A DNA stretch of 64,000 nt from Curvibacter microcysteis (GTDB taxonomy: Bacteria > Pseudomonadota > Gammaproteobacteria > Burkholderiales > Burkholderiaceae_C): positions 124,001 through 188,000 of the forward strand of contig NZ_JAQSIO010000007.1 of assembly GCF_028649455.1 (NCBI RefSeq), written 5' to 3'. A model generated the notes under the pieces. That model worked only from the letters and a program-made list of their open reading frames with translations. It made no database searches and was not told where the DNA came from. This document shows, in pieces, positions 1 to 64,000 of this stretch. A program made the position numbers and the translations under genes. The first letter of the stretch is position 1, and the number at the start of each line of letters is the position of its first letter.

Positions 1-157
1 CCCAGGTGACCGTGGTGCCGAAGGCGTCTTGCTGTTGCAGGGACTGCAGCAAGGCTTGGCCCGCAGGCCAGAAGAAGAAGACGCTGACGATCAGCAACTG
101 GGGTGCCAGAAGCACCCACGGCAGCCAGGTCGAGCGAAACAAAACACGTTTTTCCAT
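1..157 (-). CDS. ugpA: sn-glycerol-3-phosphate ABC transporter permease UgpA, N-terminal part
   Basis: Partial gene; only the first 52 codons are inside the window, read leftwards. The protein begins [20 protein letters not shown] and runs into a hydrophobic stretch ([19 protein letters not shown]), the usual first membrane segment of the MalF/UgpA-type permease, followed by QQQDAFG. With UgpE it would form the membrane channel importing glycerol-3-phosphate or glycerophosphodiesters. It follows ugpB with a strong hairpin in the 126-bp gap. The assignment rests on this N-terminus and on the neighbouring ugpB; the rest of the gene is not visible. Confidence 0.85.
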
Positions 158-179
158 ACTTAGGGTGCCCCGTTGAGCC

Positions 180-213
180 AAACAGCCCGCCCACGAAGGC
201 GGGCGGGCTGTTT
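180..213 (-). terminator. Strong hairpin between ugpB and ugpA
   Basis: A perfect 13-bp inverted repeat (arms 180-192 and 201-213, loop of 8) lies between ugpB and ugpA, with a short T run at the end of each arm. Such intercistronic hairpins after binding-protein genes usually stabilise the upstream message or terminate part of the transcripts, giving more binding protein than permease. The T tract is only three long, so partial termination or RNA stabilisation is more likely than full termination. Confidence 0.6.
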
Positions 214-283
214 CAGGAGGGCAGGCAGCATAACGCAGCCTGGGTCGTTGGCCGGCGCTTGGAGGCGCTGGCCGCTTTTCTTT

Positions 284-1591
284 TTACTTGTTGGCCGCTT
301 GGAACTTCACCAGCAGCTCATTGCCACGGCTGACGGCGGTGTCCAGTGCTTCCTTGGCAGTCTTCTTGCCAGTCCAGATTTGTTCGGTTTCCTCGTCCAG
401 GATGGCGCGGATCTGCACGAAGTTGCCCAGGCGCACGCCACGCGACTTCTCGGTGGTCTTGCGGATCATTTGGTTCACGGCGACGTCGGTGCCAGGGTTC
501 TTCTTGTAGAAGCCCGACTTCTCCGTCAGCTCGTAAGCGGCCATGGTGATCGGCAGGTAGCCGGTGCGTTGGTGGCTGGCAGCCTGCACTTCAGGCTTGG
601 ACAGGTAGTTGAAGAACGCGGCCACGCCCTTGTAGTTGGCGGCTGGCTTGCCGGCCAGTACCCACAGGCTGGCGCCACCCACGATGGTGTTTTGCGGCGC
701 GCCGGCCACGTCCGGGTAGTAGGGCAGGGTGGACTCGGCGAACTTGAACTTCGCATCGCGCTGGATGCTGGCGTAGCTGCCCGAGGAGCCCACGAACATC
801 GCGCATTCACCCGAGGTGAACGAGGTGATCGGCTTGCTGGCGCGGCCCTTGTAGACGAACAGGCCTTGCTTGGCCATGTTGCCCAGGTTCTCGAAGTGGC
901 GCACATGCAGCGGCGAGTTGAATTCCAGGCGCGCGTCCAGGCCGCCGAAGCCGTTGCCCTTGCTGGCGTAGCTGGTGTTGTGCCAGGTCGAGAAGCTTTC
1001 CAGCTGGGCCCAGGTCATCCACGAGGTGGTGAAGGGGCAGGTGCTGCCGCTGGCCTTGAGCTTGGCCGCGATGGACACCACGTCCGGCCAGGTCACGGGG
1101 GCCTTTTCAGGGTCCAGGCCGGCGGCCTTGAAGGCGTCCTTGTTGTAATAGAAGACGGTGGTCGAGCTGTTGAAGGGCATCGACATCATCTGGCCGTTGG
1201 GGGCCGTGTAGTAGCCCGCCACCGCAGGGATGTAGGCCTTGGGGTCGAACTTGACGCCGCCTTCCTTCATCACGTCGGCCACGGGTTTGACGGCGCCCTT
1301 GGCGTACATCATGGTGGCGGTGCCCACTTCGAACACTTGCAAGATGTCGGGCGCATTGCCCGCGCGGTAGGCGGCGATGCCGGCGGCCATGGATTGGTCG
1401 TACTCGCCCTTGTAGGTCGGCACCACCTTGTAGTCGCTTTGGCTGGCGTTGAATTGTTTGGCCAGGTCATTGACCCAGTCGTTCAAGGCGCCGTCCATCG
1501 AATGCCACCACTGAATTTCAGTCTGGGCCTGGGCCGGAGCGCCGATGGCGGCGGTCAGCGCGGCCACGAGGGCCAGGTTGCGGAACTTCAT
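284..1591 (-). CDS. ugpB: sn-glycerol-3-phosphate-binding periplasmic protein UgpB
   Basis: Periplasmic solute-binding protein of the Ugp ABC importer, 435 residues, the usual size for the family (extracellular solute-binding protein family 1). It starts MKFRNLALVAALTAAIGAPA and has a signal peptide cleaved near AQAQ-TEIQWWHSM; WWHSM followed by the N-terminal lobe (FNASQSDYKVVPTYKG, APDILQVFEVGTATMM) is typical of UgpB. The reading frame stays open far upstream, but the signal peptide and the preceding AGGAGT-like ribosome site fix this ATG. It is first in the ugpB-ugpA order and divergent from serA. A 24-bp palindrome lies about 45 bp upstream and may be its operator. Confidence 0.93.
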   Translation of the reverse strand: MKFRNLALVAALTAAIGAPAQAQTEIQWWHSMDGALNDWVNDLAKQFNASQSDYKVVPTYKGEYDQSMAAGIAAYRAGNAPDILQVFEVGTATMMYAKGAVKPVADVMKEGGVKFDPKAYIPAVAGYYTAPNGQMMSMPFNSSTTVFYYNKDAFKAAGLDPEKAPVTWPDVVSIAAKLKASGSTCPFTTSWMTWAQLESFSTWHNTSYASKGNGFGGLDARLEFNSPLHVRHFENLGNMAKQGLFVYKGRASKPITSFTSGECAMFVGSSGSYASIQRDAKFKFAESTLPYYPDVAGAPQNTIVGGASLWVLAGKPAANYKGVAAFFNYLSKPEVQAASHQRTGYLPITMAAYELTEKSGFYKKNPGTDVAVNQMIRKTTEKSRGVRLGNFVQIRAILDEETEQIWTGKKTAKEALDTAVSRGNELLVKFQAANK

Positions 1592-1637
1592 GCGGACTCC
1601 TGAGAAACGAAAAAGAAGGAATGCTAAACGCGCTATA

Positions 1638-1661
1638 TGACAAAGAAACGAAACTTTGTCA
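1638..1661. promoter_or_regulatory. Palindromic operator candidate in the ugpB-serA divergent region
   Basis: A perfect 8-bp dyad, TGACAAAG and CTTTGTCA separated by 8 bases, lies in the 282-bp divergent gap, 47 bp from the ugpB start codon and 213 bp from serA. The position suits a repressor or activator of the ugp operon. It does not show the two direct 7-mers of a PhoB box, so the regulator is unknown. Nothing else in this gap stands out. Confidence 0.5.
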
Positions 1662-1873
1662 CACAGGTTCCTTGGCGACAACGGGGGAAACCCGCCGCCC
1701 GCGCTGTCTGGCTTTGTCCCTGCAAACCGTGCTGACAAGGCGGCGGCGCACCGAGGGCCGTTCCCCGCGCTGCTAGCATGGTGTGCCCAGGTGCCCGCCT
1801 GCGGCCGTTTTGTGTGGCCGCGCTGGGTGCTGTTCCCGGGCCCCGGCCCCTTGTCTCTCAAGCTGTTAGACCC

Positions 1874-3103
1874 ATGAGCAAAACGTCGCTGGACAAAAGC
1901 AAGATCAAGTTCCTGTTGCTGGAGGGCATCCATCCCTCTGCGGTCGAGGTGCTGCGATCTGCGGGCTACAGCCAGATCGAAGCGCTCAGCGGGGCCTTGC
2001 CGGAGCCTGAACTCAAGGCCAAGCTGGCCGAGGTGCATTTTCTGGGCATCCGCTCGCGCACCCAGCTGACGCGCGAGGTGTTGGCTGCGGCGCCCAAGCT
2101 GGTCGCGGTGGGCTGTTTCTGCATCGGTACCAACCAAGTCGACCTCGAAGCCGCGGCCGAACAAGGCGTGGCGGTCTTCAATGCGCCGTATTCCAACACC
2201 CGCTCGGTGGCCGAACTGGTGCTGGCCGAAGCCATCCTCTTGCTGCGCGGCGTGCCCGAGAAAAACGCCGTGGCGCACCGGGGGGGCTGGCTGAAGTCGG
2301 CCGACAAATCCTATGAAATCCGGGGCAAGACCCTGGGCATCGTCGGTTATGGCTCGATCGGCACGCAGCTGTCGGTGCTGGCCGAGGGCCTGGGCATGCA
2401 GGTGCTGTTCCATGACGTGGTGGCCAAGCTGCCTTTGGGCAACGCCCGCCAGGCCGCCAACTTGCCCGCCTTGCTGGCACAAAGCGATGTACTGAGCCTG
2501 CACGTGCCCGAGCTGCCTTCGACCGAGTGGTTGATTGGCGCGGCGGAGATCGCCGCCATGAAGCCCGGCGCGGTGCTGATCAACGCCTCGCGCGGTTCGG
2601 TGGTGGTCATTGAGGCGCTGGCCGAGGCACTGCGTTCCGGTCATTTGCTGGGCGCGGCGGTCGATGTCTTCCCGGAAGAGCCGCGCAGCAATCAAGACAC
2701 CTTCGAGTCACCCCTGCGTGGGCTGGACCGCGTCATCCTCACGCCTCACATCGGTGGCTCCACGCTGGAGGCGCAGGCCAACATCGGCCTGGAGGTGGCG
2801 GAAAAGCTGGTCAAGTACAGCGACAACGGCACCAGCACCTCGGCGGTCAACTTCCCCGAGGTGGCTTTGCCGGGCCAGCGTGGCCAGCACCGCATCCTGC
2901 ACGTGCACCGCAACGTGCCCGGCGTGCTGTCGCAGATCAACCGGGTGTTCTCCGAGCAAGAGATCAACATCGCCGCCCAGTACCTGCAAACCCGGGGCGA
3001 TATCGGGTACGTGGTCATCGATGTGGATGCCGCCTCGTCCGAGCTGGCGCTGGAGCAATTGGCGCTGGTGCCGGGCACGCTGCGCTCCCGGGTGCTGTTC
3101 TGA
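1874..3103 (+). CDS. serA: D-3-phosphoglycerate dehydrogenase SerA
   Basis: First enzyme of serine biosynthesis, oxidising 3-phosphoglycerate to 3-phosphohydroxypyruvate with NAD; 409 residues, matching the short E. coli-type enzyme. Visible parts are the substrate domain (FLGIRSRTQLT, GCFCIGTNQVD), the Rossmann motif VGYGSIG near residue 156, the catalytic Arg in NASRGSVV, the catalytic His in LTPHIGGST near 292, and a C-terminal ACT domain from about 335 (HRNVPGVLSQINRVF), the site of serine feedback in relatives. I chose the ATG of MSKTSLDKSKIKF, because upstream in-frame sequence does not look coding. Transcribed away from ugpB. Confidence 0.95.
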   Translation: MSKTSLDKSKIKFLLLEGIHPSAVEVLRSAGYSQIEALSGALPEPELKAKLAEVHFLGIRSRTQLTREVLAAAPKLVAVGCFCIGTNQVDLEAAAEQGVAVFNAPYSNTRSVAELVLAEAILLLRGVPEKNAVAHRGGWLKSADKSYEIRGKTLGIVGYGSIGTQLSVLAEGLGMQVLFHDVVAKLPLGNARQAANLPALLAQSDVLSLHVPELPSTEWLIGAAEIAAMKPGAVLINASRGSVVVIEALAEALRSGHLLGAAVDVFPEEPRSNQDTFESPLRGLDRVILTPHIGGSTLEAQANIGLEVAEKLVKYSDNGTSTSAVNFPEVALPGQRGQHRILHVHRNVPGVLSQINRVFSEQEINIAAQYLQTRGDIGYVVIDVDAASSELALEQLALVPGTLRSRVLF

Positions 3104-3107
3104 GCCC

Positions 3108-3128
3108 ACCCGCTGCGGCGGGTTTGTT
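3108..3128 (+). terminator. Weak terminator candidate after serA
   Basis: A 6-bp GC stem (ACCCGC/GCGGGT, loop of 4) begins five bases after the serA stop and is followed by TTGTT. It is short and the T run is interrupted. Confidence 0.35.
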
Positions 3129-3219
3129 GGCCGCCTGCGGGCGGTCTCTGTCCCGGTGACTTAAAATCCGGGCCCCAAGGTCCATGGGCCTTCACACGCC
3201 CACCCCCCAGGTTTTACCC

Positions 3220-6200
3220 ATGAATGCTCCCACCGCGTTGGCCGCTCTCCTGTCGCAGGCCTCTGAACCGGCCCGTTTGCGCGAAATTCCGTACAACTAC
3301 ACCTCGTTTTCCGACCGGGAAATCGTCATTCGCCTGCTGGGCTCCCGCGCCTGGGACCTGCTGAGTCAGTTGCGTGGCGAGCGCCAGACCGGCCGCTCCG
3401 CCCGCATGCTGTATGAGGTGCTGGGGGACATCTGGGTGGTGCAGCGCAACCCCTACCTGCAAGACGACTTGCTGGACAACCCCAAGCGCCGTGGTCAGCT
3501 GGTGGATGCCCTGCGGCATCGCCTGGGTGAGGTGCAAAAGCGCCGCACGCCGGGCTCGGACGCCGCCCGCGACGCCCTGGTGGGCGAGCTGCTGACCATG
3601 GCCGAGCAGGCCGTCAAATCCTTCAATGCGGCGTTTGAAGAGGCCGCCGAGCTGCGTCGCAAGACCCAGAAGCTGCTGCGCAAGTACACCGCCAAGGACA
3701 ACATCAAGTTTGATGGTTTGTCGCGCGTGGCCCATGTGACCGACGCCACCGACTGGCGCGTCGAGTACCCCTTTGTGGTGCTGACCCCCGATTCCGAAGC
3801 TGAGATGGCCGCCCTGGTGCGCGCCTGCATCGAACTGCAACTGACCATCATCCCGCGCGGCGGCGGCACCGGCTACACCGGTGGCGCGATCCCGTTGACC
3901 TGGAAGAGCGTGGTCATCAACACCGAAAAGCTCGAAGCCATGACCGAGGTCGAGAAGGTGCAACTGCCCGGCCTGGCCGAGCCGGTGGCCACCATCTGGA
4001 CCGAAGCCGGCGTGGTCACGCAGCGCGTGGCCGATGCGGCCGAGCGTGGCGGGTTTGTCTTCGCGGTCGATCCGACCTCGGCCGAGGCCTCGTGCATCGG
4101 CGGCAACATCGCCATGAACGCGGGTGGCAAGAAGGCCGTGCTGTGGGGCACGGCGCTGGACAACCTGGCCAGCTGGCGCATGGTCACCCCCCAGGCCGAG
4201 TGGCTGGAGGTGACGCGCCTGAACCACAACCTGGGCAAGATCCACGACGCTGAACTGGCCAGCTTCGAGCTCAAGTACTACGCCGCCGACGGCAAGACCT
4301 GGCTGCGCACCGAACAGCTGGACATTCCGGGCAAGACCTTCCGCAAGGAAGGCCTGGGCAAGGACGTGACGGACAAGTTCCTGTCTGGCCTGCCGGGCAT
4401 CCAGAAAGAGGGCTGCGACGGCCTGATCACCAGCGCGCGCTGGGTGGTGCACCGCATGCCCGAGCACACCCGCACGGTGTGCCTGGAGTTCTTTGGCAAT
4501 GCCAAGGACGCGGTGCCCAGCATCGTCGAGATCAAGGACTTCATGTTTGCCGAGCAAAAGCGCTCGGGCACCTTGCTGGCGGGTCTGGAGCACTTGGACG
4601 ACCGCTACCTGAAGGCCGTGGGCTACGCCACCAAGAGCAAAAAAGGCAATGGGGGCCTGCCCAAGATGGTGCTGATCGGCGACATCGCCGGTGACAACGC
4701 CGACGACGTGGCCAAGGCCACCTCGGAGGTGGTGCGCATCGCCAACTCGCGCAGCGGTGAAGGCTTCATCGCCATCAGCGCCGACGCGCGCAAGAAGTTC
4801 TGGACCGACCGCAAGAAAACAGCCGCCATCAGCCGCCACACCAACGCCTTCAAGATCAATGAAGACGTGGTGATCCCGCTGCCGCGCATGGCCGAGTACA
4901 CCGACGGCATCGAGCGCATCAACATCGAGCTGTCGCTGCGCAACAAGCTGGCCTTGTGCGATGCGCTGGAGACATTCTTCAGCCGTGGCAAGCTGCCCCT
5001 GGGCAAGGCCGAGGACGCCAGCGAGATGCCCTCGCCCGAACTGCTCGAAGAACGTGTGGCCCAGGCCCTGGCGGTGGTGCGCGACGCGCGCGCCCTGTGG
5101 CAAGGCTGGCTGCAAGGGGTGGAGACCCTGTTCCCGCAGCTGCAGGACCACAGCCTGCGCGCGAGCTGGAAGACCGAGATCCGCGCCCGCCTGCAAGCCA
5201 TCTTCACCGGTGCGGCCTTCAAGCCCATCCTGGACGAAGTCACCGCGACCCACCAAAGCGTGCTCAAGGGCCGTGTTTGGGTGGCCTTGCACATGCACGC
5301 CGGCGACGGCAATGTGCACACCAACATCCCGGTCAACAGCGACAACTACGAGATGCTGCAGACCGCGCACGAGGCGGTGGCCCGCATCATGGTGCTGGCG
5401 CGCAGCCTGGACGGGGTGATCTCGGGCGAGCATGGCATTGGCATCACCAAGCTGGAGTTCCTGACCGACGCTGAACTGCGTCCCTTCACCGACTACAAGC
5501 AAAAAGTCGACCCCGAAGGCCGCTTCAACAAGGGCAAGCTGCTGCGCCCCTCGGCGGGCAGCACCGAAACCCTGCACGCCGACCTGACCAACGCCTACAC
5601 GCCGAGCTTCGGCCTGATGGGCCACGAGTCGCTGATCATGCAGCAGTCCGACATCGGCGCCATCGCCGACTCGGTCAAGGACTGCTTGCGCTGCGGCAAG
5701 TGCAAGCCGGTCTGCGCCACCCATGTGCCGCGCGCCAACCTGCTGTACAGCCCGCGCAACAAGATCCTGGCCACCTCGCTGCTGGTCGAAGCCTTCCTGT
5801 ATGAGGAGCAGACCCGCCGTGGCGTGTCGATCAAGCACTGGGAAGAGTTCGAGGACGTGGCCGACCACTGCACGGTCTGCCACAAGTGCGCCAGCCCCTG
5901 CCCGGTGAAGATCGACTTTGGCGACGTCTCCATGAACATGCGCAACCTGTTGCGCAAGATGGGGCAAAAGAGCTTCCGCCCCGGCAATGCTGCGGCCATG
6001 TTCATGCTCAACGCCACCAACCCCGAGACCATCAAGCTGGCGCGTTCGGCCATGGTTGGCGTGGGCATGAAGGCCCAGCGCCTGGCCAACGATGTGCTCA
6101 AGGTCGTGGCTCGCAAGCAGACCAGCGCGCCGCCCGCCAGCGTGGGCGCCGCGCCGATCAAAGAGCAGGTGATCCACTTCATCAACAAGAAGATGCCGGG

Positions 6201-7104
6201 CAACCTGCCCAAGAAGACGGCGCGCGCCTTGCTGGACATCGAGGACAAGGACTACGTCCCGATCATCCGCAACCCGCAGGCCACCACGCCCGAGACCGAG
6301 GCGGTGTTCTACTTCCCTGGCTGCGGCTCGGAACGCCTGTTCAGCCAGGTCGGTCTGGCCACCCAGGCCATGCTGTGGCATGCCGGCGTGCAGACCGTGC
6401 TGCCGCCGGGCTACCTGTGCTGCGGCTACCCGCAGCGCGGCTCGGGTCAGTTCGACAAGGCCGAGAAGATCATCACCGACAACCGCGTGCTGTTCCACCG
6501 CGTGGCCAACACGCTCAACTACCTGGACATCAAGACCGTGGTGGTGAGTTGCGGCACTTGCTACGACCAGTTGCAAGGCTATGAGTTCGAGAAGATCTTC
6601 CCGGGCTGCCGCATCGTCGACATCCATGAGTACCTGCTCGAAAAGGGCATCACCCTGGGCGCGGCCGGTGGCAGCGGGGCTTACCTGTACCACGACCCCT
6701 GCCACAGCCCCATGAAGCTGCAGGACCCGATGAAGACCGTCAAGGCCCTGGTCGGCGACCAGGTGCTCAAGAGCGATCGCTGCTGCGGCGAGTCGGGCAC
6801 CCTGGGCGTGAGCCGGCCCGACATCTCGACCCAGATCCGTTTCCGCAAGGAAGAAGAGATCCGCAAGGGCGAAGCGGCCTTGCGCGCCAGTGGCGCTGTG
6901 GGCGCGCAGGACAATGTCAAGATCCTCACCAGCTGCCCGAGCTGCCTGCAAGGCCTGAGCCGCTACGGTGACGACCTGCAAAACGGTTTGCTGGAAGCCG
7001 ACTACATCGTGGTCGAAATGGCCCAGCAGATCCTGGGCGCCGATTGGATGCCCAGCTATGTGCAGGCGGCCAATGCCGGCGGCATTGAGCGCGTGCTGGT
7101 GTGA
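3220..7104 (+). CDS. FAD-linked oxidase / 4Fe-4S / CCG-domain fusion dehydrogenase
   Basis: A 1294-residue soluble flavo-iron-sulfur oxidoreductase. An N-terminal region of about 190 residues (DUF3683 type) precedes a FAD_binding_4 domain ([11 protein letters not shown] near 212) and an FAD oxidase C-terminal domain with GDGNVH and GEHGIG. A ferredoxin module follows, with [11 protein letters not shown] near 823 and [12 protein letters not shown] near 884, then two CCG (heterodisulfide-reductase-like) repeats: [10 protein letters not shown] near 1066, CGTC, HDPCH, CCGESG near 1187 and CPSC. The architecture is that of D-lactate/glycolate-type dehydrogenases (GlcD plus GlcF, or Dld with Fe-S). 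The substrate cannot be read from sequence; a D-2-hydroxyacid is likely. The start chosen is [10 protein letters not shown], after a short GC-rich leader. Confidence 0.88.
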
Positions 7105-7141
7105 GTTGTTGAGCTGATCCCCGCAAAACCCGGAGTCCTTC

Positions 7142-8128
7142 ATGCAAATTCTTCGACGCGGCCTGCTGGCCAAGACCCTGCGCACTGCTTTGGCGGTGGC
7201 TGCTTTGACGGCCATGGGCCTGGCCTCGGCCCAGTCGGCCAAGACCGTGCGCTTGCTGGTGGGCTTTCCCGCTGGCGGCGGCACCGATGTGATTGCCCGC
7301 ACCCTGGCCGACAAGCTCAAGGATGAACTGGGTGTGCCGGTGATCGTGGAGAACCGCCCAGGCGCCGGTGGGCAGGTGGCGGCCCAGGCCCTGAAGGCGG
7401 CACCCGCCGACGGCAGCACCTTCTTCCTGACGCATGACCACACCGTGTCCATCCTGCCCTTGGTGGTGAAGAACCCGGGGTTTGATCCGGCGCGCGATTT
7501 CGTCGCGGTGGCGGGTTTTGCCACCTTTGTGAACGCTTTCGCGGTCTCCAGCGGCACGCCCGCCAAGTCCTTCAAGGACTATGTCGCGGCCGTGCAGGCC
7601 GGCGGTGGCAAAGGCAATGTGGGCGTACCGGCCCCGGCCTCGGTGCCCGAGTTCCTGGTCAAGGTGATTGGTGAGAAGAACAAGCTCGACCTGGTGTCCG
7701 TGCCCTACCGGGGCAGCGCCCCCATGCTGGCCGACATGCTGGGCAACCAGATCGGCGCTGGCGTGGCTTCGGTGCCCGACTTCATTGAAAACCACCGCGC
7801 CGGCAAGCTGCGTGTGGTGGCGGTGCTGGGCGACAAGCGCCAGGCGGCTTTGCCCGACGTGCCGACCCTGGCTGAGCTGGGCTTGGTCGGCTTTGAAGAT
7901 GTGCCGTTTTATGGTCTCTTCGCCCCGGCTGGCACCTCCAAGGCCAGCATTGACCAGTTCTCCGCCGCTTTGGCCAAGGTGCTGAACCAGCCGGATGTCC
8001 ACGACCGTTTGACCAACATGGGCCTGACCGTGGGTTTCATGAACTCGCAACAACTGGCCACGCGTGAGCACACCTACGCCCAGACCTGGGCCCGCATCAT
8101 CAAGGCCAGCGGTTTCCAGCCCCAATGA
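7142..8128 (+). CDS. Bug-family tripartite tricarboxylate transporter substrate receptor
   Basis: Periplasmic solute-binding protein of 328 residues, typical for the Bug (TctC) family, which is strongly expanded in Burkholderiales. A signal peptide covers roughly residues 1-30, ending LASAQS. Family motifs are VGFPAGGGTDVIAR at the start of the mature protein, VIVENRPGAGG, VPYRGSAPMLADML and LPDVPTLAELG. No TctA or TctB membrane partner is beside it, so it is one of the orphan receptors common in this group. It follows the large FAD/Fe-S oxidase by 37 bp with a GGAG ribosome site and may supply that enzyme's substrate; this is inferred from position only. Confidence 0.92.
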   Translation: MQILRRGLLAKTLRTALAVAALTAMGLASAQSAKTVRLLVGFPAGGGTDVIARTLADKLKDELGVPVIVENRPGAGGQVAAQALKAAPADGSTFFLTHDHTVSILPLVVKNPGFDPARDFVAVAGFATFVNAFAVSSGTPAKSFKDYVAAVQAGGGKGNVGVPAPASVPEFLVKVIGEKNKLDLVSVPYRGSAPMLADMLGNQIGAGVASVPDFIENHRAGKLRVVAVLGDKRQAALPDVPTLAELGLVGFEDVPFYGLFAPAGTSKASIDQFSAALAKVLNQPDVHDRLTNMGLTVGFMNSQQLATREHTYAQTWARIIKASGFQPQ

Positions 8129-8139
8129 AGGGGCTTTCC

Positions 8140-8158
8140 GGAGGTCGCTGCGGCCTCC
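8140..8158 (+). terminator. Hairpin after the Bug receptor gene
   Basis: An 8-bp stem (GGAGGTCG paired with CGGCCTCC, one T-G pair, loop of 3) starts 12 bases after the stop. It has no clear T run, so it is a weak or factor-assisted terminator at best. Confidence 0.35.
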
Positions 8159-8209
8159 TCATCATTGACCCCCGGCTGACCCCGTCAGCCCAGCAAGGCA
8201 GGTAAACAC

Positions 8210-8623
8210 ATGGCAGGACTCCAAGCCGGCGCCCCCACCCCCACGGCCCTCACCGTGCACGGCCAGTCGCGCGTGCTCGAGGTGGCGTTTTCGGACGGAG
8301 CGGTGTTTCGCCTGCCTTTTGAGCTGATGCGCGTGCTGTCGCCCTCAGCGGAAGTGCAAGGCCACGGTCCGGGCCAGGAGACCCTGCAGACCGGCAAACG
8401 CGACGTCACCCTGTTGGGTCTGGAGCCGGTGGGCCACTACGCCGTCAAGCCCACCTTCAGTGATGGGCACGACAGTGGCATCTTCACCTGGGACTACCTC
8501 TACACCCTGGGGGTCGAACAAGACCGTTTGTGGGCCGCCTACGAGGCCCGACTCCAGGCCGCCGGTCGCCAGCGCGACGATCCCATGCCGGTCAAGGGCG
8601 GTCACGGCTGCGCCAGCCACTGA
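8210..8623 (+). CDS. DUF971 protein (gamma-butyrobetaine hydroxylase-like N-terminal domain)
   Basis: A 137-residue protein of the DUF971 / GBBH-like N-terminal family. Typical sequence includes [53 protein letters not shown] and TWDYLYTLG. In hydroxylases this fold is an accessory Zn-binding domain; as a stand-alone protein it is common in proteobacteria and its role is not established, although relatives are discussed in Fe-S handling. The C-terminus GGHGCASH is rich in His and Cys and could bind metal. It lies 49 bp upstream of ubiE and is probably cotranscribed with the ubiquinone genes. Confidence 0.85.
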
Positions 8624-8672
8624 GCCGTTACCGCATCGGCCAGGCTTTTTTCAATTCAGTTTCAGCATCCCC

Positions 8673-9404
8673 ATGAGCACCACACATTTTGGATTCCAGT
8701 CGGTTGACGAGCAGGACAAGGCGCGTCGGGTGCGTGGCGTGTTCGACTCGGTCGCATCCCGCTACGACATCATGAACGACTTGATGTCCATGGGCCTGCA
8801 CCGGGCCTGGAAGGCCTACACCGTGATGGTGGCCAACCTCAAGGAGGGTGACCAGGTGCTTGACATCGCCGGGGGCACGGGCGACTTGTCGATGGCCTTT
8901 GCCAAGAAGGTGGGGCGCACGGGCCGTGTGGTGCACACCGACATCAACGAGGCCATGCTCAGCACCGGCCGCGACCGCCTGCTCAACGCGGGCGTGGTGT
9001 TGCCCACCTTGGTCTGCGACGCCGAGAAGCTGCCTTTTCCGGACCAGCACTTTGACCTGGTCAGCGTTGCCTTCGGCTTGCGCAACATGACCCACAAGGA
9101 CGTGGCCCTTCGCGAAATGAACCGGGTGCTCAAGCCTGGCGGCAAGCTGCTGGTGCTGGAGTTCTCCAAGGTCGCGGCGCCTTTGAGCAAGCCCTATGAC
9201 TGGTACTCCTTCAAAGTGCTGCCGCAGCTCGGCCAGCTGGTGGCCGGCGACGCCGAGAGCTACCGCTACCTGGCCGAATCGATCCGCATGCACCCCAGCC
9301 AGGAAGAGCTCAAGGCCTTGATGAAGCAATGCGGATTCGGCCATGTCGACTACCACAACCTCACAGGCGGTGTGGTGGCCCTGCATGTGGGCATCAAATG
9401 CTGA
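8673..9404 (+). CDS. ubiE: Ubiquinone/menaquinone C-methyltransferase UbiE
   Basis: SAM-dependent C-methyltransferase of ubiquinone (and demethylmenaquinone) biosynthesis; 243 residues. It starts [20 protein letters not shown], which matches the family N-terminus with [24 protein letters not shown] motif I is [12 protein letters not shown] near 61, with DAEKLPFPD and [11 protein letters not shown] further on and MHPSQEELK near the end. The reading frame is open upstream, but this is the conserved start. It opens the ubiE / Tim44 / ubiJ / ubiB cluster typical of Burkholderiales. Confidence 0.96.
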
Positions 9405-9419
9405 GAGACTATCGGCTGT

Positions 9420-9482
9420 CGGCTTGAAATCGGGCGTTTCGGCGCCAGGTGTCAAGCCGCAGACGAACACCCCGCCGGGGTG
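9420..9482 (+). terminator. Two hairpins between ubiE and the Tim44-domain gene
   Basis: Stem 1 pairs CGGCTTGA (9420-9427) with TCAAGCCG (9452-9459). Stem 2 pairs CACCCC (9468-9473) with GGGGTG (9477-9482). Neither has a T run. They could be a Rho-linked terminator or an mRNA-stability element in this 170-bp gap. Confidence 0.3.
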
Positions 9483-9574
9483 AAGTTCATCGAACAATAT
9501 CAACGAACAACAAGTTCACTGAACACGTGTGGGGCCCATCTGGCGTCCCCGTAGACCGATCCAATGGAGATGAC

Positions 9575-10621
9575 ATGATCAAACAATGGTCCTTGGTGCT
9601 GATGCTGGCACTGGCTTTGGTGGGCCACGAGGCCGAAGCGGCACGCCGCTTGGGCGGTGGCAAATCGATGGGCTCGCAGTCCTCGAACGTGACCCAGCGC
9701 CAGGCCGCACCGGCCACGCCGGGTGCACCCGCTGCGGCGCCCAATGCGACCCCGGCCACGCCGGCGGCCAACCCTGCGGCGGCGGCCGCACCTCGGCCTG
9801 CCACCCCGGCGCCGGCAGCCGCTGCGCCCAAGCGCCCATGGGGCGCCATGCTCGGCGGCTTGGCCGCTGGCCTGGGCCTGGCTTGGCTGGCCCACTCGCT
9901 GGGTTTTGGTGAAGCCTTTGGCCAGATGCTGATGTTCGGCCTGTTGGCCATGGCCATCATGGCCGTGGTGGGTTTTGTGCTGAGCAAGCGCCGCGCCGCC
10001 AGCCAGTCGGCCGCCAGCAGCAACAGCCCGTTTGCCTTCCAAGGTGCGGGCAACGCCCCGGCCTCGGCCCCGGTGTTGCGCCAGTACAGCCCCGACCACG
10101 TGGGCAATGACGCCTCGGCCCGTCCCTGGGAGCGCCACAGCCAATTTGAAGCCCCGGCGGCCGACGCCTCGGCCCGCCCGCAAGCCAGCGGCGTGCAAAT
10201 TGGCTCGGCCCTGGCTGGTGGTTCGGCCTGGGCCATTCCTGCCGGCTTTGACACCCCCGGCTTCCTGGATGCTGCCAAGCGCAATTTCGTCACCTTGCAA
10301 GCCGCCTGGGACCGATCCGACCTGGACACCCTGCGCTCCATGATGACGGACGGCATGCTCGATGAGATTCGGGTTCAGCTGACCGAACGTGAAGCCCACC
10401 GCAGTGGCGGCCAGAACACCACCGACGTGGTCATGCTCGAAGCCCAACTGCTGGGCATCGAAGACCTGGGTGAAGGCTACATGGCCAGCGTCGAGTTCTC
10501 CGGCATGATCCGCGAAGAGCCCTCGGCCGGCCCGAACCCCTTCCGCGAAGTCTGGAACATGACCAAGCCCAAGGATGGCCGCACTGGCTGGCTGGTGGCT
10601 GGCGTTCAAGCCCTGCAATGA
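9575..10621 (+). CDS. Tim44-like domain protein
   Basis: A 348-residue membrane-anchored protein. It has an N-terminal signal segment (MIKQWSLVLMLALALVGHEA), then ARRLGGGKSMGSQ, a long Ala/Pro low-complexity linker (about residues 45-85), a two-part transmembrane region (LGGLAAGLGLAWLAHSLGFG and LMFGLLAMAIMAVVGFVLSK), a second linker, and a C-terminal Tim44 domain from about 220 (FLDAAKRNFVTLQAAWDRSD, LRSMMTDGMLDEIR). Tim44 in mitochondria ties Hsp70 to the import channel; the bacterial relatives have no settled function. Its fixed place between ubiE and ubiJ-ubiB suggests a link with ubiquinone synthesis or envelope assembly; that is inference. Confidence 0.88.
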   Translation: MIKQWSLVLMLALALVGHEAEAARRLGGGKSMGSQSSNVTQRQAAPATPGAPAAAPNATPATPAANPAAAAAPRPATPAPAAAAPKRPWGAMLGGLAAGLGLAWLAHSLGFGEAFGQMLMFGLLAMAIMAVVGFVLSKRRAASQSAASSNSPFAFQGAGNAPASAPVLRQYSPDHVGNDASARPWERHSQFEAPAADASARPQASGVQIGSALAGGSAWAIPAGFDTPGFLDAAKRNFVTLQAAWDRSDLDTLRSMMTDGMLDEIRVQLTEREAHRSGGQNTTDVVMLEAQLLGIEDLGEGYMASVEFSGMIREEPSAGPNPFREVWNMTKPKDGRTGWLVAGVQALQ

Positions 10622-10628
10622 GGGCTTT

Positions 10629-10657
10629 GGGTTCAGGCCGCATGGCGGTCTGAACCC
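10629..10657 (+). terminator. 13-bp hairpin after the Tim44-domain gene
   Basis: GGGTTCAGGCCGC pairs with GCGGTCTGAACCC around a 3-base loop, eight bases past the stop; one G-T pair. A second small stem (CCGACC/GGTCGG, 10664-10684) follows. There is no T run, so it is probably a message-stability or partial-termination element before ubiJ. Confidence 0.45.
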
Positions 10658-10714
10658 GGATCTCCGACCTTGGGCTGGGGTCGGTGATTCACTTTCGGGG
10701 AATAATCGCCCCCT

Positions 10715-11269
10715 ATGGCCTTACCGTCCCCCCTTTCCCTTTTCGACCGCCTGTTTGACCAGGTGACCAGCACCGTCCAGCCCCCCGCCTGGGTGGTGAG
10801 CGAGGTGCAGCAGCGCCTGGTGCTCTTGATCAACCATGTGCTGATGCAAGAGCCCGAGGCCATGGCCCGCCTGGCACGGCAAAAACAGCGTGTGGCCAGC
10901 GTGCGCTGGCGTCAGTTTTCCCTCCATTTCGTGATCACCCCGGCAGGTCTGTTGGACCTGGCCGATGCCGCCGCGGCCGCCGACCTCAGCCTGTCGGTGA
11001 CAGAGACCTCGCCAGTCGCCCTGGCCCAAGCCGCGCTGGCCGGCCACAAGCCACCGGTGCACATCGAGGGTGACGTGCAACTGGCGGCCGAAATCAACTG
11101 GATTGCCGACCATGTGCGCTGGGACCTCGAAGAGGACTTGGCGCGGGTGCTCGGGGACGGCCCCGCCCACACCCTGGTGCAGGGCGTGCAGACCCTGGCG
11201 CGCGGCCTGAAGGACTTTGTCCAGCGCTTTCCGGCCACCTCCATCGTGCGTGACAAGGAAGGCGCATGA
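10715..11269 (+). CDS. ubiJ: Ubiquinone biosynthesis accessory factor UbiJ (SCP2-like)
   Basis: A 184-residue lipid-carrier-like protein. The N-terminal part holds an SCP2-type sterol-carrier fold ([40 protein letters not shown]) and the C-terminus is helical ([20 protein letters not shown]). In E. coli, UbiJ binds ubiquinone intermediates and organises the soluble Ubi metabolon together with UbiK. The last codons overlap the ubiB start by 4 bp (ATGA), so translation is probably coupled. Sequence conservation in this family is low; the call leans on position between ubiE and ubiB. Confidence 0.82.
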
Positions 11270-12837
11270 GCCGGCTGTTGCGCGGGGCGTACATCGTCTG
11301 GATTGTGTTTCGCTTCGGTCTGGACGAGCTGGTGCTCAGCAGCCTGGGCACGCCGCGTTGGCTGCGCTTGGCCCGCATTCTTTCGATCGGGCGGCAACTC
11401 GATGCGCCCCGCGGCCAGCGCCTGCGTGAGGCGCTGGAGCAACTGGGCCCCATCTTCGTGAAGTTCGGCCAGGTGTTGTCTACCCGGCGCGACCTGCTGC
11501 CGCCCGATATCGCCGACGAGCTGGCCCACCTGCAAGACCGGGTGCCACCCTTCAGCACCGACATCGCCATTGCCACCATCGAGCGCGCCTTCCGCCGCCC
11601 GGTGGACGAAGTATTTGTGCAGTTTGACCGCGTGCCCGTCGCCAGCGCCTCCATCGCCCAGGTGCACTTTGGCGTGGTGCGCACCTCCGCCGGGGTGGAA
11701 CGCGAAGTCGCCATCAAGGTGCTGCGTCCCGGCATGCTGCCGGTGATCGACAAGGACCTGGCCTTGATGCGCATGATGGCGGGCTGGGTCGAAGGCCTGA
11801 GCGCCGACGGCAAGCGCCTGAAGCCGCGCGAGGTGGTGGCTGAGTTCGACAAATACCTGCACGACGAGCTGGATTTGGTGCGTGAGGCCTCGAACGCCGC
11901 GCAGCTGCGGCGCAACATGAGCGGCCTGGACCTGGTGCTGATCCCGGAGATCTTCTGGGACTTCTGCCACGCCGAGGTGATGGTCATGGAGCGCATGAAG
12001 GGCGTGCCCATCAACCAGGTCGAGCGCTTGCGCGACGCCGGCGTGGACATTGCCAAATTGGCGCGCGACGGCGTCACGCTGTTCTTCACCCAGGTGTTCC
12101 GCGACGGCTTTTTCCATGCCGACATGCACCCGGGCAACATCCAGGTCAGCTTGGAGCCTGGCACCTTTGGGCGTTACATCTCGCTGGACTTCGGCATCGT
12201 GGGCACGCTGACCGAGTACGACAAGGAGTACCTGGCGCAGAACTTCACGGCCTTCTTCCGGCGCGACTACAAGCGGGTGGCCGAGCTGCACATTGAAAGT
12301 GGTTGGGTGCCGCCCGAGACCCGGGTCGACGAGCTGGAGTCCGCCATCCGCGCTGTGTGCGAGCCATATTTCGACCGTCCGCTGAAAGAAATCTCGCTGG
12401 GCATGGTCTTGATGCGCTTGTTCCAGACCTCGCGTCGCTTCCAGGTGGAGATCCAGCCGCAGCTGGTGTTGCTGCAAAAAACCCTGCTCAACATCGAAGG
12501 CCTGGGCCGCCAGCTCGATCCCGAGCTGGACCTGTGGAGCACCGCCAAGCCCTTCCTGGAGCAGTGGATGCTGGACCAGATTGGCCCCAAGCGTCTGTTC
12601 AAGCAACTGCGCGACGAGTTTCCGCGCTACGCCCAACTGCTGCCCGAGCTGCCGCGCCTGCTCGCCGAGTACCTGCAAAAAGGCGGTCAGCAGTCCGTGT
12701 CGCGCCGTGAGCTGGCCGTGCTGCTGGCCGAGCAGCGCAAAACCAACCGCTTGCTGCAGTCCCTGATCTACGGTGGCATGGGTTTTGTATTGGGTTTGCT
12801 GGCCTTGCAACTGCTGATTCGGATCCGCCTGTTCTGA
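11266..12837 (+). CDS. ubiB: Ubiquinone biosynthesis protein kinase-like UbiB
   Basis: Atypical kinase/ATPase needed for ubiquinone synthesis, 523 residues, anchored to the inner membrane by a hydrophobic C-terminus ([19 protein letters not shown]). Hallmarks are the KxGQ motif ([16 protein letters not shown] near 66), [21 protein letters not shown] near 147, HADMHPGN near 283 and LDFGIVG near 308. The Ala-rich loop in place of a Gly-rich loop and the KxGQ insert are diagnostic of the ABC1/ADCK family. It ends the ubiE-to-ubiB run. Start overlaps the ubiJ stop. Confidence 0.96.
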
Positions 12838-12907
12838 GCGGGGGAGGCCCTCGCCGGGGCCGCCCCGTGATTTCAGGATAATCCGCCCGTCTTTTCAGGA
12901 GGTTTTC

Positions 12908-14362
12908 GTGCTGCTGACCCTGGTCATTGTTTATTTGCTGATCACCATCGCCATTGGCCTGTGGGCGGCCAGACGGGTCAAAAACACGGCCGACTTTGCC
13001 GTCGCAGGTCGGCACCTGCCCATGTTCATGATCGTCACCACCACCTTTGCCACCTGGTTTGGCTCGGAAACGGTGATGGGCATCCCGGCCACCTTCATCA
13101 AGGATGGCCTGCACGGCGTGGTGGAAGACCCCTTTGGCGCGGGTTTCTGCCTGATCCTGGTGGGCCTGTTCTTCTCGGCCCGGCTCTACAAGATGTCGCT
13201 GCTGACCATCAGCGACTACTACCGCGAGCGCTATGGCCGGTTGGTGGAGGTCATCTGCTCGCTGATCATCCTGATCAGCTACCTGGGCTGGGTCGCTGCA
13301 CAGGTCACTGCCTTGGGCCTGGTCTTCAATGTGCTGTCTGAAGGGTCGATTTCTGCGCCCATGGGCATGCTGATCGGCACGGCCTCCATCCTGGCTTACA
13401 CCTTGTTTGGCGGCATGTGGTCGGTGGCGGTGACGGACTTCATCCAGATGATCATCCTGGTCAGCGGCCTGTTGATCCTGGCCGTGTTTGCAGGCCAGCA
13501 AGCGGGTGGCGTGGGGCAGGTGATTGCCTACGCTCAGCAAAAAGACCTGTTTTCGTTTTGGCCGCCCATGCAGGCCAAGGACATCATGTTCTTCATTGGC
13601 GCGGCCATCACCATGATGCTGGGCTCCATCCCGCAGCAGGACGTGTTCCAGCGCGTGATGTCGGCCAAGGACGAAAAAGCCGCCACCCGAGGCCCGGTGA
13701 TTGGCGGCATCTGCTACATCCTGTTCGCGTTCGTGCCCATGTTCCTGGTCACCAGCGCGCTGATCATCATGCCCGACACCACCGAGCAGCTGCTGTCCAC
13801 CGGGCGCAAGGTCGACAGCCAGATGATCTTGCCCACCCTGGTGCGCACCCAGATGCCTTTTGTGATGCAGGTGCTGTTCTTTGGTGCCCTGCTGTCGGCC
13901 ATCAAGAGCACGGCTTCGGCCACCCTGCTGGCGCCCTCGGTCACGTTTGTGGAGAACATCTGGCGCCAGTTCTTCCCGCGCCAAAGCGACCAGCAAGAGT
14001 TGCGCACCATGCGCATCACGGTGTTGATCTTCAGCATCTTCGTCTGCACCTACGCCATCCTGTCCAAGGACAAGCCCATTTACGAAATGGTCTCGGGTGC
14101 TTACCAGGTGACTTTGGTCGGCGCCATCGTGCCCCTGACCGCGGGTTTGTACTGGCGCCGTGCGACCACGCAAGGTGCGGTGTTGTCCATCGTCTTGGGC
14201 ATCCTGACCTGGCTGTGCTTCAACCTGACGGCTGCCGGTGAAGAGGTGCCGGCCCAGCTGGCGGGCTTTGTGGCAGGCATCGTGGGCATGCTGGTGGGTT
14301 CGCTGGCGCCCCAGGGCTTGGCCGACCGGCGCGCCCCGCACCATGCCTTGCCGGGGCTTTGA
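12908..14362 (+). CDS. Sodium:solute symporter (SSS family)
   Basis: A polytopic inner-membrane Na+-coupled transporter of 484 residues with about 13 hydrophobic segments. Features of the PutP/PanF family are GLWAARRVKNTADFAVAGR in the first loop, TTFATWFGSETVMGIP, the conserved region with GGMWSVAVTDFIQM, and GSIPQQDVFQRVMSAK. The substrate (proline, pantothenate, carboxylate or other) cannot be decided. The start is GTG, fixed by a strong AGGAGG eight bases upstream and by the hydrophobic first segment LLTLVIVYLLITIAIGLW. It stands alone between ubiB and the fmdB-aspS run. Confidence 0.9.
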   Translation: MLLTLVIVYLLITIAIGLWAARRVKNTADFAVAGRHLPMFMIVTTTFATWFGSETVMGIPATFIKDGLHGVVEDPFGAGFCLILVGLFFSARLYKMSLLTISDYYRERYGRLVEVICSLIILISYLGWVAAQVTALGLVFNVLSEGSISAPMGMLIGTASILAYTLFGGMWSVAVTDFIQMIILVSGLLILAVFAGQQAGGVGQVIAYAQQKDLFSFWPPMQAKDIMFFIGAAITMMLGSIPQQDVFQRVMSAKDEKAATRGPVIGGICYILFAFVPMFLVTSALIIMPDTTEQLLSTGRKVDSQMILPTLVRTQMPFVMQVLFFGALLSAIKSTASATLLAPSVTFVENIWRQFFPRQSDQQELRTMRITVLIFSIFVCTYAILSKDKPIYEMVSGAYQVTLVGAIVPLTAGLYWRRATTQGAVLSIVLGILTWLCFNLTAAGEEVPAQLAGFVAGIVGMLVGSLAPQGLADRRAPHHALPGL

Positions 14363-14429
14363 GGTCTTTTTCTTGACGCCCAGGGGTCAAGCCTTGCACC
14401 GAGCAGGGCTTGCCAATGGGCTGCCCGCC

Positions 14430-14435
14430 TATAAT
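14430..14435 (+). promoter_or_regulatory. TATAAT -10 element before the FmdB-type gene
   Basis: A consensus TATAAT sits 36 bp ahead of the start codon of the FmdB-type gene. The best -35 candidate (TTGCCA at 14410) gives only a 14-bp spacer, so only the -10 box is supported. It would start the FmdB / DUF502 / aspS transcript. Confidence 0.45.
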
Positions 14436-14471
14436 TGAGGGTTTTGCAACCCCATCCAAGCTCAATCAGCC

Positions 14472-14825
14472 ATGCCAATCTACGCCTACAAATGCGAGTC
14501 CTGCGGGCACAGCAAAGACGTCTTGCAAAAAATTTCGGACGCTCCTTTGACTGACTGCCCCGCTTGCGGTGCCGCCAGCTTTCGCAAGCAAATCACTGCC
14601 GCCGGCTTCCAGCTCAAGGGCTCGGGCTGGTACGTGACCGATTTCCGCGGTGGCAGCGGTGGCGCAGCCGCTCCGGCGGTGGGTACCGGCGCAGCCGCCA
14701 GCACCGACGCTGCGGCCCCCGCTTCGGCTCCAGCCAGCGACAGTGCCGGCGCCAGCAGCACCAAATCCGACGCTTCGCCCACGGCTTCGGCCGGTTCCTG
14801 TGGTGGCGGTTGCGCCTGCCACTGA
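14472..14825 (+). CDS. FmdB-family zinc ribbon protein
   Basis: A 117-residue protein with an N-terminal FmdB/CxxC_CxxC regulatory-protein zinc ribbon: MPIYAYKCESCGHSKDVLQK and DCPACGAASFRKQ give the two Cys pairs. It then has the conserved AAGFQLKGSGWYVTDFR and a disordered Ala/Ser tail ending in GGGCACH. Genes of this kind sit immediately upstream of a DUF502 protein and aspS in many betaproteobacteria, as here. The molecular role is not known; the ribbon suggests nucleic acid or protein binding. Confidence 0.9.
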   Translation: MPIYAYKCESCGHSKDVLQKISDAPLTDCPACGAASFRKQITAAGFQLKGSGWYVTDFRGGSGGAAAPAVGTGAAASTDAAAPASAPASDSAGASSTKSDASPTASAGSCGGGCACH

Positions 14826-14837
14826 CAGAAAGAACCC

Positions 14838-15461
14838 ATGGCCGCCTTGCGTAAATGGCTTTTTGCCGGTCTGCTGGTCATCGTGCCGGTCGCCATCACC
14901 ATCTGGGTGCTGGACTGGATCATCGGCACCCTTGACCAAACCCTGTTGATCCTGCCGACCCAATGGCGGCCAGATCAGCTTTTGGGCTTCCACATCCCCG
15001 GCTTTGGCGTGCTGCTCACGCTCTTGATCCTGCTGGTGGTGGGCGCTGTGGCCAGCAACTTCCTGGGCCGCAAATTGGTCAAGCTGGGCGACGCGATCGT
15101 GCACCGCATTCCGGTGGTGCGTTCGATTTACTCCAGCGTCAAGCAGGTGTCGGACACCCTGTTTTCCGAGAGCGGCAATGCCTTTCGCAAGGCGGTGCTG
15201 ATCCAGTGGCCGCGCGACGGCGTCTGGACCGTGGCCTTCGTCACCGGCGTGCCGGGGGGCGATGTGGCGACCTACCTCAAGGACGACTACCTCAGCGTCT
15301 ACGTGCCGACCACGCCCAACCCCACGGGGGGCTACTTCGTGATGCTGCGCCGCAGTGACTGCGTCGAGCTCGACATGAGTGTGGACGAGGCACTCAAATA
15401 CATTGTTTCTATGGGCGTGGTGGCTCCTGCGGGCCCTGCCGTCCTTTCCGATTCTCATTAA
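14838..15461 (+). CDS. DUF502 membrane protein
   Basis: A 207-residue DUF502 protein with two N-terminal membrane helices ([20 protein letters not shown] and [20 protein letters not shown]) and a soluble C-terminal domain containing [36 protein letters not shown] and [19 protein letters not shown], all characteristic of the family. Function is unknown; plant relatives (COV) affect the endomembrane system. It is 12 bp downstream of the FmdB-type gene and 29 bp upstream of aspS, so one operon is likely. Confidence 0.9.
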
Positions 15462-15490
15462 CGCGCCGTCTCGGCGCTGGATGTTTTCTT

Positions 15491-17299
15491 ATGGCTATGC
15501 GTTCACACTATTGCGGTCTCGTGACCGAAGCCCTGCTGGGCCAAACCGTCACCCTGTCGGGTTGGGTCAACCGCCGTCGTGACCACGGTGGTGTGATCTT
15601 CATCGACCTGCGCGACCGCGAAGGCTATGTGCAGGTGGTGTGCGATCCCGATCGTGCCGAGATGTTCAAGACCGCTGAAGACGTGCGCAACGAGTTCTGC
15701 GTGCAGGTCATCGGTGTGGTGCGTGCGCGTCCGAATGGCACCACCAACGACAAGCTCAAGAGCGGCCAGATCGAAGTGCTGTGCCACGAACTGAAGGTGC
15801 TCAACCCCTCGGTGACCCCGCCCTTCCAGATCGATGAGGAAAACCTCAGCGAAACCACCCGTCTGACGCACCGCGTGCTGGACCTGCGCCGTCCTTACAT
15901 GCAAAACAACCTGATGCTGCGTTACCGCGTGTCCATGGAAGTGCGCAAGTTCCTCGACGCCAATGGCTTCATCGACATCGAAACCCCGATGCTGACCAAG
16001 TCCACGCCCGAAGGTGCCCGCGACTACCTGGTGCCCAGCCGCGTGCACGACGGTCAGTTCTTCGCGCTGCCGCAGTCGCCCCAGCTGTTCAAGCAACTGT
16101 TGATGGTGGCTGGCTTTGACCGCTACTACCAAATCACCAAGTGCTTCCGCGACGAAGACTTGCGTGCCGACCGCCAGCCCGAATTCACGCAGATCGATAT
16201 CGAAACTTCCTTCATGGAAGAACAAGACATCCGCGACATGTTCCAGGGCATGATCAAGACCGTGTTCCAGAACACCCTGGGCGTGGACCTGGGCGAGTTC
16301 CCTGTCATGACCTACCAAGATGCGGCCTTCCGCTTCGGTTCGGACAAGCCTGACCTGCGCGTCAAGCTCGAGTTCACCGAACTGACCGACGTGATGGCCG
16401 ATGTGGACTTCAAGGTCTTCTCGACCCCCGCCACCACCAAGGGCGGCCGCGTGGTCGCGTTGCGTGTGCCGGGTGGCGCCAAAGAAGGCTCGGGCCTGTC
16501 GCGCGGTGAGATCGACAGCTACACCGAGTTCGTCAAGATCTACGGCGCCAAGGGCCTGGCCTGGGTCAAGGTCAACGAAGTGGCCAAGGGCCGCGACGGC
16601 CTGCAAAGCCCGATCGTGAAGAACCTGCACGACAAGGCCATCGCTGAAATCCTGGCCCGCACTGGCGCCCAAGACGGCGACCTGCTGTTCTTCGGTGCCG
16701 ACAAGGAAAAGATCGTCAACGACGCCATCGGTGCCCTGCGCATCAAGATCGGTCACAGCGAGTTCGGCAAGAAGAACGGCCTGTTCGAAAACCGCTGGGC
16801 GCCGCTGTGGGTGGTCGACTTCCCGATGTTCGAATACGACGAAGACGGCCAACGCTGGAACGCTGTGCACCACCCCTTCACCGCGCCCAAGGATGGCCAT
16901 GAAGACTGGATGGTCACCGCGCCGGAGAAGTGCATCTCCAAGGGCTACGACATGGTGCTCAACGGCTGGGAAATGGGCGGTGGTTCGGTCCGTATCCACC
17001 GCGCCGATGTGCAGCAAAAGGTGTTCGACGCCCTCAAGATCAGCCCTGAAGAAGCCCAACAGAAGTTCGGCTTCCTGCTCGACGCCCTGCAATACGGCGC
17101 GCCGCCCCACGGTGGTCTGGCCTTCGGTCTGGACCGCATCGTGACCCTGATGACGGGGGCCGAGTCGATCCGCGACGTGATCGCTTTCCCCAAGACCCAA
17201 CGTGCTCAGTGCTTGCTGACCCAAGCCCCGAGCCCGGTCGACGAGAAGCAACTGCGCGAACTGCACATCCGCCTGCGCAACACGGCCCCGGCGGCCTGA
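15491..17299 (+). CDS. aspS: Aspartyl-tRNA synthetase AspS
   Basis: Class II synthetase charging tRNA-Asp, 602 residues, the size of the bacterial type with the GAD insertion. The N-terminal OB-fold anticodon domain has [20 protein letters not shown]. Motif 2 is [18 protein letters not shown] near 218 and motif 3 is [16 protein letters not shown] near 541. An internal Met two codons later (MRSHYCG) is the usual bacterial start and is an equal candidate. Many proteobacteria without GatCAB variation use this enzyme as discriminating or not; that cannot be told by eye. It is followed by a good terminator. Confidence 0.97.
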
Positions 17300-17350
17300 G
17301 TCCCGTCCTGACTGCTGGCGCACGCCAGTGCGTCAGTGGGCACCACAAGA

Positions 17351-17386
17351 AGCGGTCGAGGGCTCTGCCCCGGCCGCTTTTTTCAT
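17351..17386 (+). terminator. Rho-independent terminator after aspS
   Basis: The stem AGCGGTCGAGG pairs with CCCCGGCCGCT, with one G-T pair and one A-C mismatch, and is followed directly by six Ts. The nudB start codon lies only 16 bases beyond, so nudB may be expressed by readthrough or from a promoter inside this region. Confidence 0.7.
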
Positions 17387-17401
17387 GCTCTGGAGCGTCC
17401 T

Positions 17402-17863
17402 GTGTCTGCACCCCGTCCTTTCAAGATTCCCGAGTCCGTGTTGGTGGTGATCCACACGCCCGCACTGGAGGTGCTGCTGATTCAGCGCGCCGATGCAGAT
17501 GAACACTGGCAGTCGGTGACGGGCAGCAAAGACCAATTGGAAGAGGACTTCGCACAGACCGCCGCGCGCGAGGTGTGGGAGGAAACCGGGCTGGACGTGC
17601 ACGCCCCAGGCTGCCACTTGCACGACTGGGGGCTGGAAAACGTCTACGAGATTTGGCCTCAGTGGCGGCACCGCTACGCCCCAGGTGTCTCGCGCAACCG
17701 CGAGCGTGTGTTCGGTTTGACCGTGCCGGCCGCGCTGCCGGTGCGCTTGAGCCCACGCGAACATGTGGCCCAGCGCTGGTTGCCCTGGCGTGAAGCGGCC
17801 GACCAGTGCTTTTCGCCCTCCAATGCCGAGGCGATCTTGATGTTGTCGCGCTTTGTCGGGTGA
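17402..17863 (+). CDS. nudB: Dihydroneopterin triphosphate pyrophosphohydrolase NudB
   Basis: Nudix hydrolase of 153 residues that removes pyrophosphate from dihydroneopterin triphosphate in folate synthesis. The Nudix box is visible as a Gly-Ser-Lys stretch followed by AAREVWEETGL, and FKIPESVLVVIHTPALEVLL and FSPSNAEAILML match NudB ends. The start is taken as GTG (VSAPRPFK) with GGAG seven bases upstream; an upstream in-frame extension is unsupported. The placement after aspS is conserved in E. coli too (aspS-nudB). folE, the preceding step of the pathway, is 4 kb downstream. Confidence 0.9.
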   Translation: MSAPRPFKIPESVLVVIHTPALEVLLIQRADADEHWQSVTGSKDQLEEDFAQTAAREVWEETGLDVHAPGCHLHDWGLENVYEIWPQWRHRYAPGVSRNRERVFGLTVPAALPVRLSPREHVAQRWLPWREAADQCFSPSNAEAILMLSRFVG

Positions 17864-17913
17864 GCCTCAGCCGGATTTCGTGCGGTTGGTCCCACCGCCA
17901 ACCCGCCGCCTTG

Positions 17914-19686
17914 TCAGGTTCTGTCGCCTTTGGGTCGCAGGCGCAGGGCTGAGGCCGGGTCTTTTTCTGTCGGCATGGCCGCTGGCGGCTTGGTCCGCTC
18001 TTGCAGCGCGCTTTGCGCCTTTTCCTGGGCCCGGGCCTGGGCGGCGGCGCGGTTGCGCACACGCAGCGTCATGCCGCCGGGCTGGCGCTCGCTGTCTTGC
18101 CCCAGCACGGCCCGCGCCGGGGCTTGGCCGCAGCGTTGGCGCAGGCGGTCGATGCTGGTCTGCAGGGTCTCGGGCTCGTGGATGCGGGCTTGGTGGCGCA
18201 GCAGCACCTGCTGCGACATGTCCAGCAGCTTCACGTTCAAGGTCTCCTCGCTGTGCAGCAGCAGGCTGCGCACGGCCGAGGTGGGGTCGCCCGACAAGCT
18301 CATGCCCATGGCGCGCTCGGCCATGCCATTGATCTGCACCAGGCATTCGCGCACGCTGTCCGCGTAGGGCGGGTGCAGCTGGCAGGCATTGGCCATCAGC
18401 TCGCTCAGGCCACGGGTGTTGGCGTAGCGCATGCCCAGTTGGAGCAGCCACGACGCGCCTTCTGGCAGGTCGATGGAGGTGTGGGCCAGCACGGCCAGCA
18501 AGCCGGCCAGGTTGCAGGCGGCTTCGAAGTCAAAGTCGGTGAGCTGGGTTTCCCCCGCCATCTGCTTGACCAGCTCCACGGCCTTGGCAAACTGGCGTTG
18601 CTGGATTTGCTGCAGGGTCAACACCACGCGGGCAAAACGCTGCAAGCGGGCGCTGTCGCCATGGCGCTCCAGCACGCGGGCCAGGTCGGTGCCGCAGCGC
18701 TCCAGGCCCTTGCGATCGGTGTCGGCGAAGTACGCAAAGGCCAGCAGCACGATGGACTGGAAGTCGAACAACTTGGAGTCCATGCCCAGGATGGCGGCGC
18801 GTGACAAGGCCTTGGTGGCGGCCTCACGTTCACCCATGTAAAAGGCCATCATGCCGAACTTCTGCAAGCGGCCCACAGAGTCCGGGGTCAGGTTGCTGGC
18901 CCCTCGGTAGGTCTCCATGGCCTCGGCGAAGTTGCCCACCTCGACCTGAGCGCGGCCCAGCACGTCATAGGCATCCGCGTAGCTGGCGTCTTGGCCGATC
19001 AAGCCTTGCAAGGTGGCGATCGCGCGGGTGGCCTGGCCCGATTCGACCTGGGCCCGGGCCACGCCCAGCTTGGCCCAGGGCAGGGCGCGTGCGGCAATCA
19101 CCGCTTCAAACAAGGTGCGCGCCTCGTCGTGCCGGCCCAGGCGCAGCAGCAGCTCGGCCCCCATGCGCGCGGCGTACAGCCAGTAGGGCTGCTGGGTCTC
19201 AAAGCGCTGCAGGCACAGGGTGGCGGCCAGTTCAAAATCCTGCGCCTCCATGGCGTCAAAGATCGGCGCCAGATGCACCTTGCGCAAGCGCGCCAGGCTC
19301 AAGCGGTCAAACAGGGCCACGGGGGTGAAGGGCTTGAGCAGGTAGCCGTCCAGGGCGGACTCAGCGGCTTCGGCCACCGAGGCGTAGGAGGCCTCGGCCG
19401 TGACCATGAAGAAGATCGTCGAAAACGGCAGCAAATGGGCGCGGCGCAGGTCGTCCAGCAGGGTCTGGCCCGACTCGTTGGTCTCGTCAAAAAACTGCTC
19501 ACACAGCACGAAGTCGTAGGTGGTGTGCTCCAGCCGGTTGCGTGCATCGCGCACGCGGCTGCATTGCACCACCTTGCCGACCCCGTAGTCGCGCAGCTGG
19601 CCCGCCAGGATGCTGCGAGAGGTGGCATTGCCATCAATGACCAGCGCCAAGCAGTCGGAGGTGTCGCGGAGAGGGGCAGTGGCCAT
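17914..19686 (-). CDS. Response-regulator-like receiver fused to TPR repeats
   Basis: A 590-residue cytoplasmic protein. Residues about 10-135 form a receiver-like domain (LALVIDGNATSRSILAGQL, FFMVTAEASYASV, GYLLKPF) and the remainder is TPR-type helical repeats (for example LGVARAQVESGQATRAIATL, DVLGRAQVEVGNFAEAMETY). The position of the phospho-accepting Asp appears as Glu (DFVLCEQFF), while the switch Thr and Lys are kept, so phosphorylation by the normal route is doubtful. No DNA-binding or enzymatic output domain is visible; a scaffold role is inferred. ATG (MATAPLR) is preferred over the TTG codon just before it. Divergent from the phosphohydrolase gene. Confidence 0.8.
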   Translation of the reverse strand: MATAPLRDTSDCLALVIDGNATSRSILAGQLRDYGVGKVVQCSRVRDARNRLEHTTYDFVLCEQFFDETNESGQTLLDDLRRAHLLPFSTIFFMVTAEASYASVAEAAESALDGYLLKPFTPVALFDRLSLARLRKVHLAPIFDAMEAQDFELAATLCLQRFETQQPYWLYAARMGAELLLRLGRHDEARTLFEAVIAARALPWAKLGVARAQVESGQATRAIATLQGLIGQDASYADAYDVLGRAQVEVGNFAEAMETYRGASNLTPDSVGRLQKFGMMAFYMGEREAATKALSRAAILGMDSKLFDFQSIVLLAFAYFADTDRKGLERCGTDLARVLERHGDSARLQRFARVVLTLQQIQQRQFAKAVELVKQMAGETQLTDFDFEAACNLAGLLAVLAHTSIDLPEGASWLLQLGMRYANTRGLSELMANACQLHPPYADSVRECLVQINGMAERAMGMSLSGDPTSAVRSLLLHSEETLNVKLLDMSQQVLLRHQARIHEPETLQTSIDRLRQRCGQAPARAVLGQDSERQPGGMTLRVRNRAAAQARAQEKAQSALQERTKPPAAMPTEKDPASALRLRPKGDRT

Positions 19687-19804
19687 CAAAACATCAGCTC
19701 AAGCTGATCGGCAGGGTAAATAGCGCCAGTTTAGAGTGTGTCAGTTTGTTTTTAAACCGTAACTTCACGGAGGCGGGGCTCAACACACACAGGTCGAGCA
19801 GGTC

Positions 19805-20560
19805 ATGGAACACAATGAGCTGATGGATAAAAACGGTGTTTTTCGCGTCGCGACCTGGAACATCCACAAAGGGGTGAGGGGTGTCGGTCCCACACGGCGG
19901 CTGGAGATTTTGGACATTGGCCATGGCGTGGAGCAGCTCGATGCCGATGTGATCTGCCTGCAGGAGGTGCGCAAGCTGCACCGCCGCGAGGAGCAGCACT
20001 TCACGCGCTGGCCGGCCATGCCCCAGGCCGACTTTCTGGCGCCCGAAGGCTACGAGGCGGTCTACCGCACCAATGCCTATACCAAGCATGGCGAGCATGG
20101 CAACGCGCTGCTGTCGCGCTGGCCGGTGCTGACACATCAGCACGAAGACATGTCGGACCACCGATTCGAGCAGCGCGGCTTGCTGCATGTGGAGATCGAC
20201 GTGGATGGCCGCCCGGTGCATGTGATCGTGGTCCATCTGGGCCTGATCCCCGGCAGCCGCGTGCGCCAGACCGAGCAGCTGCGGCGCTACATCGCCCGCG
20301 AGGTCAACCCCGGCCTGCCCTTGGTGGTGGCGGGCGACTTCAACGACTGGGGTGACACCCTGCGTCGCGCCTTGCGCCACGACGGCTTGCTGGAGCTGGA
20401 GTCGACGCGCAACCCCACCTTCCCTTCGCGCTTGCCCCTGGTGCAACTGGACCACATTTACGCGCGCGGCCTGACGGCCATCAGTGCTCAGGTGCCGCGC
20501 GGTCGGGCCTGGGCGCGCATGTCAGACCACCTGCCCCTGGTCACCGAATTCCAGCTTTGA
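19805..20560 (+). CDS. Endonuclease/exonuclease/phosphatase family protein
   Basis: A 251-residue EEP-fold metal-dependent phosphohydrolase. Catalytic motifs are present in order: ATWNIHKG (Asn), LQEVRKLHRRE (Glu), NALLSRWP, VVAGDFNDWG (Asp/Asn), LDHIYARG and the terminal SDHLPLVTEF (Asp-His). Substrate could be nucleic acid or a phospholipid/sphingolipid-type phosphodiester. The gene ends one base before the clsB start, and pairing with a phospholipase-D family cardiolipin synthase is widespread (E. coli ybhP-clsB), which favours a role with phospholipids. An alternative start is MDKNGVFRV six codons on. Confidence 0.9.
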   Translation: MEHNELMDKNGVFRVATWNIHKGVRGVGPTRRLEILDIGHGVEQLDADVICLQEVRKLHRREEQHFTRWPAMPQADFLAPEGYEAVYRTNAYTKHGEHGNALLSRWPVLTHQHEDMSDHRFEQRGLLHVEIDVDGRPVHVIVVHLGLIPGSRVRQTEQLRRYIAREVNPGLPLVVAGDFNDWGDTLRRALRHDGLLELESTRNPTFPSRLPLVQLDHIYARGLTAISAQVPRGRAWARMSDHLPLVTEFQL

Positions 20561-20561
20561 G

Positions 20562-21782
20562 ATGCGGCACAGCGGCCTGGTCTACCGTGGTGGTCATGCG
20601 CTGACCCTGTTGCAGGGCAGCGCTGAGTTGTTCCCTGCCTTGCTGCAGGCCATGGCGCAGGCCCGCCACAGCATTTGGTTGGAAACCTATATTTTTGACT
20701 TCCAGGGCAGCGCCCAGGCCGTGGCCGAAGCCCTGGTCCAGGCCGCCGAGCGTGGCGTGCAGGTGCGCCTGGTGGTGGACGGTGTGGGCACCGGCCAGCC
20801 GCCCGCTCCCTGGCCGCAGCGCTGGGACGCTGCGGGTGTGCAGTGGCGCGTGTTTTCGCCCTTGGGACCGCTGGGCTTGCTGATCCCCAGCCGCTGGCGC
20901 CGTTTGCACCGCAAGCTCTGTGTGGTCGATGGGGAGCGCTTGTTTTGCGGCGGCATCAACATCCTGGACGATCGTCATGACCCCTTGCATGGGGCTTTGA
21001 GCGAGCCGCGCTTCGACCTGGCCGTGGGCTTGACCGGGCCCGTGGTGCTCGAGGCCGCCCACACCATGGCGCAGCTGTGGCGCCGCGTCGAGGCGGGCCG
21101 AGCCGTGCGGGCGCGCCAGTGGCCGCAGGCCTTGCAAGGCTGGTTGCGCCAAGGCCCGGCAGAGCTTGGGGCTGCGACGGGGACCGATGTCAAGGCGGGT
21201 GCCAAAGGCCTGCGCGCTGCCCTGGCGCTGCGCGACAACCTGCGCCACCGCAGTCACATCGAGCGCGCTTATTTGCGCGCCATCGGCACCGCACGCCGTG
21301 AGGTCTTGATCGCCAACGCCTACTTTTTGCCCGGCCGCCGACTGCGCCGGGCCCTGGTGCTGGCCGCGCGCCGGGGCGTGCGCGTGCAATTGCTCTTGCA
21401 GGGCCGCTATGAAAGCTTCATGCAGTTCCATGCGACGCGCCCGGTTTACCGCCAACTGTTGGCCGCTGGGGTGGAGATCCACGAGTACGCGCCCAGCTTC
21501 CTGCATGCCAAGGTGGCGGTGGTCGATGGCTTGTGGAGCACCGTGGGCTCGTCCAACCTCGATCCCTTGAGTCTGCTGTTGGCCCGCGAGGCCAACGTCA
21601 TGGTGCGCGACCGCAGCTTCGCCCGCCAGCTGCGCCAGGCCTTGTTGGAGGCCATGCACCACGCGGGCCGCCAGGTCGTCTTGGCCGACCTGGCCCAGCG
21701 GCCCTGGCAGCAGCGCTTGCGCGACCGCGTGGCCTTTGGCCTGATGCGCCTGGCCTTGTGGTTGACCGGGCACCGCTATTGA
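20562..21782 (+). CDS. clsB: Cardiolipin synthase B
   Basis: Membrane-associated phospholipase D superfamily enzyme of 406 residues, making cardiolipin from phosphatidylglycerol and a second phospholipid. Two HKD motifs are clear: HRKLCVVDGERLFCGGIN near 116 and HAKVAVVDGLWSTVGSSN near 314. The N-terminal hydrophobic helices of ClsA are missing, as expected for ClsB. Translation probably couples with the preceding EEP-family gene, whose stop is adjacent (TGAGATG). E. coli ClsB is about the same length. Confidence 0.93.
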   Translation: MRHSGLVYRGGHALTLLQGSAELFPALLQAMAQARHSIWLETYIFDFQGSAQAVAEALVQAAERGVQVRLVVDGVGTGQPPAPWPQRWDAAGVQWRVFSPLGPLGLLIPSRWRRLHRKLCVVDGERLFCGGINILDDRHDPLHGALSEPRFDLAVGLTGPVVLEAAHTMAQLWRRVEAGRAVRARQWPQALQGWLRQGPAELGAATGTDVKAGAKGLRAALALRDNLRHRSHIERAYLRAIGTARREVLIANAYFLPGRRLRRALVLAARRGVRVQLLLQGRYESFMQFHATRPVYRQLLAAGVEIHEYAPSFLHAKVAVVDGLWSTVGSSNLDPLSLLLAREANVMVRDRSFARQLRQALLEAMHHAGRQVVLADLAQRPWQQRLRDRVAFGLMRLALWLTGHRY

Positions 21783-21862
21783 AGACCGGGGATGAGCGGG
21801 CCAGTCGGAGCCCGTTATCGAGCCTGTTTTGCTGCGCAATTCATAGCATTGGCCCTGGACTC

Positions 21863-21893
21863 TGTAGGGGGTAAATGCCGCAATACCCCCACA
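21863..21893. promoter_or_regulatory. Inverted repeat upstream of folE
   Basis: TGTAGGGGGTA and TACCCCCACA form a dyad around a 10-base loop, 50 bp upstream of the folE start codon. No T run follows, so a terminator for clsB is unlikely; an operator or leader hairpin is possible. Confidence 0.4.
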
Positions 21894-21942
21894 CGCATTC
21901 GCTGGTACCATGGGCCGCTGTTTGCACCGAGTACAAGCTGAA

Positions 21943-22638
21943 ATGAACCCAATCAACCCGGACGAGGGCACCCCCGTCTCGCTGAAAATCCGTGAGCGTC
22001 TGGCTGCGTCGCGCAAGCGATTCAATGCCAACGACAACATTGCCGAGTTCATCCAGCCGGGTGAGTTGGAGAAGTTGCTCGACGAGGTCGAGGTCAAGAT
22101 GCAAGGGGTGTTGGACAGCCTGGTGATCGACACCGCCACCGACCACAACACCAACAACACGGCGCGCCGCGTGGCCAAGATGTACCTCAACGAGGTCTTC
22201 CGCGGTCGCTACGTGCCGCAGCCCCCGATCACAGAGTTTCCCAACGCCGAGCACCTCAACGAGCTGATGATCGTCGGCCCGATCACCGTGCGCAGCGCCT
22301 GCAGCCACCACTTTTGCCCCGTCATCGGGCGCATCTGGATCGGTGTCATGCCCAACGAGCACACGAACGTGATCGGCCTGTCCAAGTACGCCCGTCTGGT
22401 TGACTGGGTCATGGGCCGCCCCCAGATTCAGGAAGAAGCCGTGGTTCAACTGGCTGACCTGATCCAGGACAAGACCCAACCCGATGGCCTCGCTATCGTG
22501 ATGGAAGCCAGCCACTTCTGCATGTCTTGGCGCGGTGTGCGCGAGATGGACAGCAAGATGATCAACTCGGTGATGCGCGGTGTGTTCCTCAAAGACCCCG
22601 CCCTGCGCCGTGAGTTCCTGTCGCTGATTCCCCGTTGA
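21943..22638 (+). CDS. folE: GTP cyclohydrolase I FolE
   Basis: Converts GTP to 7,8-dihydroneopterin triphosphate, the first step of folate synthesis; 231 residues. The zinc ligands appear in SACSHHFCPVIGR and in SHFCMSWRGV; other family blocks are TARRVAKMYLNEVFRGRY, VIGLSKYARLVDW and QLADLI. I chose MNPINPDEGT as start rather than the upstream in-frame ATG, since the conserved domain begins after it and the intergenic dyad lies before. A strong terminator follows. NudB, encoded about 4 kb upstream, acts on its product. Confidence 0.95.
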   Translation: MNPINPDEGTPVSLKIRERLAASRKRFNANDNIAEFIQPGELEKLLDEVEVKMQGVLDSLVIDTATDHNTNNTARRVAKMYLNEVFRGRYVPQPPITEFPNAEHLNELMIVGPITVRSACSHHFCPVIGRIWIGVMPNEHTNVIGLSKYARLVDWVMGRPQIQEEAVVQLADLIQDKTQPDGLAIVMEASHFCMSWRGVREMDSKMINSVMRGVFLKDPALRREFLSLIPR

Positions 22639-22643
22639 GCTTG

Positions 22644-22664
22644 GGGCCACTTGCGGCCCTTTTT
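22644..22664 (+). terminator. Rho-independent terminator after folE
   Basis: GGGCC and GGCCC pair around a 6-base loop and are followed by TTTTT, then a second T5 run. It begins six bases after the folE stop. Confidence 0.8.
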
Positions 22665-22699
22665 GATTTTTCCTACCGATCCAGCCCTGAAGGTCTGCC

Positions 22700-23122
22700 A
22701 TGCTAGTTCGCCTGCTCTACGCCAGCCGCGCCACCGACACCAGTCCGGACGCCATCGATGCCATCCTGGCCCAGTCTCGCCAGCACAACCCCGGCTCGGG
22801 CATCACGGGCATTCTTTGTTACGGCGGCGGCATCTTCTTGCAGGCCATCGAAGGCGGTCGTTCGGCCGTGAACGAGCTGTATGGCCACATCCAGCGTGAC
22901 AAGCGCCACCAGCAAGTCGAGCTGATGGACTACGAAGAAATCTCCGAGCGCCGTTTTGGCGGCTGGACCATGGGACAGGTCAACCTGTCCAAGCTCAACA
23001 CCTCGATCTTGCTCAAGTACTCGGAGCGCCCCGAGCTCGACCCCTACTCGGTGTCGGGCAAGGTGTCGCTGGCCTTGCTCGAAGAGCTGATGGCCACGGC
23101 GTCCATCATTGGGCGTGCCTGA
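22700..23122 (+). CDS. BLUF-domain blue-light sensor
   Basis: A 140-residue single-domain BLUF (FAD-binding blue-light) photoreceptor. The key residues are in place: Tyr7 (LLYASRAT), Asn30 (QHNPGSGITG) and Gln48 (FLQAIEGG), with Trp in GGWTMGQ. These form the hydrogen-bond network around the flavin that rearranges on illumination. There is no fused EAL, GGDEF or cyclase output, so it must signal through a partner protein, as the short BLUF proteins PixD and BlrB do. It has terminators on both sides, so it is probably monocistronic. Confidence 0.93.
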   Translation: MLVRLLYASRATDTSPDAIDAILAQSRQHNPGSGITGILCYGGGIFLQAIEGGRSAVNELYGHIQRDKRHQQVELMDYEEISERRFGGWTMGQVNLSKLNTSILLKYSERPELDPYSVSGKVSLALLEELMATASIIGRA

Positions 23123-23195
23123 GGTCCTGAGCCTGGTCGCGTCGCAGGGGCGCTGGGGCCTTTGGGCGTCATGAGTTGAGCCCTGATTGATTCTT

Positions 23196-23230
23196 GGGCG
23201 AGGTGTCGCGGCAGCACACCTCGCCCTTTT
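23196..23230 (+). terminator. Rho-independent terminator after the BLUF gene
   Basis: A perfect 11-bp stem (GGGCGAGGTGT/ACACCTCGCCC, loop of 9) followed by TTTTGCATTT. Confidence 0.85.
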
Positions 23231-23250
23231 GCATTTGAACGTCCTTTTTC

Positions 23251-24132
23251 ATGTCCTTGATTGCGTTTTCGCTGGTTCTGCTGGCCGGCCTGATCCACGC
23301 CTTGTGGAACATCGCCGCCAAAAAAGCGGGCGGTGATTCGCGCTTTGCCTTCTTCACCTCGGCCTTGATGATGCTGGTCTGGGCCCCGCTGGGCTTGTGG
23401 CTCGGCTGGGACGCTGTGCCGAAGTGGGGGGCGCTGGAGTGGGGCTTGGTCGGCCTGAGCGGCGTGCTGCATGTGGTGTATTACGTCATCTTGCTGCGGG
23501 GTTACCAGCGTGCCGATCTGACGGTGGTTTACCCGTTGGCGCGCGGCTCCGGGCCTTTGCTGTCCTCGTTGGTGGCCCTGACCTTCATGGGGGAACAGGG
23601 CTCCTGGGCCGGCGTGGGCGGCATGGTGGCGGTGGTCTCGGGCGTGTTCTTGGTGGCTGGGGGCCCAGGCTTGTGGCGGGCCTCGCATGACCCAGCTCGG
23701 CGCGACCGGGTGCGCCTGGGGTTGATGTACGGGCTGTGCACGGGGGTGTTCATTGCCAGCTACACCGTGGTGGATGGCTACGCCGTCAAGGTGATGCTGA
23801 TGTCGCCGGTGCTCGTGGACTACATGGGTAACTTCGTGCGTCTGGGGCTGCTCACCCCCGGCGTCTGGCGCGATCGCCCTGAGGCGCTGCGCCTGTGGCG
23901 CCTGCAGTGGAAGCCCGCCCTGCTGGTGGCCACCATCAGCCCGGTGTCTTATGTGCTGGTGCTTTACGCCATGCAGACCGCGCCGCTGTCGCATGTGGCG
24001 CCCGCGCGCGAGGTGTCTATGTTGTTTGCCGCCTTGATTGGCGGGCACTTGCTGGGCGAGGGCGACCGCGTGCCGCGCTTGCTCGGCGCTTTGTTGATCG
24101 CCGCAGGCGTGACCTTGCTGGGACTGGGTTGA
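23251..24132 (+). CDS. EamA-family (DMT) transporter
   Basis: An inner-membrane permease of 293 residues with about ten hydrophobic segments in two EamA halves. Segments visible include MSLIAFSLVLLAGLIHALWN, a TM ending in YVILLRGYQRADLTVVYPLA, and the second-half signature YAMQTAPLSHVAPAREVS followed by GGHLLGEGDR. DMT exporters move amino acids, purines or drugs; the substrate cannot be judged. It begins 20 bases after a terminator, so it has its own promoter, and its TGA overlaps the ATG of the DUF429 gene. Confidence 0.9.
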   Translation: MSLIAFSLVLLAGLIHALWNIAAKKAGGDSRFAFFTSALMMLVWAPLGLWLGWDAVPKWGALEWGLVGLSGVLHVVYYVILLRGYQRADLTVVYPLARGSGPLLSSLVALTFMGEQGSWAGVGGMVAVVSGVFLVAGGPGLWRASHDPARRDRVRLGLMYGLCTGVFIASYTVVDGYAVKVMLMSPVLVDYMGNFVRLGLLTPGVWRDRPEALRLWRLQWKPALLVATISPVSYVLVLYAMQTAPLSHVAPAREVSMLFAALIGGHLLGEGDRVPRLLGALLIAAGVTLLGLG

Positions 24133-24998
24133 TGAGCACACACCACGATTTGTCGGAAAGCCTGCTGGGCTGCGACTTCAGCAGCCGGCCCACGCGCCAA
24201 AAGCCCATCGTGCTGGCCCTGGGGCAGCAACGCAGCGGGCGTGTGCAACTGAGCCGCTTGCTGCGCCTGGAGAGCCTGGAGGCCTATGCCGAGTGGCTGC
24301 GCCAGCCGCGCGCTTGGGTGGGTGGCTTTGACCTCCCCTTTGGCCTGCCGCGCGAGCTGGTGCTCAGCCTGGGCTGGCCCCGCGATTGGGAGGCCTGCAT
24401 GCGCCACTACGCGGGCCTGAGCCGGCCTGAAATCCGCGACTGCTTCGCCGCCTTCTGCGATGCCCGGCCCGTGGGCGGCAAATTCGCCCACCGCGCCACC
24501 GACGGCCCGGCGGGCTCCAGCCCCTCGATGAAATGGGTCAATCCTCCGGTGGCCTACATGCTGCATGCGGGCCTGCCGCCCTTGTTGGACGCGGGCGTGC
24601 ACTTGCCAGGTTTGTGGCAGCCGCCTGGCCAGGCCCCCGCGCAGCGGGTGGCACTGGAGGCTTACCCGGGCTTGCTCGCCCGGGAGCTGATTGGGGCGCG
24701 CTCGTACAAGAGTGATGACCGCGCCAAGCAAACGCCCGAGCGCCTGATCGCCCGCAAAGACCTGATCACCGCCTTGGAGAACGGCCAGACCCGCCTGGGC
24801 CTGCGCCTCAAGCTCAGCCACGCCCAGCGCGATGCCCTGGTCGACGATGCGCGTGGCGACAGCCTCGACGCCGTGCTGTGCCTGGTGCAAGCGGCTTGGG
24901 CTCAGCGTTGCCAGGAAGCGGGTGATGCCCGCTACGGCCTGCCCGAGGGCATGGACCCCTTGGAAGGCTGGATCGTCACCGCCCCATTCGGCGCTTGA
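24132..24998 (+). CDS. DUF429 family protein
   Basis: A 288-residue DUF429 protein. The fold is predicted RNase H-like; the N-terminal ESLLGCDFSSRPTRQKPIVL with Asp, the FDLPFGLPRELV block and the C-terminal DALVDDARGDSLDAVLCLVQAAWA resemble the acidic positions of that fold. Its biochemical function is not established. The start overlaps the EamA stop by one base (TGATG), which suggests coupled translation of the pair. Confidence 0.8.
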   Translation: MSTHHDLSESLLGCDFSSRPTRQKPIVLALGQQRSGRVQLSRLLRLESLEAYAEWLRQPRAWVGGFDLPFGLPRELVLSLGWPRDWEACMRHYAGLSRPEIRDCFAAFCDARPVGGKFAHRATDGPAGSSPSMKWVNPPVAYMLHAGLPPLLDAGVHLPGLWQPPGQAPAQRVALEAYPGLLARELIGARSYKSDDRAKQTPERLIARKDLITALENGQTRLGLRLKLSHAQRDALVDDARGDSLDAVLCLVQAAWAQRCQEAGDARYGLPEGMDPLEGWIVTAPFGA

Positions 24999-25104
24999 GC
25001 GTTCCAACTTGGGGGTGCGCAGGGCGAGGCCGTCCTCGCGCAGGGCTGGCTCGCCACGCCTGCCTGCTGTCGATACACTGGCGGCCTGATCGGAAATCTG
25101 GCAA

Positions 25105-26040
25105 ATGAAACAGACCCGTTACACGTCTTACCAACCGCTGCTGAAATCGCTGGCCCAGGCTGCCATCGCCCACCGTCCCCAAGACTGGACCGAGGGCGAA
25201 GTCCTGTTGCGCCCGAGCAGCCCTGGCGTCGCTTGCGCTCAACGCCGTAGCGAAGAGGCGGCGCAGGTCCCGGTGGCGCCTCCGGTCTTGACCCAGGCCC
25301 AGACCCTGGCTCGGGCTCTGACGGACGATGGCCTGCCCTGGGTGGCTTGCCGGGTTGGATTTTTTCGCAAGGCGGTGGGTTGGGGGGTGCGTGTGCGCAT
25401 CACCCCAGCCGTCGGTGCGCCGGAGGTGGACCTGACGCCCGACCGCCCTCCTGCTGCCGCTGCTGCTGTCCCCGCCGCTTTGACCCCACCCCCAGCGGCC
25501 CCTGCGGTCTCGTCGGGCTGGGGACCGACCCAACCTGCGGCGGTGGAGCCCATCCTCCCGCCATCGGGCCGGCCTGCCCTGGTCTGCGCCCAATGCCATG
25601 AGACCGCCTTGCACTTCAAGTTCAGCCGCGAAGGCTTGGACCACTACCGCTGCCAATGCTGTGGCTATGAAGTCGACATGCACGCCCGCCCCGATTTTGA
25701 TGACTCGGCTTACCAGTTGGCCCGTGGCAGCGAGGGAGCCCGGGCCTTGGAGACGCCAGAGGGCTTGCGTCGAACGCTGGAGGGGGTGATCACGGGGCCG
25801 GCGTTTTCGCTTCGCTTCAGCACCCCTGAAACCTTGGTGTACGAGGTGCCGACTGGTCAGGTGCCGATGCGGGTGGTGGCCGACGCGGAGCGGGGCGCGC
25901 GCGTGGTGGAGGCCAACCGCGTCACCACCATGGACACGCCTTTTGGCTCGCGCATGCTGACCCCACGCGAACACGCCGCGATCCTGGCTCACCTGGCCCA
26001 GGCTGTGCCCTTGTTGCCTGGGCGCTTTTTCATTGAGTGA
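25105..26040 (+). CDS. Uncharacterised protein with central zinc ribbon
   Basis: I do not recognise this 311-residue protein. It starts MKQTRYTSYQPLLKSLAQAA. An N-terminal part of about 120 residues holds WVACRVGFFRKAVGWGVRVR; a Pro/Ala-rich linker follows; then a zinc-ribbon-like segment has two CxxC pairs (CAQCHETALHFKF and YRCQCCGYEVDMHARPDFDD). The C-terminal part contains LVYEVPTGQVPMRVVADAER and TPFGSRMLTPREHAAIL. No membrane or signal segment is seen. The stop overlaps the GTG of the following short ORF. A role in nucleic acid or protein binding is only a guess from the ribbon. Confidence 0.7.
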   Translation: MKQTRYTSYQPLLKSLAQAAIAHRPQDWTEGEVLLRPSSPGVACAQRRSEEAAQVPVAPPVLTQAQTLARALTDDGLPWVACRVGFFRKAVGWGVRVRITPAVGAPEVDLTPDRPPAAAAAVPAALTPPPAAPAVSSGWGPTQPAAVEPILPPSGRPALVCAQCHETALHFKFSREGLDHYRCQCCGYEVDMHARPDFDDSAYQLARGSEGARALETPEGLRRTLEGVITGPAFSLRFSTPETLVYEVPTGQVPMRVVADAERGARVVEANRVTTMDTPFGSRMLTPREHAAILAHLAQAVPLLPGRFFIE

Positions 26041-26270
26041 AGCTGGCGATGTGGCGGCGTGTCCTCGGGTGTTTGAGCCTGCTGTGCAGTCTGGGGGCGC
26101 TGGCGCCATCCCTCTGGGCAGGCCCAGCCCCTTGGTATGTCTGGCGCAGCCAGCTCCATGGGCAGGAGCTGTGTGCTCAGACCTCGCCGGGCGAGGCCTG
26201 GGTGCGCCAGGGCGGGCCCTTTGTGGACGCTGACTGCCGTCGCTCACCCCCGCGCCTGAAGCCCATGTGA
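26037..26270 (+). CDS. Small exported protein of unknown function
   Basis: A 77-codon ORF with a GTG start overlapping the previous stop (GTGA); an internal ATG (MWRRVLGCLSLLCSLGAL) four codons on is an alternative. Either way the N-terminus is a signal peptide with likely cleavage after SLWA. The mature part is only about 45 residues, with two Cys (ELCAQ and ADCRRS) that could form a disulphide in the periplasm. No family is recognised. The overlap suggests it is made together with the preceding zinc-ribbon protein. Confidence 0.6.
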   Translation: MKLAMWRRVLGCLSLLCSLGALAPSLWAGPAPWYVWRSQLHGQELCAQTSPGEAWVRQGGPFVDADCRRSPPRLKPM

Positions 26271-26292
26271 GTGGTTCGCGCAGGCCCCGAGT

Positions 26293-27660
26293 TCAGTCCA
26301 CCGGCAGTCCAAGGGCCGCCCGCACAGCGCGAGCCTGTCGTTGCAGGCGCTGCGACTGCGCTTGTTGGTTGGCCTGGGGCTGCAACAGGTTTTGCGCTCC
26401 CACCCACTGGCCCGAACGCATCAGCGCGTCCAGGTGGATTTGGCTGAACAAATCACGTTGGGCATGGCTGCCCCCGGTTTCCAGCAGGCGGGGCAAGGCG
26501 GTGCCCAAGCGCTGCGCCGCCTCGGCATGGTCCCCTTGAGCATGGGCCAGCAGGCCCTGGGCGGCGGGCCAGGCCACGTCGCGCCATGCGTTTTTCAGCG
26601 GGCCTCGGACTTGCTCGGCATGCGCTTGCAGGCTGTCCAGCCAGGCATGGGCTTGCGCTGGTCGCCCAGCCCGGGCCAGGCCGTAGAGGTATTGCAGGTC
26701 CAAGAAGGGCAGCACATGGTCGTGCTCGCGCTGGCTTAGGTGGTGGCCCAGGTCCTGCCAGCGCGGGCCGACATCGACACCGGCCAGTTCCAGTCGAGCC
26801 AGCAGGGAGACGGCGTTGATCTGGTCCTGGCTGTAGCTTTTCTCGACCCCCCAGACCTGCTGGTCGTACAAGGTCAGCACGGCCTCGTGGGCGCCCAACT
26901 CCAGTTCAAACAAAGCCAGGTGCCACCAGTTGTGCGTGCGCATGAAGGAGTTCAGGACGCCCCAGCCGCCATGGGCTGCGCGCAGAAAGTCGCGTCCCTC
27001 AACGTGCCGACCTTGGGTCAGCATCACATGGGCCAAGGCATGCTGGGCCCAGGGCTCGCTGGGGCAGTCGCTCAAGGCCTGGCGCGCCGCGTGTTCGGCT
27101 TCTGTCAGCAGGTGGCACTGCTCATAGCCAAAGGCCGCCATGCCGTGCCACTGCGGTACATCGGCGGCGGCCGCTGCACAGGCCAGGGCCAGGCGGAGCA
27201 TGCCGGGTGAGTCGCCTTGGTTGAACAGGTGGTACTGGCCCAGCTTGAGCGACACCAGGTCGCGCGGGTGCTGGCGCGCTTGTTCCTCGTGCAGGGCCAC
27301 GGCGCGGGCCAGGTCGCCGTCCACCCAAGCGGCCACGGCGGCAATGAAGCGCTGCTCGCGCTCGGTGGCCCCACTGGCCTGGGCTTGGGCGCGCTCGATG
27401 AAGGGGCGCGCGTGGCGGGCGGCCTGGGCGTTTTCCGCAAACAGGTGCAGGGCCGCGGCATAGGCCTGCACCAGGGGGCTGCTGTCCTGGGCGGCGTCCA
27501 GCAAGCGCACGCAGCGGGCTTCGCAGCGGATGAAGCCCTCGACAAAATCATTCACCGGCCCGAGGCTGGCCGGGTCGTGCAGGGTCACGGGGTTGCCCAG
27601 GCTGTCGCAGGGTCGGGTGGGCGGTTGGCTTGGGGCGGAGGGGGACGCGGGCGTGCTCAT
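26293..27660 (-). CDS. TPR-repeat protein (TTC38-like)
   Basis: A 455-residue protein built of helical repeats. The region LVQAYAAALHLFAENAQA, QRFIAAVAAWVDGDLARAVAL, HGMAAFGYEQCHLLTEAEHAAR and AQHALAHVMLTQGRHVEGRD has the layout of tetratricopeptide repeat protein 38-type proteins, which keep FMRTHNWWHLALFELELG. The start is taken as MSTPASPSAP; the ORF is open 11 codons further. No signal peptide. It faces the upstream small exported protein and is 51 bp from the tautomerase gene, with the same orientation. Function is unknown. Confidence 0.78.
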   Translation of the reverse strand: MSTPASPSAPSQPPTRPCDSLGNPVTLHDPASLGPVNDFVEGFIRCEARCVRLLDAAQDSSPLVQAYAAALHLFAENAQAARHARPFIERAQAQASGATEREQRFIAAVAAWVDGDLARAVALHEEQARQHPRDLVSLKLGQYHLFNQGDSPGMLRLALACAAAAADVPQWHGMAAFGYEQCHLLTEAEHAARQALSDCPSEPWAQHALAHVMLTQGRHVEGRDFLRAAHGGWGVLNSFMRTHNWWHLALFELELGAHEAVLTLYDQQVWGVEKSYSQDQINAVSLLARLELAGVDVGPRWQDLGHHLSQREHDHVLPFLDLQYLYGLARAGRPAQAHAWLDSLQAHAEQVRGPLKNAWRDVAWPAAQGLLAHAQGDHAEAAQRLGTALPRLLETGGSHAQRDLFSQIHLDALMRSGQWVGAQNLLQPQANQQAQSQRLQRQARAVRAALGLPVD

Positions 27661-27711
27661 GGCCTCATTGTGCCGCCGTGGGCCGGCCCTCACGCCGCCG
27701 GGGCCCCGCCT

Positions 27712-28110
27712 TCACACCCCTGCTTGCTGGTGGCGCCATTCCTGGCTGTGACCGCCATAGCCATAGGCAGCGGCACGGGCATCGATCACATGGACATAGC
27801 TCACAGGGTGGAGCCGCGGCAGCAGTTGGGTCATGGCGGTGTGCACCTCGTGCAGAAAGCGGGCTTTTTCAGCCTTGGTGTTGGTTTCGTCGCTCACGCT
27901 GATGTCCAGGTGGTAGGCGTTCTGCCCCAGCTCCGCCAGGCTCTGGCGGCCGATGAACCAGGTGTCGGCTGGCATGAACTGCACGTTGGTGGCCATCACG
28001 GCCTCCACCTTGCCCAGCACGCGGTGGGTGATTTCGCACACGCGGTCGCAGACCTGGCGGGCCAGGGCAGGGTCGGCTTGGCCGGACAGGTGAATGACGA
28101 TGTGGGGCAT
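27712..28110 (-). CDS. Tautomerase-family protein
   Basis: A 132-residue protein of the tautomerase/MIF superfamily. It starts MPHIVIHLSGQ, so removal of Met leaves the catalytic N-terminal proline. The duplicated beta-alpha-beta layout fits the long form (5-carboxymethyl-2-hydroxymuconate isomerase-like rather than the 62-residue 4-oxalocrotonate form): VMATNVQFMPADTWFIG, AYHLDISVSDETNTKAEKA and PVSYVHVIDARAAAYGYGG. Substrate unknown. It is divergent from a LysR regulator with a 112-bp shared promoter region, so that regulator may control it. Confidence 0.85.
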   Translation of the reverse strand: MPHIVIHLSGQADPALARQVCDRVCEITHRVLGKVEAVMATNVQFMPADTWFIGRQSLAELGQNAYHLDISVSDETNTKAEKARFLHEVHTAMTQLLPRLHPVSYVHVIDARAAAYGYGGHSQEWRHQQAGV

Positions 28111-28222
28111 GGGCTTCTCCAAGAGGGTGTTGTTGGGCTACCTGTAATTTTGAGGACATGTGATCCATCGGAAAAGCAGGAATTTATGATGTTCATCCCT
28201 TGAAAAACCGTTGGATCAAATC

Positions 28223-29086
28223 ATGGCCTCTCCTCTCTTTCAGCTCGACCAGTTGCGCACTTTGGTGGCCGTGGTCGAAGCCGGTAGCCTGAGCGCCGGG
28301 GCGCCCCAGGTGTTTTTGTCGGCCTCGGCGGTCAGCGAGCAGTTGCGCAAACTCGAACAACAGGCCGGGCAGAGCCTGTTGCTGCGCTCCAAAGCGGGTG
28401 TGCAGCCAACCCCGGCGGGGCAACGTCTGTTGGCGTGGGGGCGGCAGATGCTGGCGCTCAATGACGAGGCCTACCGTGACCTGCACGGAGTGCCCCTGGC
28501 TGGGGTCTTGCGCTTGGGGGTGACCGACTACTTTCGGCCCTCGGAGCTCAGTGGATTGCTGGCCCGGTTGCAGGCCCGCTATCCCGGGGTGAGTCTGCAA
28601 GTTTCGGTGCTCAAGAGCGGTCTGATCGAGGCCGCCTATGCCGCGGGCGAGCTGGATGTGGGCATCACCTTGCGCGTGATGGGCGCCGGCAGCGCCCGCA
28701 CAGGCCAGTTGTTGCGCCGCGAACCTTTGCAGTGGCTGGCCGCGCCAGGCTGGCGGCCCGAGCCGGGCCAGGCCCTGCGGCTGTTGGCCCTGCCTGACAG
28801 CTGCTCCCTGCACCAGTTCACCGTGGGCTTGCTGCAGCGTCGGCGGGTGCCGTATGTGGTGGCCTTGCAGGCTTCAGGCGTGGCTGGGCTGCAATCGGCT
28901 TTGGCTGCGGGCTTGGGGCTGGCCTGCCTGAATGCTTCAGCCCAGGCGCCGGGGGTGCAGGCGCTGGCTGCGCCACATGGTTTGCCCGCTTTGCCTCAGG
29001 CCGGTTTTTGGGTCTTGCCAGCCCGCAGCGGCGAGACGGAGTTTGTTCGTCAGGCCCGCACGCTGGTGTTGGCTGATCTGGCGTGA
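28223..29086 (+). CDS. LysR-family transcriptional regulator
   Basis: A 287-residue LTTR. The N-terminal winged helix covers about residues 5-62 (FQLDQLRTLVAVVEAGSLSA, SASAVSEQLRKLEQQAGQSL, VQPTPAGQRLLAWGRQML) and the effector domain follows (LAGVLRLGVTDYF, LSGLLARLQARYPGVSLQVS). The ATG giving MASPLFQLDQL is preferred to an earlier TTG. It is divergent from the tautomerase gene. A small ATGA-TGT-TCAT dyad (28186-28196) in the gap could be part of its operator. The effector ligand is unknown. Confidence 0.92.
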   Translation: MASPLFQLDQLRTLVAVVEAGSLSAGAPQVFLSASAVSEQLRKLEQQAGQSLLLRSKAGVQPTPAGQRLLAWGRQMLALNDEAYRDLHGVPLAGVLRLGVTDYFRPSELSGLLARLQARYPGVSLQVSVLKSGLIEAAYAAGELDVGITLRVMGAGSARTGQLLRREPLQWLAAPGWRPEPGQALRLLALPDSCSLHQFTVGLLQRRRVPYVVALQASGVAGLQSALAAGLGLACLNASAQAPGVQALAAPHGLPALPQAGFWVLPARSGETEFVRQARTLVLADLA

Positions 29087-29105
29087 CACGGGGGCCTGCA
29101 GGGCC

Positions 29106-30233
29106 TCAAGGTGGGGTGCTGCGGGCCACGTCTTCCAACAGGGTTTGAAACAGCTGCTGCGAAGCCCGTCCGTTTTGTGGCGCTGGCTGGTTGTAACGTC
29201 CTGCGGTGATCACCACCACCAGCTTCAAGGCCGGCACCAGGTAAAGGCGTTGGCCCCCGTTGCCCATGGCGCCGACCCAGGTCCAGGCGTGGCCGTCCAC
29301 CGTGTGGCTGCCCGTGCGCCACAGGTAGCCATAGCGCCACCCTGGCAGCTCGGCCGGCAGACTGCCCTCGAAGCTGGCGTGCACATAGGCCTCAGGCACG
29401 ATTTGCCGTCCCTGCCAGCGCCCGCCGTCGAGCAGCATCTGCCCCAGCCGGGCCAGGTCACGCGGGCGCAGGCGCAGGCCGGCGTGGGCCATGGGCTGTT
29501 GAGCGCGCCCCGTTTGCCAGACAAACTCTTGAATGCCCAGCGGGGCGAACAGGGCTTGTTGGGCGTACTGAGCCAAGGGTTGTCCGCTGAGCCGTTCCAG
29601 CACGGCCCCGAGCAACACCACGCCACCGCTGTTGTAGCGGTATTGGCTGCCCGGTGCCACGGCCAAGGACCGGCCGAGCACGTAGCCCACCATGTCGCTG
29701 GAGAACTCCATGCGGCTTTCGTCGCTGAACAAGGACACGGCACCGTCTTCATTCCAGTCCATGCCCGAGGACATGGTCAGCAAGTGACGCACCGTGATGC
29801 CGCGCCATTCAGCCGACGCGTCGGGGCGGGCCAGCAGGTCCAGCACCGGGCTGTCCAGGGACGGGATCAAGCCCTGTTGCAGCGCCACCCCCACCAGCAG
29901 GCCGACCACGCTTTTGCTGATGGAGCGCAGGTCGTGCAAGGTATGGGCGTCAAAGGCCTGCTCATGCGAGCCCCATTCGCCAATGTGCCGGTCTTTGCCG
30001 CTGAAATAGTGCTCGGCCAGCGGCTCGCCACGCAGCAGCACCAACACGCCATGCAGGTTCTGCGCGGCGGCGTCGCTGGGGCGCGCATCGTTGCAGAGCT
30101 TGCTTTGCAAGGCCATCGGCGGGCGCTGCAGGGCCTGCTCGCAGGCGGTGGGTGGGGCACTGGCCGCTCCCGATGGGCCGCTCAAGGCCCCCGCCAGAAG
30201 CAGTGCCGTGAGGGCTTGGGGGCGCCAGTGCAT
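29106..30233 (-). CDS. Exported serine hydrolase (beta-lactamase class C / NylB-like)
   Basis: A 375-residue exported enzyme with signal peptide ([20 protein letters not shown]). The active-site SxxK is Ser104-Ile-Ser-Lys107 in [13 protein letters not shown], and the Tyr element is Tyr200 in [13 protein letters not shown]. Other family blocks are [13 protein letters not shown], the [16 protein letters not shown] segment and [18 protein letters not shown]. Such enzymes include penicillin-binding-like esterases, D-aminopeptidases and the 6-aminohexanoate-dimer hydrolase NylB; a true beta-lactamase is unlikely. It lies 8 bp after an amidase and closes the ABC transporter operon, so it probably acts in the periplasm on the imported amide or peptide compound. 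Confidence 0.88.
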
Positions 30234-30241
30234 CGTGGACC

Positions 30242-31666
30242 TCAGGTTTCAGGCGGCTGCGGCCAGGGCCGCTGAGCGTCGCGGATCAGCTCAAAGGCGC
30301 GCGAGACCTGCAGCACGCCCAGGTCGTCAAAACGGGCGCCAGCGATCTGCAGACCGATGGGCAGACCGCTCTGGGTGTAGCCGCAGTTGATGGACGCAGC
30401 GGGTTGCTCCGACATGTTGAAGGGCACGGTGAAGCCGATGTGCTCCAGCCCATGCAGCGGGTCGTTGGTGGGCGAGGGCAGCTCGGCCGCAAAGGCCGGC
30501 ATCGGCGAGGTCGGCGAGATCACGTAGTCAAAGGCGCTGCAGGCCTTCACTGCGGCCAGGCGCGTCAGGTGGAACTGCTGGCTGGCGTTGAAGACATGGG
30601 GGCCATCAAAGCCCGCAGCGCTGTCGGCCCATTGCCGGATGTAGGGCAGTACGCGGTCGGCCTGCGCCGCCGGCAGGGCCGACAGGTCCAAGTGGGAACG
30701 CATGCGCCAGTAGTGGTCCATGCCGTCCAGCATGGCCTGGGTCATGAAGGGCGCCAGAGGTTCAACCCGGGCGCCAGCCTGCTCGAACAGGGCCGCAGCA
30801 CGCTCGATGGCGGCGCGGATTTCCGGCTCCACCGGCAGGCCGCAACCAGCATCCAGCAGCAGGCCGATGCGCAGGCCGCGAAGCTTGTCCACGCCTTGGT
30901 CAAACTGGTCCCAGGCGATGTCCTGGTAGGGCAGGCTCATGGTGTCGCGCGCATCGGGCAGGGACAGTGTCGCCATCATCAGGGCCGAGTCGGCCACGGT
31001 GCGGGTCATGGGGCCGGCTGCGCGCCCGGTGAAAGGCGGGTCGATGGGGATGCGGCCCAGGCTGGGCTTGAGGCTGTAGATGCCGCACCAGCCCGCAGGC
31101 AGGCGCAGTGAGCCGCCGATGTCGGTGCCCACATGCAGCGGGCCATAGCCAGCGGCGGCGGCCGCGCCGGCGCCGGCGCTGGAGCCCCCCGGGCCCTTGC
31201 TCAGGTCCCAAGGGTTGCGCGACAGTGGATGGAAGGTCGACAGTCCCGAGGACAGCATGCCGTAGTCGGGCATGGTGGTCTTGCTGACGATGACCGCACC
31301 GGCCTCCTTGAGGCGGGCCGCTGGTGGCGCATCGGCGGCGGCAGGCACCAGGCTGACCGCTGCGCTGCCCAGCGGTGTGGGGTCGCCTGCCGTGGCGATG
31401 TTGTCCTTGAGTGTGCCGGGCACGCCGTCGAGCAGGCCTTGAGGCTGGCCTTTGAGCCAGCGCGCCTCGCTGGCGCGGGCCTGGTCCAGGGCCTGTTCGG
31501 GGCGGAACAACCAGGTCGCGCACAGGGCGGGTTCCCAGCACTCGATCTGACGGATCACCGCCTCGGTGACTTCAACAGGCGACAGCGATCGCTCCCGGTA
31601 GGCCTGCAGCAGGGCATGGGCGCCCAGTTCATGCAGGGCTGGGGTGGTGGAGGTGTCAGTGCTCAT
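30242..31666 (-). CDS. Amidase (amidase signature family)
   Basis: A 474-residue cytoplasmic amidase. The Ser-cisSer-Lys triad can be assigned as Lys87 ([10 protein letters not shown]), Ser162 ([11 protein letters not shown]) and Ser186 ([11 protein letters not shown]). The family contains GatA, 6-aminohexanoate-cyclic-dimer hydrolase (NylA) and many broad amidases. There are no GatB/GatC partners here, so a catabolic role is favoured. The start codon abuts the stop of the binding-protein gene of the same operon without a gap, so the substrate is probably what that transporter brings in. Confidence 0.92.
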
Positions 31667-33154
31667 TTACCAGGACAGGGCCGAGAGGTCGTTGACGAAC
31701 ACGGGCATGTCTTTCCAGAGGCCCTTGAGGTTCTTGTGCGCGATGGTGATCCACTGCGGTTGGTACAGGAAGGCGTGCACCGAGTCTTCGGCCAGCAGCT
31801 TCTGCGCCTCGCCCAGCAGCTTGGCACGGTCGGCTTCGCGCGGGGTGTTGTTGATCTTCTTGAACAACTCACTGAACTTGGGCGACTCGTAGTTCCAGTA
31901 GTAGCCGGGCTTGGCGAAGTTGCCCAGGTCGAAGGGTTCGACGTGGGAGATGATGGTCAGGTCGTAGTTCTTGTTGGTGTAGACCCCGCTGAGCCATTGC
32001 GCCCATTCCACGTTCTGGGTCTTGGCCACGATGCCGATCTTGGCCAGCTGCGCGGTGATGACCTCGCCACCCTGGCGGGCGTATGGCGTGGGCGGCAGCA
32101 CCAGGCTGACTTCGAGCGGCGTCGTGACGCCGGCTTCCTTGAGCAAGGCCTTGGCTTTTTCGATGTTGAAGGGGTTGATGCCCGTGGTGTCCACATAGCC
32201 CAGCGCCCCCGGCACGTAGTGGCTGCCAATGGGGCTGCCATAGCCTTCGGCAGCGCCTTCGATGACGGCCTTGCGGTCGATGGCGGCCGCGATGGCGCGG
32301 CGCACGCGCACGTCGTCAAAAGGCTTTTTCTTGTTGTTGATGGCCAGGATGGTCTTGGCCCGTGAGCCGGCCACGATGACCTGGTACTGCGGGTTGCCCT
32401 TGAACTGAGGCACGCCTCGGCTGGTCACGCGCTGGAAGGCGTCCACGTCGCCGGCCAGCAGGGCCGCGACTTGGGCGGCTGGGTCGCCAATGAAGCGGAA
32501 GGTGGCCTTTTTGAGCTTGATGGCGGCTGCGTTGCGGTAGCCGTCCCATTTGAGCAGCACCACCGAGGCGCCCTTGTTCCAGGCCTCGAGCTTGAAGGGG
32601 CCGGTGCCCACGGGCTTGGTGGCATTGCTGTCGGCGCTCTTGGGCTCGACGATGATGGCCGTGGCCTGGCCCAGCACGAACAGGAAGTCGGGGTCGATCT
32701 CCTTGCGCAGCACCACCACGGTGTGTTCGTCGACCGCCTGGGTGCTCATCTCGGCGAAGACGCGCTTGTCCTTGTTGGTGCTCTTTTCGCCACCGGCGCG
32801 GTCAAAGGCAAATTTGACGGCGGCGGCATTGAAGGGCTCGCCGTTCTGGAAGGTGATGCCGCGGCGCAGCTTGAAGGTGTAGGTTTTCAGGTCGGGCGAA
32901 ACCTCCCAGCTCTCGGCCAACAGCGGGGTCACGCTGCCGTCGGCGTTGATCTTGGTGAGGGTCTCGAACACGTTGTAAAGCACCACTTCGGCGATCGCCG
33001 AGGCCGCACCGGCGGTGGGGTCCAGGCCTGGCGGCTCCAGGGTCATGCCCAGCACCACCGCGTCCTTGCGGCTTTGGGCCAGGGCCTCCAGCGAGGTGGT
33101 GGCGGCGAGGGCGGCAAAAGCACCCGAGCTCAGGACGTGGCGGCGGTTGATCAT
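31667..33154 (-). CDS. Peptide/nickel-type ABC transporter substrate-binding protein
   Basis: A 495-residue periplasmic binding protein of family 5 (DppA/OppA/NikA). It starts MINRRHVLSSGAFAALAATT; the RRHVL within a long hydrophobic leader resembles a Tat signal, with cleavage near SLEALAQ. Family features are VLGMTLEPPGLDPTAGAA, LAESWEVSPDLKTYTFKLRR and FDDVRVRRAIAAAIDRKAVI. The ligand cannot be read; neighbours suggest a small peptide or amide. It is in line with the permease and ATPase genes, separated from them by 159 bp in which I see one short GC stem and no clear promoter. Confidence 0.93.
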   Translation of the reverse strand: MINRRHVLSSGAFAALAATTSLEALAQSRKDAVVLGMTLEPPGLDPTAGAASAIAEVVLYNVFETLTKINADGSVTPLLAESWEVSPDLKTYTFKLRRGITFQNGEPFNAAAVKFAFDRAGGEKSTNKDKRVFAEMSTQAVDEHTVVVLRKEIDPDFLFVLGQATAIIVEPKSADSNATKPVGTGPFKLEAWNKGASVVLLKWDGYRNAAAIKLKKATFRFIGDPAAQVAALLAGDVDAFQRVTSRGVPQFKGNPQYQVIVAGSRAKTILAINNKKKPFDDVRVRRAIAAAIDRKAVIEGAAEGYGSPIGSHYVPGALGYVDTTGINPFNIEKAKALLKEAGVTTPLEVSLVLPPTPYARQGGEVITAQLAKIGIVAKTQNVEWAQWLSGVYTNKNYDLTIISHVEPFDLGNFAKPGYYWNYESPKFSELFKKINNTPREADRAKLLGEAQKLLAEDSVHAFLYQPQWITIAHKNLKGLWKDMPVFVNDLSALSW

Positions 33155-33313
33155 GTGTTCAAGCTCCAGAAAAATCATCAGGGAGGGACATGGGGTGGCG
33201 CGGGTTCAGGGCGCCGTCGGGGAGGGCTGGCCACCTGGGCCAGTCCATAAAGCCTTCAATTTCATTGTAGAAGCCCGCGCAGGGCTGGCAGCACCAAGCG
33301 AACTTCATGGGGT

Positions 33314-34152
<839 letters not shown>

Positions 34153-34156
<4 letters not shown>

Positions 34157-35184
34157 GCTTGGGCCTCCGGCAACGGGGCCTGGTGGTGCCAGCAGCGCAC
34201 CAGATGGGGTTCCAGCGCGCCGTGGGCGGCATCGGCTGCCGCAGGCGAGGGCAGGGCTTCGGCCACCGGGCGTTGTTGCACGCAATGCTCGGTGCCCAAG
34301 GCACAGCGCCCGGCGAAGGCGCAGCCAGGGGGCAGGTCCACCAACTCCGGCACGGTGCCGGCAATGGTGCTGAGCAAGGGGCGCGGACCGGGGCCCCGCC
34401 GCGCGCCGAGCTTGGGGCGGGCCGCGAACAAGCCGCGGGTGTAGGGGTGGGCCATGTGGGCGAAGACGGCTTCGGTGGGGCCGCTCTCGACCACGCTGCC
34501 GCCGTACATGACCAGCATCTGGTCCACGTTGTTGGCGATCACGCCCAGGTCGTGCGAGATCAGCATCAAGGCCATGCCGCGCTCGTCCACCAGCTCGTTG
34601 ATCAGGTCCAGGATCTGGCGTTGCACTGTGACGTCCAGCGCGGTGGTGGGCTCGTCGGCGATCAGCAAGTCGGGCTGGCAGGCCAGGGCCATGGCGATGG
34701 TGATGCGTTGGCGCTGTCCGCCCGAGAACTGGTGCGGGTGCGCGTCGATGCGGCTGGCTGCATGGGGGATGCCCACGCGGTCGAGCAAGCGAATGGCTTC
34801 GGTGCGCGCCGCGCTGGCCGACAGGCCACGGTGCAGGCGCAGCGGCTCGGCCACCTGGCGCCCGATCGGGTGCACCGGGTTGAGCGCGGTCATGGGCTCT
34901 TGAAAAATCATGGCCATGCGGTTGCCGCGCAGGCCGCACAAAAAGGACTCGTCGCGCCCGACCAGCTCCTGCCCGTCAAAGACGATGCTGCCACGCACCT
35001 GGGCGCCTTCGGGCAGCAAGCCCATCAAGGCCATCACGGTGAGCGACTTGCCGCAGCCGGACTCGCCGATCAGGCCCAGGGCGTCGCCTTTTTCCAGCGA
35101 GAAACTCAGGCCACGCACAGCGTCGGCAGGGCCGCGCGGCGTTTGCAGCCGGATGTGGAGGTCATTGACTTCGAGCAGGGCCAT
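34153..35184 (-). CDS. Oligopeptide-type ABC transporter ATPase (OppD/DppD-like)
   Basis: A 343-residue ATPase. Walker A is GLIGESGCGKSLTVMALMGL; FQEPMTALNPVHPIG is typical of the D subunit; the signature is [14 protein letters not shown]; Walker B is LLIADEPTTALDVTVQRQI. The C-terminal oligopeptide/dipeptide domain with four Cys (PGCAFAGRCALGTEHCVQQ) is present and in relatives binds a 4Fe-4S cluster. Start is MALLEVNDLHI; the 25-bp gap from the permease gene holds a weak ribosome site. With the F subunit it makes the nucleotide-binding heterodimer. Confidence 0.94.
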
Positions 35185-35209
35185 CGGGTGCAAGCAAAAA
35201 ATTCGGGGC

Positions 35210-36082
35210 TCAGCGTTTGCGCGCCAAGCGGGGGTCGAGCAAGTCGCGCAAGCCGTCACCCAGCAGGTTCAGGCCGAGCACTGCGCCCGCAATCGCCAGG
35301 CCCGGGAAGACTGCCAGCAAGGGGGCCTGGAACAACATGGTTTGCGCCTCGCTGAGCATGCGGCCCCAGGAGGGCTGCGGCGGCTGCGTGCCCAGGCCCA
35401 GGTAGGACAAGGCGGCTTCGGCCAGGATGGCCAGTGCGAACTGAATGGTGGCCTGCACCACCAGCACCGACAGGATGTTGGGCAGTACATGGTCGCGCGT
35501 GATCTGCCACGGGCTGCGGCCACAAGAACGGGCTGCCAACACGAACTCACGCGACCACACCGCATTGGCCGAGGCGCGGGTGATGCGCGCAAACGTCGGG
35601 ATGTTGAAGATGCCGATGGCGATGATGGAGTTGACCATGCCTGCACCGAACACCGCCGTCAGCATGATGGCCGACAGGATGGCGGGGAAGGCAAAAGTGA
35701 AGTCGGCCAGGCGCATCACAGCCTCTTCGGTCCAGCCGCGCCGGGCCGAGGCCAGCAGGCCCAGGGCTGTGCCCAGGCTCACCCCAATGCCCACGGCGAT
35801 CAGGCCCACCGCGATGGAACTCCGAGCCCCCACCAGCAGCAGCGACACCACGTCACGGCCAAAGGTGTCCGTGCCCAGCCAGTGCGCCCAGGATGGGCCT
35901 TGCAGCTTGAGGCTCAGGTCCACCTCGTAGGGCGAATAAGGGGTCCAGACCCAGGACAGGGCCGCCGCCAGTACCAGAGCCGCCGTCAGCAGCGCGCCCA
36001 GCACAAAGCTGGGGTGGCGGCGTGCGCGTTGCCAGAAGCTGGGCGGGGCCAGGCGCGGGGTGGCGGGCAGAACGGCGTTCAT
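35210..36082 (-). CDS. Peptide ABC transporter permease (DppC/OppC-like)
   Basis: A 290-residue inner-membrane permease with about six helices. Typical of the C subunit are an N-terminal cytoplasmic arm (FWQRARRHPSFVLGALLTAA), the conserved HWLGTDTFGRDVVSLLLVGA and the EAA loop region FTRA-type ITRASANAVWSREFVLAARS. Start MNAVLPATPRL overlaps the stop of the B subunit gene by 4 bp (ATGA). The coupled order B-C-D-F matches dipeptide and oligopeptide transporters. Confidence 0.93.
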   Translation of the reverse strand: MNAVLPATPRLAPPSFWQRARRHPSFVLGALLTAALVLAAALSWVWTPYSPYEVDLSLKLQGPSWAHWLGTDTFGRDVVSLLLVGARSSIAVGLIAVGIGVSLGTALGLLASARRGWTEEAVMRLADFTFAFPAILSAIMLTAVFGAGMVNSIIAIGIFNIPTFARITRASANAVWSREFVLAARSCGRSPWQITRDHVLPNILSVLVVQATIQFALAILAEAALSYLGLGTQPPQPSWGRMLSEAQTMLFQAPLLAVFPGLAIAGAVLGLNLLGDGLRDLLDPRLARKR

Positions 36083-37029
36083 ATGTCGCTGGCTTTCACG
36101 CGCGGGTCGATCACGGCATAGAGCAGGTCCACCACGAAGTTCACCACCACCACCAGGCTGGCCAGCAGCATCACGCAGTTGCGCACCACGATCAGATCGC
36201 GGTTGGCGATGGACTGAAAAATCAGCCGGCCCAGGCCGGGCAAAAAGAACACGTTTTCCACCACGATGGTGCCGGCCAGCAGGTTGGCAAACTGCAGGCC
36301 CATGACGGTGATGACCGGGATCAGTGCGTTGCGCAGCACGTGGCCCCACAGGGTGGCGCGGCGGCTCAGGCCTTTGGCGCGAGCGGTGCGCACAAAGTCT
36401 TCGCGCATCACCTCCAGCACAGCCGATCGGGTGATGCGCGCCAGGATGGCGGCCTGCACCACAGCCAGCGACACGGCGGGCAGCAAGAGCGATTTGAGGG
36501 CGTCCAGCGGGTCGTCTTCCCAGCCCGGAAAGCCCCCGGCCGAGAACCATTTGAGGTGCACCGAGAACAGCAGAATCAGCAGGATCGCGAACCAAAAATT
36601 GGGGATGGCAATGCCCACTTGGGCCAGGCTCATCATGCCCACGTCACCCACCCGGTTGTGGTGCGAGGCGGCATACAGGCCCGCGGCCAGGGCCAGGGCG
36701 GTGGTGATCAGCATGGCCAACAGAGCCAACGGCACGGTCAGGGCCAGGCGCTCCAGCACGAGCTCAAGCACCGGGGTGCTGTAGACGTAGCTGTTGCCCA
36801 GGTCGCCTTGCAGCAGCCCACCCACCCATTGGGCGTAGCGCGACAGCGCGGGTTGGTCCAGGCCAAGTTTGCTGGTCAGGGCGGCCACCGCCTCAGGCGC
36901 CGCATCGGGCCCCATCAGCATCTGGGCGGCGTTGCCGGGCAGGATTTCCAGCACCACAAAAATGAGGGCCGAAGCCCCCACCAGCGTGGCGATGAAGGTC
37001 AGGAATCGTTTGAACAGGAACAGGCTCAT
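36079..37029 (-). CDS. Peptide ABC transporter permease (DppB/OppB-like)
   Basis: A 316-residue inner-membrane permease opening the operon. It has the family N-terminus (MSLFLFKRFLTFIATLVGAS, ALIFVVLEILPGNAA), LGLDQPALSRYAQWVGGLLQ, GDLGNSYVYSTPV and the EAA loop RITRSAVLEVMREDFVRTAR with ARAKGLSRR. The ORF is open 28 codons upstream without homologous-looking sequence, so MSLFLFKRF is chosen. The 287-bp divergent gap to the ferredoxin gene holds the promoter; I see an ACACT-AGTGT small dyad near 37150 and no confident -35/-10 pair. Confidence 0.93.
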   Translation of the reverse strand: MSLFLFKRFLTFIATLVGASALIFVVLEILPGNAAQMLMGPDAAPEAVAALTSKLGLDQPALSRYAQWVGGLLQGDLGNSYVYSTPVLELVLERLALTVPLALLAMLITTALALAAGLYAASHHNRVGDVGMMSLAQVGIAIPNFWFAILLILLFSVHLKWFSAGGFPGWEDDPLDALKSLLLPAVSLAVVQAAILARITRSAVLEVMREDFVRTARAKGLSRRATLWGHVLRNALIPVITVMGLQFANLLAGTIVVENVFFLPGLGRLIFQSIANRDLIVVRNCVMLLASLVVVVNFVVDLLYAVIDPRVKASDI

Positions 37030-37181
37030 GGGGCCGGGCAGCACAGGCCCGGACAGACCGAGCGTGGGGATTTCCTTGCAAAAAATCCAGCATATATGAA
37101 ACCGCTGTGTCACGCAGCCCAGCAGGCGCGCTGCCGTCTAAAAGCGACACACTCATGTAGTGTTTACTGAATGGGCGTTGA

Positions 37182-37574
<393 letters not shown>

Positions 37575-37580
37575 GGCGGA

Positions 37581-38270
37581 TCAGCCCTGTGCGATGGGGG
37601 GCGTGCTGCCGTGGTCGACGGCCGGAGCAGCCGCGGTCGCGCCAGCGTCGGCCTGAAGGGTGGCCGGGGCCGGCTGGCGCGGGGGCTTGGGGCGTGGCGG
37701 CTTGCTGGTGTGGATTTGCAAGGTGGCCTTGTCCATTTGGCCTGCCATCAGTGCAGGAGCGGCCTTCAGGGTGCGTGCGATGCAGTCTTCGATCGCCTGG
37801 CGTTGTTCCTGCGGTGGCTTTTTCAGCACCCAGCCCACCACTTCAGCACGGTCGCCTGGGTGGCCAATGCCCAGGCGCAGGCGCCAGTAGCGGTCGGTGC
37901 CCAATTGGGCGTGGATATCGCGCAGGCCGTTGTGCCCGGCGTGGCTGCCGCCGAGTTTGAGCTTGGCCTCGCCCGGCACGACATCCAACTCATCGTGCAC
38001 CACCAGGATTTCTTCGGGCTGGATCTTGAAGAAGCGGGCCAGCGCTGACACGGACTTGCCCGAGAGGTTCATGAAGGTCTGCGGCTCCAGCAGCCAGATG
38101 GTCTGGCCCTCGACCTGGGCGCGTGCCACACGCGCAAAGTAGGCCTTGTCAGGCACCAGGCTGACTTTGAGCGAGCGTGCCAGCTCATCAATCCACCAAA
38201 AACCCGCGTTGTGGCGGGTGGCTTCGTATTCGGTGCCCGGGTTGCCCAGGCCTACAAACAGCTTGATCAT
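37581..38270 (-). CDS. pth: Peptidyl-tRNA hydrolase
   Basis: Releases stalled peptides from peptidyl-tRNA; 229 residues, longer than the usual 190-200 because of a Pro/Ala-rich C-terminal tail ([20 protein letters not shown]). The core has [20 protein letters not shown], the catalytic His in [27 protein letters not shown] and [12 protein letters not shown]. The tail is probably disordered and not needed for catalysis. Part of the conserved order prs - rplY - pth. Confidence 0.95.
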
Positions 38271-38317
38271 GGAACAGATTATCCGCAGCGTCAGTGGCTG
38301 GCGAGGATGAAAAGCAA

Positions 38318-38341
38318 AACGGCCCACCAAGGTGGGCCGTT
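38318..38341 (-). terminator. Rho-independent terminator after rplY
   Basis: An 11-bp perfect stem (AACGGCCCACC/GGTGGGCCGTT) read on the minus strand is followed by TTTTGCTTTT. It separates rplY from pth. Confidence 0.85.
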
Positions 38342-38407
38342 GAGCAGTGGGGTGTGGGTCTGTTTTGCCGAGCCAAACAGACCGAAGTCACTCAGGCCAA
38401 GCCTGAA

Positions 38408-39025
38408 TTACTTCTTGCCCTTCTTGGCGGGAGCGGGGGCAGCCACGGGAGCAGCCACTTCTTCCACCGGAGCCACCACGGACACCAGAACCGGGTTCTT
38501 CTTGCCGTGGGTGACAGCCACCACGCCCTTGGGCAGGGTGATGTCGTTCAGGTGCAGGGACACGCCCTTCTTCAGGCCCGTCAGGTCCACAGCGATGAAC
38601 TCAGGCAGATCGGCCGGCAGGCAGGTGATTTGCAGTTCGTTGACGATGTGGTTGATCATGCACTTGTCCAGCTTGACAGCCGAAGACTCATCTTCGCCAC
38701 TGTAGTGCACCGGCACCTTGGTGGTCATCTTGGTCTTGGCATCAACGCGTTGGAAGTCGATGTGCAGCACCAGTTGCTTGAACGGGTGGTATTGCACGTC
38801 GCGCAGCAGAACCTTGGTTTCTTGGCCGTTCAGTTCCATGTCCAGAACGCTGGCGTGGAAGGCTTCCTTCTTCAGGGCGTGCCACAGAGCGTTGTGATCG
38901 ATTTCGATCAGTTGCGGCTCTTTGCCATCACCACCGTAAACGATACCGGGGGTTTTGCCGGTGATGCGCAGACGGCGGCTCGCACCCGTACCTTGCTTGG
39001 CGCGCTCAAAAGCGACGAATTTCAT
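38408..39025 (-). CDS. rplY: 50S ribosomal protein L25/general stress protein Ctc
   Basis: 5S rRNA-binding ribosomal protein, 205 residues, the long Ctc form with a C-terminal TL5 domain. The N-terminus is [20 protein letters not shown], then [20 protein letters not shown] and [20 protein letters not shown]; the C-terminal tail is Ala/Pro/Lys-rich ([16 protein letters not shown]). It lies between prs and pth as in many proteobacteria but has its own terminators on both sides. A hairpin in its leader is described separately. Confidence 0.95.
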
Positions 39026-39077
39026 GACTAACTCCTTGTGGGGCCGACCGCGACCAGTGCGACCCTATTTTGAAAAT

Positions 39078-39106
39078 GGGCTGAGAGGCCTTTTGGCCTT
39101 CAGCCC
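39078..39106 (-). promoter_or_regulatory. Hairpin in the rplY leader
   Basis: GGGCTGA-AGGCC arms (39078-39090 and 39095-39106) pair with one bulged base around a 4-base loop, 53 bp upstream of the rplY start codon. On the rplY strand it is followed by ATTTTCAAAAT, so it could act as an attenuator or leader regulatory stem. Confidence 0.4.
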
Positions 39107-39126
39107 GCAGTGTGTTCACGCAACGT

Positions 39127-39149
39127 GAAAACCCCCGTGCGGGGGCTTT
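39127..39149 (-). terminator. Rho-independent terminator after prs
   Basis: CCCCC (39132-39136) and GGGGG (39141-39145) form a tight stem with a GTGC loop; on the minus strand it is followed by TTTTC. It starts six bases after the prs stop. Confidence 0.75.
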
Positions 39150-39150
39150 C

Positions 39151-40110
39151 TCAATCGGAGAACAGGCTCATGACCGACTCGCCGCGGGCAATGCGCTGGA
39201 TCGTTTCGGCGATCAGCGGAGCCACGGAGAGTTGGCGAATCTTGGCGCAGGCCTGGGCGGCATCGCTGAGGGGGATGGTGTTGGTCACCACGACCTCGTC
39301 CAGGGCCGAGCCCTTGGAGATGCGCTCGATGGCCGGGCCCGAGAAGATGGCGTGCGTGCAATACGCATAGACCTTCTTGGCACCACGCTCTTTGAGAACT
39401 TCAGCCGCTTTGACCAAGGTGCCAGCGGTGTCGATCATGTCGTCCATGATCACGCAGTTGCGGCCTTCGATCTCGCCGATGACGTGCATCACTTCGCTGA
39501 CGTTGGCCTTGGGGCGGCGCTTGTCGATGATGGCCAGGTCGCAACCGAGTTGCTTGGCCAGGGCGCGTGCACGCACCACACCACCGACGTCTGGCGACAC
39601 CACGATCAAGTCTTCGTACTGCTTTTGGCGCAGGTCACCCAGCAGGACGGGCGAAGCGTAGATGTTGTCGACCGGGATGTCGAAGAAACCTTGGATTTGG
39701 TCAGCGTGCAAATCCATGGTCAGCACGCGGGCCACGCCCACGGTTTGCAGCAGATTGGCTACCACTTTGGCCGAGATCGGCACGCGGGTCGAACGCGGAC
39801 GGCGGTCTTGACGGGCGTAGCCGAAATAGGGAATCACGGCACTGATGCGCTCGGCCGATGCACGCTTCAAAGCGTCCACCATGATGAGCAGTTCCATCAG
39901 GTTTTCGTTGGTCGGTGCGCAGGTGGACTGAACCACGAACACATCGCGGGCACGAACGTTTTGGTTGATCTCTACAGTGACTTCACCATCGGAGAAGCGG
40001 CCCACATGGGCTGCACCGAGGGTAGTGCCGAGGTTTTTGGCGATATCAGCGGCCAGACCAGGATTGGCGTTGCCCGTGAAAACCATGAAATCAGGTGGGG
40101 TGGCTTGCAT
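39151..40110 (-). CDS. prs: Ribose-phosphate pyrophosphokinase
   Basis: Makes PRPP from ribose 5-phosphate and ATP; 319 residues, the class I size. Visible blocks are [40 protein letters not shown], the flexible-loop [35 protein letters not shown] and the PRPP signature [17 protein letters not shown]. The start is [11 protein letters not shown]; upstream in-frame codons run into the tRNA-Gln gene and are rejected. It lies between tRNA-Gln and rplY in the conserved ispE - tRNA-Gln - prs block. Confidence 0.97.
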
Positions 40111-40157
40111 GAGCGTCCAGCGATCTGAAAGAAAAATGCCTGTACGTGCAACGTATT

Positions 40158-40234
40158 TGGCAGGGGAGGAAGGATTCGAACCTTCGAATGCCGGAATCAA
40201 AATCCGGTGCCTTAACCAACTTGGCGACTCCCCT
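40158..40234 (-). tRNA. tRNA-Gln (anticodon TTG)
   Basis: A 77-nt tRNA on the minus strand with encoded CCA. The acceptor stem AGGGGAG pairs with CTCCCCT, the anticodon stem CCGGA pairs with TCCGG around the loop TTTTGAT, and the T loop TTCGAAT is standard. Anticodon TTG reads CAA/CAG. The gene lies between ispE and prs, as in many proteobacteria. Confidence 0.96.
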
Positions 40235-40254
40235 ACACGGGTTGATGTCTAAAG

Positions 40255-41139
40255 TTAGACACCCACCGATGACTTGTCGCTGGTTGCCCATCCCAGTAAA
40301 GGATGAACTTCCATATTGCTGCATTGCTTGATCTGCCAAGTGCCTGGTGCACTTGCTAAATCCAGCTTTGACTCATGCTGCTCCGGGATGTGCGCAAACA
40401 CAGCACTTCCAGAACCAGTCATTCTTGGGTTCAATCCTTGCAACTCAAGCCATTCCAGGGCTTGGGTTACTTCAGGACAAAGCCTTTGAGCAACTGGCTG
40501 CAGGTCGTTTTCACCGAAGTGGTAATGATCAGCAGCGAAGCCTGCGATTGTAGCAGGCTTTTTGTCCCGCTTCAACTCAGGCGCTGAAAATATTTTCGCA
40601 GTCTCCAATCCGGTCTGTGGCTTCACGATGATGAAGCGGCCTGTCGGGCACTGCGCTGTTGTTTCCAGCGGGCGTATTATGTCACCAATTCCCTCGACCC
40701 AAGCGTTCCGGCCACGAATAAAAAATGGAACGTCAGCACCCAGCTGCAAGGCGAGCGCGCACAGCTGCTCGGTGCTGAGCTTCAGCTTCCACAGGCGGTT
40801 GAGGGCCAACAAGGTGCTGGCGGCATCGGATGAACCGCCGCCCATCCCCGCCTGGGCGGGGATGCTTTTGTGCACGCTGATGTGAGCGCCCAGTGAGGTG
40901 TGGCCGGTTTGCTGCAGCAGCCGCGCTGCGCGCACGATGAGGTCGTCTGCGGGCAGGGTGACGTTGAGGTCCTCGCGTTGGATTTGGCCGTCCGAGCGCA
41001 GCTCAAAGTGCAGGGTGTCGCACCAGTCCACCAGCATGAACACCGACTGCAGCAGGTGGTAGCCGTCGGGCCGTCGGCCTGTGAGGTGCAAAAAGAGGTT
41101 GAGCTTGGCGGGGGCCAAGACGTCGTATATCGCCTTCAT
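40255..41139 (-). CDS. ispE: 4-diphosphocytidyl-2-C-methyl-D-erythritol kinase
   Basis: GHMP kinase of the MEP isoprenoid pathway, 294 residues. It has MKAIYDVLAPAKLNLFLHLT, RPDGYHLLQSVFMLVDWCD, the ATP-binding AQAGMGGGSSDAASTLLALN and C-terminal LNPRMTGSGSAVFAHIPE. An in-frame ATG three codons earlier (MRPMKAIYD) is possible. Compared with its neighbours the 3' third has a lower GC content. It is followed by tRNA-Gln and prs, and lolB lies upstream in the same direction. Confidence 0.96.
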   Translation of the reverse strand: MKAIYDVLAPAKLNLFLHLTGRRPDGYHLLQSVFMLVDWCDTLHFELRSDGQIQREDLNVTLPADDLIVRAARLLQQTGHTSLGAHISVHKSIPAQAGMGGGSSDAASTLLALNRLWKLKLSTEQLCALALQLGADVPFFIRGRNAWVEGIGDIIRPLETTAQCPTGRFIIVKPQTGLETAKIFSAPELKRDKKPATIAGFAADHYHFGENDLQPVAQRLCPEVTQALEWLELQGLNPRMTGSGSAVFAHIPEQHESKLDLASAPGTWQIKQCSNMEVHPLLGWATSDKSSVGV

Positions 41140-41200
41140 GGGGCGCATTATCCGGTGCCCTCAAGGCTGGGGCGCTCAGGGGGGGGCATGGACGCGCTGT

Positions 41201-41749
41201 TCAGCGCTCCAGCAGCACGCGCAGGTCCACGGTGGGCGTGGGCTCCAGGCGCTGGGCGTGCAGGCGCCCCTGGTCAAGTTGGGTCAGGTCAACTTGCCAA
41301 CCTGCCAGCGTGACTTGTTCGCCTTGCAGCCAATGGAACAAGGCGGCCAGCGGCAGGGCGGCGCCGGTCAGGGCCAGGGTGAGCTCGTCCATGCTGGCGT
41401 AGTTTCGGATCTCGCCTGCGCTTTGCAGCACGGCCAGGCCGGGCTGCCAGCGCAGCTCGGCCGCTGTACCGCCGAGCGGGGTGAACAAGCGCAGCGTGCC
41501 GGCCTCGGGCTGCCCCAGCAACTCGAACGAGGCATGGAAGGACTGTGGCGGCAGGCTGTCCACCTTCATGGCCAGGCGGCCATACCAAGCGGCCTGCGGG
41601 ACGCTGCTGGTTTGGCGCCTGGGAGGGGCACAGGCGCCCAGGAGCATGGACAGCCCCAGTGCCAAACCTTGGTTCAGAAAAGGGCGGCGTTGGCTTCGAG
41701 CCGGTGCCAACCGGTTTTGCCACTGCCGTGGTTCTGGCCGGGGACTCAC
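41201..41749 (-). CDS. lolB: Outer-membrane lipoprotein insertion factor LolB
   Basis: Receives lipoproteins from LolA and inserts them in the outer membrane; 182 residues. A long N-region precedes the lipobox LLGAC with Cys40 as the lipidated residue. The mature part has AAWYGRLAMKVDSLPPQSFH, ELLGQPEAGTLRLFTPLGGT and FHWLQGEQVTLAGWQVDLTQ, which match LolB. GTG start overlaps the stop of the TPR gene (GTGA). Position directly before ispE is conserved. Confidence 0.9.
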   Translation of the reverse strand: MSPRPEPRQWQNRLAPARSQRRPFLNQGLALGLSMLLGACAPPRRQTSSVPQAAWYGRLAMKVDSLPPQSFHASFELLGQPEAGTLRLFTPLGGTAAELRWQPGLAVLQSAGEIRNYASMDELTLALTGAALPLAALFHWLQGEQVTLAGWQVDLTQLDQGRLHAQRLEPTPTVDLRVLLER

Positions 41750-43491
41750 GGCTTGACGTTGAAGCGGCGCAGGGTCTCAAGCAAGGACTCGTTGTCTTTG
41801 CTCAGGGCCAGGCCTTCTTTCCAGACGCTTTGAGCGCGGCTTTTTTGCCCAGCCACCCACAACACCTCGCCCAAGTGGGCCGCAATCTCCGGGTCGGGCT
41901 TGCTGCGAAAGGCTTTCTCCAGGATGCGGATCGCCTCGTTGAGGTTGCCAGCCTTGAACTCCACCCAGGCCAGGCTGTCGCTGATGAAGGGGTCGTTGGG
42001 CGCCAGGCTCAGGGCTTTGTTGACCAACTCACGGGCTTCGGGCAAACGCACGCCACGTTCGGCGAACGAGTAGCCCAGCGCGTTGTAGGCGTTTTGGTTG
42101 TCGGGTTGCTGTTCGATGATGGTGCGCAAGAGCTTTTCCATCACGTCGTAGCGCTGCAGTTTGTCGGCCAGCATGGCCTGGTCATAGAGCAGATCTGCGT
42201 CGTCAGGAAAGTCGACCAAGGCCTTGTCCAGCAGCTGGAATGCGGCCTCGAACTGCTTTTGGCCCCGCAGCAACTGCACCTCGGCCATCAGGCGCGAGCG
42301 AGCCTCCGCTGGGGTGCTGGTGGGCAGCGATTGCAGCAGTTTGAGGCCTTCTTCAACACGGCCTTGTTGGGCCAGGATCGACGCCTGCCGGGCTTTGGTC
42401 GTGGCTTGCAGGGCGGGGCTGCTGACTTTGTTGAGCCAGCCTTGGGCGGCCTCGGTGTCCTGGCGCTTTTCGGCCAGCAGGGCCAGCGACAAATAGGCCT
42501 GCGATTCACCCCGTTGGCGGGCCTCGTCCTCAGGCTGTTGAGCCACCAGTTTCAAGTAGCGTTCCAGCGAACGCTGGCCGGCGGCTTGTTGGTTTTGTTC
42601 TGCCTGCAAGGCGCCCAGAATCAGCCAGGCTTCGGGCAGGTCGGCGCGGTCGTGGGTGGCTTTTTCGAGCTGCTGCTGCGCTTCTGCGTAGCGCTGATCG
42701 CTGATCAGCGCACGGGCGTACGCCGTGCGCAGGTCCGGGCGGGCGTAGGTGGACAGGTACTGCTTGATCATGGCCTCGGCGGCGGGCAGTTGCGGGTCCA
42801 TCAACTCCAGCGCCAGGCGGATCGGGGCTTCCGCCCCCGGCTTGAGCATCAAGGCTTTGCGCGCCGCATCCAAGGCCAGGGGTTTGCGTCCGGCAGCCAG
42901 GCGCATCTGGCCCACCACCATCCAGGCATCAACGCCGACGGCGGGGTCGACCAGTTCTTTGGCCAGGGCCTCTTCCACCAAGCGCGCGGCCTGGGCGCGA
43001 TCACCCACGCGGCTGTAGATTTGCACGATGGCGGCCAGGGCCTGCGGCTTTTGCGCCAGTGGCGTCATGGCCAATTCGCGTTGCAGGGGTTCAGCCGTGT
43101 CGTTGATGCGGTTCAGCGCGATCAGGATTTGCAGCACGTAGCGGTTGGCTTCGCGCGAGTCAGGTTGGGCCAGGCGCCAGTTCTGTGCGGCTTGCAAGGC
43201 CGACTCGCCCGAGCGCGCCTGCAGGGCCACCTCCATGGCGCGTTGGAACAGTCGCGCGTCATTGGTGCGGCGTGCGCTGTCGAGCAGCAGGGCAAATCCG
43301 GTGGCGGCCTCATTGCCCTTGGCGTTCATCTCGCCGAGCAAAATCTCGTAGAACAGTTGGGCGTCCAGAGACGAGTTGACCACCTTGCTTTCGGGCTCCG
43401 CCTCGGGGGGCGGCGTCTGGGCCAGGACGGACCCGGACAGGGTCATCAAAACAGCGATGGCAACAGGGCCCAAGCGGAGAAATGGCAACAT
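41746..43491 (-). CDS. Exported TPR-repeat protein
   Basis: A 581-residue protein with a signal peptide ([20 protein letters not shown], cleavage near VLAQ) and many tetratricopeptide-like repeats (for example [80 protein letters not shown]). Upstream in-frame ATG (MDYYGS) six codons earlier is possible. Translationally coupled to lolB, so a role in envelope or outer-membrane assembly is likely by context; the family is annotated only as TPR protein. Divergent from mutM with a 38-bp gap. Confidence 0.87.
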
Positions 43492-43529
43492 CGACCCATA
43501 ATAATCCATGCCTGTCAACGAAGTGCGCG

Positions 43530-44345
43530 ATGCCTGAATTACCTGAAGTCGAAGTCACCCGGCGCAGCTTTGCTGACCGCATTGCCGGGGCCCGCATCGC
43601 GTCCGTGACCTTGGGCAAGCCCTTGCGCTGGCCCCTGGGCTGTGCCCCAGACGACCTGGTCGGGCGCCGAGTCTTGGGCGTGCGCCGGCGCGGCAAATAC
43701 CTGTTGCTGGACCTGGATGAGGGGCTGTTGCTGCTGCACCTGGGCATGTCGGGTAGCCTGACCTTTGCCCCGGCGGGCGTGCCCGCGGGCACCCATGACC
43801 ACTTTGACCTGCTGACGAACCAAGGCCTGTTGCGCTTGCATGACCCCCGGCGTTTTGGCGCCGTGGTGCACGCCGCCAGCGAAGCCGACCCGGTGGCGCG
43901 CAAGCTGCTGGGCCACCTGGGCCTGGAGCCGCTGGGTGACACCTTTCAAGTGGATGCCTTTCATGCAGGGCTGAAACAACGGCGCTCGGCCATCAAGCAG
44001 GTCTTGCTGGCGGGCGATGTGGTGGTGGGGGTGGGCAACATCTACGCGTCGGAGGCCTTGTTTCTGGCGGGCATTCGCCCCACCACGCGGGCGGACCGCA
44101 TCAGCCTGCCGCGTGCGCGTCTGTTGCATACCGCCATCCGCGATGTGCTGGGCCGAGCGGTGGAGAAGGGTGGCAGCACCTTGCGCGACTTCAGCAATGC
44201 GCAGGGCGAGAGTGGCTACTTTCAGTTGGAGGCGGCGGTCTACGGGCGCGCCGGACTGCCTTGCCGGCGTTGCGAGACCCCGGTGCGCCTGCTCAAGCAG
44301 GGCCAACGTTCGACCTTTTTTTGCCCGGTTTGCCAGCGCCCCTGA
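43530..44345 (+). CDS. mutM: Formamidopyrimidine-DNA glycosylase MutM
   Basis: Bifunctional base-excision repair glycosylase/AP lyase for 8-oxoguanine; 271 residues. The N-terminus [11 protein letters not shown] gives the catalytic Pro (after Met removal) and Glu. Lys is in [25 protein letters not shown] is the helix-two-turn-helix; a C-terminal zinc finger has CRRC and CPVC pairs. An upstream in-frame ORF is rejected because the N-terminal proline is essential. mutY, the partner in 8-oxoG repair, is 2 kb downstream. Confidence 0.96.
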
Positions 44346-44394
44346 GGGGCTTGGGGCGGTGCTATATTGACCGGCACAGCCGATCAGGACCACC

Positions 44395-46356
44395 GTGGGC
44401 ATTTCTTTCAACGAACAATTTGACCAGCATGGCGCCTGGCGCCGTGACTTTGCGCTGCGCCTGAAGCAACTGGGCGAATGGACCCGCACCCACCGCCTGG
44501 CCGACACGGCCGTCCAGGCCCAATTGCAGCGCCTGGAAGCTCAGGTGCGCGCCGACAAAGTCACGGTGGCCTTTGTGGCCGAGTTCTCACGCGGCAAGTC
44601 AGAGCTCATCAACGCCTTGTTCTTTGCCGGCTATGGGCGCCGCATCATGCCGGCAGCGGCGGGCCGCACCACCATGTGCCCCACTGAGCTGGGCTACGAA
44701 CCCGAGCTGCCCGCTTGCCTGCGCCTGCTGCCGGTGCAGACCCGACTGCAGCCCCTGGCCCTGGCCGAGTGGCGCGAGCAGCCCGAGCAGTGGACCCACC
44801 TGGACCTGGACCTGCAAGACCCCGAAGCCCTGGCCGCCACGTTGGAGATGGTGTCCGAGGTCATTCGCGTGAGCCAGGACGAGGCCCGCGCGCTGGGTTT
44901 TTGGCACGACGACGACCCCCAAGACAACCCCTTGCCCGACGCGGCAGGGCTGATCGAAATCCCGCGCTGGCGCCACGCCCTGATCAACCTGGCCCACCCC
45001 CTGCTGGAGCAGGGCCTGGTGATCCTGGACACGCCTGGTCTGAACGCGGTGGGCGCCGAGCCCGAATTGACCGTGAGCCTGATTCCGCAGGCCCATGCGG
45101 TGGTGTTCATCTTGGCTGCCGACGCCGGCGTGACCCGCTCGGACCTGGCCATGTGGCGCGAACACCTGAGCCCACCCGAGGGCACGACGGCCTCGCGCCT
45201 GGTCGTGCTCAACAAAATCGACACGCTGTGGGACGCGCTCAGCAGCCCGGAGCAAATTGAGTCGCAAATCCAGCGCCAACGCGCCCATTCGGCCGAGATG
45301 CTGGGGGTGCCCGAGCAGCAGGTGCTGGCCGTGTCGGCGCAAAAAGGCCTGGTGGCCAAGGTGTCGCAAGACGCCGCCCTGCTGGCCGCCAGCCGCTTGC
45401 CAGCGTTGGAAGACGCCCTGGGTCAGGGCCTGTTGGGCCAGCGGCGGGCGATTTTGCAGCAGGCCGTGTCGCAAGGCGTGGGCAGCCTGCGCTTGGAGTT
45501 GGGTCGGGTGTTCAACATCCGCCGCCGCGACTTGGCCGAGCAGATGCTGGAGCTCAACGGCCTGCACGGCAAGAACGCTTCGGTCATTCACAGCATGCGG
45601 CTGCGCATCGAGCAAGAACAAGGTGAGTTTGACGAGAGCCACGCACGGGTCCAGGCAGTCAAGTCCGTGCACCTGAAGCTGCAGCGCGAGGCCTTGCACC
45701 CGCTTTCCACCGGCAACCTCAAATTGGTGCTGACCCAGCTCACCCAGGCGCTGCGCCAACCCGGCTTCAAGCTGGGGGTGCGCCGCGCTTACGGCGACGC
45801 TTTTGCCGAGCTGCGCCGGGTGCTGGCCAGCACTGTGCAGGCCAGTGGCGAGCTGCAGTCCATGCTGGCGAGTTCATTCAAGCAGTTCAATGCCGAATAT
45901 GGGTTCTCGCTTCAGGTGCCCAACCCGCCCGACATGAGCCGCTACGAAGCGGATCTGGCCCGCATCGAAAGCGGCCACCTGCAGTACCTGACCTTCAGCC
46001 ACGCCTTGAAGTTGGCCCAGCCGGCATTTGCCGAGCGCCTGGTGCGGGCCCTGGGCACGCGGCTGCGCGTGGTGCTGGAGACCGCCTCCAGCGACCTGCA
46101 GACCTGGAGCCACGCCGCCGTGGCGCAGATGGATTCGCAGGTGCGTGAGCGCCGGCGCAGCTTCATCCGCCGCCTGGAGGCGATTGACCGCATTCAGCAG
46201 GCGGCCTCCAGCCTGGCTGAGCGCATTGCCGAGATCGAGGCCAGCGAAGCCAAGCTGCAGCAACTGGAAAAGCAGTTGTGCGGCCTCACCGATGATTTGC
46301 TCGAGGCGGTGGACCAGGTCCCCGCCCGTCCCCCTACCGAGACTTTTTCTGCATGA
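44395..46356 (+). CDS. Dynamin-like GTPase family protein
   Basis: A 653-residue large GTPase. The P-loop is AEFSRGKSELINALFF near 62-77 (Ala in place of the first Gly), G3 is LDTPGLNAVG, G4 is VLNKIDTLWD. The remainder is helical and coiled-coil-rich (LAEQMLELNGLHGKNASVIH, AERIAEIEASEAKLQQLEKQ), like bacterial dynamins that bind or remodel membrane. GTG start with no competing ATG. The stop overlaps the mutY start by 4 bp (ATGA). Its link with DNA repair is only positional. Confidence 0.85.
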   Translation: MGISFNEQFDQHGAWRRDFALRLKQLGEWTRTHRLADTAVQAQLQRLEAQVRADKVTVAFVAEFSRGKSELINALFFAGYGRRIMPAAAGRTTMCPTELGYEPELPACLRLLPVQTRLQPLALAEWREQPEQWTHLDLDLQDPEALAATLEMVSEVIRVSQDEARALGFWHDDDPQDNPLPDAAGLIEIPRWRHALINLAHPLLEQGLVILDTPGLNAVGAEPELTVSLIPQAHAVVFILAADAGVTRSDLAMWREHLSPPEGTTASRLVVLNKIDTLWDALSSPEQIESQIQRQRAHSAEMLGVPEQQVLAVSAQKGLVAKVSQDAALLAASRLPALEDALGQGLLGQRRAILQQAVSQGVGSLRLELGRVFNIRRRDLAEQMLELNGLHGKNASVIHSMRLRIEQEQGEFDESHARVQAVKSVHLKLQREALHPLSTGNLKLVLTQLTQALRQPGFKLGVRRAYGDAFAELRRVLASTVQASGELQSMLASSFKQFNAEYGFSLQVPNPPDMSRYEADLARIESGHLQYLTFSHALKLAQPAFAERLVRALGTRLRVVLETASSDLQTWSHAAVAQMDSQVRERRRSFIRRLEAIDRIQQAASSLAERIAEIEASEAKLQQLEKQLCGLTDDLLEAVDQVPARPPTETFSA

Positions 46357-47456
46357 CGATGGAAACCCTGGCCCAGCGGGTCGTCCGCTGGCAGCGCGCG
46401 CATGGGCGCCATGACCTGCCCTGGCAAAACACCCGCGACCCTTACCGCGTCTGGCTGTCGGAAATCATGTTGCAGCAGACCCAGGTGTCAACCGTGCTGG
46501 ACTACTTTCCCCGCTTTTTAGCCCGCTTCCCGGATGTGGCTGCTTTGGCCCAAGCCGAGCAGGACGAGGTGCTGGGTCTGTGGAGCGGCCTGGGCTACTA
46601 CAGCCGCGCGCGCAACCTGCATGCCTGTGCCCGCCAGGTGATGAGCGAGCACGGTGGGGCGTTTCCGCGCTCGGCTGAGGCCCTGGCCACCTTGCCGGGC
46701 ATTGGTCGCTCCACGGCCGCAGCCATCGCCTCGTTTTGCTTTGAGGAGCAGGTCGCTATTTTGGATGGCAACGTCAAGCGCGTGCTGACCCGTGCGCTGG
46801 CCTTTGACGGTGACCTGGCTGTGGCCGCCGAGGAGCGCCGCCTGTGGGCTCTGGCCACCGACTTGCTGCCAGAGGCGGCGCCAGCCGAGCCCGGTCAGGC
46901 CTGGCCCCGGTCGCCCGACATGCCGGCCTATACGCAAGGCCTGATGGACCTGGGGGCCACGGTGTGCAGCACGCGCAAGCCCAGCTGCCTGCTGTGCCCG
47001 CTGCAGCCCATTTGCCGCGCCCAGGCCGCGGGTGAGCCTGAGCGTTACCCGGTGCGTACCCGCAAGCTCAAGCGCCGAGCCGAACGCTGGTGGCTGTTGC
47101 TCTTGCAGGGCCCGCAGGGTGAAGTGTGGTTGCAGCAGCGACCGCAAAAAGGCATTTGGGCGGGCATGGACAGCCTGCCCGTGTTTGAGGACGAGGCTGG
47201 ATTGAAGCTGGGCTTGCAAGCGGCCTTGGGGTGTGCCGTGACCCTCGATTCAGCGCAGGTGCTAGAGCCCTTCCTGCATGTGCTGACGCACCGGGATTTG
47301 TACCTGCACCCGGTGTGCTTGCGGGTTCCGGCGGGCCTCAGTCCGCAGGTCGACGTGCTGCCGGGGCGCTGGTTGGGGGCCGATGTTTGGCCCACGGCCG
47401 GGCTACCGACACCGATCCGAAAGGTGCTGGTGCAGCAGGCGGGCGCGTCCACCTGA
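46353..47456 (+). CDS. mutY: A/G-specific adenine glycosylase MutY
   Basis: Removes A mispaired with 8-oxoG; 367 residues. Helix-hairpin-helix glycosylase core with LPWQNTRDPYRVWLSEIMLQ, QTQVSTVLDYFPRFLARFP, LPGIGRSTAAAIASFCFEE and the catalytic Asp region VAILDGNVKRVLTRALAFDG. The Fe-S cluster loop is CSTRKPSCLLCPLQPIC. A C-terminal Nudix-like 8-oxoG recognition domain follows (WWLLLLQGPQGEVWLQQRPQ). Cotranslated with the dynamin-like gene; convergent with rapZ. Confidence 0.96.
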   Translation: MTMETLAQRVVRWQRAHGRHDLPWQNTRDPYRVWLSEIMLQQTQVSTVLDYFPRFLARFPDVAALAQAEQDEVLGLWSGLGYYSRARNLHACARQVMSEHGGAFPRSAEALATLPGIGRSTAAAIASFCFEEQVAILDGNVKRVLTRALAFDGDLAVAAEERRLWALATDLLPEAAPAEPGQAWPRSPDMPAYTQGLMDLGATVCSTRKPSCLLCPLQPICRAQAAGEPERYPVRTRKLKRRAERWWLLLLQGPQGEVWLQQRPQKGIWAGMDSLPVFEDEAGLKLGLQAALGCAVTLDSAQVLEPFLHVLTHRDLYLHPVCLRVPAGLSPQVDVLPGRWLGADVWPTAGLPTPIRKVLVQQAGAST

Positions 47457-47547
47457 AGGCGAGGGGCCCGAAGACCTGCGTTGAGTTGGGTGGAGGACTG
47501 AGCGTGGTCAGAGGCCCACAGCGCCTGGCGCCTTCATGGGCTTGGGC

Positions 47548-48399
47548 TCACTGGCTGTCCAGCTCGCGGTGGCGCGACAGCGTCACCCACTGGCTGGCGA
47601 ATTGCCGTGCCAACTGCTCCACCAGGTAAACCGAGCGGTGCTGGCCGCCGGTGCAGCCAATGGCCACCGTCACATAGCTGCGGTGGTCGCGCGCCATGGG
47701 TTCAAGCCAGCGCGACACAAAGTCGGCGATCTGTTGCTGCATGTCCTGCACCTGCGGGTGCACGGCCAGGTAGTCGGCCACCGGGGCATCCTTGCCCGTC
47801 AGGGCGCGCAGCTCGGGCTCGTAGTGCGGGTTGGGCAGCATGCGCACATCAAACACAAAATCGGCGTCGACCGGGATGCCGCGCTTGAAGGCGAAAGACT
47901 GGAACACCAGGGTCAGCTGGCTGGCCGGGGCCGAGACCAGGTCTTTGACGTGGCGTTGCAGTTGGGCCGCGCGGATGAAGCTGGTGTCGATCACATGCGC
48001 CTGGTCGCGCAGGTCGGCCAGCAGTTCTCGTTCCAGCTCGATGGCCTGCACCAGGGCTCGCTCTTGGGTCGCGCCTTGCGACAGCGGGTGGCGGCGCCGG
48101 GTTTCGGAATAGCGGCGCACCAGGATGTCGGTGGTGGCGTCCAAAAACAGCGAGCGCACCGTGATGCCCGCTTCACGCAAGGCCGCCAAATGCGTTGGCA
48201 CCTGGGGCAGCGAGGTGGCGCTGCGCACGTCCATGGCAATGGCCAGCTTGTGGGCGTGGTGCTCTTGTTCCAGTGCGACCAGGGGCTGCAGCAGCTCGGG
48301 CGGCAGGTTGTCCACGCAGTAAAAGCCGGCGTCTTCCAGGGCGTGCAGGGCAACCGACTTGCCCGAGCCCGACATGCCGGTGATGAGGATGATGTCCAT
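47548..48399 (-). CDS. rapZ: RNase adapter protein RapZ
   Basis: A 283-residue P-loop protein (formerly YvcJ/YhbJ). Walker A is GMSGSGKS at residues 8-15; other blocks are [40 protein letters not shown] and the C-terminal [19 protein letters not shown]. In E. coli RapZ guides RNase E to the sRNA GlmZ and so controls glucosamine-6-phosphate synthase; whether GlmZ exists here is unknown. It follows recN by 3 bp in the same direction, a small operon with nadK. Confidence 0.95.
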
Positions 48400-48402
48400 G
48401 GT

Positions 48403-50079
48403 TCAGGCTCTTTTTTTGCGGGGGGCAGGGGGCTCGGCGCCCAGCATTTCACGGGCATGGGCCAGCGAGGCCTCAGACTGGGTTTCACCGCCCAGCATGC
48501 GGGCGATTTCTTGCACCCGCGATTCTCCGCTGACCGGGGCCACCCCGCTGCGCGTGTGGCCTTGTGGGTCGGTGACCTTGGCCACCCGCAGGTGCTGGTG
48601 GGCGCTGGCCGCGACCTGGGCCAGGTGGGTCACGGCCAGCACCTGGCGGTCTTGGCCCAGCTGGCGCATCAGCCGGCCCACGGTTTGGGCCACGGCACCA
48701 CCGACACCCGAATCCACCTCATCAAAAATCAGGGTCTGCGCCTGGCCCAGCTGGCTGGTGGTGACGGCAATGGCCAGCGCGATGCGCGACAGCTCACCGC
48801 CCGAGGCCACTTTGCCCACGGGCTTGGTGCTGGTGCCCGCGTGGCCGGCCACCAAAAAGGCCACGTCCTCCAGGCCGCTGGCCGTGGGTTGGGCCGCCGC
48901 GGGCAGGGCCACCTCAAAGCGGCCCCCCTTCATGCCCAGGGACTGCATGGCCTGGGTGATGGCGCGCGACAGCTGGGGCGCCGCCACGGCGCGGCTGCGC
49001 GACACCTGGCGCGCCGTGGCCAGGTAGTGCTGTTCAGCCTGGGTCGCGTTGCGTTCCAGCTGGTCCAGGTTGGCGGCAGCGTCCAGGGCGCGCAGCTCGG
49101 TCTTCCAGTCGGCCAGCAGCTGTGACAGGTCCGTGGGGGGGCGCTTGTAACGTCGCGCCAGGCCCATCCATTGGGTCAGGCGTTGGTCCAGTTGGGCCAG
49201 GGTGTCGGGGTCCAGGTCAGTGCGACGCAGCCAAGCGTGCAGCGAATGGGCTGCGTCCTCGGCTTGCGCCAAGCTGCTGGCCAGCACGTCGGCAATGGCC
49301 TGGAATTCAGGCTCCAGGTGCTCGTGTTCTTGCAGCTTGGACTGGGTGCGCGAGAGCAGGGACAGCGCGCCAGACTCTTCGGCCTCCAAAATGTCCAGCG
49401 CCGCTTGGGCGCCCTCCAGCAAGGTGTGCATGTGGGACAGGCGGGTGTGCTGGCTGCTGAGTTCTTCCCACTCGTCCGGGGCGGGGGCTAGCTTGTCCAG
49501 CTCGCCGATCTGCCAGGTCAGGCGTTCGCGCTCGCGCAGCAAGGTGGCCTGGGCCGCGCGGGCTGATTCCAGTGCGCCTTGGGCCTGGCGCCATTGCTGC
49601 CAGGCAGCGTCCAGCGGACGGGTGTCAAGTTGGGCGTAGGCGTCCAGCAGGCCGCGCACCGACTCGGGGCGGGTCAGGCTTTGCCAGGCGTGCTGGCCGT
49701 GGATGTCCAGCAGCAGGTCGCCCAGCTGGCGCAGCTGGGTGGCGGTGGCGGGGGTGCCATTGATCCAGGCGCGGCTTTTGCCCTGGGTGTCCACGGTGCG
49801 GCGCAGCAGCAGGCTGTCTTCGCCGTCCAGCCCGGCCTCTTGCAGCCAGGCCAGCACGCTGGGCGTGTGGTCGAACTCGGCGCACAGGTCAGCGCGCTGG
49901 GCACCGTCACGCACCACCGAGGCCTCGGCGCGGGCGCCCAGGGTCAGTTGCACGGCATCGATCAGGATGGACTTGCCGGCGCCGGTCTCGCCGGTCAGCA
50001 CGGTGAAGCCCTGGGCCAGGTCCAGCTCCAGCGCTTCCACAATCACAAAGTCGCGCAGGGTGATGCGTTTGAGCGCCAC
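48403..50079 (-). CDS. recN: DNA repair protein RecN
   Basis: SMC-like ATPase for double-strand-break repair, 558 residues. N-terminal MALKRITLRDFVIVEALELD with Walker A TGETGAGKSILIDAVQLTLG; long central coiled coil; C-terminal signature FEVALP...VASGGELSRIALAIAV and Walker B TLIFDEVDSGVGG. It is 2 bp from the nadK stop and 3 bp from rapZ, hence one transcript nadK-recN-rapZ. Confidence 0.96.
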   Translation of the reverse strand: MALKRITLRDFVIVEALELDLAQGFTVLTGETGAGKSILIDAVQLTLGARAEASVVRDGAQRADLCAEFDHTPSVLAWLQEAGLDGEDSLLLRRTVDTQGKSRAWINGTPATATQLRQLGDLLLDIHGQHAWQSLTRPESVRGLLDAYAQLDTRPLDAAWQQWRQAQGALESARAAQATLLRERERLTWQIGELDKLAPAPDEWEELSSQHTRLSHMHTLLEGAQAALDILEAEESGALSLLSRTQSKLQEHEHLEPEFQAIADVLASSLAQAEDAAHSLHAWLRRTDLDPDTLAQLDQRLTQWMGLARRYKRPPTDLSQLLADWKTELRALDAAANLDQLERNATQAEQHYLATARQVSRSRAVAAPQLSRAITQAMQSLGMKGGRFEVALPAAAQPTASGLEDVAFLVAGHAGTSTKPVGKVASGGELSRIALAIAVTTSQLGQAQTLIFDEVDSGVGGAVAQTVGRLMRQLGQDRQVLAVTHLAQVAASAHQHLRVAKVTDPQGHTRSGVAPVSGESRVQEIARMLGGETQSEASLAHAREMLGAEPPAPRKKRA

Positions 50080-50081
50080 GG

Positions 50082-50978
50082 TCAGGAGCCTCCTTCGTTC
50101 CAGTGCATTTTTTTGCGGAGCGTGTCGAAGTAGCTCCAGCCTTTGGGGTGCAGAAAGCGGGCCCGGTGCTCGGAGCGCCGCACGGTGATGCGGTCGCCCA
50201 GCAACAGCGATGCCAGCGACTGCATGTCGAAATTGGCGCTGACGTCGCGCCCGCTGACGATCTCGATCGCCACCTCGGCCGCGTCGGCCAGCACGATGGG
50301 TCGGTTGGACAAGGTGTGCGGCGCAATCGGCACCAGGATCCAGCCTGGAATCGAGGGGTGCAGCAGCGGTCCGCCAGCCGACAGCGCGTAGGCGGTTGAG
50401 CCCGTGGGCGAGGCAATGATCAGCCCGTCGGCGCGTTGGTTGGCCACAAAGTGGCCGTTGACCTCGACACGCAGCTCCACCATGCCAGCCGTGCCGCCCC
50501 GGTTGACTACCACGTCGTTGAGCGCCAGCGCATCAAACACGCAATGCCCGTCGCGCATCACGCGGGCATGCATCAGGCTGCGGTGGTCTTCTTCGTACTC
50601 GCCGCGCAGCATGGGGTGCAGCGTGGTTTGGTAGTTTTCAAGCGGAATGTCGGTGATGAAACCCAGCCGCCCTTGGTTGATGCCGATCATGGGCACGCCG
50701 TAAGGCGCGAGGCGCCGGCCGATGCCCAACATGGTGCCATCGCCCCCCACCACCAGACACAGGTCACAATGGGTGCCAATGGCCTCCACGCTCATACCCG
50801 GGTATTGGTTCAAGCCCGTGTTGGCCAGGGTCTCACTTTCGAGCACCACCTCACAGCCCTGACGGGCCAGGAAGTGGGCGATATCGTCCAACACCATGCG
50901 CGAGCTGACGGCATTCGGGCCAGCCCCTTGGGTCTGGTATTTGCCGATCAGGGCGACGTGCTGGAATTTGGACTTCAT
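50082..50978 (-). CDS. nadK: NAD kinase
   Basis: Phosphorylates NAD to NADP; 298 residues. Motifs are [20 protein letters not shown] (GGDGT catalytic site), [18 protein letters not shown], the NE/D block [11 protein letters not shown] and [19 protein letters not shown]. The ATG giving [13 protein letters not shown] is used instead of a TTG codon just before. Divergent from hrcA with a 28-bp gap; nadK and hrcA (or grpE) adjacency is common. I see no CIRCE element in that gap. Confidence 0.96.
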
Positions 50979-51006
50979 CAATAAATTACATCATTAAAAT
51001 CGTGAC

Positions 51007-52011
51007 ATGCTCGATGACCGTGCCAAGTTGTTGCTGAAAGCGCTGGTGGAGCGCTATATCGCAGACGGCCAGCCTGTCGGGTCGCGCACGCTCTCGCGGG
51101 CCTCGGGGCTGGAGCTGTCGGCTGCCACCATCCGCAACGTGATGTCGGACCTGGAGGAGTTGGGCCTGATCGCCAGCCCCCACACTTCGGCTGGCCGCAT
51201 CCCCACGGCGCGCGGCTACCGCCTGTTTGTGGACACCATGCTGACCGTGCAGCGCGAACAGCTGCTGACCCCCCAACTGGCCCCCGAGCAACCCCAAAAA
51301 GTCATCGCCAACGCGGCCAATCTGTTGTCCAACCTGTCGCAGTTTGTGGGTGTGGTGATGGCGCCACGGCGCACATCCGTGTTCCGCCACATCGAGTTCT
51401 TGCGCCTGTCGGACCGGCGCTTGCTGGTGATCATCGTGTCGCCCGACGGCGACGTGCAAAACCGCGTCATCTTCACCGAGTCTGACTACACCCAGGCCCA
51501 GTTGCTGGAGGTGGCCAACCAGCTCAATGCCAACTACGCTGGCCTGGCCATCGAGCAAGTGCGCGAGCGGCTCAAAGGCGAGGTTGAAAGCCTGCGTGGC
51601 GAAATCGCCGCCCTGATGCAGGCTGCGGTCAATGTCAGCTCCGAGGCGCACGACCAGTCGCAAGACGAGGTGGTGATCTCGGGCGAGCGCAATTTGCTGT
51701 CGGTCAGCGACTTTTCGGGCGATCTGAGCCACCTGCGGCGCGCCTTTGACCTGTTTGAGCAAAAGACCCAATTGATGCGATTGCTGGACATCTCCAGCCA
51801 GGCCGAAGGCGTGCGAATCTTCATTGGCGGCGAAAGCCAGGTGGTGCCGTTTGAAGAGCTGTCGGTCGTCAGCTCGCCCTATGAGGTCAACGGGCAGGTC
51901 GTTGGCACCCTGGGCGTGATCGGACCTACACGCATGCCGTATGACCGGATGATCCAGATCGTGGACATCACCGCGAAATTGGTCAGCAACGCGCTGAGCC
52001 ACCATAAGTAG
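51007..52011 (+). CDS. hrcA: Heat-inducible transcription repressor HrcA
   Basis: Repressor of class I heat-shock genes, 334 residues. The winged helix at the N-terminus has [40 protein letters not shown] and [18 protein letters not shown]; the C-terminal half holds the GAF-like dimer domain ([40 protein letters not shown]). Targets such as groESL are outside the window. It is the last backbone gene before the tRNA-Ile locus. TTACAAT just past its stop (52,016-52,022) could be the -10 box for the tRNA. Confidence 0.96.
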
Positions 52012-52091
52012 GCTCTTACAATATCGAGGCTGGTTCTGCTGGCTGTGCCGTGTTGTCGTTGTGACAAGGCTGTTGGCGCAGTGGAACACGG

Positions 52092-52132
52092 GGGGCGTTA
52101 GCTCAGTTGGTTAGAGCAGAGGACTCATAATC
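52092..52132 (+). pseudogene. Truncated 5' half of a tRNA-Ile(CAU) gene
   Basis: 41 bases matching the first 41 positions of the spliced downstream tRNA, from the acceptor strand through D-arm, anticodon CAT and AATC, with one difference (G for C at acceptor position 4). The match continues past the intron site as the intronless sequence (CTCATAATC), then changes to unrelated DNA. The 3' anticodon strand, T arm and acceptor strand are missing, so it cannot make a tRNA. Best read as a left attachment-site remnant of an integrated element. Confidence 0.85.
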
Positions 52133-52353
52133 AAGAGGCCCGAGCGATTAACCGCCACTTTTTTCGGACTGGTTGCTTGATTCCAACGCTTTGAAATCAA
52201 GCACTTACAGCGGTCTGGCGATTCCGCCGGATTGCTACCGAGGAAGTTGGCGGGTGGGCGCTTGCTACGTTCTTGCTACTGAGGGAGAAATGGCGTTTTT
52301 CGGCGGCCTTTGGGGTCGCTGAAAGCGCGGAGAGTTGAAGTTGTTTTATGAAT
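52133..52353. other. Element-end remnant with attachment-site-like repeats
   Basis: 221 bp between the tRNA fragment and the complete tRNA gene. It contains a hairpin (GCTTGATT at 52175-52182 with AATCAAGC at 52195-52202) and three direct repeats TTGCTAC at 52232, 52262 and 52273, the last two 11 bp apart. Such short direct repeats beside a tRNA half look like arm-type integrase sites at the end of a tyrosine-recombinase element. I find no coding sequence in it. The reading as an element end is inference. Confidence 0.5.
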
Positions 52354-52694
52354 GGGCCGTTAGCTCAGTTGGTTAGAGCAGAGGACTCATCGAAATGGTG
52401 ACCTTGCCGTGAAAGCGGCAATGGAAAAACCGGGTGAACTCAGGGAAACCGTCAGCCAGTCAATGGCCCGGCAATCCTGAGCCAAGCTCGCTGAAGGCAG
52501 GTCGAAGGACCGGTAGGCGAGAAGGTGCAGAGACTAGGGTGTGAGGAGCCAATCCGATAAGCATCCCAAGAGCGCCCGGCACCCTAACGCGCGGAGCAAT
52601 TCGCGGCGAGGGTGGTGAGATAGTCCAGGGAATGGGGAAACTCATGCAAACCTGAATCCTTTGGTCGTTGGTTCAAGTCCAACACGGCCTACCA
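52354..52694 (+). tRNA. tRNA-Ile (anticodon CAT) interrupted by a group I intron
   Basis: Exon 1 (37 nt, 52354-52390) and exon 2 (40 nt, 52655-52694) join to a 77-nt tRNA with encoded CCA. Acceptor GGGCCGT pairs with ACGGCCT (G-U at the end), anticodon stem GAGGA pairs with TCCTT, loop CTCATAA, T arm GTTGG-TTCAAGT-CCAAC. The body resembles E. coli tRNA-Ile2 (ACUCAUAAUC, then UUGGUCG before the T arm) rather than elongator tRNA-Met, so C34 should be modified to lysidine by TilS to read AUA. The intron sits after the third anticodon base. Confidence 0.9.
52391..52654 (+). ncRNA. Self-splicing group I intron (IC3-like) in the tRNA anticodon loop
   Basis: 264-nt ribozyme without an ORF. P1: exon CTCAT pairs with internal guide GTGA (52398-52401), with the expected U-G at the 5' splice site and a C-G extension. 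P2: TTGCCGT/GCGGCAA with GAAA tetraloop (52404-52421). The core has GAGCCAAGC, P6-like CTCGC/GCGAG, and P7 GACTA (52532-52536) with TAGTC (52621-52625). P9: ATGGG/CTCAT with GAAA loop (52632-52645). It ends with a terminal G. This matches what I recall of the Azoarcus tRNA-Ile(CAU) intron in layout and in motifs such as AGAGACTAG and ATAGTCCAGGGA. Confidence 0.93.
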
Positions 52695-52714
52695 TTCATA
52701 AGACAATTAGACCG

Positions 52715-53941
52715 ATGTCCAGCAAGGCCCCCAACACCTCAAGTCTCAGCGACTTCCTTCGCTTTGATGCAGGGCGGCCGGAATTGCGGGCCCTGTTCGT
52801 TCCGGGTGCCAATTGGCGGAAGAAGCGCCAGTACCCCGAGTTGAAGCCCTTAGACAGCTTCACGCGAGATGACTATTTCCGTTTGGCTTGGGAGCTGCTT
52901 CGACGAATGCCGCGATACCGCAGGCAGTACCGGAAGCTCGAAGACCTTGGCATCAAGACGGCGACATTTTTCAAGCCAAGTTCAAGTTCTTTTTATTCCA
53001 GCGACAACCCGCCCGGTTTTCCCGGTTGGGCCAATGTGCCGTTGCGTGGGCACAAGTGCGAGCCTCCGATGGCGTTTCAAGACGACACCTTCGGCACGTA
53101 CATAGAGGCACAGACGGCAGCAGGCCAGCCCTGGTTCGTGATGAATCGGCGCAAATGGGTGATGGACTTTTGGGGGCTGCACTATTTGCCAGACCCCACG
53201 ACTCCTTTTGATGGATTGCCCAAACGCGAGCTGTTCAATGCCCCTGCCGCATCCGTCACCGTTGTATCGAATGCTGCACCGGCAGACCGCCCGCGGGTGG
53301 TGAACACCTACCTGCGCCAAAACGAAATACTGATTCGCTTCCGGTTGGATGCATCGCTTGACCAGCAAATCGCATCGGTTCGGCAGGAGGTCGAGCGAGC
53401 TCAAGAGATCGCCGTGGAGCGTGCCCAGAGTGTGCTCGACCCGCTGCCTCTACCAGGGCGGCGCAAGGCAGGCAAGAACGCACTGAGCGATGAGGATGCA
53501 GCGTTTCAGCACAGTCCGCGTGTACGAGCCAAGGCAGGGCGTGTGTTGCTTAAGCAGCTGGAGCTGAGCCCATTTTGGTTGCGAACGTGGGACGCAATCG
53601 CCGAGGCCAGAATGCAACAAGGTATCGCTGTGCCCCGTCTGGATCGCAAAGGAATCATCGACCAGTTTGACGATGTGTGTGCTGATCTACCGACCGAATC
53701 GGACGTGCCGAAGGGCTCTGTGTCTTCTGACTTTTCGGCCGAGGTTGATATGCCGGACGACGAAGCTATCGAGGTAACCACGCGTCCCAAGAGGGAGCAA
53801 GGTTTGAAGCAAGTTGTAGGCGACGCACTCACTCCCGCCATGGTCCCGAATTGGGGCATGCGCAGCGAAAAGTACATAGAAAAAAGCGACGAGGCCTTTC
53901 GGCAACTCGTCGCGTTGGCTTTCACGCTGAAGGCGGACTGA
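52715..53941 (+). CDS. Uncharacterised accessory protein next to the tRNA
   Basis: A 408-residue protein I do not recognise with confidence. The start is MSSKAPNTSSLSDFLRFDAG, 20 bp after the tRNA. The stretch DDYFRLAWELLRRMPRYRRQ resembles the short N-terminal motif of DUF6499-type proteins found on integrative elements and plasmids (AWEFLRRNPxYR). FVMNRRKWVMDFWGLHYLPD follows, then a helical middle (VRQEVERAQEIAVERAQSVL). No tyrosine-recombinase Arg-His-Arg-Tyr pattern, Walker motif or signal peptide is visible. It ends 12 bp from the convergent rep gene. Codon use is less GC-biased than in the backbone. Confidence 0.65.
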   Translation: MSSKAPNTSSLSDFLRFDAGRPELRALFVPGANWRKKRQYPELKPLDSFTRDDYFRLAWELLRRMPRYRRQYRKLEDLGIKTATFFKPSSSSFYSSDNPPGFPGWANVPLRGHKCEPPMAFQDDTFGTYIEAQTAAGQPWFVMNRRKWVMDFWGLHYLPDPTTPFDGLPKRELFNAPAASVTVVSNAAPADRPRVVNTYLRQNEILIRFRLDASLDQQIASVRQEVERAQEIAVERAQSVLDPLPLPGRRKAGKNALSDEDAAFQHSPRVRAKAGRVLLKQLELSPFWLRTWDAIAEARMQQGIAVPRLDRKGIIDQFDDVCADLPTESDVPKGSVSSDFSAEVDMPDDEAIEVTTRPKREQGLKQVVGDALTPAMVPNWGMRSEKYIEKSDEAFRQLVALAFTLKAD

Positions 53942-53953
53942 TCGAGCACTTCG

Positions 53954-54997
53954 TCAGGCCAGAGCGCATTCGGCGTCGTCCTCCCCGTTCCAGAGTCCGG
54001 GCGGCGGCGTCACCGCATTGGTCAAGGTGAAGACGTCACCCAACTGCACCAAATCGCCGTTGCTTTCGGGTGGGGGCGTCGTGATGTCGAAGCCCAACTC
54101 TTCAGCGAAGTACGCCACCTGCCGCTTGTACGCTTTGGGTTCCAGCAGCAGCGTCAAGTCGTCCCCGTTTTCCCAGCAGCGGTAAGTCGTTCGGTACATG
54201 TGCTTGACGTCCCGCAGGTCCAATCCGCTCAGCCCAGCGCGTACCGAACCACGGAGGTTCAGGCGATTGAAGGCGCTTTCCAACTCGGCCTTCAGCGTCT
54301 GAAATGTGCAGTCCCGTGGCTTCGTCATGTCCATGGCCTTCAGCTTAGGGTAGCGCAGCACCACTTCAGAACGGATGACGGTCTTGGCGAAGTTCAAGAT
54401 GGCCTCGCGATTCGGCAGGTCGGCGGGCAGGCTCTTGGTGTCGATCAGTTGCTTGGCCTTGTCGTAAAACTTCTGCGACGAACCTTGCGAGTGCTGATTG
54501 CGATACACCGTTTCACCATATCCGTAGGTCGAGGTGTCGATGCCCTTGTCAATCAGCTCATGCGCCAGTTCGACCAGCAGGCGAGTGGGCGTGACACCCT
54601 CCGGCACTTCAAGATTCACCCCCACATCGAGCCGTTTCAGTGTCAAGTGCTCCTCGTTTTCGATTTGGCGCTTTTCTTCTGCCGAAAAGGCCACCCGGCG
54701 TTTGCGGTGCGCGGCCTTGAACGCATCACGGACCAGTGCGGGCACATTGCATGATCCGAACACGTTGTGCCCTTGGTTGTATCCAATCACACTGCCCTCA
54801 ATGACCAAGATGGCCTTTGACGGCAAGTGCAGCACGTTCAATTCCTTGCCATGGAACGGACCCGGCACAGACACGCGCTTTGCGCGTGGTGGCATAGACG
54901 AAGAGTTGACCTCTTCGGCACCATCCTGTCCGCCGGAAACATATTGGTCAAACTGTGTGGTGATGGTGTCCGCAAATACCTTGTTTTCATTCAACAT
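53954..54997 (-). CDS. Phage/plasmid replication protein, II/X family (filamentous-phage type Rep)
   Basis: A 347-residue replication initiator-like protein. The central part resembles gene II/X (Phage_CRI and Gp2-type) replication proteins of filamentous phages and related plasmids: LKRLDVGVNLEVPEG, then TYGYGETVYRNQHSQGSSQK and FYDKAKQL, then RSEVVLRYPKLKAMDM. Such proteins nick the double-stranded replicative form to begin rolling-circle replication. No phage coat or Zot genes are seen in the window, so this is a plasmid- or phage-derived module inside the island. It follows a small HTH gene and an AT-rich region in the same direction. Confidence 0.78.
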   Translation of the reverse strand: MLNENKVFADTITTQFDQYVSGGQDGAEEVNSSSMPPRAKRVSVPGPFHGKELNVLHLPSKAILVIEGSVIGYNQGHNVFGSCNVPALVRDAFKAAHRKRRVAFSAEEKRQIENEEHLTLKRLDVGVNLEVPEGVTPTRLLVELAHELIDKGIDTSTYGYGETVYRNQHSQGSSQKFYDKAKQLIDTKSLPADLPNREAILNFAKTVIRSEVVLRYPKLKAMDMTKPRDCTFQTLKAELESAFNRLNLRGSVRAGLSGLDLRDVKHMYRTTYRCWENGDDLTLLLEPKAYKRQVAYFAEELGFDITTPPPESNGDLVQLGDVFTLTNAVTPPPGLWNGEDDAECALA

Positions 54998-55023
54998 TTC
55001 AATCTCACTTCTGCGTTGGCCAC

Positions 55024-55112
55024 AGACCCATATTGGTAGAGGGGGTCTATAAGCTCATATATCTAGACTAGTCATACATGGCATATCTACATACCAATAT
55101 GTACGTATATAC
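55024..55112. repeat. AT-rich inverted-repeat region between rep and the HTH gene
   Basis: CATATTGGTA (55029-55038) and TACCAATATG (55092-55101) form a perfect 10-bp inverted repeat; AGACCC/GGGTCT (55024-55029, 55043-55048) a 6-bp hairpin; GTATATAC (55105-55112) is self-complementary. The region is strikingly AT-rich against its surroundings. It may be the rep promoter/operator or the nick origin of the replicon. Confidence 0.5.
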
Positions 55113-55171
55113 ATGTATTACACGGTGCACTCGTGCCGAGGCCCGGTGCGAAATGACATGGTCTTACGGCT

Positions 55172-55396
55172 TCATGCGCGACCTCCTTTTGGAGTGGCTT
55201 GGTAAACCACCTTGGCCTCGATGAAGGCCTCCAGGTCTTTGCGCCGATAGCGCACCGTGCGCCCGTACTTCACGTAAGGCAGTTCATACCTCTTGGTACA
55301 CCGCCAAACCGCCAGCGTCTTGGCATTCTTCAGTCCCAAAATGACTGCGGCCTCGGCCTCGCTCAATAGCGCGTTACTGGTCTCAGGTTGTTTCAT
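55172..55396 (-). CDS. Helix-turn-helix (excisionase/AlpA-like) protein
   Basis: A 74-residue MerR-like winged helix protein (HTH_17 type). LLSEAEAAVILGLKNAKTLA is the helix-turn-helix, followed by VKYGRTVRYRRKDLEAFIEA, the wing motif typical of excisionase and AlpA-like regulators. The start MKQPETSNALL has GGAG eight bases upstream; the open frame extends further but without similarity. It precedes rep by about 175 bp in the same direction and may control rep transcription or act in excision. Confidence 0.82.
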   Translation of the reverse strand: MKQPETSNALLSEAEAAVILGLKNAKTLAVWRCTKRYELPYVKYGRTVRYRRKDLEAFIEAKVVYQATPKGGRA

Positions 55397-55758
55397 CCTT
55401 CGCTCCGTTGTTGCAATGGGTTCACTGTAGATTTCCAGTAATTCAAAACGCGCTCTTTGTGGGGTGGTAAATCGCACGCTTAAAGCCAGCTAGTTCTGGT
55501 GGTAAAAGCTGCTGACCTGAGCGTCTTACGTCTCCAGAACATGTGTCTGGCGAAGTCACACGCCGCTTGCCAGACCTGATCGCAGGCGGCTAAAACGGTA
55601 AAGCGCGAGCCGAAACGGCCACCGATCAGACTGACCGCTGCGCTCGTATCTCACTGCGGCACCGCCGCGAAACCCCCAACGCACACATGACAGCCCGTGC
55701 CTCTGGCAGCACTGGCACGCCGCTGCATGACCGTGCCAACCCTTGAAAGGAACGAGAG
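55397..55758. other. Intergenic region between divergent HTH and peptidase genes
   Basis: About 360 bp without a credible gene, shared by the leftward HTH gene and the rightward peptidase gene. GGTGGTAAA occurs twice (55463-55471 and 55498-55506), 35 bp apart, which could be a regulator half-site or iteron-like pair. No tRNA, terminator or clear -35/-10 pair is seen. Confidence 0.4.
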
Positions 55759-55797
55759 ATGAACCGACTCAGCAAAGGAGAGACGAAATGGCTGTGA
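55759..55797 (+). CDS. 12-codon leader ORF overlapping the peptidase gene start
   Basis: ATG to TGA encoding MNRLSKGETKWL, with its own GAAAGGAACGAG ribosome site. Its stop lies 7 bases past the ATG of the downstream gene, in another frame, so ribosomes finishing the leader would be placed on that start, and the downstream ribosome site (AAAGGAGAG) lies inside it. Translational coupling or a leader peptide is inferred. It is too short to be assessed by homology. Confidence 0.45.
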   Translation: MNRLSKGETKWL

Positions 55798-56489
55798 AGC
55801 TGGTAACCCAAGAGACGCTGACCGACTGCGGTCTGGCATGTGTTGCCATGGTGTCCGGCAAATCGCTGGAGACCGTGCGCAAGTTCGCCGTGAAGGAGTT
55901 GGGCTATCCAAAGGATGGGCCGTACACGACCACACATGAAAACCTGTACAAGATGCTGGCCCATTTCGGCATCGGCCATGGCAAGAAGGCGCCGTTCAAG
56001 AGCCTGGCTGCCATGCCATCGCTGGCGATCATGGAGACGCGCAAGATGCCCAGCACGGGTAATTCGCACTTGGTGGTCTTCGAGCGTTTGCCGGATGGTG
56101 ACGAGCGGGTGCTGGACCCCGGCTTTTGGCTGAAGCAGCAAGAGCGCCGGGACTGGAATCGCATCAAGCTCGATACCTTCGTGCCGGTGCTGGTTGGCGA
56201 GCAGCCCAGCACGCCTAAAAAGAGCGCCAAAAAGGCAGCGGCCGAACCGGTCGAATCGGTCAGCAACGACGACAAGGCACCCAGCGATAAGAAGGCGAAG
56301 CCCGTTAAGGTGACGGCGGCGACAGAAGCGAGGCAGAAGACCAAGCCGACAACGGCGAAGAAGGCGCCCAAACCGGCTGCGGTGGCTGACGGAGGTGTGC
56401 AGCAGCCAGATGCCGCGTCAGCACAGCCCGATACGACTGCCGAGGCCCCTGCCACGGAAGGCGCAGCCGGCATCACCCCACAGGAGTGA
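55788..56489 (+). CDS. C39-like cysteine peptidase domain with Lys/Ala/Pro-rich tail
   Basis: A 233-residue protein. Residues 1-140 resemble a C39/papain-fold peptidase: Gln8 and Cys14 (VTQETLTDCGLACVAMVSG) have papain spacing, His94 is in GNSHLVVFER and Asp110 in RVLDPGFW. From about 150 the sequence is basic and low-complexity (STPKKSAKKAAAEPVE, TTAKKAPKPAAVA), like histone H1-type tails. There is no ABC transporter or signal peptide. Start MAVKLVTQE is supported by AAAGGAGAG. Possible roles are protein maturation or a nucleic-acid-bound protease; function is unknown. Confidence 0.7.
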   Translation: MAVKLVTQETLTDCGLACVAMVSGKSLETVRKFAVKELGYPKDGPYTTTHENLYKMLAHFGIGHGKKAPFKSLAAMPSLAIMETRKMPSTGNSHLVVFERLPDGDERVLDPGFWLKQQERRDWNRIKLDTFVPVLVGEQPSTPKKSAKKAAAEPVESVSNDDKAPSDKKAKPVKVTAATEARQKTKPTTAKKAPKPAAVADGGVQQPDAASAQPDTTAEAPATEGAAGITPQE

Positions 56490-56493
56490 TGCC

Positions 56494-57309
56494 ATGGTGC
56501 TGGAACAGTTGCTGCTCCAGCCGCTGCGCCGAATAGAGCTGATCCAGCCGTGGCGTGCGGCTGGCAATCGGCCCGGCGTGGTGGGCGACAGCTTGCTGGC
56601 GGGCGCCATGGCGCTCCACTTCGAGCACTCTGCGCTGGTCTTCAGGTCGCCGCTGCGGTTCTCTGCTTGTCAGACAGGCACTGTGATCGGCTTCCGGTCG
56701 AACGGTGCTGTCCAAACGCTGGGCTACCGCTTTGATGTTGTGCCTGCGGAGGATGTTGGCGGGCTCTTTAGTGCCTGCGAGCCTCGGCTATCACTGAGGC
56801 CCGACCAGTGGCCAGGGCTATGTCATGTTGGCAAGGCGCAGTCGGTGTTTTTGTTGGCGGACCTTGGGCAGCATGGCGCCTCGAACTGCCTCAGGCTTCG
56901 GTTGCTAGACCGAGGTTGGTGCAGCGTCATGTACCGCCGCGACCTGGACGGCGCCATCGAACTGTCGCCCCAAGATGAACGCGCCGAAGTGCCTAGCATC
57001 TCAGTCCGCTCCCCGGAAGATGAGTTTGGCTGGCTACATCCGGCCAGTGCGCACCCGTTTGTTCTGGAGGGGCAGTACTGGCGGACGGCGCACCCGCGAG
57101 ATTGGCCGTGGCCTTTGGCGCCGGAGTGGCGAAGTCAACCGCTCAGCAGTGAGTACCGGCGTGTCATGAAAGCTGCGCTGCGGGCACGGTTTGAGCAGCA
57201 CGGCAATCTGCGTAGGCGGTTCCTGGCCTTGGGCATTTCCGTCGTGGTGACTGGCGTGGCAGACGGTTTGATCGAAGAACTTGCCGCTGAACTTCGGGAG
57301 ATTTACTGA
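56494..57309 (+). CDS. Uncharacterised accessory protein
   Basis: A 271-residue protein not recognised. It starts MVLEQLLLQPLRRIELIQPW four bases after the peptidase gene, so the two are probably cotranscribed. The sequence is rich in Trp, Arg and Leu, with FGWLHPASAHPFVLEGQYWR and WPWPLAPEWRS near the middle and an amphipathic C-terminal end (RRRFLALGISVVVTGVADGL). No motif, signal peptide or clear membrane helix except perhaps that last segment. The C-terminal codons overlap the convergent XRE gene by 7 bp. Confidence 0.6.
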   Translation: MVLEQLLLQPLRRIELIQPWRAAGNRPGVVGDSLLAGAMALHFEHSALVFRSPLRFSACQTGTVIGFRSNGAVQTLGYRFDVVPAEDVGGLFSACEPRLSLRPDQWPGLCHVGKAQSVFLLADLGQHGASNCLRLRLLDRGWCSVMYRRDLDGAIELSPQDERAEVPSISVRSPEDEFGWLHPASAHPFVLEGQYWRTAHPRDWPWPLAPEWRSQPLSSEYRRVMKAALRARFEQHGNLRRRFLALGISVVVTGVADGLIEELAAELREIY

Positions 57310-57677
57310 CTGGTCTTGCCCGGTGAGTGCTTCAGCGGGGCCTCGGGCGGTAAGCCAGGAACATCCGCCAACAGCTTCTTGACGGACTTCTGCATAGCGG
57401 CAGAAGCTCGGCCATACCGATAGATCAGGTCGGCCAGCTCATCGGTGTCCGCATAGAAGTACGCCACGGGTATGCCCAGCACATCGGCGATGCGGCTCAC
57501 CGTGAGCAGATCAGGCCGATGAACACCAGTTTCATATCGGTTGATCCTGGCATTGGCTGCCGATTCATCCAACCCAATATCGACCCCTAACTTTCGCTGC
57601 GAAAGTGCGCTCGCGAGCCTGGCACGCCTGAGTCGCGCTCCCCATTGCTCATCTAAGTCGGACGTATCTCGCTTCAT
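57303..57677 (-). CDS. XRE-family transcriptional regulator
   Basis: A 124-residue Cro/CI-type repressor. The HTH (RLRRARLASALSQRKLGVDI, ESAANARINRYETGVHRPDL, LTVSRIADVLGIPVAYFYAD) occupies residues 13-75; the C-terminal tail is helical (SAAMQKSVKKLLADVPGLP). It is divergent from the exported protein gene and its start codon lies within a cluster of CGAGATACGT-like repeats, so autoregulation and control of the neighbouring genes are likely. Confidence 0.88.
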   Translation of the reverse strand: MKRDTSDLDEQWGARLRRARLASALSQRKLGVDIGLDESAANARINRYETGVHRPDLLTVSRIADVLGIPVAYFYADTDELADLIYRYGRASAAMQKSVKKLLADVPGLPPEAPLKHSPGKTSQ

Positions 57678-57727
57678 CTGCTACGAGATTCGTCTATATT
57701 TCCATTATTAACTAGTTCGAGATACGT
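57662..57727. promoter_or_regulatory. Inverted repeats around the XRE start: likely operators
   Basis: ACGTATCTCG (57662-57671) and CGAGATACGT (57718-57727) are perfect 10-bp inverted copies; a third partial copy TACGAGAT is at 57682-57689. One overlaps the first codons of the XRE gene and one lies just before the divergent gene, the expected arrangement for repressor binding sites. An AT-rich segment (CTATATTTCCATTATTAAC) between them could hold the promoters. Confidence 0.6.
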
Positions 57728-57736
57728 ATCAGTCCA

Positions 57737-58933
57737 ATGAAGCCAAGCAAGAATTCAACCCAAAAGTCGACACTCTCAATGAACATTTTGGTGCTGGCCG
57801 CGTTGTGCACGGCAGCATCTGCCCATGCTGAACTGCGCCTGTCCTGCCCTGTGCAGTGGGAGCAGTTGAACGCGCTGCGCGGAGCCGAACTCAATGCTTC
57901 GGTCATGGGCGTCAAAGTGCGTGACTGGACGCCCGAGTACCTGGACCAAGTCCGCCGCAAGAGCGAGGAATGCAGTCGCAGCGGTGCTGGCCCGGAGTCC
58001 CTTCGCAAGGCAGAGCACATGGATGGCGTCAGCCGTGTCTACCCCGCCGCCAAGCAGTTCATTGCAGAGAACGCTGATCGCGTCCAGCAGGAGAAAACCC
58101 GCGACCAGATCGGTGCCACGGTGCAACAGTCCGACCTGAAGCAGGTGATCACCTTGGATGGCAAAGGCCTGCCCAAGTCAATCACCATCGTCTACGGCCC
58201 GACCGGTCGTGCCACCAAGAGCTGCGACATGCTCAGCGGTGGCATCGGCTATGCCACCGCTGAAAGCTACGGCCAAGCCGTGCAGTTCGCCCGCATGTGC
58301 CAGCAGGTCGGCTTGACATCGGCGGAGACGGTCACGAATCTGGAGCGGCAGGCAGCAGCGGTGCCGACCTTGTACAAGGCGTTGGATGCATTTGCCGACC
58401 GGGCCAAACAGCTTGCCGCAACCAGCAACCCTGCCGAAGGCCAGCTCAAGGAACTCGAAGTGCAGCAGCAAAAGCTCTCTGGACAGTTACGGGCCTTGCA
58501 GTTGCCGAACAATGATGAGGCATTCGTTGCGGCCAACAAGACAGTGACCGAGATGCGCGAGCGAGTGCAGATGGCCGCGTGTGGGGATCAGGCTGTCAAA
58601 GCGGGCTTCCCGGTCAGTTGGAAGGCGAACTACATCGTGATGGAACTGAACTCGCCCGAGCTGTTCTGCAACTTTGTCCAAGCGGCGCAACGCAATGGGG
58701 CGCAAATACGCTACCTCGCGACAGGTCTGCTCAGCAAGGAGGGCTTTGAGGTTAAGAGCCCGAAGCGCACGGTGCAAGTCTTCACACAAGCCGAACGCAT
58801 GCCCGGCGGTGATCCAAGCGTGAAGGTGATGATTCCCGTGTCGGCCAAGATTGACGGGAAGTCCACCGATGTGACGCGTAACAACCTTCGGGCTGTGGCA
58901 GCGGAATTGATCGCAGCCATGCGCAACCAGTGA
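57737..58933 (+). CDS. Exported accessory protein of unknown function
   Basis: A 398-residue protein with an N-terminal signal peptide (MNILVLAALCTAASAHA within the first 31 residues; MKPSKNSTQK precedes it). It has no recognised domain. The mature part has scattered Cys (RLSCPVQWEQLNA, EECSRSGAG, TKSCDMLSGG, MCQQVG, AACGDQAV, ELFCNF), suggesting disulphides, a helical segment with KELEVQQQKLSGQLRALQ and a C-terminal domain KVMIPVSAKIDGKSTDVTRN. It is 11 bp upstream of the NlpC/P60-like gene and transcribed with it. Confidence 0.65.
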   Translation: MKPSKNSTQKSTLSMNILVLAALCTAASAHAELRLSCPVQWEQLNALRGAELNASVMGVKVRDWTPEYLDQVRRKSEECSRSGAGPESLRKAEHMDGVSRVYPAAKQFIAENADRVQQEKTRDQIGATVQQSDLKQVITLDGKGLPKSITIVYGPTGRATKSCDMLSGGIGYATAESYGQAVQFARMCQQVGLTSAETVTNLERQAAAVPTLYKALDAFADRAKQLAATSNPAEGQLKELEVQQQKLSGQLRALQLPNNDEAFVAANKTVTEMRERVQMAACGDQAVKAGFPVSWKANYIVMELNSPELFCNFVQAAQRNGAQIRYLATGLLSKEGFEVKSPKRTVQVFTQAERMPGGDPSVKVMIPVSAKIDGKSTDVTRNNLRAVAAELIAAMRNQ

Positions 58934-58944
58934 GAGCAAGGCCC

Positions 58945-59748
58945 ATGTACCAATCCTTTGTTAAATCGCTGGTGGCCTCCGCCTTGTGCATGTCTTCGCT
59001 TGTCGCATTGGCCCAAGACGCAGCAGTCCCCAAGCATCTCCAGCTTGCCCGTGAGTTCGTGGCCAACACCAAGCAAGAGAACAATGAGTACTCCAATACA
59101 CAGGTGATGGTGCGCATGCCCGGTGAAAAAGGGGCGACAGACTACATCGTTCACACGGACTGCACGGGCTTTGTGGAATCTATGCTCCGGCGTACCAAGA
59201 GTGGTGTACTGGAACAGATGCAGTCCAAGAAGTTCACCACGAGGCACAGCATCTATGACTACCACCCCAGCATCGAGAAGGGTGAAGCGTTCGAGCGCAT
59301 CACCAAAGTCACGGACTTGAAACCGGGCGATGTGGTGGCCTGGCTGTACGTGAATACGAAGGGGCATACCGCTGCCGGACACATCCTGTTCGTGGACGAA
59401 GCGCCGGTCAAAGTCAAATCCCGTCTGCCTTTCGCTTGGAACAGCACTCAGTACGAAGTGCGCATTATCGACACCTCACAGGAGGCCAAGAGCCGGGACG
59501 ACACCCGCTATGTCAGCGATGCAGGGCTACGCGATGAGAACGAAGCTCGTGGCAAGGAAAACGGCACCATCGCCAGTCCGAACTTCAAAGGGGTTGGCCG
59601 GGGCACGATCCGTTTCTACGCTGACGACACTACCGGCGAGATTAAGGGTGTTGCCTACAACATCGACAACGCCAAGTTCCATGCGCAGGGCACGGACTGG
59701 AACATTGTGATGGGGCGGCCGAAGCTGATCGTCGCAAGTGGAGGATGA
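58945..59748 (+). CDS. Exported NlpC/P60-like cysteine hydrolase
   Basis: A 267-residue exported protein; signal peptide VKSLVASALCMSSLVALAQ. The core looks like a NlpC/P60 or CHAP-type fold: nucleophile Cys73 in VHTDCTGFVESML, then LKPGDVVAWLYVNTKG and a His146 in AAGHILFVDEAPVK with Asp151. The family hydrolyses cell-wall peptide or amide bonds; this one is divergent and may instead act as an effector. Codon use is close to the neighbouring accessory genes. Its role with the exported partner is unknown. Confidence 0.68.
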   Translation: MYQSFVKSLVASALCMSSLVALAQDAAVPKHLQLAREFVANTKQENNEYSNTQVMVRMPGEKGATDYIVHTDCTGFVESMLRRTKSGVLEQMQSKKFTTRHSIYDYHPSIEKGEAFERITKVTDLKPGDVVAWLYVNTKGHTAAGHILFVDEAPVKVKSRLPFAWNSTQYEVRIIDTSQEAKSRDDTRYVSDAGLRDENEARGKENGTIASPNFKGVGRGTIRFYADDTTGEIKGVAYNIDNAKFHAQGTDWNIVMGRPKLIVASGG

Positions 59749-59994
59749 CGGTGGCGGCAAGCAAACTGTGTGTGGATGCTGCGTCTTTTGGGATCTGACG
59801 CATCACTTGGGCCAGCAATGTTCTCCTTCGGACTGAATCGCTGGCCCCGCAGCTGCTTGCTTACCGGGGACGCCTTCAACACGCTGCTTTTGTCCGCTGA
59901 TAATGGGTGTTTCAAGATAATTCAAGAAATGCGCTGATCGTGGTCATGGGGGCAACGATTCGGGAGTGTCACAAGAGCAAAAAGCAGGGTCTGA
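59749..59994. other. Intergenic region before the restriction-type gene
   Basis: 246 bp. TGCGTC and GACGCA flanking an 11-base loop (around 59783-59805) form a weak hairpin that could end the upstream transcript. A GATAAT near 59898 and another near 59916 are possible -10 boxes for the downstream gene, without a convincing -35. No ORF. Confidence 0.35.
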
Positions 59995-62900
59995 ATGTCA
60001 AACCAGTTCTTTGAGAAACCGATTCTCAACTCGCCGTACGGGTATCCCGGTCGCCATTGGGAGCTTGACGGCACTGGGCAACCGACCCAGCAGATTGTCG
60101 AAACTCGCCGCCGCGCCGAGTTCATCACCCCGATCCCCAAGGCCAAGAAGCAAAAGGGCATCGCTAAGCAAGATGCCCTGTTGTTTGATGATGAGCTGTC
60201 TACGCAGAAGCAGGCCTACGACCACACTGCCGTCATCAACTCGGTGCGGCAAGAGGTGGACAAATGGCGTGCACTCAAGAATCCAGCCGACTGGCGCGTC
60301 ACGCCCGAAACCGCGCGTCTGCTGCAACACTGGCGGCATCATCCGTTCAACAGCATCCGCCCGTTCTTTTGCCAAGTAGAGGCTGCCGAAACAATCATCT
60401 GGCTTACCGAAGTTGCCCCTCAAGTCGGCAAGATCGGCCAGGCCTTCCTTGACCATCTGGCCAATGCCAATAATGACGCCAACCCGGAACTGATGCGGTT
60501 GGCCTTGAAGCTGGCGACCGGTGCGGGCAAGACCACGGTGATGGCCATGATCATCGCGTGGCAGACCGTCAACGCTGTGCGCCGACCTGGCAGCAAGAAG
60601 TTCACGCGAGGCTTCCTCGTTGTTGCGCCCGGCTTGACCATCAAGGACCGTCTTCGCGTCTTGCAGCCCAACGATCCAGAGAGCTACTACGCCAGCCGGG
60701 AGCTGGTGCCCAGCGACATGCTGGATGACCTGAACCGGGCAAAGATCGTTATCACCAACTACCACGCGTTCAAACTGCGAGAGCGCATTGAGCTGTCGAA
60801 AGGCGGGCGCCTCTTGCTGCAAGGCCGGGGCGGCGATGAACTGAACACCCTCGAAACCGAAGGCCAGATGCTCCAGCGCGTCATGCCCGACCTGATGGGC
60901 ATGACCAACGTGCTGGTCATCAATGACGAGGCCCACCACTGCTACCGCGAAAAGCCGGACGCAGAACTGGACGCGCTGAAGGGTGACGAGAAGAAAGAAG
61001 CCGACGAGAACAACGAAGCCGCCCGCATGTGGATCACCGGCTTGGAGGCAGTCAACCGCAAGTTGGGCGTCGCCAAGGTGGTTGACCTGTCGGCTACACC
61101 GTTCTTCCTCGCAGGGTCAGGTTACGTTGAAGGCACCTTGTTCCCTTGGACCATGAGCGACTTTTCGCTGATGGACGCCATCGAGTGCGGCATCGTCAAG
61201 CTGCCCCGTGTGCCCGTGGCTGACAACATCCCCGGCGGCGAGATGCCAAAGTTCCGTAACCTGTGGGAGCACATCCGCACCCGCATGCCAAAGAAGGGGC
61301 GGGGTGCTGCGAAGTCACTTGACCCCTTGAGCCTGCCGGTTGAGCTGCAAACGGCGCTTGAAGCCCTGTATGGTCATTACAAGAAGACCTTCGACTTGTG
61401 GCAAACCGCTGGCATCAAGGTGCCGCCTTGTTTCATCGTGGTGTGCAACAACACATCCACGTCCAAGCTGGTTTACGACTTCATCTCCGGCTTCAACCGC
61501 GAGAATGAAGATGGCAGTTCCACCCCAGTCCCTGGGCGGCTGGAACTGTTCCGCAACACCGACGAGTACGGCAACCCCTTCGGCCGCCCCCGCACGCTGC
61601 TGATCGACAGCGAGCAACTGGAGTCCGGCGACGCGCTGGACGACAGCTTCCGTGCCGCCGCCGGCCCAGAGATTGAGCAGTTCAAGCAAGAAGTCTTCGA
61701 GCGTGGCGGCGCCTTGGCCGACGAACTTCGCTCAGGTAAAGACTTCGACGACGCACGCCTGCTACGCGAAGTGATGAACACCGTGGGCAAGGCTGGCCGA
61801 TTGGGCGACTCGATCCGTTGCGTAGTCTCCGTGTCCATGTTGACCGAGGGCTGGGACGCCAACACCGTCACCCACGTGCTGGGCGTTCGTGCCTTTGGCA
61901 CCCAGTTGCTGTGCGAGCAGGTGATCGGCCGCGCCCTGCGCCGCCAGTCATACGACCTGAACGAGGAGGGCCTGTTCAACGTTGAATACGCCGACGTGCT
62001 GGGCATCCCGTTTGACTTCACAGCCAAGCCGGTGATCTCCAAACCCCAGCCGCCGCGTGAGACGGTGCAGGTGCGTGCACAGCCAGACCGTGCCGCGTTG
62101 GAGATTCAGTTCCCCCGCGTGCAGGGCTATCGGGTCGAGTTGCCCGATGAACGACTGACAGCGGAGTTCACGGCTGATTCCGTGTTGGTACTGACGCCTG
62201 ACTTGGTGGGGCCGTCCATCACGCAGAACGCCGGCATCATTGGCGAAACCGTTGACCTCAGCCTTGACCACTTGGCTGACATGCGGCACTCCACCCTGCT
62301 GATGCACCTTACCAAGCGGCTGCTGATCAACCATTGGCGCGATCCGGGTGACGAACCCAAACTGCACTTGTTTGGTCAGCTCAAGCGCATCACCAAGGAA
62401 TGGCTTGACACCTGCCTGGATTGCAAGGGCGACACCTACCCGGCACAGCTGATGTACCAGGAGCTGGCCGACGAGGCGTGCAACCGCATCACTGCCGCCA
62501 TCACCAAGGCCGAGCAAGGCAACAAGCGCCCTATCAAAGCGGTGCTTGACCCGTATAACGCCACCGGCACTACCCGTTTTGTCAACTTCAACACCTCGAA
62601 GACTGAACGTTGGGAAACCAACGGCCCGCCACCCAAGTGCCATGTGAACTGGGTGATTCTTGACAGCGATTGGGAGGCTGAGTTCTGCCGTGTAGCCGAA
62701 CGCCACCCGCGTGTGGTGGCCTACGTCAAGAACCACAACCTGGGCCTTGAGGTGCCGTACCGCTACGCATCGGAGACGCGCAAGTACAGGCCGGACTTCA
62801 TCGTGCAGATCGACGACGGCCATGGCCCTGACGACCTGCTAAACCTCATCGTTGAGATTAAGGGCTACCGGGGCGAAGACGCCAAGGACAAGAAGCTGAC

Positions 62901-63465
62901 CATGGACACCTACTGGGTGCCCGGCGTCAACAACCTCGGCGCTTACGGCCGCTGGGCCTTTGTCGAGTTCGTGGACGTGTACCAAATGCAGCATGACTTC
63001 GAGAAGAAGGTTGCAGCTGAGTTCGAGGCAATGATTCAGCAGGTGACTGGGCTGCGAACCCCAGATGTCACGAGCCACATCGAAGCTTCCGAAGACGCGC
63101 TGCGCGAAGAAACCGCAGCGATTCCATGGGTCCGGCCCGTCTTGGATTCTCTCTGGCGCAACGCCGCCACGAGGGAAGGTGCTGAGCTGAGATTGGGGGA
63201 TATTGAAAAGGTGGCTGCGCAGAACCACGTCGATCCTGCGGACGTGGTCGCAATACTCGCGGCGCTCCGAGGCGAGGGCAAGGGCCGCTTCCAGATGACG
63301 TTGGTAGACGGCGAATTAGCGGCCCCCATCACCTTGCGTGACGCCATGCAGAAGCGGAAGCACGCAGAACGCGGCGCCGATGGCACTTCTTCCAATTGGG
63401 ATGCATGGGCTTCTCAAGTTCGAGTGAGCTGGCTTGGCCAAGGCCTCAAAGAGGGCAAAAAATGA
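59995..63465 (+). CDS. Type III restriction-type helicase-nuclease (BPTD_3080 family-like)
   Basis: A 1156-residue DEAD/DEAH-type SF2 protein. Walker A is LATGAGKTTVMAMI near 173, the Q-motif region precedes it, motif II is VINDEAHHCYRE near 308 and motif III is LSATPFFLAG near 364. Motif V/VI is GWDANTVTHVLGVRAFGTQL with QVIGRALRRQSYD near 640-655. A C-terminal PD-(D/E)xK-like nuclease (YRPDFIVQIDD, then LIVEIKGYRG near 955) completes it. Type III restriction subunits have the same plan, and this length and ends fit the BPTD_3080 group. No methyltransferase gene is upstream. Stop overlaps the next gene. Confidence 0.85.
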   Translation: MSNQFFEKPILNSPYGYPGRHWELDGTGQPTQQIVETRRRAEFITPIPKAKKQKGIAKQDALLFDDELSTQKQAYDHTAVINSVRQEVDKWRALKNPADWRVTPETARLLQHWRHHPFNSIRPFFCQVEAAETIIWLTEVAPQVGKIGQAFLDHLANANNDANPELMRLALKLATGAGKTTVMAMIIAWQTVNAVRRPGSKKFTRGFLVVAPGLTIKDRLRVLQPNDPESYYASRELVPSDMLDDLNRAKIVITNYHAFKLRERIELSKGGRLLLQGRGGDELNTLETEGQMLQRVMPDLMGMTNVLVINDEAHHCYREKPDAELDALKGDEKKEADENNEAARMWITGLEAVNRKLGVAKVVDLSATPFFLAGSGYVEGTLFPWTMSDFSLMDAIECGIVKLPRVPVADNIPGGEMPKFRNLWEHIRTRMPKKGRGAAKSLDPLSLPVELQTALEALYGHYKKTFDLWQTAGIKVPPCFIVVCNNTSTSKLVYDFISGFNRENEDGSSTPVPGRLELFRNTDEYGNPFGRPRTLLIDSEQLESGDALDDSFRAAAGPEIEQFKQEVFERGGALADELRSGKDFDDARLLREVMNTVGKAGRLGDSIRCVVSVSMLTEGWDANTVTHVLGVRAFGTQLLCEQVIGRALRRQSYDLNEEGLFNVEYADVLGIPFDFTAKPVISKPQPPRETVQVRAQPDRAALEIQFPRVQGYRVELPDERLTAEFTADSVLVLTPDLVGPSITQNAGIIGETVDLSLDHLADMRHSTLLMHLTKRLLINHWRDPGDEPKLHLFGQLKRITKEWLDTCLDCKGDTYPAQLMYQELADEACNRITAAITKAEQGNKRPIKAVLDPYNATGTTRFVNFNTSKTERWETNGPPPKCHVNWVILDSDWEAEFCRVAERHPRVVAYVKNHNLGLEVPYRYASETRKYRPDFIVQIDDGHGPDDLLNLIVEIKGYRGEDAKDKKLTMDTYWVPGVNNLGAYGRWAFVEFVDVYQMQHDFEKKVAAEFEAMIQQVTGLRTPDVTSHIEASEDALREETAAIPWVRPVLDSLWRNAATREGAELRLGDIEKVAAQNHVDPADVVAILAALRGEGKGRFQMTLVDGELAAPITLRDAMQKRKHAERGADGTSSNWDAWASQVRVSWLGQGLKEGKK

Positions 63466-64000
63466 GCGACAGCACCCTGAAACGGCTGTGCGAAATTCTC
63501 GCGAAGCGTTGCCCCGAGACCATTGATCTATTGACTGCTGTGACCGAGGCAGAATTTGATGAAGCCTTTGCTCCTTGGCTTGCTCAGGCTATCCATGGCC
63601 TTGAGACAAACAGCAAAAACTTTGCTGCTCTAGGCGAAACAGGCTTGGTTGCTGCTCTGGCCATGGGCCTACGTATGCCTGGGCTGACCGTTATCCAGGA
63701 GGGCAATTCCAACGGGCACGTTGATCTAACGGTTTCCCTTGACCACAGCCACCCACAGCTGTTTTCGCTGGGTGAGGCCAAGGTCTACGACGGCCCCGAA
63801 CTTCACAAGAAGGGCTTGGCGCAGTTGATGGAGCGATACATGACTGGCAGAGAGGCGCAATGCCTCATGTTGTCATTTGTTCAGAAAAAGGACATCGCCG
63901 GAATCGCTAAAAAGCTGCGAGATGACCTCGACGAATCCTTGCCCTCCTCGCAGCAAGGCAAGAGTGCTGCCATGCCCGCCAAGTGGGCATTCAAGACAAC
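63462..64000 (+). CDS. Nuclease-like partner protein, 5' part
   Basis: Partial gene running off the right edge; 179 codons visible. It starts MSDSTLKRLCEILAKRCPET, with ATGA overlapping the stop of the helicase-nuclease. The segment HVDLTVSLDHS, then LFSLGEAKVYDGPELHKKG with Asp, Glu and Lys in D-x(n)-ExK order, and LAQLMERYMTGREA resemble a PD-(D/E)xK restriction-enzyme core. It may be a second nuclease or a specificity component cotranslated with the helicase. Its end is not seen, so size and any extra domain are unknown. Confidence 0.6.
   Translation, partial: MSDSTLKRLCEILAKRCPETIDLLTAVTEAEFDEAFAPWLAQAIHGLETNSKNFAALGETGLVAALAMGLRMPGLTVIQEGNSNGHVDLTVSLDHSHPQLFSLGEAKVYDGPELHKKGLAQLMERYMTGREAQCLMLSFVQKKDIAGIAKKLRDDLDESLPSSQQGKSAAMPAKWAFKT

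Follow-up and report, generated by a model that had tools for sequence, protein, structure and literature searches.

An intron-bearing tRNA-Ile(CAU) gene downstream of hrcA

The DNA that we analysed (the window) is a stretch of 64,000 nucleotides from Curvibacter microcysteis. It contains hrcA, a gene that adjoins tRNA-Ile in many relatives, and further downstream an intron-bearing tRNA gene with the following parts:

51007..52011, + strand: hrcA, conserved chromosomal neighbour of the native tRNA-Ile(CAU) (NCBIfam TIGR00331, 303.8 bits)
52354..52390, + strand: 5' exon of the tRNA-Ile(CAU) read below as a replacement (direct sequence, DNA match)
52391..52654, + strand: group I intron of 264 nt, between U36 and A37 (CTCAT^AA) (RF00028, alignment)
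52532..52536, + strand: P7 5' strand GACTA (alignment, direct sequence)
52621..52625, + strand: P7 3' strand TAGTC (alignment, direct sequence)
52655..52694, + strand: 3' exon of the same tRNA, CCA encoded (direct sequence, DNA match)

The preliminary description had placed a group I intron in the anticodon loop of a tRNA-Ile(CAU) at 52354-52694. A search with the Rfam model Intron_gpI (RF00028) gave a match above the cut-off with agreeing coordinates (66.8 bits against a gathering score of 50, E 9.2e-15, whole model, 52379-52647, + strand). Joining of 52354-52390 to 52655-52694 by removal of the 264-nt insert yielded, as had been described, a full tRNA of 77 nt with the anticodon CAU and a cloverleaf fold. 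The other features that had been reported, namely a U.G splice pair in P1, a GAAA-capped P2 and P9, and the P7 strands GACTA/TAGTC, were all present in the window copy, and the terminal base of the insert is G. The longest stop-free stretch in the intron is 64 codons; there is therefore no homing endonuclease gene. ARAGORN with default settings did not call the intron-bearing tRNA-Ile(CAU) gene, and a consensus search for a sigma-70-like promoter of this tRNA found none. The intron may belong to subgroup IC3, and its insertion site may be identical to that of the Azoarcus intron.

We aligned 28 introns with short exon flanks to look at covariation. The named nine-helix structure was paired in 91.2% of the cells of these 28 relatives, compared with 32-44% when the partners were slid by 1-3 columns, and both-sided changes were found at 25 of the 47 pairs. 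Pairing by helix amounted to 100% for P7 (one of the 28 rows through a double change), 99.5% for P4, 99.3% for P9, and 80.6% for P3. P1 and, at three positions, P3 were unpaired in up to 8 of the 28 rows, which form a diverged sub-group; we read these failures as a probable effect of the alignment. The U.G pair at the 5' splice site was found in 20 of the 28 rows, the remaining 8 being again the diverged sub-group.

The native tRNA-Ile(CAU) gene is split by an island

Pieces of a second, intronless tRNA-Ile(CAU) flank the region that contains the intron-bearing gene:

52092..52132, + strand: attL, intronless 41-nt 5' half of the native tRNA-Ile(CAU), with the terminal core CTCATAATC (sequence, DNA match, G268 empty site)
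52124..52132, + strand: 9-bp core CTCATAATC common to attL and attR, in which CTCATAA is the 7-nt anticodon loop (attL/attR comparison across hosts)
52133..52353, no strand: presumed attP arm with three TTGCTAC repeats, at 52232, 52262 and 52273 (repeats conserved across islands)
Contig C7:202337-202381 (start at window-equivalent 78337), outside the window: attR, 3' half of the native tRNA-Ile(CAU) (DNA match)

The 5' half starts 262 bp ahead of the intron-bearing gene and then passes into unrelated sequence. The core-to-core distance between the two native halves is 26.2 kb. An empty site was found in genome G268, which is placed in the same genus as the window genome (HrcA 98.8% identical) and has one intact intronless tRNA-Ile at the same locus. 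This tRNA together with 85 bp downstream corresponds to the window genome's two halves joined; overall, 286 of 352 positions agree, and the differences lie in the outer flanks. We infer that the island recombined within the 7-nt anticodon loop and split the host tRNA gene without restoring it. The intron-bearing tRNA differs from the native one in the acceptor and T stems and therefore arrived with the island. The preliminary description had regarded the intron-bearing tRNA as a chromosomal arrangement. The intron in a tRNA-Ile(CAU) stands, but the gene is cargo of an island of about 26 kb, flanked by the split native halves.

In ten islands of the window's integrase family, attL passes beyond the core into non-tRNA sequence, and no tRNA sequence was seen in either arm next to the core. 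The TTGCTAC repeats occur at spacings of 30 and 11 and are exact in 9 of the 10 islands compared, all of one integrase family; the G271 arm has one exact copy and two variants. Further TTGCTAC/GCTAC copies are present in the integrase-side arm, and the repeats are probably the arm sites of the integrase. In these ten islands, the intron tRNA starts 199-233 bp past the start of the core (about 230 bp in the window island); with the attP-like junction of G189 and the other arms read included, the range is 179-233 bp. A search for the excised attP circle in viral contigs gave 0 matches.

The island genes that lie in the window are:

52715..53941, + strand: 408-aa protein (E426) with Trans_reg_dom PF20109, adjoining the intron tRNA (profile match)
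53954..54997, - strand: replication-type protein with a Phage_CRI/G2P N-terminal domain (PF05144, E 3.3e-14)
55172..55477, - strand: HTH_17 protein (PF12728), putatively excisionase-like
57303..57677, - strand: HTH_3 regulator (PF01381)
59995..63465, + strand: type III restriction-like helicase/nuclease, cargo (PF04851, E 2.3e-9)

The island extends past the window to C7:202337, where the integrase and attR sit. The integrase is a tyrosine integrase of 449 aa with an arm-binding domain, encoded about 200 bp from attR (PF00589 4.6e-21, PF13356 7.9e-14), and it contains motifs that we take to be catalytic. The defence genes of the island comprise a type III methylase, LmuA and LmuB of Lamassu, AbiEi, and AbiEii; PADLOC gave a weak match for REase_III (19.9 bits) and 1653.7 bits for MTase_III in a gene located beyond it (L011:2101-4938). 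The first island is apparently followed in tandem by a second element (C7:202382-210694 and C4:604918-606616; L141, L012), with its own displaced tRNA-Ile 3' half at its end and an integrase-like gene on another contig.

No second intact tRNA-Ile(CAU) gene found in the assembly

The assembly of the window genome has 21 contigs and a completeness of 99.99%. It gave 49 Rfam tRNA matches, which were typed with ARAGORN, and three of these have the anticodon CAU. Because ARAGORN labels every CAU tRNA as Met, these were assigned by eye and by elimination, two being of the initiator type and one an elongator tRNA-Met. No other tRNA-Ile(CAU) was found among the 49 matches. It had been proposed that AUA decoding depends on this ribozyme if there is no second gene, and such a dependence on splicing is supported as far as the 21-contig assembly shows. 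The genome contains tilS, the gene required for lysidine formation. ATA codons numbered 0 in the four host genes that we counted, 3 in the gene for the 408-aa protein, and 1 in the Res gene.

We also searched the 28 intron genomes with the 77-nt native sequence and found no intact tRNA-Ile(CAU) among the matches listed. Competing matches that could have been a second gene were rejected: ARAGORN identified 19 tRNA-Lys and 2 CAU tRNAs in 20 stretches from 17 genomes (one stretch, L171, is cut by a contig end and is a tRNA-Lys by eye), and 13 tRNA-Lys and 2 CAU tRNAs in 9 further stretches from 8 genomes. The four CAU tRNAs, in L173 (G120), L176, L190, and L192, resemble elongator tRNA-Met, by eye only.

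Recurrence in other genomes

Of 299 genomes of the family that we searched at the DNA level, 15, including the window genome, have full-length relatives of the intron-bearing tRNA (79-100% identity), and G029 gave a partial match of 70%. Together with seven diverged cases, these make up 23 intron genomes. Some genomes counted as intronless may carry a diverged intron, for example among the further partial matches, such as those in G260, G184, and G012. The 5' half lies beside the intron tRNA in 6 of the 23 (the window genome, G123, G120, G169, G271, and G189), tRNA-Ile halves occur in other arrangements in 2 (G234 and G029), and 4-5 have remnants or common leader bases. About 10 of the 23 showed no island sign in the bases read; islands are therefore not the only setting of the intron. 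In G029 (L087 9334-13740), an insert of about 4.3 kb separates the tRNA-Ile halves and contains a reverse-oriented intron tRNA; two more 3' halves follow.

Ten genomes combine a related integrase with an intron tRNA in a split tRNA-Ile, the integrases being 65-95% identical to that of the window, which served as the query. Both halves are on one contig in 7 of the 10: the window genome, G123, the single-contig G120, Rhodoferax bucti, MAG-224, REEB378, and Comamonas testosteroni SWCO2. The arrangement is split across contigs in G169 and SM_69_25 and partial in G271, and the integrase is present in pieces only in G169 and G271. In C. testosteroni SWCO2, the intron-bearing island is apparently separated from the 5' half by another element. 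The array of REEB378 spans about 61 kb, with the intron tRNA about 60 kb from the integrase. In MAG-224, the target tRNA-Ile adjoins an rpoD-like gene (named from reading the sequence), not hrcA.

Genome G014 has an integrase with 94% identity and no intron tRNA; its island has lost the left end, and an intact intronless tRNA-Ile is present at the locus. The integrase fragment of G210, from a contig of 8 kb, could not be assigned to a site. No tRNA-Ile half was found near the integrases of G031 and G191, which are 42% identical.

Relatives of the 408-aa protein were sought by a pattern search of named species genomes, which detects only genes with one of two peptide patterns. It gave nine loci, of which eight are true relatives, L126 being dropped as unrelated (24% identity). 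The intron tRNA lies directly beside the gene in 7 of the 8 and in the same array in the eighth. One locus, L118 in REEB378, looked like a counter-example as there is no intron tRNA within 10 kb, and it was rejected as such when its array was found to hold the 5' half, the intron tRNA, and the 3' half.

Genome G189 has two tandem islands behind the 5' half, each with its own intron tRNA (L082 1173-1459 and 17428-17714; one has a compensated P7 change, GACTT/AAGTC). Between these islands is an attP-like junction that contains the core but no tRNA half. A search of G189 at E 1e-20 did not find a relative of the window's integrase; a different recombinase-like gene lies nearby.

Of 399 genomes in an order-wide search, four gave a match to the intron tRNA at E <= 1e-20; two of the four are outside the family and had no 5' half in the roughly 3.3 kb examined. 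The plasmid search gave 2 records with exon-only matches. The conjugative plasmid 1 of Polaromonas sp. JS666 has a tRNA-Ile 3' half near an AlpA gene (L128 2997-3040), as would be expected for an attP or att end of the usual restoring type.

Horizontal movement and decay

We compared introns with hrcA in a close group of nine hosts, made up of seven of the ten integrase-bearing genomes plus G135 and G292. Intron identity was 89-99% (mean 95%), while hrcA DNA was on average 76% identical (69-96%). Over 15 hosts, the two identities were uncorrelated (Spearman -0.06). For C. testosteroni, identity was 99.2% in the intron and 74.4% in hrcA.

Several genomes show stages of loss. In G292, the intron tRNA is accompanied by a piece of the arm and by only the first 15 nt of the 5' half; in G135, the 5' half is gone; and G213 and G283, of the genus of G120, have just the last leader bases in common. 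These comparisons support the view that the intron tRNA persists where the island decays, as expected for the sole copy of a needed gene, and that an island followed by its decay may spread the intron between genera without a homing endonuclease.

A replacement tRNA that may be shielded from integration

There is a strong case that the cargo of the island is a replacement tRNA: a mobile island appears to have split the cell's seemingly only tRNA-Ile(CAU) gene and to keep the cell alive with a spare copy. We think it probable that the complete, foreign, intron-interrupted tRNA-Ile(CAU) that the island carries is, moreover, a replacement shielded from the integrase. The integrase would join the attP core to the anticodon loop, as attL, attR, and the natural empty site indicate, and the native tRNA is split, as seen in the sequence. 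The cargo tRNA would be transcribed and its intron would remove itself, giving the only tRNA-Ile(CAU), which TilS could modify to read AUA. With the intron in the crossover segment, this tRNA would be no substrate for the island's own integrase or for others that use the anticodon loop. The island and the halves would then decay while the intron tRNA stays, and the intron would in this way cross genera without a homing endonuclease.

The intron interrupts the presumed 7-nt crossover segment (CTCAT^AA), for which exchange is suggested by the common core. Because the intron lies inside the segment that is presumably exchanged, the cargo tRNA should not be able to present a normal att site. From this position and from the recurrence of the arrangement we infer that the intron makes the replacement tRNA unusable as an integration site. 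A further step is to see the ribozyme as self-protection of the mobile element, which would make the host dependent on the island copy and block its own as well as competing integrases; we consider the chances of this to be even. Among 212 genomes in which the intron is not known to occur, 34 had second matches to the intronless anticodon region, versus 0 of 15 intron-only genomes (Fisher p 0.14), or 1 of 15 (p 0.48) if a variant half in G159 is counted. These numbers come from inspection by eye of the results for 298 genomes, and such a match may be a second gene as well as a displaced half. The half in G159 is an extra 3' half, 2.5 kb from the intron tRNA, and may reflect an integration event there. 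In thaumarchaea, intron-bearing tRNA genes serve as integration sites (PMC8371274); an intron is therefore no general bar.

The main competing explanation, which we consider unlikely but by far the most serious, is that the tRNA is a rescue copy without a shield, the intron being a neutral passenger in a captured tRNA. Its overlap with the crossover site would be coincidental, because bacterial tRNA introns usually sit in anticodon loops, as described for group I introns (PMC4090602). The half-count test above was not significant, and intron tRNAs exist without any island sign, both of which agree with a passenger. Against it, relatives of the 408-aa protein lie beside an intron tRNA in 7 of 8 cases and in one array with it in the other, and none goes with an intronless cargo tRNA. 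The sole tRNA-Ile island without an intron tRNA, that of G014, lacks its left end, and the tRNA-Ile at the locus is intact; G189 shows the same pairing of island and intron tRNA with a different recombinase.

It is very improbable that the intron gene is dead and that another tRNA-Ile(CAU) is hidden in an assembly gap, or that AUA is read by another tRNA. The assembly is indeed in 21 contigs and AUA is rare, with no ATA in the four host genes. Yet it is nearly complete, no intact copy was among the matches listed for the 28 intron genomes, which include the single-contig G120, double changes keep the intron helices, and the intron tRNA survives beyond the island.

The least probable explanation is that the intron is an ordinary one in a chromosomal tRNA gene, as in Azoarcus, and that an unrelated island inserted close to it. 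This is in keeping with the intron-bearing tRNA-Ile genes without islands in family members, but it was ruled out in its plain form by the two native tRNA halves that flank the island and by the empty site without an intron in G268, and it does not account for a cargo intron that is near-identical between genera where hrcA is not.

Relation to known systems

The replacement reading can be set beside several known systems. In Islander islands, the tRNA gene fragment in attP restores the gene, which leaves one intact tRNA gene and one fragment (PMC4383910). The island described here resembles them in its tyrosine integrase, in the crossover in the anticodon loop, and in being bounded by tRNA sequence; it differs in that neither end is intact, the arms flanking the core are without tRNA sequence, and a whole separate tRNA gene is carried. 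Because the target gene is not regenerated, we regard it as a variant of the Islander-type tRNA islands and not as a member.

The comparison with Azoarcus made in the preliminary description holds at the level of the gene, the intron in the pre-tRNA-Ile of Azoarcus sp. BH72 being named by Hausner et al. 2014 (PMC3984707). Both are group I introns in a betaproteobacterial tRNA-Ile (PMC3984707), but the window intron is carried by an island, in a tRNA that substitutes for a split native one.

Randau and Soll 2008, as described in PMC4090602, proposed that introns protect archaeal tRNA genes from integration. Here too an intron interrupts a tRNA att site; in their proposal, however, it is the host that is protected and the introns are spliced by proteins, whereas here a ribozyme is carried by the invading element. 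Sugahara et al. 2012, as cited in PMC8371274, proposed attP as a vector of tRNA introns in archaea, that is, the spread of tRNA introns by a mobile element, as seems to occur here. In that proposal the intron is in attP and enters by the crossover, whereas in the present island the core and arms are free of introns and a whole tRNA is separate cargo. The attP-like junction in G189 and the arms that we read have an intron-free core. In the open-licence literature, we found no title or abstract on an intron-bearing replacement tRNA on an integrative element and no account of one from bacteria, which is weak evidence of absence.

Other introns in tRNA genes

The window genome contains a second group I intron (C4:60974-61258, - strand; L002), in an apparent tRNA-Leu(UAA), with 47.9 bits against the Rfam cut-off of 50. 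Directly downstream of this gene is a 406-aa ORF that we read as a tyrosine integrase. In Klebsiella phage Muenster (L127 1501-1811), a group I intron of 231 nt (RF00028, 104.1 bits) interrupts an unannotated tRNA-Ile(CAU) at the same position as in the window, and phages KP13-7, phiKp_21, and RCIP0023 gave the same partial match as Muenster. According to Hausner et al. 2014 (PMC3984707), the phage introns known by then were all in protein genes. In the IMG/VR viral contig L148 (5442-5460, - strand), a similar insert of 243 nt divides a tRNA-Ile-like gene; none of the 16 remaining viral-contig pattern matches contained a tRNA.

Significance

The arrangement adds to the ways in which an integrative element can coexist with its tRNA target, here by replacing it and not by restoring or sparing it, and such islands would evade searches that expect a regenerated tRNA. 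It also provides a specific vehicle by which tRNA group I introns without homing endonucleases can spread. If the intron does shield the replacement tRNA, this would be a route by which these introns cross genera and become fixed. Since the native intronless tRNA, the intron-bearing tRNA, and the integrase are all available, these bacteria provide a system in which the blocking of integration by an intron could be tested directly.
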